From positions 1 to 35,069 of the forward strand of contig JAJTDU010000017.1 of assembly GCA_021298725.1 (NCBI GenBank): a DNA stretch of 35,069 nucleotides. Reading direction: 5' to 3'. The translations under genes and the position numbers were made by a program. This stretch comes from Verrucomicrobiaceae bacterium. GTDB taxonomy: Bacteria > Verrucomicrobiota > Verrucomicrobiia > Verrucomicrobiales > Verrucomicrobiaceae. Each line of letters opens with the position of its first letter. Positions within the stretch are counted from its first letter, which is position 1. Positions 1 through 35,069 of the stretch are shown here, piece after piece. Under the pieces are notes generated by a model, which saw only the letters and a list, made by a program, of their open reading frames with translations, did no database searches and was not told where the DNA came from.

Positions 1-60
1 ACCCGCCTGCTTGACACCGCCCCCTCCTTCCCCCGACTTACTGCCCCCTCAAAACCTGCC

Positions 61-1056
61 ATGCCCCGCCGAATCACCTACCGCGACGCCATCCGTGAAG
101 CCCTCGATGAAGAAATCGCCCGCGACCCCATGGTCGTGGTCATGGGGGAGGAAGTCGCACAATACAACGGTGCCTATAAAGTAACCCAGGGCCTCTGGGA
201 CAAATGGGGTGACAAACGCCTCGTGGATACCCCCATCAGCGAGGCTGGCTTCATCGGCATGGGCATCGGTGCGAGCATGCTCGGCGTGCGTCCGGTCATG
301 GAGCTCATGTTTTGGAGCTTCTACACCGTCGCCTGGGACCAGATCGTCAACAACGGTGCCATGGTCCGCTACATGTCCGGCGGCAAGATCAACTGCCCCA
401 TCGTCATCCGCGGCCCTGCCAACGGCGGCACCAGCGTCGGCGCGACCCATTCCCACACGCCGGAAAACATCATGGCGAACTTCCCCGGCATGAAGTGCGT
501 CTGCCCCAGCAACGCCTACGATGCCAAGGGCCTCATGAAGGCCGCCATTCGTGACAATGACCCCGTCATGTTCATGGAGAGCACCAAACTCTACGGCGAA
601 GAATGGGACGTGCCCGCCAACGAGGAAATCCCCGGCGGCGACCTCTTCATCCCCCTCGGCCTCGCCGACGTGAAACGCGTGGGCACCGACATCAGCCTCA
701 TCGCCCACGGCAAAGCGGTGATCACCTGCCTCGAAGCCGCTCGCATTCTCGAAGAAGAGCACGGCATCCACGCCGAGGTCGTCGATCTCCGCACCATCCG
801 CCCGCTCGACGAGGACACCATCCTCGAATCCGTCGCCAAGACGCACCGCGCCATCTACGTCGAAGAAAACAAGCCCTATTGCGGCATCGGAGCCCAGATC
901 GCCTACATGATCCAGGAGCGCATCTTCGACGAACTCGACGCCCCGGTGCAGCGCGTGTGCAGCCTTGACGCCCCCGCCATCTACAGCCCACCGCTCGAAG
1001 CGATCCAGCTCCCGACCGCCGAGGTCGTCGTCGCCAAAGCCTTGAGCATTTGTTAA
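61..1056 (+). CDS. pdhB: Pyruvate dehydrogenase E1 component, beta subunit
   Basis: The 331-residue product is the beta chain of the thiamine-diphosphate-dependent E1 enzyme, which with E1-alpha decarboxylates pyruvate and passes the acetyl group to the lipoyl arm of E2 in the cytoplasm. The length is normal for the family (about 325-330). Near the N-terminus the hallmark GEEVAQYNGAYKVTQGL is visible, followed by the DTPISEAGF segment and the GGTSVGATHSHTPE loop; the C-terminal transketolase domain carries VVDLRTIRPLDEDT. The reading frame is open upstream to the window edge, so the start at 61 is chosen by homology (MPRRITYRDAIREAL is the usual beginning); no strong ribosome site is visible. 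The alpha subunit would be expected just upstream, outside the window. pdhC follows at 1429, but a hicB gene and a hicA remnant sit in between, which is unusual. Confidence 0.96.
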   Translation: MPRRITYRDAIREALDEEIARDPMVVVMGEEVAQYNGAYKVTQGLWDKWGDKRLVDTPISEAGFIGMGIGASMLGVRPVMELMFWSFYTVAWDQIVNNGAMVRYMSGGKINCPIVIRGPANGGTSVGATHSHTPENIMANFPGMKCVCPSNAYDAKGLMKAAIRDNDPVMFMESTKLYGEEWDVPANEEIPGGDLFIPLGLADVKRVGTDISLIAHGKAVITCLEAARILEEEHGIHAEVVDLRTIRPLDEDTILESVAKTHRAIYVEENKPYCGIGAQIAYMIQERIFDELDAPVQRVCSLDAPAIYSPPLEAIQLPTAEVVVAKALSIC

Positions 1057-1068
1057 ATTGGACCCACC

Positions 1069-1287
1069 ATGAAATTCACCCAGGTCTTCAAGAAAGTGCC
1101 AGAAGGCTACGTCGGCTTCGTCGAAGAGCTGCCCGGTGCCAATACCCAGGGCACGACTCTCGATGAAACCCGCGCCAACCTGCGCGAGGCTATGGAGCTC
1201 ATCATGGAGGCCAACCGCATGCTTGCTGAGAAGGAGATCGGCAGCGACGAGGTTTACCGCGAAACCATGCTCCTCGCTGCTGCGTGA
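1069..1287 (+). CDS. hicB: HicB-family antitoxin (type II toxin-antitoxin)
   Basis: This 72-residue protein resembles the small partial-RNase-H-fold domain of HicB antitoxins: the opening MKFTQVFKKVPEGYVGFVEE, the ELPGANTQGTTLDET turn and a helix LREAMELIMEANR are typical. It is the short form, with no C-terminal DNA-binding domain visible. In intact systems HicB binds and silences the HicA mRNA-cleaving toxin. It starts 12 nt after the pdhB stop and lies in the same direction as pdhB and pdhC, so it is probably cotranscribed with them. The toxin gene expected right after it is truncated (see 1274-1414), which would leave this antitoxin without a local partner. The family call is firm; whether the protein still has a function is unknown. 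Confidence 0.85.
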   Translation: MKFTQVFKKVPEGYVGFVEELPGANTQGTTLDETRANLREAMELIMEANRMLAEKEIGSDEVYRETMLLAAA

Positions 1288-1414
1288 ATGCGGCAACCAT
1301 TCAGTTTATGTCAATCGTGCCACCCGCAAAAGCTCCTCGGTGCCGCGTCACCGCGAGATCAACGACTTCCTTGTGAACAAAATCTGCAAAGACCTCGAAA
1401 TCCCCCGCCCCTAA
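1274..1414 (+). pseudogene. hicA: N-terminally truncated HicA toxin remnant
   Basis: In the +1 frame relative to hicB, the peptide LLRECGNHSVYVNRATRK, then SSSVPRHREINDF and NKICKDLEIPRP up to the TAA at 1412-1414, matches the C-terminal two thirds of HicA toxins, including the conserved histidine of the G-x-H motif. The first helix of HicA (about 20 residues) and a start codon are missing: the recognisable part begins inside the last codons of hicB, with no suitable ATG, GTG or TTG in frame just before it. A deletion of roughly 60 bp at the hicB/hicA junction would explain this. A +1 ribosomal shift at the end of hicB could in principle give a HicB-HicA fusion, but I see no specific signal for that. 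Confidence 0.7.
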
Positions 1415-1428
1415 CCTTTCTTCCTGCC

Positions 1429-2718
1429 ATGCCTAAATTCATCGAAATGCCCAAGCTCAGCGACACCATGACCGAGGGAACCCTCGCCAAATGGACTGTC
1501 AAGGAAGGGGACAAAGTCACCGTCGGCAAGGCCATCGCTGACATCGAGACCGACAAGGCCACCATGGAGTACGCCAGCCCGTTTGAAGGCGTTCTGCACA
1601 AATTCATCGCGCTACCCGGCGGCAAAGTGCCGCTCGGCTCTCCGCTGGCGGTCATTCTTGAGGAAGACGAGGCCGCTCCCGCCAATCTCGACGAACTCAT
1701 CGCCAAAGCCCAGTCCGCCGCAGCTCCGGTGCCTGCTGCTGAGAAAAAACCATCTGCGACCGCCGCCAAGGCCGCAAGCGCTGGCCCGCGCCTCCCGCAA
1801 GCTCCGCAACACAAGAGCCGTGCCGCCGCCGCGAACTCCAATATCCGCGTCAAAGCCTCCCCACTTGCCAAAAAGATCGCTGCAGAACGTGGCGTGGACC
1901 TCAGCGCGCTCGTCGGCTCAGGTCCGGGAGGTCGCATCGTCCGTGAGGATGTCGAAAACGCCCCGGTCGGTGGTTCCAGTGCCCGCGTCGCTGCCACACC
2001 GGCCATCCGCCCGACTTTTGGCCCCGAAGACGAGCGCGTTCCCACCAGCAGCATGCGCAACATCATCGCCGAACGCCTGCTCGCCTCGAAGACGCAGATC
2101 CCACATTTCTACCTCCAGATGGAGGTCGATGCCGCGCCGCTCATGGAATTCCGTGCGCATCTCAACGCCACCAATGAAAAAACCGGCGGCGTGAAGTACA
2201 CCGTCAACGATTTCATTCTCAAGGCGGTCGTCCGTGCCGCGCAGGCTCAGCCCGCCATCAATGCCGCGTGGGATGGCGATGCCATCGTGAAATTCAAATC
2301 CGTCGGCCTCAGCGTCGCCATCGCCATTGATGACGGTCTCGTCACCCCGGTCATCAAGCAGGCAGAAAAGAAAACACTGCTCGAAATCAGCCAGAGCGTC
2401 AAAGACCTCGCCGGCAAGGCCAAGACCAAAAAACTGAGCCCAGACGACTTTGCCGGTGGCACCATCACCGTGTCGAACTTGGGTGCCTATGGCATTGACC
2501 AATTCGCTGCCATCATCAATCCGCCGCAGGCTGCGATTGTCGCCATCGGCAGCATCCGCAAGGCTCCCGTCGTGGATGACAAGGGCCAGATCGTCGTCGG
2601 CCAGCGCATGTGGGTCGGTCTCAGCGGCGATCATCGCGTCGTCGATGGCGCTGTCGCCGCCACCTTCCTCGCCGAAATGCGCAAGCTGCTGGAAAACCCG
2701 GCGCTCATGCTGGTGTAG
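1429..2718 (+). CDS. pdhC: Dihydrolipoamide acetyltransferase, E2 of pyruvate dehydrogenase
   Basis: The 429-residue E2 core subunit transfers the acetyl group from lipoyl-lysine to CoA. Domain order is clear: an N-terminal lipoyl domain (residues 1-80) with the lipoylated lysine in ETDKATM at K43; an Ala/Pro-rich flexible linker (about 95-140); a peripheral-subunit-binding domain (about 145-185, KASPLAKKIAAERGVDL and GSGPGGRIVREDV); and the acyltransferase domain to the C-terminus with the active-site motif HRVVDG (catalytic H402). The frame is open back to 1288, but those upstream codons overlap the hicA remnant and give no family similarity, so the ATG at 1429 (MPKFIEMPKLSDTM) is taken as the start. 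There is one lipoyl domain. E3 (lpd) is not in the window. Confidence 0.96.
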   Translation: MPKFIEMPKLSDTMTEGTLAKWTVKEGDKVTVGKAIADIETDKATMEYASPFEGVLHKFIALPGGKVPLGSPLAVILEEDEAAPANLDELIAKAQSAAAPVPAAEKKPSATAAKAASAGPRLPQAPQHKSRAAAANSNIRVKASPLAKKIAAERGVDLSALVGSGPGGRIVREDVENAPVGGSSARVAATPAIRPTFGPEDERVPTSSMRNIIAERLLASKTQIPHFYLQMEVDAAPLMEFRAHLNATNEKTGGVKYTVNDFILKAVVRAAQAQPAINAAWDGDAIVKFKSVGLSVAIAIDDGLVTPVIKQAEKKTLLEISQSVKDLAGKAKTKKLSPDDFAGGTITVSNLGAYGIDQFAAIINPPQAAIVAIGSIRKAPVVDDKGQIVVGQRMWVGLSGDHRVVDGAVAATFLAEMRKLLENPALMLV

Positions 2719-2725
2719 TCCATTC

Positions 2726-2773
2726 CAGCCTCAAGCGGCATCCACGCCTGGCGAGGATGCCCCCACGAGGCTG
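2726..2773. terminator. Nested stem-loop between convergent pdhC and TPR gene
   Basis: Two perfect 7-bp inverted repeats are nested: CAGCCTC (2726-2732) pairs with GAGGCTG (2767-2773), and inside it GGCATCC (2737-2743) pairs with GGATGCC (2755-2761). The hairpin sits 8 nt after the pdhC stop and faces the 3' end of the minus-strand TPR gene, a position suited to a shared terminator. There is no clear T-tract (GAGAAAAATC follows on the plus strand), so it may be a stabilising 3' structure or a weak terminator. Confidence 0.5.
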
Positions 2774-2863
2774 AGAAAAATCAGCACGCAACCTCAGTTC
2801 AAAAACGCCAGCGGTCTCACACTGAGCTGCTGTTGGCAGGTTTGCTCTGCCCGATGCCGCCAC

Positions 2864-5017
2864 TCAGCGTTGCGAGATCTTGCCGGCATTGAGCAGCTTT
2901 TCGAGATTCTCATCTGCTTTCACGCCTTTTTTGATGGCCTCGTCGTATTCGACGCGGGCCTTCTGCCACTGCGGTGGGTCCCAGGTGACGTAGAGCACCG
3001 CTAGATTGAAGTGCGCTTCACCATAGGCCGGATCAATCGCCAGTGCGGTCTTGAACTCGCGCTCGGCACGCTCCATCAGGCTCATTTTGGTGGCGATGAT
3101 GCCGAGGTAGTGCCTGCCGCTGGCGTTGTTGGGACGTTTGGAGAGGCTTTTCTCAAAGTAGGTCATCGCATCCTTCCAGCGCTCCTGCTTGAAGTAGGTG
3201 ACACCGAGGGAGAAGGCGGCGGGTTCGTTCGCCGGGTCGTAGGCCAGCGCTTTTTGCAGGGCCACCTCGGCGTCTGCATGCTTGTCCTCACGCTGGCGTG
3301 TCATGCCTAGGCCAATGAGGGCGGACACGTTTTTCGGTTCAGCGCGCAATGCGTCCTGGTAGAGTTTTGCCGAAGTTTCAAACTCCTTGTTCATGTAAGC
3401 CTCGTTGGCCTGCATGATGAGGGTTTCAGCGGTGCCAGGAGCGGGTGGCGCGGCTTTCTTGTCGCTGTCCGGTGAAGCGTTGGCGATGAGCGTGGCCTGC
3501 ACACCCTTCGGGCCGAGCAACTCACGCACCACGGGGTCAGAGAAGAGCTTTTCCTCGTCGGGAGTCAGCGTCATGCGCGCGTTTTTGAGCTCTTCGACCT
3601 GCTGGATGAGATCATTTGAAGCACTCTCCATTTTTTGCAGTTCGGCAATCATGAGATCCTTCGCGGCCTGCTGGCGGTGCTGGGCGCGTAGCTGACGCAT
3701 GATGATGGCACGGAGCATTTCATTCTCCTGCGTAAGTTCGGGCGTGGCGGCCATCTTGGCATCCATGGCAGCAGGCATTTCTTTCAATTGCTTCGTCAAC
3801 TCGGCCACCTGGGTCTGGTAGGCAGCGCTTTCCTGGCGCAGCGTGGCAAGCTGGCTCTGCAAGCCCGTCAGCTGGCCGCGCAGCGCGACGATCTCCTGAT
3901 CTTTGCGGCTCACATCGGCCTTCAGGGTGACCACCTGCTGCTGCACCTCGCCAAGTTCCTTCTTCAAACGCTCGTTTTCCGCGACGAGGCGCTGCATCTC
4001 GGCACTGCCGGTCTTTTTCTTCAACTCGTCCACCTCTGCCTGCAAACCGAGACTGCGGGCGCTGGCGGCATCACGGTCCTTCACCGCCACATCGCGCTCC
4101 TTGACGGCGGAATCGCGTTGTTTCACGGCCTCATCACGCTCTTTGAGCCTTTGATCACGCTCCTGCTCGATGGCAGCGATGCGCGCGGAAGACGCCGCCA
4201 GTTTTTCGGAGGCATCTTTCGCTGCGGCCTCGGCGGCGATGAGACGCTGGCCGTTTTTCCGCACCTCCAGCTCCACCGCCATTTTTTCCTCCATCAGCTT
4301 GTCGAGCTGGCCCTGGGCCGCGCGGCCTTCCTCCACGTCCTTGGCCATTTGCATGATGCCCTGCTCCATGGCGGCGGCTTTTTTACCCAGCGCGTCGTTT
4401 TGAGCGCGGGCGGTGGTGATCTCGCCGGAGGCCCACTGGTACCACTGCTGCCATTTGCCGAGGTCGAGCTGATACTGGTTGTTCTGCGTCTCCAGCTCAA
4501 GGATGCGCTTTTTATGCATCGCCTCCCACTGGCTGAGCATATCGTTCAAGCTGGGCAGAGAACCCAGAGTGGAAGGCACGGACGGCGCTGTTTGGGGCAG
4601 AATGCCCGGAGCTGGCACACCGGCGGCCGCAGGGAGATAACTCGGCGCAGCAGGTGTCTGCAGCTGCGGTGTCAGTGCCATCGCTGGTTCGGCGGTGGCC
4701 TGAGGCTGGGAAAGTCGCATCTGGATGCGGCCGAGCGCGTCCTGGATCTTCTGCTGGCGGCTGGCCCGCATCTCCGGCTGCCAAGTTGGGTAATTGCGGG
4801 CGATGCTGTCCATGATCTCTCCCGCCTGCTTGAACTTCGACTGTGCCTGGGGGAAATCCCCGGCGGCCTCCAGCTTCACGGCCTCATTGTTGAGCACAAA
4901 GCCGCGGAAGTACTGGTCGGCCACCTCGCTGCTGGCGTCGATGGACTGGGCATTCATCACCGGGGCAGCCAGGGCAAGCGCTGCCAGGAGTGTGAAAACA
5001 AAAAGAAGACGGTTCAT
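2864..5017 (-). CDS. Secreted coiled-coil and TPR-repeat protein
   Basis: The 717-residue protein begins with a signal peptide (MNRLLFVFTLLAALALAAPV, probable cleavage after NAQ), so it acts outside the cytoplasmic membrane. A short helical segment and an Ala/Pro-rich stretch (about 125-180) precede a long coiled coil (about 190-480) containing degenerate heptad-like repeats of the type ERDxAVKxRD. From about residue 530 to the end there are at least four TPR units (for example ALIGLGMTRQREDKHADAE, AFSLGVTYFKQERWKDAM, HYLGIIATKMSLMERAE, HFNLAVLYVTWDPPQWQKA). TPRs bind partner proteins. The frame extends to 5119, but the signal peptide fixes the start at 5017. The methyltransferase gene lies 68 nt upstream on the same strand. 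No catalytic domain was seen; the specific role is unknown. Confidence 0.85.
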   Translation of the reverse strand: MNRLLFVFTLLAALALAAPVMNAQSIDASSEVADQYFRGFVLNNEAVKLEAAGDFPQAQSKFKQAGEIMDSIARNYPTWQPEMRASRQQKIQDALGRIQMRLSQPQATAEPAMALTPQLQTPAAPSYLPAAAGVPAPGILPQTAPSVPSTLGSLPSLNDMLSQWEAMHKKRILELETQNNQYQLDLGKWQQWYQWASGEITTARAQNDALGKKAAAMEQGIMQMAKDVEEGRAAQGQLDKLMEEKMAVELEVRKNGQRLIAAEAAAKDASEKLAASSARIAAIEQERDQRLKERDEAVKQRDSAVKERDVAVKDRDAASARSLGLQAEVDELKKKTGSAEMQRLVAENERLKKELGEVQQQVVTLKADVSRKDQEIVALRGQLTGLQSQLATLRQESAAYQTQVAELTKQLKEMPAAMDAKMAATPELTQENEMLRAIIMRQLRAQHRQQAAKDLMIAELQKMESASNDLIQQVEELKNARMTLTPDEEKLFSDPVVRELLGPKGVQATLIANASPDSDKKAAPPAPGTAETLIMQANEAYMNKEFETSAKLYQDALRAEPKNVSALIGLGMTRQREDKHADAEVALQKALAYDPANEPAAFSLGVTYFKQERWKDAMTYFEKSLSKRPNNASGRHYLGIIATKMSLMERAEREFKTALAIDPAYGEAHFNLAVLYVTWDPPQWQKARVEYDEAIKKGVKADENLEKLLNAGKISQR

Positions 5018-5085
5018 GGTATTTTTCGGGAAGGGACGCGAGTTTACCGCCTGGCGAGGAGCTTGTAAATGGCCTTGGCGCTTCC

Positions 5086-5760
5086 TCAGGCCCGCCGCTG
5101 CCGCAGCACGGCTACCCACCGGTCCACTGATTTCCCCGGCGCATCATTCAAAGCTCTGCTGGCTTTGTTGCGCTTGTTGCTCACCACCTCCATCCCCAGC
5201 GCCTCCAAAGCACGCAGCGCAAGCCGGTGCTCCACATCAAAATAGCTCGTGATGACCAGCATGCCGTCAGGTCGCAGTTTGGCGATGCCTTGGTCAAAAA
5301 TCTTCTTCCACAGCTCTTGCCCGTGCCAGAAGTTCTGATGGCGGAGGAAGACCATGTTGAAGTCATCCCCGAGCGTCTTGTGTTGGTCGATCTTCGTGGC
5401 GTCCTCGATCAAAAACTCCGCCGGGAGATGCCCGTGCGTCTCGCGAGCCTGCCGGATTTCACGAATGCGGATGTCCGCGCCCACCATTTCCACCGCGCCG
5501 CCCTGCGTGAGGTCAGAACCGACCTTGATCAGAGTCTCCGCCTCATCGCAGCGCCCGCAGGCCAGATTGAGAATGCGCATGCCATCCTTTCCCGCCGGCA
5601 AATGCGGAGCGAGGGAGTCATGGAGCAGCGTTTGCAGCTTCGCCATGTCTTCCTGGATGGGTTGTGGGGCTTGGGGGAGGTCCATCTGGATCAGCGTCGG
5701 AACGGTGCGGCGGGTGCGCCTGCGCCGTAGAAAAAGGTCGCGGTAGGATTGTCCTTTCAC
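5086..5760 (-). CDS. Class I SAM-dependent methyltransferase-like protein
   Basis: Up to 224 residues. The N-terminal part of the fold has the glycine-rich SAM-binding motif I as ILNLACGRCDEAETL, followed by an acidic motif II at MVGADIR, a motif IEDATK (adenine contact region), and a post-motif segment LRPDGMLVITSYFD typical of Rossmann-type methyltransferases. The substrate cannot be told. The longest form uses a GTG at 5760 and begins with an Arg-rich stretch; an ATG at 5685 (MDLPQAPQP) is a reasonable alternative that would give 199 residues and still keep the whole fold. Neither has an obvious ribosome site. The TPR-protein gene follows on the same strand after 68 nt, so the two may be cotranscribed. 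Confidence 0.7.
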   Translation of the reverse strand: MKGQSYRDLFLRRRRTRRTVPTLIQMDLPQAPQPIQEDMAKLQTLLHDSLAPHLPAGKDGMRILNLACGRCDEAETLIKVGSDLTQGGAVEMVGADIRIREIRQARETHGHLPAEFLIEDATKIDQHKTLGDDFNMVFLRHQNFWHGQELWKKIFDQGIAKLRPDGMLVITSYFDVEHRLALRALEALGMEVVSNKRNKASRALNDAPGKSVDRWVAVLRQRRA

Positions 5761-5953
5761 GCATAGCGAACACTTTCCGGCTCCGCAACCGCCTTGGCGG
5801 AGACACGGACGGTTTCATCCTCGACTTTGGACTCCGCAGGCTGCCACTGGCCGTCGGTGGTGGCTCACCCGAAGTCGGTCAGGTCGTCATGATTTCATTG
5901 GCGTGGTTTAGAAGCGGCTTGTCAACCTCTCCCACGCTCGGTTTGCTCCACGA

Positions 5954-6755
5954 ATGTCAGCCGCACTTTTCGCCGCCGGTCTGGGGGATGTGATCCGCAC
6001 ATGCTACCTGAACGCCGCCTACCGTGTGCTCTGCGAGACCACACAGCCGGTCCCCATCATCCTGGCCTCGCATAACCCCTTCGCGGTGGAGATCTTCCGG
6101 CATCATCGCAATGCGAAATACTTCATCCTCTACGATCTGGCGCACAAGTTTGAGGAGTTCTTTAACGCCGGACTGCGCGGCGTGGACATCAATCGTGCTT
6201 TGTGCGATTTCGCGGGCGTTGATCATGCGGAATTGATCCGTGGCAGCTCAGACGGGCATTCCCCGGTGTTTGACGCACCGGATGAGGTGGATTCACAGGG
6301 ACACATCGTTTTCCAGCCCTTCGCGGGAAACGCCTCACCGCTCGCTACCGCCGGAGTTGATCGAAAAAACCGTTCAGGTCCTGCGCCAACTGCCGTGCCA
6401 GGTGTTTGTCGTCACACGGAGTTATGTCCGTCCCGGTTTGAAGGAAAAAACGATCCATGCGGTGGAAGACGCTCGCAGCTTGGAAGGTGGGAACATCACC
6501 GTGCTCGATAGCCTCACTGTGCCCGCGACGCTGAATCTCATCAAAAGCTCTCGCGCCTATGTGGGAAGCTGGAGCAGCCTGCAGCAGGCGGCTTGGCTCG
6601 AAAACAAGCCGGTCGCGGTCTTTTATCCGGTCAACTACATCGCCATGCAAAAGCACTCCGCCTACTCCTTCGGCATGGGCCGTGAAAACACGATGGGCTG
6701 CGAATATCCGCAGGTGGATGCCGCGTTGCTTGAAGCATTTTTACGGCGCTGGTGA
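5954..6755 (+). pseudogene. Glycosyltransferase-like (GT9/GT-B type) gene with one-base frameshift
   Basis: Two overlapping frames make one product. The first starts at 5954 (MSAALFAAGLGDVIRTCYL) and runs sensibly to HIVFQPFAGNA at about 6333; the second carries HRSLPPELIEKTVQVLRQL to the stop at 6755. Removing one base (for example T6335) gives 267 continuous codons reading QPFAGNAHRSLPPEL. The N-terminal AGLGD and the later segment LNLIKSSRAYVGSWSSLQQA followed by KPVAVFYP resemble GT-B heptosyltransferase-like enzymes (family 9), where the latter region forms the nucleotide-sugar site. The product is shorter than typical GT9 enzymes (about 330-350), so the family call is tentative. As written, the gene makes a 185-residue truncated product with a nonsense tail. 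It may be a real mutation or a sequencing or assembly error. Confidence 0.6.
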
Positions 6756-6852
6756 CTTGGGCAATGGCCTGGAAAAAACTGGAATCCCGGCTTGCCTTTC
6801 GTTATTTTCAGATTTTAATGAAATTGTGAGCAATAAAAATCCAAGCTGGGAA

Positions 6853-7347
6853 ATGGCACGCGACGAGTTCGTGGCCCAGTGGGGTTCGCTCGGCACGCAG
6901 TGGGGCATCAATCGCACGATGGCGCAGATTCACGCCCTGCTCATGACCGCGCCAGAGCCGATGTGTACTGACGAGGTCATGGAAAAGCTAGAAATCAGCC
7001 GCGGCAATGCCCACACGAACCTCAAGGATCTCGTCGGCTGGAATCTCGTGCGCATCATCACCAAGAAGGGCGACCGCAAGGAGTACTTTGAGGCTGAGAA
7101 GGATGTGTGGAAGATTTTCATCACCATCTCGAAGGAGCGGAAACGCCGCGAGATTGAGCCTGCCATCCACCTGCTGCGCGACTGCGCTGACCGCACGAAA
7201 GACGAAGCGGCCGGGCCTGGGCGCGCTTTCCATCAGCAGATGAAGGACCTCGACGAGTTCCTCAGCTTCGGCGTCAAAGTCGCCGACACCGTGATCACCA
7301 TGAAGCACGCCTCCGCCCTCCAGTGGGCCATGCGCCTCCTCGGCTAA
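6853..7347 (+). CDS. GbsR/MarR-type winged-helix transcriptional regulator
   Basis: The 164-residue protein fits the GbsR branch of MarR-like regulators: the opening FVAQWGSLGTQWGINRTMAQ, the helix-turn-helix region MCTDEVMEKLEISRGNAHTNLKDL and the wing VRIITKKGDRKEYFEAEKD are characteristic. The C-terminal helical part probably dimerises. The ATG at 6853 is preferred, but a GTG at 6826 in frame would add nine residues. The preceding 50 bases (about 6800-6850) are markedly AT-rich against the GC-rich background and may hold the promoter. It heads a four-gene cassette with two membrane proteins and a DCC thiol-disulfide protein, and is likely their local regulator. In Bacillus, GbsR responds to choline; no choline genes are seen here, so the effector is unknown. 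Confidence 0.88.
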   Translation: MARDEFVAQWGSLGTQWGINRTMAQIHALLMTAPEPMCTDEVMEKLEISRGNAHTNLKDLVGWNLVRIITKKGDRKEYFEAEKDVWKIFITISKERKRREIEPAIHLLRDCADRTKDEAAGPGRAFHQQMKDLDEFLSFGVKVADTVITMKHASALQWAMRLLG

Positions 7348-7377
7348 TCTTTTCATGCCCTTATGTTTCATTATTTA

Positions 7378-7389
7378 CTGAAAATTCAG
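7378..7389. promoter_or_regulatory. Candidate operator, inverted repeat before the membrane-protein operon
   Basis: In the AT-rich gap between the regulator and the next gene lies the dyad CTGAA-AA-TTCAG, 25 nt before the ATG at 7414. A related but weaker dyad (TTTCA, then TGAAA about 8 nt later) lies at about 6806-6823 upstream of the regulator itself. Both positions suit autoregulation and local control by the GbsR/MarR-type protein. This is inference from position and symmetry only. Confidence 0.25.
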
Positions 7390-7413
7390 AACAAACCCAA
7401 ACCACACAACACC

Positions 7414-7830
7414 ATGAACGAAACCGTCATCAGCTACACCCTCTACCTCATCCTCGCCGTCAGCATGACGGTCTGGGTGGCGCGGACACTCCACAAAAAC
7501 GGCCGCATCTTCCTCGTCGATTGCTTCCACGGAAACACCGAACTCGCCGACAGCGTCAATCACCTGCTCCTCGTCGGCTTCTACCTCATGAACATCGGCT
7601 TCGTGTCGCTGTATCTCAAAACAGCAGATGAAATCGCCGGTGCTCGCGGCGTCTTCGAGGCGCTCAGTGGGAAGATGGGCGTCGTGCTGCTCGTGCTCGG
7701 CGGCATGCACTTCTTCAACCTCTACGTCTTCACCAAGATGCGCCGCCGCGCCACGCTCGCGCACCTGCCACCGCCTGTTCCGCCGATGCATCGCGTCAGC
7801 AAAGCCCACGACATCCTCGATACGCTGTGA
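7414..7830 (+). CDS. Small integral membrane protein of the GbsR/DCC cassette
   Basis: The 138-residue protein has three likely membrane helices: TLYLILAVSMTVWVA near the N-terminus, LLLVGFYLMNIGFVSLYL in the middle and MGVVLLVLGGMHFFNLYVF near residue 105. Between the first two is a conserved-looking soluble segment with FLVDCFHGNTELADSVNHL. The C-terminus (RRRATLAHLPPPVPPMHR) is basic and Pro-rich, probably cytoplasmic. The start is set at the ATG at 7414; an in-frame ATG at 7363 would add 17 polar residues and cover the putative operator. Its TGA overlaps the GTG start of the next gene. I do not recognise a named family; the gene context suggests it works with the regulator and the DCC protein. 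Confidence 0.8.
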   Translation: MNETVISYTLYLILAVSMTVWVARTLHKNGRIFLVDCFHGNTELADSVNHLLLVGFYLMNIGFVSLYLKTADEIAGARGVFEALSGKMGVVLLVLGGMHFFNLYVFTKMRRRATLAHLPPPVPPMHRVSKAHDILDTL

Positions 7831-8288
7831 AAACCTTCCTTCGCAAAGTGAAGCTCTCGTTCCTCGCGATGTTCTGCGGCTGGGTCGCGTGCAACATCGC
7901 CTGGTGGGTGGGAGCGATTCCGATCCTTTTAAAACCGGGTTCCAGTCTCAGGGGCGCCGATTTCATGATGATCGGCACATACACAGGAATAGTGGTCTTG
8001 ATCGCATGGCTGATGATCTTCCTGCCAACCGATTTTTTCGTGAGTGACGCCTCCACGCTGCGCAGACCGCGAACGGCGGCTTGGTGCGGCTTCCTCGCAA
8101 GCTTCGCCATCGTGGCTGCCATTTTTGGCTACATCGCTTGGTTTGAAATCGCAAATCACGGCTTTGTCGAAGGGGTGTGGCGCACTCTGGACAAAGCCGC
8201 CCTGCCTTACGCCCTCGGCACCTGCGCCACCGGCACCGCCGCCGCCTACGTGCGCGCACGCTTGGACAACCCCCAAGCCTCACCATGA
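7827..8288 (+). CDS. Membrane protein, unknown function
   Basis: The 153-residue product has probably four membrane helices: FLAMFCGWVACNIAWWVGAI, TYTGIVVLIAWLMIFLPTDFF, WCGFLASFAIVAAIFGYIAW and a weaker Ala/Gly-rich one at ALPYALGTCATGTAAAYVRA. It starts with a GTG whose last two bases begin the TGA of the previous gene (GTGA overlap), a sign of translational coupling, and its own TGA overlaps the ATG of the following DCC gene. No family is recognised and no catalytic motif is seen. Cotranslation with its neighbours suggests a joint function at the membrane. Confidence 0.75.
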   Translation: MKTFLRKVKLSFLAMFCGWVACNIAWWVGAIPILLKPGSSLRGADFMMIGTYTGIVVLIAWLMIFLPTDFFVSDASTLRRPRTAAWCGFLASFAIVAAIFGYIAWFEIANHGFVEGVWRTLDKAALPYALGTCATGTAAAYVRARLDNPQASP

Positions 8289-8713
8289 ACACCCTCACCA
8301 TCTTCTACGATGCTCATTGCGGCCTCTGCTCGCGCTTCCGGCGCTGGATGCTCGACCAGGCTGCTTACGTTCATCTCGATTTCATGCCCTACGACTCCGA
8401 ACAGGCGCGGAAACGCTGCCCGGATCTTCCGAACCTTCGCGCCGACCAGGAAATCGTCGTCATGGGCGATGACGGCTCGCTTTGGCAGGGGGCGGGAGCC
8501 TGGGTGACATGCCTTTGGGCCTTGCGCGAGTATCGCGAGTGGTCACTGCGGCTCGCCAGCCCCGGTTTGCAGCAGATCGCTCGTCGTGTGGTGCATTGGA
8601 TCTCCAGCAACCGCATCAGCCTCTCGCATCTGCTGCGCTTGCGCAGTGATGATGCGCTGCGTGCGGAAGTGTCCCATGTTTCATGCGACACCGGCACCTG
8701 TGCGGTGGATTGA
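8285..8713 (+). CDS. DCC-family thiol-disulfide oxidoreductase-like protein (DUF393)
   Basis: The 142-residue protein opens with TIFYDAHCGLCSRFRRWML, the DUF393 signature in which D9, C12 and C15 form the DxxCxxC motif that gives the DCC family its name. A later segment ADQEIVVMGDDGSLWQGAGA fits the family's beta-sheet core with the substrate loop. Members are predicted thioredoxin-fold redox proteins, but few have a known substrate. The C-terminus adds two more cysteines (HVSCDTGTCAVD), which could be a metal-binding or second redox pair. The ATG at 8285 overlaps the upstream stop (ATGA), so it is the last of three coupled genes. The PVC heme protein gene begins 61 nt downstream and could share the transcript. 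Confidence 0.85.
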   Translation: MNTLTIFYDAHCGLCSRFRRWMLDQAAYVHLDFMPYDSEQARKRCPDLPNLRADQEIVVMGDDGSLWQGAGAWVTCLWALREYREWSLRLASPGLQQIARRVVHWISSNRISLSHLLRLRSDDALRAEVSHVSCDTGTCAVD

Positions 8714-8774
8714 TCCGAGTCAGGCGCTCAGCAAATGCTTGAAGGAGCACTGCCGCCTGCGCTGTAATGCCTGC

Positions 8775-11615
8775 ATGCATTTCCTCCGCTGCCTTGCCGT
8801 CGTTTCGGCGCTCACCTTCACGCTTCATGCCGCCGAGGAAAAACTCCGCCTCGTGCGCGAAACCGATGCGCTGACGCCGGAACAAGAACAAGCCGGTTTT
8901 CATGTGCCGCCGGGCTTCGAGGTCCAGCTCTTCGCCAGTGAGCCGCAGATCAACAAGCCGATCAACATGGCCTTCGATGCCCGTGGCCGCCTGTGGGTCT
9001 CCTCCACCGTCGAGTATCCCTACGCTGCCGATAAAAGCCGCTGGCGTGATCTTCAAGGCACGCACGTCAAAGGCAGCCGCGATGCCATCAAAATCCTCGA
9101 AGACACTGATAGCGATGGCAAAGCCGACAAAGTCACCGACTTCGCCAACGAACTCAACATCCCCACCGGCGTCCTCCCTTGGCACAAACCCGAGCACAAG
9201 GCCGGCTGCATCGCCTGGAGCATCCCGAACATCTGGTACTTCGCTGACACCAATGGCGATGACATTGCCGACCATCGCGAGGTCCTCTTCGGCCCGCTTG
9301 GCTATGAAAAAGACACCCACGGCATGTGCAGCAGCTTCCGCCTCGGTCTCGACGGCTGGGTGTATGCGACGCATGGCTTTAACAACACGAGCCAATTCAA
9401 AGCCAGAGACGGCAGCACGCTCGAACTCCACAGCGGCAACGTCTTCCGCTTCAAACCCGACGGCTCACGCGTCGAACCATGGACCCACGGCCAAGTGAAC
9501 CCATTTGGCCTCTGTTGGGATCGCTACGGCAATCTCTACAGCGCCGACTGCCACAGCTCGCCCATTTATCAGCTCATTCGTGGCGCTCACTATCCCAGCT
9601 TTGGCAAGCCGCACGACGGCCTCGGCTTCGCGCCCGTCATGTGCCAGCACACGCATGGCAGCACCGGCATCTGCGGCATCGTTTACATCGACGGCGGCGT
9701 GTGGGGCCCGGAGTGGGATGATCACACCTTCGTCGGCAACTGCGTCACTTCTCGTGTGAACCAAGACAAAGTCACCTTCACCGGCTCCACGCCCAAAGCC
9801 AACGAACAGCCCGACTTCCTCACCAGCGACGATCCGTGGTTTCGCCCCGTCGATCTCCAACTCGGCCCCGACAGCGCCCTCTACATCGCCGACTTCTACA
9901 ACAAGATCATCGGGCACTACGAAGTGCCGCTGGATCATCCGGGGCGTGACAAAGAACGCGGGCGCATCTGGCGGATCGTCAAAACCTCCGGCACCTCCAA
10001 GCTGACGCTTTCTCCATCACTCGATCTCACCGACTGGCGTGCCGCACTGCAAAATCCTGCGCCCTTCGTGCAACGCGCCATGCTCGTGAAGATGCTCGAT
10101 GCGCCGCAGATCGAAGCCCTCCCGCTGCTCATCCGCAACGCCCAGCAAACACCTGCCGATGACGCAAGCCTCACGCTCGCATACCGCATCGCCATTCGCG
10201 ATCATCTCAAGCTCCCAGGTGCTTTCGCCAAGCTCAGAGACACCCCGCCAAGTCTGATTGACGAAATCGCCATCGCAGTGCCCACGCCAGATGCCGCTGA
10301 ATTCCTCCTCAGTCATTTGCAGCGTGGTGCACCAATCACCGCTGCGGCCCTCACCCAAATCGCACGCTACGGTGATCCGTCGCTTACACCCCAAGCCATC
10401 GCGCTTGCCAGAAAGTCATCACTCCAAAGTTTCACCACTCCACTCCCGCTCCTCACCGCCCTTTCGGACGGCCTCGCCGAGCGCGGCACGCCTCCACCAC
10501 CCGAACTCCTCGCCTGGGCGCAAGAACTTGCCACGCAGCTTCTCGATTCCACCGCGAAACAACCCACACCCGCCTGGACCACGCTGGGCGACACGAAATG
10601 GTCCCTCCAGCCGCGCAAACTCACCGATGACACCGAGGCACCTGTCCTGCAAAGCATCGCCAAAGGCGGTGGCGATGAAGAAAGCCGCACTGGCACGCTG
10701 AAGTCGATCCCCTTCACCGCACCGGCCAAACTTGCTCTCTGGATCAACGGCCATCGCGGTCCACCGAAAGCTGAGCCTCACGCCAAGAACGTCATTCACG
10801 TCCACGAAGCCAAAACAGGCCAGATCATCTCCAGCGCCTTCCCACCGCGCTCCGACATCGCCAAACAAGTCGAGTTTGATCTCAAGGATCACCTTGGGAA
10901 ACCCATCACACTCGAAGTCATCGACGGCGACGACGGCAAAGCCTACGCCTGGCTCGGCATCACCCGCATTGAGCCTGCCGTCATCAGCGTGAATGATTTC
11001 CAAAGCGCCGACACCACCCGCGAGAGCCTCAAAACGCTCGCTGTCATCCTTCAGCACAGCGCCCCGGCCGCGTTGCGCGAAAAACTGGCCGCCTACCTGC
11101 CACCGCGCCCCGCACCACCTCCGCTGCCTGTTTCACGCGAGCAGCGCAAACAACTCGACACCCTCATCGCCACCCGCGTCTCCGCCTTGGCCAAAGCGAA
11201 GCCCGATCTCGAAACCGGAGCCAATGTCTTCAAGATGAACTGCGCCGCCTGTCATCAAATCAAAGGCGAGGGCGGTCTCATCGGCCCGCAGCTCGATGGC
11301 ATCGGTGCGCGGGGCGCTGCACGACTTTGCGAAGACATCCTCGACCCGAATCGCAACGTCGATGCTCATTTTCACCTCCACATGCTCACTTTGAAGGATG
11401 GCAGCACCTTTGCTGGCTTTCTGAAGGCCGAACTCGGCCAGATTCAACTCCTGGCTGACGCCACCGGCAAAGAGCACCGCATCGCCAAGAAAGACATCGC
11501 CAAGACAGAAGTCACGCCCATTTCCCTCATGCCGCCGACGTTTGGTCAGACACTCGATGAAGCGACCTTCATCGACCTGCTGGGGTATTTGCTGAGTGAG
11601 AAAGCGGCGAAGTGA
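8775..11615 (+). CDS. PVC-type membrane-bound dehydrogenase/heme-binding protein
   Basis: The 946-residue secreted protein has a signal peptide (MHFLRCLAVVSALTFTLHA), then a six-bladed-propeller-like region (about 40-420) of the Planctomycete-Verrucomicrobium dehydrogenase-like type, with FHVPPGFEVQLFASEPQI, MAFDARGRLWVSSTVEYP and DLQLGPDSALYIADFYNKII. A helical repeat-like middle section follows. The C-terminal c-type cytochrome domain carries CAACH (C823, C826, H827), then GGLIGPQLDGIGARG and the ILDPNRNVD and LKDGSTFAGF segments of the heme-binding domain found in this phylum. It is probably periplasmic and passes electrons from an unknown substrate, likely a sugar or glycan derivative, to the respiratory chain. 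The open frame extends further upstream, but the signal peptide fixes the start at 8775. Confidence 0.9.
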   Translation: MHFLRCLAVVSALTFTLHAAEEKLRLVRETDALTPEQEQAGFHVPPGFEVQLFASEPQINKPINMAFDARGRLWVSSTVEYPYAADKSRWRDLQGTHVKGSRDAIKILEDTDSDGKADKVTDFANELNIPTGVLPWHKPEHKAGCIAWSIPNIWYFADTNGDDIADHREVLFGPLGYEKDTHGMCSSFRLGLDGWVYATHGFNNTSQFKARDGSTLELHSGNVFRFKPDGSRVEPWTHGQVNPFGLCWDRYGNLYSADCHSSPIYQLIRGAHYPSFGKPHDGLGFAPVMCQHTHGSTGICGIVYIDGGVWGPEWDDHTFVGNCVTSRVNQDKVTFTGSTPKANEQPDFLTSDDPWFRPVDLQLGPDSALYIADFYNKIIGHYEVPLDHPGRDKERGRIWRIVKTSGTSKLTLSPSLDLTDWRAALQNPAPFVQRAMLVKMLDAPQIEALPLLIRNAQQTPADDASLTLAYRIAIRDHLKLPGAFAKLRDTPPSLIDEIAIAVPTPDAAEFLLSHLQRGAPITAAALTQIARYGDPSLTPQAIALARKSSLQSFTTPLPLLTALSDGLAERGTPPPPELLAWAQELATQLLDSTAKQPTPAWTTLGDTKWSLQPRKLTDDTEAPVLQSIAKGGGDEESRTGTLKSIPFTAPAKLALWINGHRGPPKAEPHAKNVIHVHEAKTGQIISSAFPPRSDIAKQVEFDLKDHLGKPITLEVIDGDDGKAYAWLGITRIEPAVISVNDFQSADTTRESLKTLAVILQHSAPAALREKLAAYLPPRPAPPPLPVSREQRKQLDTLIATRVSALAKAKPDLETGANVFKMNCAACHQIKGEGGLIGPQLDGIGARGAARLCEDILDPNRNVDAHFHLHMLTLKDGSTFAGFLKAELGQIQLLADATGKEHRIAKKDIAKTEVTPISLMPPTFGQTLDEATFIDLLGYLLSEKAAK

Positions 11616-11681
11616 GAAGGCGGTGGCGGAGCTACAACGCCGTGCTTGCCATTCGGCTGTGAGTCGGAACAATGGCGCGCC

Positions 11682-14063
11682 ATGAAGCGCCTTTTGCTCC
11701 TGCTTTCTCCCGCCTTGCTCGCTGCCGCCGAATCGGGTGCTCCCGTCGGCAAGTTTCAGCAACTTGATTCACCCGTGCCGACGCCTTCGGCGCAGCGGAA
11801 CGCTTCGGGAACACCGGGGACGGGGTATTGGCAAAACCGGGCGGATTATGACATCAACGTGGAGCTGGATGATGTGAAGCGCACGATCACGGCGGAGGCG
11901 ACGGTGACCTATCACAATGCCTCGCCTGATGCGCTGGAGTATCTGTGGGTGCAGCTCGATCAGAACTACCTCTCTCACAACGCGGACTCGCGGGCCGCAC
12001 CGAACACGAAGCGCGGGATTGATCCATCAAAGATCACCTACTCGGCGCTCGACCGGTTGCTGGCCTATGAGGACTACGATGGCGAGATGAAAATCAGCAA
12101 GCTGACCGATGCGAAGGGCGCGGCGCTGCCACATTCGATCGTGAAGACGATGCTGCGGCTCGATCTGCCGGAACCGCTCGCGGCTGGGGCGGATTTTGTG
12201 TTCAAGATCGCGTGGAGCTACCCCATCAATGACTGCGAGCGCATCAATGCGCGCACGGGCTACGAGTTCTTCAAAGAGGACGGCAACTGCATCTACACCA
12301 TCGCGCAGTGGTTCCCGCGCATGGCGGCCTACACGGACTACGCAGGCTGGATCAACAAGCAGTTCCTCGGCACCGGCGAGTTCACGCTTGAGTTTGGCAA
12401 CTACTCCGTGCGCCTCACCGTGCCGGACGATCACCTTGTCGCTGCGACAGGGGCTTTGCAGAATGCGGAAGCGGTTTTGACCGAAACGCAGCGCGAGAGG
12501 CTCCAGAAGGCACAGGGCGAGACGAAGAAGCCGATGTTCATCGTCACGCCGGAGGAGGCGAAGGCGGCGGAGAAGGGCAAGCCGAAAGGCAAGAAGACCT
12601 GGGTGTTCCAAGCAGAAAATGTGCGCGACTTTGCCTTCGCCTCGTCGCGCAAATTCATCTGGGACGCGATGGCGGTGGAAGGTGCGACGCACCCGCCGAC
12701 GCCCGAACGTAAAGGCGGCATCACGGACCGCATGTTCCGCCCGCCGGTGATGGCGATGTCGCTTTACCCGAAGGAAGGCATGCCACTGTGGGACAAGTAT
12801 TCGACGCATGCCATCGCTCACACGATCCAGGTGTATTCGAAGTACACCTTTGCTTATCCCTATCCCGTCGCGTGGTCGGTGAACGGGCCGGTGGGCGGCA
12901 TGGAATACCCGATGATCTGCTTCAACGGTCCACGCCCTGAAAAAGACGGCACCTACCCGGAGCGCACGAAGTATGCGCTCATCGGCGTGGTCATTCATGA
13001 GGTCGGGCACAACTACTTCCCGATGATCGTAAACAGCGACGAGCGGCAGTGGACGTGGATGGACGAGGGTCTGAATTCTTTCCTCGAATACCTCACCGAG
13101 GAGGAATGGGAGAACGACTGGAAGCACCGGCGCAACGAACGCGGCATGGTCGATTACATGCGCACGACGGACCGTGTGCCGGTGATGACGAACTCGGAGT
13201 CCATCGCCGATCTCGGTCCGAACGCTTACGGCCAGCCCAGCGTGGCCCTGAACATTTTGCGCGAGCACATTCTCGGCCGCGAGGCCTTCGATCACGCGTT
13301 CAAGACCTACGCGAAGCGCTGGATGTTCAAGCGGCCAACTCCAAGCGATTTCTTCCGCACGATGGAGGACGCCAGCGGCGTCGATCTCGACTGGTTCTGG
13401 CGCGGCTGGTTCTTCAGTGTCGATCACGTCGATGTGTCGATTGATGAAGTGAAGTGGCTGCAGCTCGACTCCCGCGATCCCGCCATCGAGAAGAAGAAAA
13501 AGAAGCAGGAAGAGGACGAACTGCCAAAAACCACCACGAAGGAGCGCAACTACTCGCTATCGAAGCGCGTGGACCGTTTTCCCGAGTTGAAGGACTTCTA
13601 CGACAGCTTCGACAAGACCACCGTGCTGCCGAGCGAGAAGAAGAAGTTCGAGACGCTCATCAAAGATCTCAACGAGGAGGAGATCGACCCGAAGCTGCTG
13701 CAGACGAAGCACAACTTCTACGCCATCGAGCTACGCAACGTTGGCGGGCTCGTCACGCCGGTGATCCTGAAAGTCGAATACACCGACGGCAGCACGGAGG
13801 AGATGAAGCTGCCCGCCGAAATCTGGCGCTTCAACACGGAGAAGGCCTCCAAGTTGCTGTTCACGAAGAAGGAGCTCAAATCCATCACCTTCGACCCGCG
13901 TCAGGAACTCGTGGACACCGACGTAGAAAACAACTTCTGGCCCCGCCGTCCCGTGAAGAGCAAATTCCAACTCTTCAAAGATGACAAAGCTCCAAATCCA
14001 ATGCGAGAGATCACGAAGCCGGAGAAAAAGGACGATGAGAAGAAGGTCGAGCCGAAGAAGTAA
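11682..14063 (+). CDS. Secreted M1-family zinc metallopeptidase
   Basis: The 793-residue protein starts with a short signal peptide (MKRLLLLLSPALLAAA). The N-terminal beta domain (about 40-290) is followed by the gluzincin domain: the exopeptidase loop GGMEYP (405-410), the zinc site HEVGH (H439, E440, H443) and the third ligand E462 in WMDEG, spaced 18 residues on as in M1 peptidases. The C-terminal third contains Lys/Glu-rich charged stretches (about 600-620 and the final 25 residues) and a beta-sandwich-like segment. M1 enzymes remove N-terminal residues from peptides; this one probably works in the periplasm or at the outer membrane. A DUF6702-like gene follows. The start at 11682 is chosen for the signal peptide; the frame begins 12 codons earlier. 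Confidence 0.92.
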   Translation: MKRLLLLLSPALLAAAESGAPVGKFQQLDSPVPTPSAQRNASGTPGTGYWQNRADYDINVELDDVKRTITAEATVTYHNASPDALEYLWVQLDQNYLSHNADSRAAPNTKRGIDPSKITYSALDRLLAYEDYDGEMKISKLTDAKGAALPHSIVKTMLRLDLPEPLAAGADFVFKIAWSYPINDCERINARTGYEFFKEDGNCIYTIAQWFPRMAAYTDYAGWINKQFLGTGEFTLEFGNYSVRLTVPDDHLVAATGALQNAEAVLTETQRERLQKAQGETKKPMFIVTPEEAKAAEKGKPKGKKTWVFQAENVRDFAFASSRKFIWDAMAVEGATHPPTPERKGGITDRMFRPPVMAMSLYPKEGMPLWDKYSTHAIAHTIQVYSKYTFAYPYPVAWSVNGPVGGMEYPMICFNGPRPEKDGTYPERTKYALIGVVIHEVGHNYFPMIVNSDERQWTWMDEGLNSFLEYLTEEEWENDWKHRRNERGMVDYMRTTDRVPVMTNSESIADLGPNAYGQPSVALNILREHILGREAFDHAFKTYAKRWMFKRPTPSDFFRTMEDASGVDLDWFWRGWFFSVDHVDVSIDEVKWLQLDSRDPAIEKKKKKQEEDELPKTTTKERNYSLSKRVDRFPELKDFYDSFDKTTVLPSEKKKFETLIKDLNEEEIDPKLLQTKHNFYAIELRNVGGLVTPVILKVEYTDGSTEEMKLPAEIWRFNTEKASKLLFTKKELKSITFDPRQELVDTDVENNFWPRRPVKSKFQLFKDDKAPNPMREITKPEKKDDEKKVEPKK

Positions 14064-14065
14064 GC

Positions 14066-14091
14066 GGAGCGTGGGCCTCCGAGCTCGCAGC
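14066..14091. repeat. REP-like palindrome, copy A
   Basis: A 26-nt imperfect palindrome starting GGAGCG and ending CGCAGC lies 2 nt after the M1 peptidase stop. It is the approximate reverse complement of the element at 14156-14180, sharing the same ends (GGAGCG ... CGCAGC) and a G/C-rich stem. The two form an inverted pair about 65 nt apart, the arrangement seen in REP doublets. Confidence 0.5.
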
Positions 14092-14153
14092 ACTCTCGCA
14101 ATCACCCCTAACCCATGGCAGACCGACAAACAGCCCTCTGCACGCTGGCGGCT

Positions 14154-14705
14154 ATGCTGCGGACTAAAAGTCCGCGCTCCTTGGCCGTCCTACTGTTCGC
14201 TTTCGTCACCAGTCTCCAAGCGCACTCGCTCCATCAATCCACCGCCGAGGCCGAATACAATCCGACGACGACAAAGCTCGAAGTCAGCCTCACCGTCTTC
14301 ATCAGCGACCTCGAAACCGCGCTCGTCCGCCAGTGCGAGCGCGAGATGCGTCTCGACAAAACACCCGCCGCCGAATTTGATGCTCAAATCCAAGCCTACC
14401 TCGCCAAAACCTTCGTGGTGACCGATGAGGCGGGAAAACCGGCCAAGATCGAGTGGAGGGGGCGTGAATTGGATGCTGACAGCGTGAAGAGTAACGAGCC
14501 TGAGGTGACGTTGTTCTTTGAAATCGCGCTGCCGGGAGGTTTGGCGGAGGCCAAGCTACGCCACGCGGTATTTTGTGAGCTGTTCAAGGATCAGGCGAAT
14601 TTGATTCATGTGCACAATGGCGACACAAAGGTGGAGTTGCAGTATGATCGGAACCAAACAACTCAATCACTCAACCGCGTTTCGGTAACGACGAAAGTTC
14701 AGTAA
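14154..14705 (+). CDS. Secreted DUF6702-like protein
   Basis: The 183-residue form starting at 14154 has a good signal peptide (MLRTKSPRSLAVLLFAFVTS, cleavage after LQA). An upstream in-frame ATG at 14115 gives 196 residues with an unusually long leader. The mature part begins HSLHQSTAEAEYNPTTTKLE and continues VSLTVFISDLETALV, the pattern of the DUF6702 family, ending with a segment AVFCELFKDQANLIHV. No catalytic residues are known for the family. From memory, DUF6702 genes often lie next to M1 peptidase genes in Bacteroidota, and the same neighbourhood is seen here, so the protein may assist the peptidase. Its first codons are written by a palindromic repeat (14156-14180). It overlaps the convergent membrane-protein gene by 7 nt. 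Confidence 0.7.
   Translation: MLRTKSPRSLAVLLFAFVTSLQAHSLHQSTAEAEYNPTTTKLEVSLTVFISDLETALVRQCEREMRLDKTPAAEFDAQIQAYLAKTFVVTDEAGKPAKIEWRGRELDADSVKSNEPEVTLFFEIALPGGLAEAKLRHAVFCELFKDQANLIHVHNGDTKVELQYDRNQTTQSLNRVSVTTKVQ
14156..14180. repeat. REP-like palindrome, copy B
   Basis: A 25-nt element with a perfect stem GCGGACT/AGTCCGC around the loop AAA lies in inverted orientation to the copy at 14066-14091. It falls inside the signal-peptide codons of the DUF6702-like gene, where it encodes the polar residues before the hydrophobic core. Confidence 0.6.
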
Positions 14706-15331
14706 GCCTTCTTTTCGATTAGCGGCAGCATTTGAGGGCTCCCACCACTTTCCGCTGCTGGAACCTGCACATTGGCCTCGGATCGAAGTCCCAAATAAGG
14801 CGGAGGCATTGAAGCCGCGAGGGTTGCTAAAAGGAAGGCACGAACAATCGCATAGGGAGGCCGTTGCCACACCAGCAACAACAAGACAAAGTAAACGAAG
14901 TAAAAGCACGCCATGAGGCAGCTAAGTGTCCAAGCCATACCCGTGATGGTTTCGAAGGTCTTTGTGGAAAACCAGCCCCCCAACAGCGGTCGCATCAAAG
15001 AAATGATTGCCAAAGCCTGTGTTGCCCTGGCCCACGAGTAGAAAGTTGGCGTGTGCGTAAGTTTGAAACGTGGTCTTTGTAGCAACTCTCTACGGATGAT
15101 AAAAAGTGTCCACACTGTCCAAGCCAGCCACAGCAACAACATGACGAGCAAACCGGATATGCCCGTGATGCTCGCCAGTTTGTCATGCAGAAGTTTGTCT
15201 GCCACGATTGCCAACAGACACCATGCAATGACCACCAGCGGGATGTTCAATAGCAGTCTTATATAGAATACGACCGCGATCTCATCGACCGCGAGTTTCT
15301 GGATGTGTTTACGGCTTAGCCCGAGATCCAT
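14699..15331 (-). CDS. Hypothetical multi-pass membrane protein
   Basis: The 210-residue product has about four strong membrane helices: LLLNIPLVVIAWCLLAIVA, GISGLLVMLLLWLAWTVWTLF, a weaker one around ALAIISLMRPLLGGW, and WTLSCLMACFYFVYFVLLL. The N- and C-terminal ends are soluble. No family is recognised. The gene is visibly richer in A/T than its neighbours, with less G/C-biased third positions, which may point to acquisition by transfer. The ATG at 15331 is chosen; a GTG at 15340 would add three residues. Its 3' end overlaps the convergent DUF6702-like gene by 7 nt. Confidence 0.6.
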   Translation of the reverse strand: MDLGLSRKHIQKLAVDEIAVVFYIRLLLNIPLVVIAWCLLAIVADKLLHDKLASITGISGLLVMLLLWLAWTVWTLFIIRRELLQRPRFKLTHTPTFYSWARATQALAIISLMRPLLGGWFSTKTFETITGMAWTLSCLMACFYFVYFVLLLLVWQRPPYAIVRAFLLATLAASMPPPYLGLRSEANVQVPAAESGGSPQMLPLIEKKAY

Positions 15332-15394
15332 GAGCAACACATGTTACAAGAATTGCTTGAATTAAAGTTTAGAGAGTAGGTGAAGTCTTTCAAC

Positions 15395-16309
15395 TCACCC
15401 AAAAAACGGAGCTAGCACGTTCCGCGCGACTTTGAGAGCCTTCATGCGGCCTTCGAGGGTTTTGCCGAAGGTGTCGTCTTCGACTTCAATGCACAAAGGG
15501 CCGTCGTAGCCGATGCGCATGAGCTCGGCCATGAACTGCGGCCAGTGGATGTCGCCGTAGCCTGGGATGCGAGGCTGGTGCCAGTTGAGGGGGAAGTCGA
15601 AGCGGCCGACTTCGTTGAGGGCGGCGTGGTTGATCTTCACGTCCTTGGCGTGGAGGTGGAAGAGCTTGGATTTGAACTCGGCGAGCGGGCTGAGCGGATC
15701 CATGCCTTGGAGGATGAAGTGCGAGGGGTCGTAGTTGAGGCCGAAGTTGGGCGAGTCGATGTCGCTGAAGGCTCGGCGCCAGATTTGCGGCGTGGTGAGG
15801 AGGTTTTTGCCGCCAGGCCATTCGTCGCGGGTGAAGGACATGGGGCAGTTTTCGATGCCAATTTTGACGCCGTGATCTTCGGCGTGCTGGATGATGGGTT
15901 TCCAGATCTTGAGGAAGCGCGGCCAGTTTTCATCGACGGTTTTCGTCCAGTCGCGGCCGACGAAGCCGGTGACGAGGTTCAAGCCCAGTTTGGGAGCGGC
16001 GACGATGACTTTTTTGAAGTGCGAAACGGCGAAGCGCGAGACTTCGGGATTCGGATCGAGCATGTTCGGGTAGTAGCCGAGGGCGCTGATGCTCACGCCT
16101 TGATCCTGGCATTGGCCGAGGATTTCGTGGGCCTTGGTTTTCGTCAGTGAGGTGACGTCGATGTGGGTGACACCGGCGTATTTGCGCTCGGCCTTGCCGA
16201 CGGGCCAGCACATGACCTCGACCGTGGAAAAACCTTCGTGCCGGGCGAAGTTGAGGACGTTGTCGAACGAGAGTTCGGGAAGGATGGCGGTGACGAAGCC
16301 GAGGGTCAT
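15395..16309 (-). CDS. Sugar phosphate isomerase/epimerase-like TIM-barrel protein
   Basis: The 304-residue protein has the AP-endonuclease-2/xylose-isomerase-like barrel. The metal-site residues are visible at the ends of the strands: E153 in KIGIENCPMS, D194 and H197 in LNYDPSHF, H220 in LFHLHAKDV, and E275 in LCIEVEDD. Such enzymes isomerise or epimerise keto-sugars or inositol derivatives with a divalent metal; in this phylum they often accompany secreted dehydrogenase-type proteins. There is no signal peptide, so it is cytoplasmic. The exact substrate cannot be inferred. It stands alone on the minus strand, separated from clpP by a terminator and a tandem/inverted repeat. Confidence 0.88.
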   Translation of the reverse strand: MTLGFVTAILPELSFDNVLNFARHEGFSTVEVMCWPVGKAERKYAGVTHIDVTSLTKTKAHEILGQCQDQGVSISALGYYPNMLDPNPEVSRFAVSHFKKVIVAAPKLGLNLVTGFVGRDWTKTVDENWPRFLKIWKPIIQHAEDHGVKIGIENCPMSFTRDEWPGGKNLLTTPQIWRRAFSDIDSPNFGLNYDPSHFILQGMDPLSPLAEFKSKLFHLHAKDVKINHAALNEVGRFDFPLNWHQPRIPGYGDIHWPQFMAELMRIGYDGPLCIEVEDDTFGKTLEGRMKALKVARNVLAPFFG

Positions 16310-16327
16310 GGTGGGGAGCGGTGAGAC

Positions 16328-16377
16328 GTTAGAAGTTAGAAGTTAGAAGTGAGCACCTCTGACTTCTCACCTCTAAC
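16328..16377. repeat. Tandem GTTAGAA repeats ending in an inverted repeat
   Basis: The heptamer GTTAGAA occurs three times in a row (16328-16334, 16335-16341, 16342-16348). The last copy plus GTGAG (16342-16353) is mirrored by CTCACCTCTAAC (16366-16377) with one mismatch, so the segment can fold into a hairpin. It lies in the gap upstream of the isomerase gene, just before the clpP terminator. Similar short repeats may recur in the genome. Confidence 0.55.
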
Positions 16378-16392
16378 GGAACTTGCGGGCAC

Positions 16393-16424
16393 AAAAAAGG
16401 GCGGGAGTTTGAGTCCCGCCCTTT
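16393..16424 (-). terminator. Rho-independent terminator of clpP
   Basis: A perfect 11-bp stem (AAAGGGCGGGA at 16396-16406 with TCCCGCCCTTT at 16414-16424) surrounds a 7-nt loop. On the minus strand it is followed by six T residues (complement of 16393-16398), 13 nt after the clpP stop. The T-run on the plus strand (16422-16426) could also allow weak action in the other direction. Confidence 0.9.
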
Positions 16425-16436
16425 TTGAGGAATGGG

Positions 16437-17093
16437 TTACTTGGCTTCAGCCGAGATGTCCTTCTTGCCTTCGAGCACCTTGTCCACGAGGCCGTATTCG
16501 GCGGCTTGGGCGGCGGACATGTAATTGTCGCGGTCGGCGTCGCGCTCGATCTGCTCGACGGATTTGCCGGTGTGGTGGGCGAGGATGCGGTTGAGGCGCT
16601 TTTTGAGGCTGAACATGTATTCGACCGTGCGCTCGACATCGCTGGCCGTGCCGCGTGCGCCGCCGGAGACCTGATGGATCATGATGTCGCTGTTCGGCAG
16701 AGCGTAGCGCTTGCCTTGGGTGCCTGCAGCGAGCAAAACAGCTCCCATGGAGGCGACGAGGCCGATGCTGTAGGTGCAGACATCGCAGGTGAGGAACTGC
16801 ATGGTGTCGTAGATGGCGAGACCGGCGGTGACGCTGCCGCCGGGGCTGTTGACGTAGATGTTGATGTCCTTCTTTGGATCCTGCATCTGGAGGAAGAGAA
16901 GCTGGGCGATGATGATGCTGGCCATCGTGTCGTTCACCTCGCCGCCGAGGAAGATGATGCGGTCCTTCAGCAGGCGGGAGTAGATGTCATAGGCACGCTC
17001 GCCGCGTCCTTCGGACTCGATGACGGTAGGGACCATGTAGCTGGACTGAGGAGCGATGGAGGTGGGAAAATCGGAGTATTGGCTGGGGGACAT
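16437..17093 (-). CDS. clpP: ATP-dependent Clp protease proteolytic subunit
   Basis: The 218-residue serine peptidase forms the barrel chamber that degrades proteins fed by ClpX or ClpA-type ATPases. The catalytic triad is complete: S115 in GLVASMGA, H140 in MIHQV and D189 in RDNYMSA, with the usual spacing. [20 protein letters not shown] and [17 protein letters not shown] are family hallmarks. The first 19 residues precede MVPTVIE, the start region of the mature E. coli enzyme, and may be a processed propeptide. The frame continues upstream to 17258, but that part matches nothing and overlaps the SMR gene. clpX is not adjacent. The transcript ends at the terminator at 16393-16424. Confidence 0.97.
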
Positions 17094-17153
17094 GAGGTGG
17101 AATGAAGAGGTTGCGGGGTTGGTTGTCAAACCTATGGACTGCCGAAGGCGGGA

Positions 17154-17176
17154 AATGACGAAATCCGAATGACGAA
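17154..17176. repeat. Direct repeat AATGACGAA upstream of clpP
   Basis: AATGACGAA occurs at 17154-17162 and 17168-17176, 14 nt start to start, in the 101-nt gap between the SMR gene and clpP. The spacing is close to one and a half helical turns. It may be a short interspersed repeat rather than a binding site. Confidence 0.35.
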
Positions 17177-17194
17177 TGTCGAAGTTCCAGAGAT

Positions 17195-17521
17195 TTACGC
17201 CTGTGAGGAGCTGGCGAGCTTCAAACCAACGATTCCAGCCACGATGAGGACGATGCAAACGAGGCGGGCGGCGGTGCGGGGCTCGCCAAAGACGAAGATG
17301 CCGATCAAGGCGGTGCCGACGGCTCCGATGCCGGTCCAGATGGCGTAGGCGGTGCCGATGGGGAGCGAACGCAGCGCGAGCGAGAGGAAGAAGAAGCTGG
17401 CGATCATGAGCAGAGCGGTGATCACACTCGGCCAGAGACGCGTCCAGCCCTCCGTCTGCTTCAAAGCGACGGCCCAGGCGACTTCGAGGAGTCCGGCGAT
17501 GATGAGATGGAGCCAGGGCAT
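17195..17521 (-). CDS. Small multidrug resistance family exporter, Gdx/SugE type
   Basis: The 108-residue protein has four membrane helices and the essential proton/substrate-coupling glutamate E13 in [13 protein letters not shown]. The segment [22 protein letters not shown] followed by FGEP is typical of the guanidinium-exporter (Gdx, formerly SugE) branch rather than the EmrE multidrug branch. It probably exports guanidinium by proton antiport as a dual-topology dimer. I looked for a guanidine riboswitch in the 100 nt upstream and saw no recognisable one. The ATG at 17521 is the obvious start. Confidence 0.88.
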
Positions 17522-17565
17522 GGTGGAATCAGGTGGTGGGCAGCGTTAAGAGCTGAACCCGCTTT

Positions 17566-17886
17566 TCAAAGCATCTCAACGGTGATGTCCTTGTAGGCGA
17601 GGGAACCCGTGCCGGACTGCTATCCAAGGGTGCCCGCAAAGGTCTGCAAGTCATCCTTGTCGGTAGGCGCAGCCCATCCGGCGGGAAATGACCACTGGTT
17701 GACTTGCTGACCGGCGATCCAGACGGTGAAGACTCCTGATCTGACCAAGACACGCAGCACCTGCCACTGGTCAAAACGACCGCCTGAAGGAGGGGTTTTG
17801 CTGGAGCCTGAAGAGGAGCGTTTCTTCTCCCACTGGCTGTTCATCGGCGCGCCCGTGTTGATTTCCACTGCGGCACCGACGTGGAA
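17566..17886 (-). pseudogene. Decayed fragment of a DUF1080/LamG-like domain gene
   Basis: In one minus-strand frame the sequence reads FHVGAAVEINTGAPMNSQW, then FDQWQVLRVLVRSGVFTVWI and AGQQVNQW, an internal TAG at 17620-17622, and continues QSGTGSLAYKDITVEML to a TGA at 17566-17568. The pattern (ligand-contact WQVLRVxVRxGxxxVWIxGQ, final strand YKDITVEML) resembles the C-terminal half of the concanavalin-like DUF1080 domain of secreted proteins in this phylum. The upstream end is closed by a TGA at 17887-17889, so the N-terminal half is missing. Most likely this is a dead remnant. The domain assignment is tentative. Confidence 0.45.
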
Positions 17887-17998
17887 TCAAAATTTTTTTC
17901 GCCAATGCTGGGTTAACTCGCAAGGAATCAAGCAGGACAAAGAACAGAAACATGCGGCGGGTTGATTTCTGTGACGGACTCGCCTAACTCGGCGGCCC

Positions 17999-18937
17999 AT
18001 GAATGAAAGCCTGAAGATCCTGAGCGGTTCCGCGCACCCCACGCTGGCGGCTGCCATCGCCCAAAACCTCGAGACGGAGCTGTGCGCCGCTGAACTGACC
18101 ACCTTCCCGGACGGCGAGACGTTTGTGCAAATCCACGAGAACATCCGTGGCAGCGACATTTTCATCGTGCAGCCGACTTGCCCGCCCACGAACCAGAACC
18201 TGATGGAACTGCTCATCATGGTGGATGCCGTGCGCCGCGCCAGTGCCGCCCGCATCACCGCCGTGCTACCGTTTTTCGGCTACGCCCGCCAGGACCGCAA
18301 AGACCGCCCGCGTGTGCCCATCACCGCGAAACTCGTGGCCAACCTCCTCGTGGCCGCCGGGGTGAACCGTGTGCTCACCGTTGATCTGCACGCCGGTCAA
18401 ATTCAGGGCTTCTTCGATATCCCGGTGGATCATTTGTATGCCGCGCCCGTTTTGATGAAAGCCATCCGCGAACGCGGCCTCGAGGACCTCGTCGTCGTCT
18501 CCCCAGACGTCGGCGGCATCAAAATGACCCACGCCTTTGCCAAGGCACTCAAGGCTCCGATGGCCATCGTCGCGAAAAATCGCGTCAGCGCCGAGGAAGT
18601 CGAGGCGCACAGCGTCATCGGTGACGTGGCGGGGAAAAACGTGCTGCTGGTCGATGATTTGACCGAAACCGCCGGCACGCTCACCGCCGCCGCTGACCTG
18701 TTGCTCAAGCACGGGGCCAAAAAAATCTACGCTGGCGTCTCCCACGCCGTGCTGGGAGAAAAAGGCCACAGCCGCATCACCAAATCACCGATTGTGGAGC
18801 TTTTAGCCACGAATTCCGTGCCCCAGGCCACCGGGGACAAGGTCACCGCGCTGGACATCGCCCCGCTGCTGGCCCAGGCCATCGCCCGCATCCACGGGAA
18901 CGAGTCTGTGACATCCCTGTTTGACACACGAGGGTAG
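17999..18937 (+). CDS. prs: Ribose-phosphate pyrophosphokinase (PRPP synthetase)
   Basis: The 312-residue enzyme makes PRPP from ribose 5-phosphate and ATP for nucleotide, histidine and NAD synthesis. Visible hallmarks are FGYARQDRKDRPRVPITAKL, the VDLHAGQIQGFFDIPVDHL metal-binding segment, VVSPDVGGIK, and the PRPP loop VDDLTETAGTL (family consensus DDxxxTAGT). The flexible-loop region KNRVSAEEVEAHSV departs from the common KRR sequence. The length matches the family (about 310-320). It begins the housekeeping cluster prs-rplY-pth-rpsF. The 110 nt upstream contain no gene and would hold the promoter. Confidence 0.96.
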   Translation: MNESLKILSGSAHPTLAAAIAQNLETELCAAELTTFPDGETFVQIHENIRGSDIFIVQPTCPPTNQNLMELLIMVDAVRRASAARITAVLPFFGYARQDRKDRPRVPITAKLVANLLVAAGVNRVLTVDLHAGQIQGFFDIPVDHLYAAPVLMKAIRERGLEDLVVVSPDVGGIKMTHAFAKALKAPMAIVAKNRVSAEEVEAHSVIGDVAGKNVLLVDDLTETAGTLTAAADLLLKHGAKKIYAGVSHAVLGEKGHSRITKSPIVELLATNSVPQATGDKVTALDIAPLLAQAIARIHGNESVTSLFDTRG

Positions 18938-18995
18938 GCGTGTATTCTCCGCGCCCTTTTTCCAAAACTAATCTCTCCGCAGAGGAACCCCGACC

Positions 18996-19664
18996 ATGGC
19001 TAAAATTCTCGATCTCCAAGCAGAAGTCCGCACCGCTTCCGGCACAAGTGTGGCCAAGCGCATGCGCAAAGCAGGCAACATCCCTGCCGCCCTCTATGGT
19101 CGCAAGGTGAAGGCATCCAACATCCAGGTGCATGGCAAGACTTTCTCCAAGCTCCTCGAAGGCAGCGCCTCGGACAACGTTCTCGTGTCTTTGAAGATCG
19201 CCGGCGTTGCGGAAGACCAGCTCGCCCTCGTGCAAGAAGTGCAGCATGACTACCTTCGCGGTGGCATCCTCCACATTGACTTCCACGCCGTCGCCGCTGA
19301 CGAAGAAATTCACGCCAACGTCCCCGTCACCATGGTCGGCATCGCCAAGGGTCTGAAACAGGGTGGTCTTGTGGAGGCCATCCATCACGAGATCGAAGTG
19401 CGCTGCCTGCCGAAAGACCTGCCAGAAAGCATCCAAATCGACGTCACCAACCTTGAAGTCGGCAAAGGCATCCACGTCGGCGAAATCACCTTCCCTGCGG
19501 GCGTCACTTGCCGCCTCGGCACGGATGTGGTCATCGTCATGTGCGAAGAGCCCAAGGTCGAAGTCGAGCCTGAGCCGACTGCTGCCGCCGCCAAGCCTGC
19601 TGCTGGTGCCAAAGCTGCTGCCGCTCCGGCTGCTGCCGCTGCCAAGCCAGCCGCCAAGAAGTAA
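18996..19664 (+). CDS. rplY: 50S ribosomal protein L25/general stress protein Ctc
   Basis: The 222-residue protein is the two-domain (TL5/CTC) form of L25. The N-terminal domain (about 5-95), with EVRTASGTSVAKRMRKAGN and IPAALYGRK, binds 5S rRNA; the C-terminal beta domain (about 100-190) contains VPVTMVGIAKGLKQGG and VEAIHHEIEVRCLPKDLPE. The last 30 residues are an Ala/Lys/Pro-rich tail, common in this group. It follows prs by 58 nt and precedes pth by 21 nt, the conserved order in many bacteria. Confidence 0.95.
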   Translation: MAKILDLQAEVRTASGTSVAKRMRKAGNIPAALYGRKVKASNIQVHGKTFSKLLEGSASDNVLVSLKIAGVAEDQLALVQEVQHDYLRGGILHIDFHAVAADEEIHANVPVTMVGIAKGLKQGGLVEAIHHEIEVRCLPKDLPESIQIDVTNLEVGKGIHVGEITFPAGVTCRLGTDVVIVMCEEPKVEVEPEPTAAAAKPAAGAKAAAAPAAAAAKPAAKK

Positions 19665-19685
19665 TCTCCGCACCTCTTCCACGAT

Positions 19686-20300
19686 GTGGCTTCCGGCGCG
19701 GATTCAACGAGCAGCGGCTTAAACGCTCCGCGGCTCATTGTCGGCCTCGGCAATCCCGGCGAAACCTACCGCGACACACGTCACAACATTGGATTTATGG
19801 TGCTGGACGAAATCGCGCGACGCCTGGGAACCGCTTTCCGCGAGGAAAAGCGCTGGACCGGCCTCGTGGCGAAGTTCAACGGCGGCCATTTGCTCAAGCC
19901 GCTCACCTTCATGAACGACAGCGGTCGTTCCGCCCAGGCCGTCGGTCATTTTTACAAGACCACACCCGCGCAAACGCTCGTGGTTTACGACGATGTCGAT
20001 CTCGCCCTCGGACGCCTGCGTTTCCGCACCAGCGGCTCCGCAGCGGGCCACAACGGCATCCGCTCCCTCATTTCCGCCTTCGGCAGCGCTGAGTTCCCGC
20101 GCCTCAAGGTCGGCATCGCCCCCACCGACGGTCGTCCTGCTGGTGAACGCATGGTGGGCCATGTGCTCGGCAAATTTCGCGCCGAGGAGTTGCCCGCGCT
20201 GCAAACCGTCATCCAGCGTGCCGCCGACGCGGTGCTTTCCGCCATGGATCGCGGCCTGGATGCCACCATGAATGTCTTCAACCGACAACCTGAATCCTAA
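19686..20300 (+). CDS. pth: Peptidyl-tRNA hydrolase
   Basis: The 204-residue enzyme releases tRNA from prematurely dropped peptidyl-tRNA. The motifs LIVGLGNPGETYRDTRHNIGF (catalytic histidine H33 in the numbering used), KPLTFMNDSG and VVYDDVDLALG are complete, followed by SAAGHNGIRSLISAFG. The start is a GTG at 19686 giving a 14-residue leader before the conserved strand. An ATG at 19684 is out of frame. It lies between rplY and rpsF; the rpsF ATG is 22 nt downstream. Confidence 0.95.
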   Translation: MASGADSTSSGLNAPRLIVGLGNPGETYRDTRHNIGFMVLDEIARRLGTAFREEKRWTGLVAKFNGGHLLKPLTFMNDSGRSAQAVGHFYKTTPAQTLVVYDDVDLALGRLRFRTSGSAAGHNGIRSLISAFGSAEFPRLKVGIAPTDGRPAGERMVGHVLGKFRAEELPALQTVIQRAADAVLSAMDRGLDATMNVFNRQPES

Positions 20301-20322
20301 ACCCCGCAACCCACATCATCCT

Positions 20323-20613
20323 ATGAACCGCAAATACGAGGCACTCATCGTGCTCGACACCAAAGGCAAAGAAGAAACCGTTGACTCCCTCGTCAGCACC
20401 ATCAGCAAGGACATGGAAAAAGCCGGTCTGAAGCTCGAGCAGATCGACAACATGGGCAAACGCAAGTTCCCCTTCAACCCACGCCACGTCGAGGCCGGCC
20501 ACTTTGTGAACATCCAGTTCAGCGGCGCTCCTGCCGCCGTGGACGCCCTGCGCTCCAGACTGCGCCTCAACGAAAACGTCTATCAGCAGTACTACCAGAA
20601 GCGCAGCGCGTAG
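20323..20613 (+). CDS. rpsF: 30S ribosomal protein S6
   Basis: The 96-residue protein has the S6 fold signature (MNRKYEALIVLDTKG, IDNMGKRKFPFNPRHVEAGHF, LRLNENVYQQYYQKRSA). The open frame begins earlier at 20272, within pth, but the ATG at 20323 gives the family-typical N-terminus. In many bacteria rpsF is followed by ssb and rpsR; here it is followed by a terminator, so those genes must lie elsewhere. Confidence 0.95.
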   Translation: MNRKYEALIVLDTKGKEETVDSLVSTISKDMEKAGLKLEQIDNMGKRKFPFNPRHVEAGHFVNIQFSGAPAAVDALRSRLRLNENVYQQYYQKRSA

Positions 20614-20643
20614 TTCTGCCACCTTCAGGCATTGGCTTTCATC

Positions 20644-20683
20644 ACCCCGGCTCCGCGTTCATCTGCGGACCGGGGTTTTGTTT
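20644..20683 (+). terminator. Rho-independent terminator after rpsF
   Basis: A two-part stem, ACCCCGG (20644-20650) with CCGGGGT (20670-20676) and TCCGC (20652-20656) with GCGGA (20665-20669), closes an 8-nt loop and is followed by TTTTGTTT. It ends the prs-rplY-pth-rpsF cluster, 30 nt after the rpsF stop, and stands 3' of the convergent NYN gene. Confidence 0.9.
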
Positions 20684-20696
20684 GGGCGGTTGGTGC

Positions 20697-21512
20697 CTAT
20701 TCCTCCGAAGCAGACACCTTGATGCGGTAGCCGTTCTCGTTCTTCTCCAGCTTCATCAGATTGCGCGCCGCCGCAGCCTCGAGCAATGAACTGAAGGTGC
20801 TGAAGCCGTAAAAACGCTCGTCAAACTGCGGCTGACGGCGGCGGATGGCCTGTTTGACCGGCCCGGCCCACACCGTGTCGCTGCCACTGCGTCCGAGCAT
20901 CGCCTCCACCGTCTCCACCACGAGTTGAATCGCCTTCTCGGGATCGCCGCCGGGTTTCCGCTCCTGCGTGGCCGGTTTGACCGTGGATGGTGCCGGTTTG
21001 GCGCGTGCGAGGCGCGTCTTTGTCTTCTCCTCCTCACGCACGAGGTCGTCATAGAAGATGAACTCGTCACAGTTGTCGATGAACAGGCCGCTGGTGGACT
21101 GCTTCACGCCGACGCCGATCACGGTCTTGTTGTTCTCGCGCAGCTTGCTCACCAATGGCGAAAAATCCGAGTCCCCGCTGACGATGGCAAAGGTATCGAC
21201 ATGCGGCTTCGTGTAGCAGAGGTCCAGCGCGTCCACCACCATGCGGATGTCCGCCGAATTCTTGCCCGACTGCCGCACGTGCGGGATTTCGATCAGCTCG
21301 AACGAGGCCTCATGCACCGCCGCTTTGAAGCTCTTGTAGCGGTCCCAGTCGCAGTAGGCTTTCTTCACCACGATGCTGCCTTTGAGCAGCAGGCGGTCGA
21401 GCACCTTGTTCATGTCGAACTTGTCATACTTCGCGTCCCGCACCCCGATGGCCAGGTTTTCAAAGTCGCAGAAAACAGCAATCGTGTGCGTGCGGTCGGT
21501 GGGGGCAGCCAT
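20697..21512 (-). CDS. NYN-domain (LabA/DUF88-like) putative RNase with OST-HTH domain
   Basis: The 271-residue protein joins an N-terminal NYN/PIN-like nuclease domain (about 10-160) to a C-terminal OST-HTH/LOTUS-like winged domain (about 195-265). The acidic metal-binding residues expected for NYN domains are visible: D16 in FCDFENL, D88 in NSADIRM, and D114/D116 in SGDSDF. The linker (about 165-195) is Lys/Pro-rich. NYN domains cut or process RNA; OST-HTH domains are thought to bind RNA (G-rich or structured). The pair is widespread but its targets in bacteria are mostly unknown. It is convergent with rpsF and divergent from the peptidase gene at 21603. Confidence 0.88.
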   Translation of the reverse strand: MAAPTDRTHTIAVFCDFENLAIGVRDAKYDKFDMNKVLDRLLLKGSIVVKKAYCDWDRYKSFKAAVHEASFELIEIPHVRQSGKNSADIRMVVDALDLCYTKPHVDTFAIVSGDSDFSPLVSKLRENNKTVIGVGVKQSTSGLFIDNCDEFIFYDDLVREEEKTKTRLARAKPAPSTVKPATQERKPGGDPEKAIQLVVETVEAMLGRSGSDTVWAGPVKQAIRRRQPQFDERFYGFSTFSSLLEAAAARNLMKLEKNENGYRIKVSASEE

Positions 21513-21602
21513 GGGGCATCGTCCGCTCTCGCTGTGTCTAGGTCAACCGGTGTCTCGTCAGCAGGATTGACAGCGCCGCCGTTTCTCGGTTTCGATGCAC
21601 GG

Positions 21603-22769
21603 ATGGATCCCTACTGGCAGCTTGCCCTCACCTCCGGCCTCGGCGCGGCTTTGATCACCGTCATCGTGATGCATCTCGCGTTGATTCCGTGGCGCAAAAG
21701 CGCCGACGCGCACTGGACGGAACGCGCCCGGCTGCTCAGGCCCGCACGACGGGTTTTGGCTGGTGTTGTCTTTGCCTGCATCCTTTCCGCCATCATCCTG
21801 CCGCGGCTGTTTGGACTTCCAAGTGATGACTCCGCCAGCTTCTGGCCTGTCATCCCAGGGTATTTGCTGGCCAGCTTCGTTTCCACTCGCGAAATCGAGC
21901 CGCGTTACCGCTTCCTCACCTGGCTGCACGAGACCTTTTGGCAGGTGCTCGTGCAGTTCGGCATGCTGGCCATCTTCATTTGGCTGCTGCACACGATGCC
22001 GCAGGTGCTGCAGACACGCGACTGGCTGCGTTTCTCCCTCGGCACGCTGGCTGTGATCGTCATCATCACCGGCGTGTGGCTGCCACTGCTCTATCTCTTC
22101 CTCAAAGCCAAAAAATCAACCGATCTGCGCCTCGAACGCCTCGTGGATGAAATGGCGGCGCAAACGAGCATCAAGCCCTGGCGTGTGTACTACGGTGAAT
22201 CGCCCCTCGCCCGTGCCGCTGCGCTCATCTACCTGCGCAGCCTGGTTTTCACCTCCCGTGGCCTCGAAGTCCGACTAACCGATGACGAGCTGCGCAGCAT
22301 CATCCTGCACGAGCTCGCCCATCTGCGGGAAAGCCTCGCTGTGCGGCTCTCCCGGCTCGTTCCCGTGCTCGCCTTCATGCTCATCACCTTCATCCATCCC
22401 GTCATGCACCGCTTTGGCAGCCTGGGGCTGTATGGCTTGATCGGCGTGGTTTTTCTCCTGCTAACACTCGCCAAACGCATCGCCCGCCGCATGGAGCATC
22501 ACGCCGACGACGCTGCCATCCAGGGCAGCCTCGAGCCTGCCATCTACGCCCGCGCTTTGGAGAAAATCTACCAAGCCAACCAGCTCCCCGCCGTCATGCG
22601 TGGCAACAACATGGTCCACCCGCATCTCTATGACCGCATGCTCGCCGCCGGCGTCACCCCTGACTACCCGCGCCCGCAACCACCCGGCCGCATGGCCTGG
22701 CCCGGCTGGGCGGTCTTGCTCATTCCGTGCGCCCTGTTTGCCTGGATGATGCTCCGCCCTCACGCATAA
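21603..22769 (+). CDS. Membrane M48-family-like zinc peptidase
   Basis: The 388-residue protein has about five membrane helices before the catalytic region and two or three after it. The zinc motif HELAH (H236, E237, H240) and a downstream EHHADDAA (E298, D302) fit the gluzincin scheme of M48 peptidases (HtpX/Ste24/BlaR1-like). It lacks an obvious sensor or penicillin-binding domain, so it is not a BlaR1 receptor as such. The C-terminal end is a single hydrophobic helix (WAVLLIPCALFAWMML). The frame is open far upstream; the ATG at 21603 gives the first membrane helix. The substrate is unknown, perhaps membrane-protein quality control. Confidence 0.8.
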   Translation: MDPYWQLALTSGLGAALITVIVMHLALIPWRKSADAHWTERARLLRPARRVLAGVVFACILSAIILPRLFGLPSDDSASFWPVIPGYLLASFVSTREIEPRYRFLTWLHETFWQVLVQFGMLAIFIWLLHTMPQVLQTRDWLRFSLGTLAVIVIITGVWLPLLYLFLKAKKSTDLRLERLVDEMAAQTSIKPWRVYYGESPLARAAALIYLRSLVFTSRGLEVRLTDDELRSIILHELAHLRESLAVRLSRLVPVLAFMLITFIHPVMHRFGSLGLYGLIGVVFLLLTLAKRIARRMEHHADDAAIQGSLEPAIYARALEKIYQANQLPAVMRGNNMVHPHLYDRMLAAGVTPDYPRPQPPGRMAWPGWAVLLIPCALFAWMMLRPHA

Positions 22770-22938
22770 AACGGCTAACCTTCCAGAGTCGGTCGTCCGA
22801 GCGATTCCTGCTCGAAATCGCCTTTGGTGAATCTGTCATGCGCGGATCGGCTAGAAGGCGGCTGAGAATCTGCTGGTCACGTTGGGTGAGCGGCTGCGCA
22901 TGAGGCATCGTGGCGAGAAGTGATTCGTGAACAAGAGA

Positions 22939-22978
22939 GCGAAGCAAAGTAGCCATCTTGCTCCGCAAGATGAGCCTG
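22939..22978. repeat. REP-like palindromic unit, copy 1
   Basis: A 40-nt unit begins GCGAAGCAAAGTAGCC and contains the perfect stem CATCTTG (22954-22960)/CAAGATG (22966-22972) around the loop CTCCG. Its reverse-complement partner is at 23040-23079. The outer sequence and loop are identical in the two copies; the stems differ by paired changes. Confidence 0.7.
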
Positions 22979-23039
22979 CGGCTTTCGTCAGATGATGACG
23001 CCTTCGAAATTCGAGAGCGGGGCATGTTGGCGGGCACGT

Positions 23040-23079
23040 CAGGCGCCTCTCACGGAGTGAGAGGGCGACTTTGCTTCGC
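23040..23079. repeat. REP-like palindromic unit, copy 2 (inverted)
   Basis: The reverse complement of this 40-nt segment begins GCGAAGCAAAGTCGCC, as in copy 1, and has the stem CCTCTCA (23046-23052)/TGAGAGG (23058-23064) around CGGAG. It lies 9 nt after the jetC stop codon and could act as a 3' structure for that transcript. Confidence 0.7.
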
Positions 23080-23088
23080 GCGATTCGA

Positions 23089-26000
23089 TCACTCCATCAG
23101 CTCCGCGAGGCGTGAGCCCTCCACTCGCACGACCCAGTTTTCGATGTTTTGGATCTGCTCAGTGTCTTCGTCGTAGCTGCGCTCGACGCGGCATTGGACG
23201 ACGGTGTCGGCGTGCTGGAACATGGTGGGCAGGCGGTCCTCGGGGAAGGCCATGATGAGCTGGAGGCCGAAGTTTCGCGCGAGGGCGAGGCAGTCGTCGA
23301 TGCGGTCGCCGCTGAGCTTGCTGAAGGCCTCGTCCATGACGACGAGGCCGAGATTTTGTGGGTCGTCGCGACGGCCGAGGTCATACACACGGCGGAAGGC
23401 GGCGAGCGTGGCAACGAAGAAGGGCGCTTGGTTTTCACCGCCGCTTTGCTTCTTGGCGCTCTTGTTGAGACTGATCGCCGCGGCATCACCGCGGCCGGCG
23501 GGCTTGGCCTCGATGTCCCAGTGGTGGTAGTAGCGGTAGTCGAGCATGCGCTGGTGGCGCTTGTCCTCGGGATTGTCGGCGGCGTCGATGGCGGCCATGA
23601 GCTCAGCCTTGGCACGCTCGATGTCCTCGCGGCCGGCAGCGTTGAAGAGCTCCATCTCGCTGCCGCTGGGCAGGCCTTTCTCGACGAGCGTCCAGATGGC
23701 GCTGTGGGCCTTGTCGGCACGGCTGGTGAGCTGGTAACGCCAGCCGCCGATCTCGTGATCCATGGCGCGGTTCAGCTCGCGCTTGGTACGGTCGGCCTCG
23801 CTGAGCTTTTCACGCAGCACGTCGAGCACCTGATGCTGCAAACGATCCTCCCATTCCTTCCGCGCTTCATCGGCGGCAGTTTTGAAACGCTCCAGCTCAT
23901 GCGTTTCGAGGTCTTCGCGGCGCTGGTCAAAGGCGGCGTTGTCCTCCGCGTCGGCATCAAGGGTCGCGCAGGCGGCGTGCCTCTTGGGCTCGCGTGTCGA
24001 GCTGAATGGCGAGCGCGGCGGCCATTTCGATGGATTTGCGCCAGCTCGTGGATTTTTGGCGTTCAGCGGTGATGCGGGCAGTGATCTCGACGTCGGAAAA
24101 GCCGTGCACAAGCATGCGCGAAGCCTGGCGACCGATGCGGGTCTGCTCTTCTTGGAAAACATCCTCATGGATGGCTTCTTCGAGTCGCGACTGCTCCAGC
24201 GTGAAAGCGGTGATGGCGGATTTGAGGCCCCCGATGCGCTCGTGGATGCCTTTGAGCGTGGCTTTTTGCACGCGGAGGTTTTCCATGGCCTTCACATGGT
24301 CCGGGGTGGCGAGCAGATCCCAGGTGGCTTGCAGCTCGCGAAATTCCTCGCGCAGTTTGGGTAGGCGCTGGACTTCATCGGCCCCTTCGGGCGCGGTGAA
24401 GCGGTCGAGATGGCCTTCAGCACCGCGGTTCAAAAACGCGCGGAGGTCATCGCAATCGCTGCGCACCTCCTCGATGACGGCGTCGGTCTCGCGAAGCTCG
24501 TTCTCACGCAGGTCGCGGAGGCGGCGTAGGCCTTCCTCGCCGAGCGTAAGTTCTTTTTCAGGCGTGAGCTTCACACGACGCGGCGGATCTTTGAGCCAGC
24601 CATCGAGCGAAATCGCCCGCTCGTGCTTGTCGAGCTGCGCGGCCTTGTTCACGGCGACGATGCCGCCGAGCAGGTGATCGAGCACTTGGCTAGCCACGTC
24701 GTGCTTGGTCTCCACCATCTCACGCAGCGAGCCTTTGAGGACCTTCGTGGTGGTTTGCGCGGCTTCGTCGGGATGAATGAGCGGCTCGTGCGGATTCTGC
24801 GTCTGCTGCGCCTGATCCCACGCGGCGCGGAAGTCCTCGGGAAGCACGGCGCGGCGATGAATGGCGAGCACGGTCTCGATGAGCGGCCACCATTTTTCCG
24901 CGCTGGCCTTCACCTCGACCACGCGACCGAGCGCGACCGCTTTTTGTCCGCGAGACTGCAAGGCATTCAGCAGCGGCGAGGGCGTGGCGTGGCCTTCGCG
25001 GAGTTGCGCGAGATCTTTGTGCAGCGCAGCTTTACGCTGCTCATGCTCGTTGAGACGGGCGAGGACGGGCTGGAGCTGTTCGTTCACCTCGTCCTTCAGC
25101 CGCATGTAGGCACGCGCGGTGTCGCGTGCAGCGGCGAGGGCGCGTGACTCGTCCTTGTGCTGCATCCCGGAGATGGCGGCGGAGGCTTCGTCGAGATTTT
25201 GCAGGCCGAGGCGTGAGGCATGCAGCGTCCAGTCCTGCCAGCGGCGGCGGTGGGCGCGAATGCGCTCATGCAGGCTGCTGGAGGCCGCATTGAGCCGCTC
25301 GATCTCGCTTTCGAGCTCGCGACGGCGGCGGTCGATTTCTTCGAGCTTGAAGGCTTTGTCACCCAGTGCGGCGCGGGCGGATTCCTCGGCGTGTTCGAGG
25401 CGTTCGCGCTCGCGGATGGCCTGCTCGTGCGCTTGCAGGTTCTCAGCGTGCTCGGCGCGTTTGTCTTCGAGTTCGGTGCGGCGGCGGTTGAGGCCTTCGA
25501 GCGCTTCCTCGTGCTTCAAAGCGTCGCTGAGGTGCGAGTAGAGTGCGGACTCGCGTTTCGAGGTGAGCCAGTCCTGATGATGCGCGGAGATGCGCTTCAG
25601 GCGCTCGAGCTGGTCGTACATTTTCTCCAGCCGCTCCTGCGCACGGCGATGCGCATCGACGCTGGCCTTCACCGCCTTCACATCCGGCATGCCGGGCTCA
25701 AGCAGGAACTCGCGCACGAATTTTTCGAAGTTGCTCTCCGGCTCGAAGGCCATGGCACGGGGCAGCGTCTTCGCCATCTGCTCGGCGTCGAAGCCGAGGT
25801 GGCTGCGCAGTGCCATCTCATCGCGGTAAGTCTGCTGGCGGTCCCACACATCGCCGTCGAGCTCTCGCTTCACGCGGGTGCGGAATTCATCCTCGGGCAG
25901 GAATTGCATCGCCTGCGGTCCGGCGTCGCTGTTGAGGAAATCCTGCCACGCGAGACGGCGTCCGGTGCGGAACCAGATCGTCGAAGGCTTCGCCGTGGGG

Positions 26001-26377
26001 CTTTCATACTCGATGCGTGCGCCCCAAGTCTCGCGACGCGGCTCCTCGCCGTCTTTCGCGGGCCAGGTGAACTCCAGCGCGGCCAGCGTGACGCTGCTGG
26101 GCCGCAGGTAGCGCTCCGCACCGTCGCGACCGGTCGTGTTCGTGTCGCACAGGCAGTAGCCGCGCAGGGAGCGCCCGCTGCCCGCGCCGGCGGCGGCCTT
26201 GTTGAACTTGCTCTGCTGCTCGCCGAGCATGACGAACTGGATCAGATCAAGCAGTGCGCTCTTGCCGCTGCCATTGGCGCCGGTGATGAGCGAGAGACCG
26301 GCCACATCGATGAACTGGCGGTAGCCATACCAGTTCACCGCGAGGATGCGGCTCAAGGTAATGCGCGGAGCGCTCAT
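23089..26377 (-). pseudogene. jetC: Wadjet/Mks-type SMC ATPase JetC (MksB-like), frameshifted
   Basis: One frame runs from the ATG at 26377 to a TGA at 23957-23959 (806 residues), and the protein continues in another frame to 23089. Removing one base from the CCC run of the coding strand (plus strand 23961-23963) restores 1096 continuous codons, reading RRLRDLDADAEDN across the junction. Walker A is GANGSGKS (33-40); long coiled coils flank a hinge-like region (about 480-620); beyond the shift are the ABC signature SGGEN (978-982) and Walker B LVVMDEAF (D1015, E1016). Without the second part the ATPase cannot form a complete head, so the gene as written should be inactive. It overlaps jetB by 4 nt (ATGA). 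SMC ATPases of this class load on DNA and extrude loops. Confidence 0.85.
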
Positions 26378-27027
26378 GCGGCCCCCTCCTCACCTTCCGC
26401 GCTGTCTTTGACCGGCTGATGCAGCTCCACCCGCTGCTGCCACGCGGCGATGTCATCAAACGGGATCACACGGGCCAACGAGGGCAAAATCTCGATCTGC
26501 ATCTCGCCCGCCTGTGTCATGCCCTCGGGCTTCAGCGTGCGGATGAGGCGATGACGGCGGATGCGGGCCAGGCAGGCCTCGATCTGCGATTTTTCCGGCG
26601 TGCTGATCTTGTCGAAGTACACCTTCAGCGCGGCCCAGAGCTGATCCACGGTCACGATGACGGCCTCCTGGCTGCCGGTGCTGATTTCATCATCGTAAAG
26701 CCGCCACAGCGCCAGCAGCACGAGCGTCTCATCCTTGTCAAAACGCCCCAGCAGCAGGCAGGACTCCGTGCGCGGCCTCGCCTGCAGCAGCGAATGCTCC
26801 TCATCGACGATCAACTCCAGCGCCAGCGGCGCGAGGTAGTCCTCCACATGCGTGCGATAATGATCACGGGCCAGCAGATACAGCTCCCGCCCGCCGCCCT
26901 CATCGCCGAGCAGCACGCCACGCCCCAGCAACTCCGCCAGCACCTCCCGCAGCGCCGTGCGGTCCGCATCTGGCACCTCACTCCAAAAGGAGCGCGGCCA
27001 GAGCGGATCGGAGGTGGTGGAGGTCAT
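26374..27027 (-). CDS. jetB: Wadjet/Mks accessory subunit JetB (DUF4194, MksE-like)
   Basis: The 217-residue protein resembles the DUF4194 family, the KITE-like winged-helix subunit of condensin-like Wadjet and Mks complexes: LREVLAELLGRGVLLGDE, LARDHYRTHVEDYLAPLALE, CLLLGRFDKDETLVLLALW and the HRLIRTL wing region. It binds the kleisin JetA and contacts the SMC heads. The start at 27027 (MTSTTSDPLWPRSF) lies 34 nt after the jetA stop. The stop overlaps the jetC ATG. The long upstream frame to 27564 is a shadow of jetA. Confidence 0.85.
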   Translation of the reverse strand: MTSTTSDPLWPRSFWSEVPDADRTALREVLAELLGRGVLLGDEGGGRELYLLARDHYRTHVEDYLAPLALELIVDEEHSLLQARPRTESCLLLGRFDKDETLVLLALWRLYDDEISTGSQEAVIVTVDQLWAALKVYFDKISTPEKSQIEACLARIRRHRLIRTLKPEGMTQAGEMQIEILPSLARVIPFDDIAAWQQRVELHQPVKDSAEGEEGAA

Positions 27028-27061
27028 GGAGGCGGCGATGATGGCGTGGTGTGAAGCTTGC

Positions 27062-28540
27062 TCAAGCCTCTCTTGTGATCGCAAACCGCTCCATGCGGTG
27101 CCCGGCGATTTCGTCGTGCTCCAAAATGTGCGGTTCGAGGCCGTTGCGGCGGCGCAGGCCGTCCACGCTCCAGCGGACGCGTTTGCCGGCGAGGGCGGGC
27201 GCGTGCTCGTAGGCCACGGCGGCGAGGAGGTCGAGCAGGTCGTCGGTGGTTTCGAGCGTGATGTCCTCGGTGCTCGTGGTGCGGCCTTTCGCGGGCAGCA
27301 GCTTCGCCACGAGTCGTCCGGCACGTTGCGGTGTGAGAGCGAGGCGCTGGCGTTCCTTCCATGCAGCGAGCACCTCGTCCTCGCTTTGCTTTGAGGCACC
27401 GGTTTCGCTGAAACGCAGATCGACGGGCGATTTCGTGCGGCGCGGTTTGTAGAGCGACTCGGTGCCGTAAAAGAAGCGCGTCTCCACACAGCGCGGCGCG
27501 AAGTCCGCAGGTTGGCCAGAAAACTCCGAGAAGCGGCCACCGGTGTGCGCGGCATTGATCGCATCGCAGTAGGCTTTGATGATTTCTGGCCTGCGACCGC
27601 GCAATTCGGTCTGGTAGCGGTAACGTTGCTGGCTGAGGCGGTTGAAAGCGGCCATGCGCAGGTCGATGGCCTCCGCGCGGCGTTTCAAGCCGCCGAGATC
27701 ACGCTCCAGGCGTGTGAGTGCCGCCACCGCGTGGTCGTAGGCGTCACCGTCCTCGTAGCCGTAGTGCTCACGCAGGCCGGTGGCGAGGCGTTCACGCATG
27801 AGCGGATCGTCGTGGCACTCGGAGACAGCGCTGCGGGCATTTTCAATGCGGTTGAGCAACCCGCCGCGACGCAGCGCATCGTAGCAGACCATGTGCTGCC
27901 CTTGGCCGAACTCTTCATAGAGCAGATTCAGCGTGTCCGCGGCCGTGGCGGTCTGCCTTTGGCGCTGCTCAAAGCTGGTGACGATTTTTTCCACCGCATG
28001 CAGTTGCTCGATCGCACGCTCCAGACGCTGCGTGAGGTCGGTGATGGTCGAGCGGAGCTGGTCGGGGGCCTGAATCTGCGGATCGAGCACGCCACGCTCC
28101 TCCAGCGTCTGGCAAAGGCCGCGCAGCGTGTCTGCAAACGTTTTGAGCTCCGCCACGCGATCCTCCGCGAGGTCCCGCAGCATGCGCATGAGTGGCCGCA
28201 GCCCCGGCGTGATGACCGCCCAGCGCTCATGCAGCCCGAGCGTCTGATCCTCCAGCCAGCCCGCGGCGATGAGGCGATTGAAAAACTGCCCCGCACGCTG
28301 CCGCGCATCCCGCAGCGCCGCACCCTCATCCTCCGCCAGCAGCGACAACGGATGCCGCGCGATGACTTCCTTGATGACCTCAATCGTCTCCCGCTGCGAG
28401 AGCCTTCCCGCTTCACCCGCCTCATCAATCAACCGATCCGCGCTGTCCACATACACGGGTGCCGAAGGCCGCGCCAACGGCCGGAAAAAATCCGCTGAGA
28501 CGCTGCGGCTGAGTCGGGTGCTGAGGGTTTCGGAAGGCAT
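27062..28540 (-). CDS. jetA: Wadjet JetA-family kleisin-like subunit (MksF-like)
   Basis: The 492-residue protein begins STRLSRSVSADFFRPLARPS and continues with an N-terminal winged-helix-like region and a helical middle, as in the JetA proteins of type II-like Wadjet systems (DUF5716-like) rather than the DUF3375 form. The kleisin bridges the two SMC heads. The order jetA-jetB-jetC on one strand, with jetA and jetB 34 nt apart and jetB and jetC overlapping, is the standard operon minus jetD. The ATG at 28540 is chosen; the open frame continues upstream to 28855 without family similarity. The 159-nt gap to the divergent heme-protein gene would carry both promoters; it holds a small dyad CCGCA/TGCGG (28546-28560). 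Confidence 0.75.
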   Translation of the reverse strand: MPSETLSTRLSRSVSADFFRPLARPSAPVYVDSADRLIDEAGEAGRLSQRETIEVIKEVIARHPLSLLAEDEGAALRDARQRAGQFFNRLIAAGWLEDQTLGLHERWAVITPGLRPLMRMLRDLAEDRVAELKTFADTLRGLCQTLEERGVLDPQIQAPDQLRSTITDLTQRLERAIEQLHAVEKIVTSFEQRQRQTATAADTLNLLYEEFGQGQHMVCYDALRRGGLLNRIENARSAVSECHDDPLMRERLATGLREHYGYEDGDAYDHAVAALTRLERDLGGLKRRAEAIDLRMAAFNRLSQQRYRYQTELRGRRPEIIKAYCDAINAAHTGGRFSEFSGQPADFAPRCVETRFFYGTESLYKPRRTKSPVDLRFSETGASKQSEDEVLAAWKERQRLALTPQRAGRLVAKLLPAKGRTTSTEDITLETTDDLLDLLAAVAYEHAPALAGKRVRWSVDGLRRRNGLEPHILEHDEIAGHRMERFAITREA

Positions 28541-28699
28541 CAGAGCCGCACATGATGCGGAGGGGGCTCCCGGCGGCAAGTTTTCCGAGGTCGAACGTCC
28601 ATCCCCGCCTCGTGGCATGGACGATTCCGCCCTGGGCATGACCAGCGCAAGGATTGTGCTCTCGCGACCGTTTTTTTGCGTCCCCAGCCCACCTTTGCC

Positions 28700-31600
28700 A
28701 TGAAGAATCGTCTCCTCACTGCCGCGCTCGTTTTGTCTGCTGTGTCTGCCTCGGCGCAGGCACCGAAGAAAGATGAGGGCATCGATCCGAACAAGCCGGT
28801 GTCGTTCTACAAGCACATCCGGCCGATCTTCCAGGCGCAGTGCAATGGCTGCCATCAGCCGGCGAAGAAAAAGGGCGATTACATCATGACGGAGTTCGCG
28901 GCCTTACTGAAGGGCGGCGAGGAAGCGGTGGCCGTGGTGCCGGGGAAGGCGGCGGAGTCGAATCTGCTGAAGCTGATCAAACTCGACGAAAAGGGCAAAG
29001 CGGAGATGCCGCAAAAGGCCGATGCGCTGCATGCGACGCAGATCGCGCTGATCGAGCGCTGGATCAATGAAGGCGCGAAGGATGACACGCCCGCTTCCGC
29101 CAAGGCGCAATACGACATGACGCATCCGCCGGTGTATGTGACGGCTCCAGCCGTTACCTCCCTCGAATACTCGCCAGATGGCACGCAGATCGCAGTGGCG
29201 GGTTATCATGAGGTCTTGATTCACAAAGCGGATGGCAGCGGCATCGTCGCTCGACTGGTGGGACTCGCAGAGCGCATTCAGAAGCTCGCCTGGTCGCCGG
29301 ATGGCAAAAAGATCGCGGTCACCGGCGGCAGCCCGGCACGCATGGGCGAGATCCAAATCTGGGACGTGGCAGCGAAGAAGCTCGAACTCTCCAAATCGCT
29401 CACGTTTGACACCATCTACGGCGCCAGCTGGTCGCCCGATGGCAAGCAGCTCGCGTTTGGCTGCGGGGACAATGCCGTGCGCGCCATCGACACGACCACA
29501 GGCAAAGAAACACTCTTCATGGGCGGTCACAGCGACTGGGTGCTCGACACCGTGTGGGGCGTGGATGGGAAGCACGTCGTCTCCTGCGGCCGTGACATGA
29601 GCGTGAAGCTCACCGAGGTCGCCACGATGCGCTTCGTCGATAACGTCACGTCCATCACACCCGGCGCACTCAAAGGCGGTGTGCAGGTGCTGGCGCGGCA
29701 TCCGCAGCGCAACGAGGTGCTCATCGGCGGCACTGACGGCGTGCCAGCCATCTACCGCATGGAGCGCCTCACAAAACGCGTCATCGGCGACAACGCGAAC
29801 CTCATTCGCAAATTCCCCGCGATGCAGGGCCGCATCTTTGGCGTGGACTTCGCACCGGATGGCAAGCGCATCGTCGCGGGCGCCTCGTTTGAAGGCACCG
29901 GCGCGGTGAACATTTATAGCAGCGAATACGACAGCACCATGCCGGATGCGGTGAAGAAGCTCGTCGAAACCGTGAACGGCAAAGGCAAGGAACTCGACGA
30001 CTGGATCGTCAAAGACGTGAAGCAGCTCAGCAGCACGCCGCTGCCGAGCGGGGTCTTCAGCGTGACCTTCTCGCCGGATGGCAAAACGATCGCCGCAGCC
30101 GGTCAGGATGGTCAGATCCGCCTCATCGACGCCGCCACGGGCAAGATCGCCAAAGAATTCGTCAGCGTGCCGCTGGTGAAAGAAAAAGTGCTCGCCGCCA
30201 GTGATGTGATCGCGGACGACACCGTGCGTGTGGACGTGAAAAAGGACGACAAAGTCGAGACGCTGCACACCGGCCCCACCGTGGCCTCCATCGAGGTCGA
30301 GCCCGCGAACATCAAGATCGCCAAGCCCAGCGAATATGCGCAGATTTTGATCACCGCGAAGATGAGCGACGGCACGCGTGCGGACATCACCCGCATGGCC
30401 AAAATCACCGCTGCGTCCGCCAACATCGTGAAGATCGACGAGCGCGGCATGGTGCGCCCGGACAAAGACGGCGCGACCGCCGTGAACATCAGCTTCATGG
30501 GCCGCACCGCCAGCGTGCCCGCGAGTGTCAGCGGCCTGAATCTGGCGCTAAAGCCAGATTACGTCCGCGACATCATGCCCATCACGTCGAAGCTCGGTTG
30601 CAATCAAGGCACCTGCCACGGCGCGAAGGACGGCAAGGCTGGCTTCAAGCTCTCGCTGCGCGGTTACGATCCGATTTACGATGTGCTCGCCTACGCTGAT
30701 GAACTCGCCAGCCGCCGCGCGAACGTGGCCTCGCCGGAGCATTCGCTCATGCTGCTCAAAGCCAGCGGCTCGGTGCCGCATGAAGGCGGCCAGCTCACCG
30801 TGCCGGGCGAGCTTTACTATGAATCCCTCAAAGCGTGGATCAGCCAGGGCGCGAAGGTCGATCTGAAGACACCACGCGTTACCAGCATCGAGCTCTCACC
30901 GAAAAATCCCGTCATCGAGCGCATCGGCGGGCGTCAGCAGCTTCGCGTCATCGCCCGATATGCCGATGGTTATGTGAGAGACGTGACCGCCGAGGCCTTT
31001 CTCGACAGCGGCAACGGCGATGTGATTGAAGCCGACAAAAAAGGCCTCATGACCAGCCTTCGCCGCGGTGAGGCACCAATCCTCGCCCGCTTTGAAGGCG
31101 CTTACGCCGCCACCACCATCACCGTCATGGGTGACCGCACCGGCTTTGCGTGGAAGCAGCCCGAAACGTGGAACAAGATCGACGAACTCGTCGCCTCCAA
31201 ATGGCAGCGCATGAAGATCGAACCGAGCGGCGTGTGCAGCGACGAGGACTTCCTCCGCCGCATCCACCTCGACCTCACCGGCCTGCCGCCGAAGCCCGAG
31301 GAAGTCGCCGCCTTCATCGCCGACCAACGCGACACCCGCACGAAGCGCGGCGAGGTCGTGGACAAACTCATCGGCAATCCGGATTTCGTCGAGCATTGGG
31401 CCAACAAATGGGCCGACATGCTCCAGGTGAACTCGAAAACACTCGGCAGCGAAGGCGCTATCAGCCTGCGGGCTTGGATCAAGCAGCAAGTCACCGACAA
31501 CACGCCGTATGACCGCTTTGCCTACCGCGTCATCACCGCGACTGGCTCCAACAAAGACAACCCCGCCGCCTCGTATTACAAAACCGTGCGCACGCCGGAG

Positions 31601-33691
31601 GAACTCGTCGAAAACACAACGCACCTGTTTTTGGCGACCCGTTTCAACTGCAACAAGTGCCACGACCATCCCTTCGAGAAATGGACGATGGATCAGTATT
31701 ACGAAACCGCGTCCTACTTCGCCCAGATCGACCTCAAGGGCGATCCGCAGGCCAAAGGAGCGACCATCGGCGGCAGCGCCGTCGAAGGCGCGAAGCCGCT
31801 GTATGAAATCGTCGGCGACAAAAAAGACGGTGACGTGATGCACCTGCGCACCAACCAGCCCGTCGCACCGAAAGTGCCCTTCGATGCCGAACTCGTCAGC
31901 AAAACAGCCACCACACGCCGCGACCAGTTTGCCACCTGGATGACCAGTTCGGAGAACGATTACTTCGCCATGAGCTACGCCAACCGCATCTGGGGCTACC
32001 TCACCGGCACCGGTGTCATCGAGCCGCTGGATGACATCCGCGCCGGCAATCCGCCGAGCAATCCCGAACTGCTGCAATACCTCACGAACGAATTCATCCA
32101 GAGCGGCTTCAACGTGCGCCACGTGATGAAACTCGTGGCCACCAGCCGCACCTACAATCTCAGCCTCAGCACCAACAAGTGGAACGAGGACGACAAAACG
32201 AACTACAGCCACGCCAAGGCCCGCCGCCTGCCCGCCGAGGTGCTCTTTGACTCCGTCTTCGCCGTCACCGGCAGCATGCCAAACATCCCCGGCGTGCCCA
32301 AAGGCACCCGCGCCGCCGCTTTGGCCGATGCGCAGATCAAACTGCAAGATGGCTTCCTCACCAACTTCGGCCGCCCTGCTCGCGAATCCGTCTGCGAGTG
32401 CGAACGCAGCAACGACGTCAATCTCGGTCCCGTCATGGCTTTGATGAGCGGTCCTACCGTCGGCGATGCCATCAGCGATTCCGGCAACGCCATCGCCAAA
32501 CTCACTGCCGAGATCAAAGACGACCGCCAGCTCGTCGATGCCATCTTTATCCGCATCATCAACCGCCACGCCACGCCGAAAGAGATCGACGCCGCGCTCG
32601 GAAGCATGGCTGGACTCGATTCCGAGCACAAAACCCTCGCCGCCGTCGCCCAGGCCAAAGAAGCCGAGCAGAAGCCCGTCATCGCCAAAGCCGAACAAGT
32701 GCGCCTCACCGCCATCCAAGCCGCAGAAGCCGAATTGAAGGCCTACCAGGCCAAAATCGCCCCCGAAAACGCGAAGAAGGAGGCTGCACGCCAAACCGCC
32801 ATCCAAGCCGCCGAAGCCAAGGTGAAGGCCACTTTTGACACGGCGCCGATGAATCGGCCCAAATGGGAAAACTACCTCGATCTCACCACCGAGTGGCATG
32901 TGCTTGATCTCAAAGCCCAGCGTGCCGGTGGCGTCGAAAAAATCGAAGTCCTGCCCGATGGCAGCCTCCTCGCCACTGCGTTGCCCGATGGCAAGCAAAG
33001 CGCCGGAAACTACCTCCTCCTCGGCAAAACCGATCTTCAAGGCATCACCGGCATCAAACTCGAAATGCTTCCCGACGACCGCCTGCCCTCCAACGGCCCT
33101 GGCTTGGCCCCCGACGGCAATTTTGTCCTCGGCGAATTCGTCGTCACCACCGACGCCGCCGACGCGAAACGCAAACGCGGCACCGGCGTGGCCCAAACGC
33201 TCAAAAACCCCAAAGCCGACTTCGAGCAATCCAGCTTCGCGATTGGAGAAGCCCTCAAAAAAGGCAATCGCGACAAGGGCTGGGCCGTCAGCCCCGAAGG
33301 CGGCTTCCGTCACGAGGCCATCTTCTCCTTTGAGAAGCCCGTCAGCAACGAAGGCGGCAGCAGCTTCAGCATCCAGCTGACCAGCAACTTCCAGAACGGC
33401 GCCCAAACCGCGACGCTCACCGCCCACTTCCTCAACCAATTCCGCGACTACCAATCGCAGAAGAAGCTCCTCGCCGTGGCGAAGAATCCCCTTCCCGTTG
33501 ATCCCCAGCTCATCGCGTTGGAAACGAAGCGCGTGAACGCCCAAAACCCCATCGTCCTCGACCCCAAACTCATCCAACTCCGCCGCGACAGCGATCTGAG
33601 CGCCAAACAGCTCACCAACAAACGCCTGACCGCCGCGCAGGACTTGGCCTGGGCCTTGATCAACTCACCAGCCTTCTTGTTTAATCATTGA
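28700..33691 (+). CDS. Giant secreted cytochrome c/WD40/Ig-like/DUF1549-DUF1553 protein
   Basis: The 1663-residue protein has a signal peptide (MKNRLLTAALVLSAVSASAQ). In order: a cytochrome-c-like domain with CNGCH (C48, C51, H52); WD40-type propeller repeats (about 150-490) marked by the recurring motif SPDGxxIA; an Ig-like Big_2-type domain (about 530-615); a second cytochrome-like domain with the spaced motif CNQGTCH (C634, C639, H640); another Ig-like segment (about 710-800); a DUF1549 domain (about 817-1020) containing CNKCH (C984, C987, H988); DUF1553 (about 1070-1290, with more near the C-terminus); and inserted into it an Ala/Glu-rich helical stretch (about 1310-1380) and a LamG-like beta domain (about 1385-1590). 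This is typical of Planctomycetota/Verrucomicrobiota. It probably works in periplasmic redox processing of complex carbohydrates. The usual DUF1501 partner is not next to it. Confidence 0.92.
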   Translation: MKNRLLTAALVLSAVSASAQAPKKDEGIDPNKPVSFYKHIRPIFQAQCNGCHQPAKKKGDYIMTEFAALLKGGEEAVAVVPGKAAESNLLKLIKLDEKGKAEMPQKADALHATQIALIERWINEGAKDDTPASAKAQYDMTHPPVYVTAPAVTSLEYSPDGTQIAVAGYHEVLIHKADGSGIVARLVGLAERIQKLAWSPDGKKIAVTGGSPARMGEIQIWDVAAKKLELSKSLTFDTIYGASWSPDGKQLAFGCGDNAVRAIDTTTGKETLFMGGHSDWVLDTVWGVDGKHVVSCGRDMSVKLTEVATMRFVDNVTSITPGALKGGVQVLARHPQRNEVLIGGTDGVPAIYRMERLTKRVIGDNANLIRKFPAMQGRIFGVDFAPDGKRIVAGASFEGTGAVNIYSSEYDSTMPDAVKKLVETVNGKGKELDDWIVKDVKQLSSTPLPSGVFSVTFSPDGKTIAAAGQDGQIRLIDAATGKIAKEFVSVPLVKEKVLAASDVIADDTVRVDVKKDDKVETLHTGPTVASIEVEPANIKIAKPSEYAQILITAKMSDGTRADITRMAKITAASANIVKIDERGMVRPDKDGATAVNISFMGRTASVPASVSGLNLALKPDYVRDIMPITSKLGCNQGTCHGAKDGKAGFKLSLRGYDPIYDVLAYADELASRRANVASPEHSLMLLKASGSVPHEGGQLTVPGELYYESLKAWISQGAKVDLKTPRVTSIELSPKNPVIERIGGRQQLRVIARYADGYVRDVTAEAFLDSGNGDVIEADKKGLMTSLRRGEAPILARFEGAYAATTITVMGDRTGFAWKQPETWNKIDELVASKWQRMKIEPSGVCSDEDFLRRIHLDLTGLPPKPEEVAAFIADQRDTRTKRGEVVDKLIGNPDFVEHWANKWADMLQVNSKTLGSEGAISLRAWIKQQVTDNTPYDRFAYRVITATGSNKDNPAASYYKTVRTPEELVENTTHLFLATRFNCNKCHDHPFEKWTMDQYYETASYFAQIDLKGDPQAKGATIGGSAVEGAKPLYEIVGDKKDGDVMHLRTNQPVAPKVPFDAELVSKTATTRRDQFATWMTSSENDYFAMSYANRIWGYLTGTGVIEPLDDIRAGNPPSNPELLQYLTNEFIQSGFNVRHVMKLVATSRTYNLSLSTNKWNEDDKTNYSHAKARRLPAEVLFDSVFAVTGSMPNIPGVPKGTRAAALADAQIKLQDGFLTNFGRPARESVCECERSNDVNLGPVMALMSGPTVGDAISDSGNAIAKLTAEIKDDRQLVDAIFIRIINRHATPKEIDAALGSMAGLDSEHKTLAAVAQAKEAEQKPVIAKAEQVRLTAIQAAEAELKAYQAKIAPENAKKEAARQTAIQAAEAKVKATFDTAPMNRPKWENYLDLTTEWHVLDLKAQRAGGVEKIEVLPDGSLLATALPDGKQSAGNYLLLGKTDLQGITGIKLEMLPDDRLPSNGPGLAPDGNFVLGEFVVTTDAADAKRKRGTGVAQTLKNPKADFEQSSFAIGEALKKGNRDKGWAVSPEGGFRHEAIFSFEKPVSNEGGSSFSIQLTSNFQNGAQTATLTAHFLNQFRDYQSQKKLLAVAKNPLPVDPQLIALETKRVNAQNPIVLDPKLIQLRRDSDLSAKQLTNKRLTAAQDLAWALINSPAFLFNH

Positions 33692-34034
33692 TCGTCGAGA
33701 TTCGCGGCAGCGTCGTGGAATCGAAGCGAAGCGTAGATAGACAGCACGAAGTGCTGCCCGAAGGGTGAGCGAAGCGAATCAATGCGGTGGCAAGCGCTCA
33801 GGCGCGACACCGCTGTCGCGTGCCGGACGGTGTTCCTTGGCCTCAGCACATCCTTCCTACGCTCGACGGCGGTGTCGTCGGGGCAAAGGCTAGCGCCTTG
33901 CCCCTTTGCCACCGCACTTCACGACGCTTCGCGACAAAGCTCCCCTTTATCCATCACCCAAACGCGAGCACGTGCGCCTGGCCTTCCTGACCCGGCCCGC
34001 ACGGTGTTTTTCAGCAGGCCACCCAGCATCCGCC
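33692..34034. other. Palindrome-rich non-coding region
   Basis: No convincing gene lies in this 343-nt gap between the convergent giant heme protein and kinase genes. Three strong hairpins and one wide inverted repeat are present: CAGCAC/GTGCTG (33742-33756, loop GAA); CGCGACA/TGTCGCG (33803-33820, loop CCGC); GGGGCAA with GGC, pairing with GCC and TTGCCCC (33880-33904, loop TAGC, one bulged A); and TGCGGTGGCAA (33783-33793) with TTGCCACCGCA (33906-33916), a perfect 11-bp pair enclosing the last two. Further out, 33702-33720 and 33917-33933 are roughly reverse-complementary. It may be a repeat cluster, a non-autonomous mobile element or a structured RNA; it could also terminate both genes. 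Confidence 0.55.
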
Positions 34035-35069
34035 TCATTCCTGCACGCTGATTTTCACCTGCGGATCAGGCTTCGCGATGCCTTTCTTTTCCCAGATGAC
34101 GCGTTGGTGAGTGGTGAGGATTTTCACGGTGAGGTTCTGGGTGCGCTCGCCGAAGTCGCCATCGGTGCGGTTCCAGATCACGATGGATTCAATCGGCAGG
34201 TCCTGGCTCAGGTCGAGCTGCCACCAGGGGTTGCTTTTGCGGCCATCGGTGTGGGAAACGCTGGCGGTTTTGGGCATGTCGCCATCGGTGTTTCCGTCGA
34301 TAGCGAGGGCTGCCGTGCCTCCGGTGGAGATGCTGCTTTGGCTAGCCTCACCTTTGAGGGCGATGTTGCCCCCATCACTGAAGACCTGCACCTCGGCGAG
34401 ATTGAGCGCCGCTTTGCCCGGCAGCTCAATGCGGACGTAGCGCCCCTTCACCCGCGTAGCCTCCGGCTTGGAGGGCGCGGCAGAGGCGGTGGTGGCAGGG
34501 AGCGAGGAGTCCGCCGTGGCGGTGGTGGCATCCCCGCGCTTCAACCAGGACTGCCAATCCCATTCACGCAGCAGCGGCCAGGCCAACCCACCCAGGAGGG
34601 CGATGGCGATGCCATTGAGCGCCACAGCGACGAAAAGGCGACCGGCGGATGATTTTTTCGCGGGAGCGGAGGCTTGGGGGCGGGCTGCCGCTTTCGCGGC
34701 CTCCGCGGTGGCTTTGGAGACGATGGGCTTGGGTTTCGGCGCATTGGGATGCGCGGCAGAAGTCAGCGGGGTGGTCTGCGTGCCGGCGGCCATCTGCGGT
34801 GCCTGCTGCGGCATGTAAATGAAGCCGCTGTGCAGGGTGGGCATGAGCATTTCGAGCGCCTGGGCCACGGAATGCGGGCGCTGACGTGGGTCTGGCCGTA
34901 GCAGCCAGGTGAGCCAGTCCCTAAGCGGCGGATCAAGGTCTGGCCGCAGGTGCGCCAGCACGGGACCAGCGTCGAAGGCCTGCCATTGCTGGATGAGATC
35001 GGCCGCGTCTTCTCCCTGCGCGGGTGCGGAGTTCGTGGCGAGGCAGAAGAGACTCGCGGCGGCGGTGAA
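34035..35069 (-). CDS. Ser/Thr protein kinase with C-terminal discoidin-like domain (partial)
   Basis: The last 344 residues are present; the start lies beyond the window edge. The frame is open to 35069. The first part is the C-lobe of a Hanks-type kinase: FTAAASLFCLATNSAPAQG, later DWLTWLLRPDPRQRP, where the conserved Arg of subdomain XI is in RQRP. A Pro/Ala/Lys-rich linker and one membrane helix (GRLFVAVALNGIAIALLGGL) follow, so the kinase is cytoplasmic and the C-terminus is outside. The outer part (about 185-340) resembles an F5/8-type C (discoidin) domain: NLAEVQVFSDGGNIALKG, AALAIDGNTDGD, WWQLDLSQDLPIESIVIW and the later VKILTTHQRVIW. Such domains bind sugars or lipids and could sense an external ligand. 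The kinase active site itself is not visible. Confidence 0.85.
   Translation of the reverse strand, partial: FTAAASLFCLATNSAPAQGEDAADLIQQWQAFDAGPVLAHLRPDLDPPLRDWLTWLLRPDPRQRPHSVAQALEMLMPTLHSGFIYMPQQAPQMAAGTQTTPLTSAAHPNAPKPKPIVSKATAEAAKAAARPQASAPAKKSSAGRLFVAVALNGIAIALLGGLAWPLLREWDWQSWLKRGDATTATADSSLPATTASAAPSKPEATRVKGRYVRIELPGKAALNLAEVQVFSDGGNIALKGEASQSSISTGGTAALAIDGNTDGDMPKTASVSHTDGRKSNPWWQLDLSQDLPIESIVIWNRTDGDFGERTQNLTVKILTTHQRVIWEKKGIAKPDPQVKISVQE

Follow-up and report, generated by a model that had tools for sequence, protein, structure and literature searches.

Which events left an intact antitoxin gene and a toxin gene without its beginning between two genes for pyruvate dehydrogenase, and what has become of the pair? 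The DNA concerned, called the window in the following, is a stretch of 35,069 nt from Verrucomicrobiaceae bacterium (GCA_021298725.1, contig JAJTDU010000017.1, positions 1-35,069, forward strand), whose genome is a draft, 82% complete and divided into 289 contigs. We consider it very probable that a hicBA pair stands behind pdhB, that a repeat-mediated deletion of 55 nt hit hicA in the window, and that HicB stayed whole, with no working toxin and hence no partner at this locus.

Organization of the locus

The features of the locus, with the evidence for each, are the following.

61..1056, plus strand: pdhB, pyruvate dehydrogenase E1 beta, 331 aa, stop TAA (Pfam Transket_pyr 1.4e-41, Transketolase_C 2e-36)
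1069..1287, plus strand: hicB, intact 72-aa antitoxin without a DNA-binding domain (UPF0150/HicB-like 5.2e-6; homologues at the same site; AlphaFold model)
1274..1414, plus strand: hicA remnant, two junction codons followed by residues 18-61 of a 61-aa HicA (HicA_toxin profile; alignment to the full-length hicA of relatives)
1280..1288, plus strand: putative deletion joint, the single remaining copy of the direct repeat CTGCGTGAA (alignment; repeat pair in the related locus L043)
1284..1376, plus strand: out-of-frame 30-codon ORF opened by the old 4-nt overlap start, GTGA (ORF list; hicA start position of relatives)
1429..2718, plus strand: pdhC, dihydrolipoyl acetyltransferase E2, 429 aa (Pfam 2-oxoacid_dh 1.8e-84, E3_binding, Biotin_lipoyl)

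The gap between the pdhB stop and the hicB start measures 12 nt in the window. A reading made from the sequence alone (the sequence-only reading) had described hicB and a HicA remnant in the interval from pdhB to pdhC. Pfam hits, synteny, and folds confirmed this; the HicA-like frame closes with a TAA at 1412-1414. Its term "pyruvate dehydrogenase operon" has to be understood as the pdhB-pdhC pair, without pdhA. The side upstream of pdhB in the window is the contig end, and in two relatives (G001 and G023, loci L118 and L131) the gene upstream of pdhB is not pdhA but one in divergent orientation whose product reads as a sigma-70-family factor.

Further features were noticed elsewhere in the window. 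A 1009-aa frame with a DUF7133 and a cytochrome c domain lies at 8586-11615. Wadjet-like genes occupy 23089-28855 on the minus strand, with a JetA-like gene at 27062-28855 and a JetB-like gene at 26374-27564. The JetC-like gene, also on the minus strand, is split into two overlapping frames (23957-26377 and 23089-24168) and looks frame-shifted near 23960-24020, a break that may reflect either genuine decay or errors in the sequence. Two short frames tested beyond it gave no match to a defence family. Near the Wadjet-like genes, a protein with an NYN domain and an OST-HTH/LOTUS domain is encoded at 20697-21512 on the minus strand.

Identity of HicB and HicA

The hicB search covered 56 genomes (own included) and was supplemented by a contig scan, which gave 38 distinct homologous loci; hicBA was placed by tblastn and alignment. 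Rows with clear ends were picked from these loci for a HicB alignment (the window and 24 relatives) and a HicA alignment (the window remnant and 20 relatives). On the profile level both matches fall below the Pfam cut-offs: hicB reaches 26.7 bits against PF21748 UPF0150 (E 5.2e-6), slightly below the cut-off of 27.3 bits, and the 46-codon remnant reaches 24.2 bits against PF07927 HicA_toxin (E 3.6e-5, profile positions 17-58 of 58), below the cut-off of 27 bits. NCBIfam assigned no family to either of the two. The identity of the genes does not depend on these matches alone, because same-site homologues and predicted folds point the same way. Chance similarity as the source of the HicA and HicB matches was rejected in view of the profile E-values, synteny, and fold.

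The window hicB is 86-93% identical to the same-site hicB of eight genomes (locus L048 representing G058), and hicB is open over 72 codons in all nine genomes that carry hicBA. Its AlphaFold model (pLDDT 94) consists of three strands and one long helix with no extra domain, and does not show the strand that ends the canonical HicB fold. The first 12 fold hits are HicB or TTHA0281 chains (probability 0.97-1.00, E 0.03-0.15), and the best PDB matches by sequence profile are the uncharacterised TTHA1756 (0.0015), TTHA0281 (0.042), and Burkholderia HicB (0.077).

For HicA we modelled the protein of locus L043 from the relative G015, with a mean pLDDT of 92 and a helix at residues 3-12, strands at 15-20, 24-29, and 34-39, and a second helix at 46-56. 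The first five PDB hits of this model in Foldseek are HicA chains (probability 0.99-1.00, E-values 0.02-0.17), namely HicA of E. coli, of the HicA3-HicB3 complex, and of Burkholderia. The best PDB match by sequence profile is again E. coli HicA (E 0.039). Four of the seven intact hicA genes were scanned with Pfam, and all four scored above the cut-off, as did a shortened copy in G001.

The site behind pdhB in the genus

We found pdhB in 43 of 48 genomes of the genus (own included) and compared the surroundings of all 43; one of them is G059, in which pdhB runs off the contig, so that its downstream side is not visible. In nine of these genomes, the window included, hicBA stands directly behind pdhB, with hicB starting 9-12 nt after the pdhB stop, and in eight of the nine pdhC follows next. 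Among the seven relatives with an open hicA, six have the pair between pdhB and pdhC and one (G026) has it before a sulfatase-like gene. A compact, antitoxin-first hicBA, mostly with pdhC next, occupies this position in several species of the genus.

In 17 genomes the site is empty and pdhC comes next without hicBA, at a spacing of 42-102 nt in 16 of them and 662 nt in G009. By eye, the short spacers resemble one another. The remaining 17 genomes show no pdhC within the stretch compared, some of these stretches ending at a contig end. A search for pdhC in 11 genomes (ten of the remaining 17 and G026) found it elsewhere in each, in G011 on the same contig about 3 kb away. In all nine filled genomes pdhB ends with TAA; where pdhC comes next without hicBA, it ends with TGA in 16 of 17.

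Three observations concern single genomes. In G026 (L047, 3001-3460), hicBA behind pdhB is followed by a gene reading as a sulfatase instead of pdhC, and G068, which is without hicBA, has sequence similar to that of G026 directly behind the pdhB stop. A more distant hicBA (63% hicB identity) lies 48 nt behind a DEAD-box RNA helicase-like gene in G008 (L021), whose own pdhB-pdhC site is empty.

A probable 55-nt deletion in hicA

The relatives allowed us to define what the window lacks. In all eight, hicA starts with TTG (six) or GTG (two), and this start overlaps the stop of hicB by 4 nt (TTGA or GTGA), an arrangement that suggests translational coupling; hicA has 61 open codons in seven of the eight. 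The alignment and the L043 model both show that helix 1 and the beginning of strand 1 belong to the portion missing from the window. The histidine H24, which we take to be the catalytic one, is invariant in 21 of 21 aligned HicA rows, the window remnant among them. Alignment to relatives and the HicA model therefore bear out the earlier description of a HicA that lost its first helix and kept its conserved histidine. The deletion postulated at the junction is likewise supported by the comparison, but its size of "about 60 bp" had to be corrected to exactly 55 nt relative to the relatives. The check proposed by the sequence-only reading had a positive outcome: in the alignment, eight of eight other filled genomes hold the 55-nt stretch in the hicBA behind their pdhB, and none has an identical short hicA frame. 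The short frame was accordingly rejected as the ancestral form, since all eight relatives carry the missing part.

A candidate mechanism comes from the direct-repeat search, which covered two relatives, L043 and L044. In L043 a perfect 9-nt direct repeat, CTGCGTGAA, is found at 3212-3220 and 3267-3275, that is 55 nt apart; the same repeat search did not list it in L044. In the window it is present once, at 1280-1288. The joint thus looks like what a deletion between short direct repeats leaves behind, if the window's ancestor had the repeat pair as seen in L043. Slippage between the copies at the hicB end and at hicA codons 18-20 would remove the 55 nt, a stretch whose absence is itself directly visible in the comparison, and would leave the HicB sequence complete.

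Because a loss of 55 nt shifts the reading frame, the GTG of the overlap (at 1284) now opens a 30-codon frame unrelated to HicA. The statement that hicA has no start thus needs qualification: no usable in-frame start is left, but the GTG persists, overlapping the hicB stop in the wrong frame. The remnant frame is open upstream to 1073, overlapping nearly all of hicB, and contains start codons at 1136, 1163, and 1223, all inside hicB, and at 1340 and 1373, well inside the remnant. With helix 1 gone and the frame cut off from the overlap start, a working toxin would no longer be expected. HicB would then be an antitoxin lacking its partner at the locus, and both genes should drift.

The window is not the only filled site with a damaged toxin gene. 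In G001, also a draft genome, the hicA between pdhB and pdhC (L042, 3216-3401) has a stop of its own, TAA, as codon 51 of 61. We regard this stop as a separate lesion; judged from the model, it would halve the second helix (46-56). Toxin lesions with the antitoxin still open are therefore found in two of nine filled sites, as the 55-nt deletion in the window and as the nonsense codon in G001.

Transcription and translation

Pattern scans of window positions 1-2900 revealed neither a sigma-70-type promoter nor, on the plus strand before the end of pdhC, a terminator-like site. Since it follows so closely behind the pdhB stop, hicBA is probably transcribed together with pdhB and can hardly have a promoter of its own. 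The hexamer TTGACA was seen before pdhB in 12 of 12 genomes inspected and also at 11-16 of the window, where the promoter scan gave no full site.

The sequence-only reading had proposed that the remnant may be expressed by frameshifting. This would need a +1 shift at GCG TGA, and nothing was found in its support; we know of no slippery motif of this sequence. Translation of the remnant, be it as a HicB-HicA fusion after such a shift at the hicB end or from a start inside hicB, strikes us as very improbable. The open frame up to 1073 and the start codons at 1136, 1163, and 1223 would permit it, and fused HicBA proteins exist as classes according to the relevant passages of PMC10865869, but starts inside hicB would add unrelated residues, the GCG TGA junction is not known as a slippery site, and a ribosome ending hicB meets the out-of-frame GTG start. 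In either case, helix 1 would still be absent.

Age of the lesion and alternative explanations

By third-position identity, the closest hicBA is that of G015 (L043), with 81% for hicB and 86% for hicA. Selection was measured by pairwise counts of nonsynonymous and synonymous differences. The remnant differs from G015 by one nonsynonymous and six synonymous changes; without constraint, at most one nonsynonymous change in seven has a probability of 0.0009. For the four changes taken as the window's own the same probability is 0.04, and one of these (remnant codon 6) also occurs in G026. The sole amino-acid change of the remnant relative to G015 falls on G21, which is conserved in 19 of 21 aligned rows. 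The remnant frame was therefore constrained for most of the time since the split from G015, which means that the deletion either happened recently or is unfixed or spurious. Loss of hicA thus appears to be a late event, unless it is an assembly or strain variant. For hicB, pN/pS is 0.07-0.11 between the window and eight relatives and 0.05-0.13 between G015 and the other seven. Constraint on the window hicB is about that of the relatives that keep hicA, yet it carries no information on a continued need for HicB, because the deletion is too recent.

Two alternatives have to be weighed against this background. The deletion was seen in one draft genome, and the JetC-like gene of the same window seems to be frame-shifted, so an assembly or strain variant has to be reckoned with: the gap could be a metagenome assembly error or belong to a minority strain of a species with an intact hicA. 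The draft state of the genome (289 contigs, about 82% complete), the constraint still apparent in the remnant (one nonsynonymous against six synonymous differences to G015), and the apparent JetC-like frameshift all speak for it. But the repeat has only 9 nt and usual assembly word lengths are longer than that, a glycine that is almost invariant is changed in the remnant, and the different hicA lesion of G001, a draft as well, indicates that loss does occur at this locus. On balance we consider such a variant unlikely.

Slightly less likely still is that HicB, once the toxin was lost, was retained for a separate function, for example to neutralise HicA from another locus or from incoming elements. 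This idea draws on an intact and constrained hicB (pN/pS of 0.07-0.11 against the eight relatives) and on the five other HicA matches above the Pfam cut-off in the genome; orphan antitoxins have also been proposed as anti-addiction modules, as stated in part of the work under PMC7192599. Against it stands that most of the constraint predates the recent deletion. Moreover, cross-neutralisation is not to be expected when the closest other HicB-like frame in the genome shares 49% identity with the window HicB over 48 residues, and the amino-acid changes of the window hicB at codons 29 (shared with G026), 45, and 55 give no sign of stronger constraint. The role for HicB suggested by the sequence-only reading found no support. 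We favour the late, repeat-mediated loss of hicA that left hicB behind.

History of the insertion

We counted how often the filled and empty labels change along three trees. There are eight changes on the pdhB tree, six on the pdhC tree, and seven on the rpoB+alaS tree, and shuffled labels gave means of 8.4, 6.9, and 7.1, respectively. The pdhB tree holds 42 of the 43 genomes, the partial pdhB of G059 being left out. The rpoB+alaS tree is without G026, for which neither marker was found, and without a second rpoB piece of G066; it includes G007, G015, and G031 with under half of the columns. As the label changes resemble the shuffled ones on all three trees, a simple vertical history of the insertion was rejected. 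On these trees, gain and loss of hicBA cannot be told apart.

Sliding identity along pdhB and pdhC, inspected by eye for a few pairs, revealed no clear breakpoint. Compared with alaS, hicBA has the higher third-position identity in 18 of 28 pairs of filled genomes, in eight of them by more than 10 points; G023, which has a diverged alaS, takes part in five of these eight. The third-position identity of hicBA is close to that of rpoB where both are comparable. The divergence of hicBA is thus compatible with transfer as well as with no transfer and neither shows nor excludes it. The pattern of pdhB stop codons and spacers fits an exchange of the filled and the empty junction between species by flanking recombination. 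Possible, though rather doubtful in our view, is that the junction is a movable allele, spread among the species of the genus by homologous recombination in the flanking pdh genes so that hicBA takes the place of the empty spacer or the reverse, held by addiction as long as hicA functions, and released by toxin-first decay such as that in the window and in G001.

Relation to known systems

According to the sections on Class 2 hicBA in Gerdes (2024; PMC10865869), such modules have hicB first, close or overlapping genes, a HicB of 60-90 aa without a DNA-binding domain, and a HicA of 60-85 aa with the fold alpha-beta-beta-beta-alpha. By order, sizes, overlap, and lack of a DNA-binding domain the locus described here fits this class, its toxicity and neutralisation being putative. 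The antitoxin gene comes first, an order kept in the window, and overlaps hicA by 4 nt in eight of eight relatives. The window HicB has 72 aa, a predicted partial RNase H fold, and no DNA-binding domain. HicA has 61 aa in seven of eight relatives, with the fold modelled for one (L043), and the conserved histidine is present throughout, window remnant included. The window hicA departs from the class in that it is not a complete HicA, helix 1 and the start of strand 1 being absent. Peculiar to this locus is that the pair stands between pdhB and pdhC, 9-12 nt after the pdhB stop. The fold is shared with E. coli HicAB (PDB 6hpb; probability 1.00, TM 0.72), including a histidine at the matching profile position; the E. 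coli system differs in its hicA-first order, given in part of PMC7167474, and in a HicB with a DNA-binding domain, given in part of PMC10865869.

The sequence-only reading is supported as to a hicBA pair between pdhB and pdhC and its later hicA deletion, but not as to a new role for HicB or frameshift expression. It overstates how unusual the case is, as passages of PMC7167474 already describe TA pairs between housekeeping genes, with the operons undisturbed in other strains, and their decay by deletion or nonsense mutation. Examples given there are the chromosomal ccdO157 of E. coli between folA and apaH and TA pairs in relA-mazG and dinB-yafP. Like ccdO157 in that account, the present pair has a fixed site between two housekeeping genes, is absent from some relatives, and decays by deletion or nonsense mutation; unlike it, it belongs to another TA family and phylum, and its presence varies between species of a genus. 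The same site is filled in nine of 43 genomes and has pdhC next without hicBA in 17, as would be seen with a decaying TA pair. Orphan antitoxins, for their part, are described as common in Klebsiella in part of PMC7192599. Among the matches listed, our literature search found no paper on hicBA in a pyruvate dehydrogenase operon or on this Verrucomicrobia locus; it found none on TA pairs in a "housekeeping operon", nor any under exact phrases on toxin decay.

The locus is thus a new, well-resolved case of a known kind, a TA pair between housekeeping genes with toxin-first decay. It provides a clean example of how a chromosomal TA pair dies, the toxin going first by repeat-mediated deletion and the antitoxin being left. 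Across the sister species the site occurs in a filled form, an empty form, and a form with a second lesion, which together make a small natural series for the gain, holding, and decay of hicBA, a subject on which passages of PMC7167474 call the movement and integration of TA pairs unelucidated. Of greater interest is the patchy distribution of the pair at a single, fixed site. The locus also bears on the question of transcription that is raised for Class 2 hicBA in part of PMC10865869, as the pairs here stand 9-12 nt behind pdhB and have hardly any room for a promoter. If the movable-allele reading is true, a class 2 hicBA, whose HicB has no DNA-binding domain for self-regulation, would rely on the expression of two genes of central metabolism.

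Follow-up and report, generated by a model that had tools for sequence, protein, structure and literature searches.

The window analysed here, a 35,069-nt stretch of DNA from a Verrucomicrobiaceae bacterium, holds a Wadjet operon with JetA, JetB and JetC. In most of the relatives examined, jetC is followed by jetD. In the window, the end of jetC adjoins a pair of inverted 40-nt units, which an earlier sequence-only reading took for a REP doublet that replaces jetD and may mark a deletion site. This raises the questions of what the pair is, how it came to lie beside jetC, and what keeps its arms able to pair.

The whole element covers 141 nt (22939–23079). Its arms, at 22939–22978 on the forward strand and at 23040–23079 on the reverse strand, are 40 nt long and 80% complementary, with 61 nt between them (22979–23039). 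The inverted pair is thus exactly where it had been placed, and its identity as a REP doublet, with the GTAG tips pointing outward, is confirmed by the paired arrangement, a covariance model and alignment. Unit 1, an inverted-repeat arm that scores 63.1 bits with covariance model R1, has an A-type stem, CATCTTGC-TCC-GCAAGATG. From folding and pair counts, it forms a hairpin of 8 bp with a TCC loop (22954–22972, forward strand), and at the foot of this hairpin is the tetranucleotide GTAG (22949–22952, forward strand), which is kept in 13 of 15 aligned units. Unit 2, the opposite arm (55.9 bits), has a C-type stem, CCTCTCAC-TCC-GTGAGAGG, and carries GTCG in place of GTAG at 23066–23069; degenerate GTMG forms have been described (PMC3733652). 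GTAG directly at the foot of a hairpin, in a palindrome of the 20–40 bp class, is what characterizes a GTAG REP.

Read in the same sense, units 1 and 2 are GCGAAGCAAAGTAGCCATCTTGCTCCGCAAGATGAGCCTG and GCGAAGCAAAGTCGCCCTCTCACTCCGTGAGAGGCGCCTG, respectively, and their alignment has GCGAAGCAAAGT, CTCCG and GCCTG in common. They differ at three stem pairs, namely A-T versus C-G at 17/34, T-A versus C-G at 21/30, and G-C versus A-T at 22/29 (unit 1 first), and each of these differences is compensated on the other arm. The two units fold individually (z of about -1.5 to -2.7 for single units), and the pair also forms one long hairpin (z of -5.8 for the whole element, + strand); long folds were computed for other copies too. 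An Rfam scan of the window gave no family match above the gathering score.

A doublet family and its cognate transposase

Patterns and models were used to search the genome that contains the window, a 3.49-Mb MAG that is 82% complete. With up to three mismatches allowed, a degenerate pattern found eight matches on seven contigs, all of them one arm of an inverted doublet of about 140 nt, while the reversed control pattern found none. With a covariance model built from 15 units, 43 matches reach E<=1 and 40 reach E<=0.01; the sequence-only reading had staked its proposal on further copies turning up in such a scan, and it survives. Of these 40 units, 36 pair into 18 head-to-head doublets whose GTAG tips point outward, compared with about 0.03 doublets expected if units were placed at random; with eight pattern matches against none for the control, chance is ruled out. 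The spacings of the doublets range from 80 to 166 nt, with 13 of 18 falling within 101–105 nt, and there is one tail-to-tail pair and no head-to-tail pair. When the 18 elements are aligned, the spacer is conserved in length and variable in sequence. Inverted REPs at a preferred distance, kept arms, a spacer that is free in sequence and nearly constant in length, a long-hairpin fold, and a linked cognate RAYT (see below) together define a REPIN. The GTAG motif of the units, the genome-wide recurrence of the arrangement and the existence of two stem types as standing subtypes go beyond what had been read from the window.

A REP-associated Y1 transposase, the partner that such a doublet led one to expect, is also present. 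The same genome has nine Pfam Y1_Tnp genes, one of which, on contig C173, is bordered by two REP doublets (L015:1254-1455 and 2118-2256) of this family and has the flanking REPs expected of a RAYT (TnpA_REP) gene. Its stop codon, TAG, falls inside the GTAG of a REP. Its translation passes the Pfam Y1_Tnp cut-off and includes NHVHL and YIAQNP, the HUH motif and the region of the catalytic tyrosine, respectively. The best NCBIfam family is NF047646 (REP_Tyr_transpos), with 62.6 and 71.4 bits against a cut-off of 80 for queries that were short of about 23 N-terminal residues. Orthologs with 70–88% identity in five genomes (G011, G024, G025, G012, and G005) are uninterrupted and have REPs on both sides, and those of G011 and G024 end in the same GTAG. 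In the C173 gene, an in-frame TGA (L015:2029-2031) stands near codon 20, where orthologs have TGG, which points to a gene that became a pseudogene recently or to an error in the assembly. Because its cognate RAYT is interrupted, the REP family may no longer be mobile in this genome, and the activity of the element in this organism appears doubtful. The RAYT of G071 also carries one TGA. The eight other Y1 transposase genes of the source genome (L009-L014, L016, and L017) are unlinked to this REP.

The link between the REP and its transposase extends beyond one genome. In a tree of 76 RAYT loci, all 13 loci that have REPs on both sides, which come from Verrucomicrobiota and Planctomycetota, fall within one clade of 17 members (bootstrap 97, SH-aLRT 97). 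Of the remaining four, two have REPs on one side and two have none; outside the clade, 57 of 59 loci are unflanked. This reading is taken from the tree itself, as the group table contrasts both-side with one-side flanking only; with unflanked loci included, the flanking label changes three times on the tree. Thus, flanking by these REPs is specific to one RAYT clade. Unit number follows the same partner: the median number of units is 40 in congeneric genomes that carry the cognate RAYT and 5 in those that do not (p=0.002). There are also genomes with many units and no close RAYT (45 in G016, 55 in G028, and 44 in G031), and G019, whose RAYT is 59% identical, has one unit only. With high confidence, the feature in the window is a REPIN of a GTAG-REP family that is linked to the RAYT clade of contig C173.

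Several known systems resemble it. Like the REPINs of Bertels and Rainey (2011; PMC3116915), these elements are inverted REP doublets with conserved arms and a spacer constrained in length and not in sequence, with frequent compensatory changes, tandem clusters, a cognate RAYT nearby, and lone units in the minority. By contrast, the REP sequence and the host phylum are different, and copies are fewer here (18 doublets in an 82%-complete MAG). With the GTAG-REP superfamily (PMC3733652), they share the GTAG tag, an 8-bp stem with a 3-nt loop, dimers with tips outward at 20–100 bp, sub-families with alternative complementary stem residues, and RAYT genes that overlap a REP at the 3′ end. Head-to-head heterodimers of GTAG REPs have been reported in the PVC group, where O. 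terrae and R. baltica are named, and the heterodimer type has been described for Enterobacteriaceae and P. aeruginosa (PMC3733652). The REPtrons of TnpA_REP/RAYT genes also have a single Y1/HUH gene between inverted REPs, and in their group 3 model of Stenotrophomonas a perfect palindrome directly follows GTAG, as it does here (PMC8266576, PMC6006769); unlike them, the present clade is known from its sequence. GTAG repeats and RAYTs have been found in the PVC group (PMC3733652, PMC6006769), and literature searches gave no account of this REP sequence. The kind is already known (GTAG-REP/REPIN-RAYT), and this REP family is a new addition to it, although one of the 24 families of PMC3733652 may prove to be the same.

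Taken together, the element is best read as a non-autonomous REPIN that was copied or moved by a RAYT of the C173 clade, settled between jetC and jetD, and has had its arms kept by recognition; we give this reading a probability of about 0.93. Most likely, the RAYT (TnpA_REP) would recognize folded single-stranded REPs by GTAG and the hairpin and would copy or move the doublet, one copy of which probably inserted at the jetC–jetD junction in a common ancestor of this genome and G009. The spacer has drifted since, whereas the arms would have been held, with their pairing, through continued recognition by the RAYT. That the RAYT cleaves and transposes these elements, and that its recognition explains the conserved arms, is inferred from the biochemistry of TnpA_REP in other bacteria (PMC8266576).

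Pairing of the arms

The sequence-only reading treated the three compensatory changes as independent events. Each is indeed matched on the opposite arm, but two of them are a family-wide difference between subtypes: in about two thirds of the elements, one arm has CCTCTCG...CGAGAGG and its partner CATCT[TC]G...[AG]AGATG, so that most elements are heterodimers. Most simply, these two differences would have been inherited with the element. The change at 22/29, from G-C to A-T, is the only one peculiar to this locus; among the copies read, it was seen in the window element and its ortholog in G009.

Nevertheless, pairing of the stem is maintained across the family. The exact-pattern scan left four positions free and fixed most bases, and covariation is therefore judged on those four positions only. 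At the free outer stem pair, AT, CG, TA, and GC are all seen; this pair is Watson-Crick in 53 of 53 units of a mainly Planctomycetota set and in 69 of 72 units in Verrucomicrobiota, counts that include related copies. The covariation score of the alignments of 15 and 99 units was equalled by no shuffle. Since position 17/34 takes any base pair, whereas GTAG and the CTCCG region hardly vary, the determinants of recognition can be predicted.

The same reading had gone on to conclude that the fold is under selection, and here the maintained pairing bears it out only in part, as covariation alone does not give the cause. Inverted repeats are prone to templated correction, and template switching could copy a mutation from one arm to the other without any selection; covariation thus proves that pairing was kept, not why. 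Such an origin has some appeal in these elements, in which the two units also pair with each other along the whole element, and templated correction of quasi-palindromes could contribute to the covariation. As a substitute for selection on a recognized fold, however, it is unlikely: four Watson-Crick pairs occur at one position in two phyla while most other stem pairs and the loop are nearly fixed, and the arms are conserved where the spacer is not. Recognition by the RAYT fits the covariation, and recognition and template switching may act jointly.

The junction of jetC and jetD

In the window, jetC is split into two ORFs on the reverse strand. The N-terminal ORF (23957–26377; PADLOC JetC1, 3.1e-81), aligned with open orthologs, and the C-terminal ORF (23089–24168; PADLOC JetC1, 4.5e-50; Pfam SbcC_Walker_B) overlap at 23957–24168, the frame having been shifted by a net 47-nt deletion near 23961–23968. 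The jetC orthologs of G009 and G016 are single ORFs. On the other side of the element, alignment with jetD of G009, G016, and G015 reveals a jetD remnant on the reverse strand, with approximate limits at 22762–22908, in which a 13-nt stub with the start codon (22908–22896) is fused to the 3′ end of the gene and about 1 kb has been lost. A further, smaller deletion of about 34 nt is found in the 3′ part of the remnant. The jetC frameshift and the loss of jetD suggest that the Wadjet operon of this genome has decayed, unless the assembly is wrong there.

Loss of jetD beside the doublet had therefore been noticed correctly, but the doublet does not replace jetD, and the idea that it marks the deletion is not supported. 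The REPIN is present at the same junction in G009, where it is followed by a full-length jetD (JetD_C by Pfam, as in G016), and the boundary of the deletion in the window lies about 40 nt outside the REPIN. Since G009 has the REPIN beside a complete jetD, the REPIN is older than the deletion. In effect, such an element settled in a defence operon that decayed later, and the REPIN hairpins might have helped to provoke the deletion. At this locus, the window and G009 are 94% identical in the REP arms and 74% in the spacer (p=0.0015), with 92% at the end of jetC; the arms have thus been held and the spacer has drifted. The junction is the single site at which presence and absence of a doublet were seen among congeners, as G016 and G012 have jetD and lack the REPIN there.

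That absence also bears on a role in RNA. A transcription terminator of the jet operon, or a hairpin that stabilizes its mRNA, would suit a stable fold directly after the jetC stop codon, and REPs are often found 3′ of genes (PMC3733652). However, neither hairpin is followed by a long T-run, two congeners that keep both genes, G016 and G012, do without the element there, and the same element is present on many other contigs, all of which makes an RNA function an improbable reason for its conservation. A local inverted duplication, or a recombination scar left by the loss of jetD, is far less probable still: the deletion adjoins the element, but its boundary is displaced, and the genome-wide family and the jetD of G009 rule out either event as the origin. 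As for a MITE of an ordinary DDE transposon, the inverted-repeat ends and variable centre would fit its terminal inverted repeats, but with a GTAG hairpin at each end and an HUH/Y1 enzyme as the linked transposase it is hardly credible.

At the corresponding junction of one relative, a different pair of inverted palindromes, TGCGGGCACTCCTGCCCGCA, is found (L212, G016:C1:1360027-1360082). It has 28 copies in G016, nine in G011, and none in G009 or the genome of the window. The junction between jetC and jetD seems to have taken in two unrelated repeat families.

Sharing between two phyla

Units of this family are present in 28 of the 35 genomes of the window's genus and in none of 21 genomes from other genera of the order. 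Among the matches listed when named genomes were scanned for the exact core, there are Prosthecobacter, other Verrucomicrobiaceae, many Planctomycetota (for instance, Schlesneria, Gemmataceae, and Pirellulaceae), and a few others. The Planctomycetota genomes tested have 12–61 units each, and one named Lentisphaerae genome has 55. In Planctomycetota, too, the units are arranged as inverted doublets, often with a distance of about 100 nt, and they flank both sides of RAYTs that belong to the same 17-member clade. These RAYTs were obtained from whole-genome searches, as tblastn against the loci of the pattern scan found RAYTs in two Prosthecobacter loci only. Linkage thus identifies the cognate transposase clade of this REP family in many genomes of two phyla, which makes REP-RAYT co-evolution testable.

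How two phyla came to share it admits two answers. The REPIN-RAYT lineage, that is, the REP core AAAGTAGCCNTCTCGCTCCGCGAGANG with its RAYT clade, may have moved between phyla as a unit that kept its REP recognition, a tentative proposal to which we give somewhat less than even odds. The alternative is old inheritance with loss. In an AU test, a single clade of the Planctomycetota RAYTs was not rejected (p 0.25), so that their nesting, and hence the direction of any transfer, is left unfixed by the tree. The usual account of RAYTs is one of vertical inheritance (PMC8049555), and the patchy distribution of tnpA_REP has been ascribed to transfer and loss (PMC6006769). Transfer between phyla, if true, would run against the usual view of RAYTs as inherited vertically over very long periods.

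Two minor observations concern single genomes. An Opitutaceae MAG, F1-140, has one doublet very like those of Prosthecobacter (L179), with four units in the genome and no close RAYT; it is either a transferred copy or a misbinned contig. In G025, four units on the same strand follow one another in steps of about 234 nt (G025:C12:131175-131916). These are probably a tandem REPIN array, a type of arrangement known from P. fluorescens.
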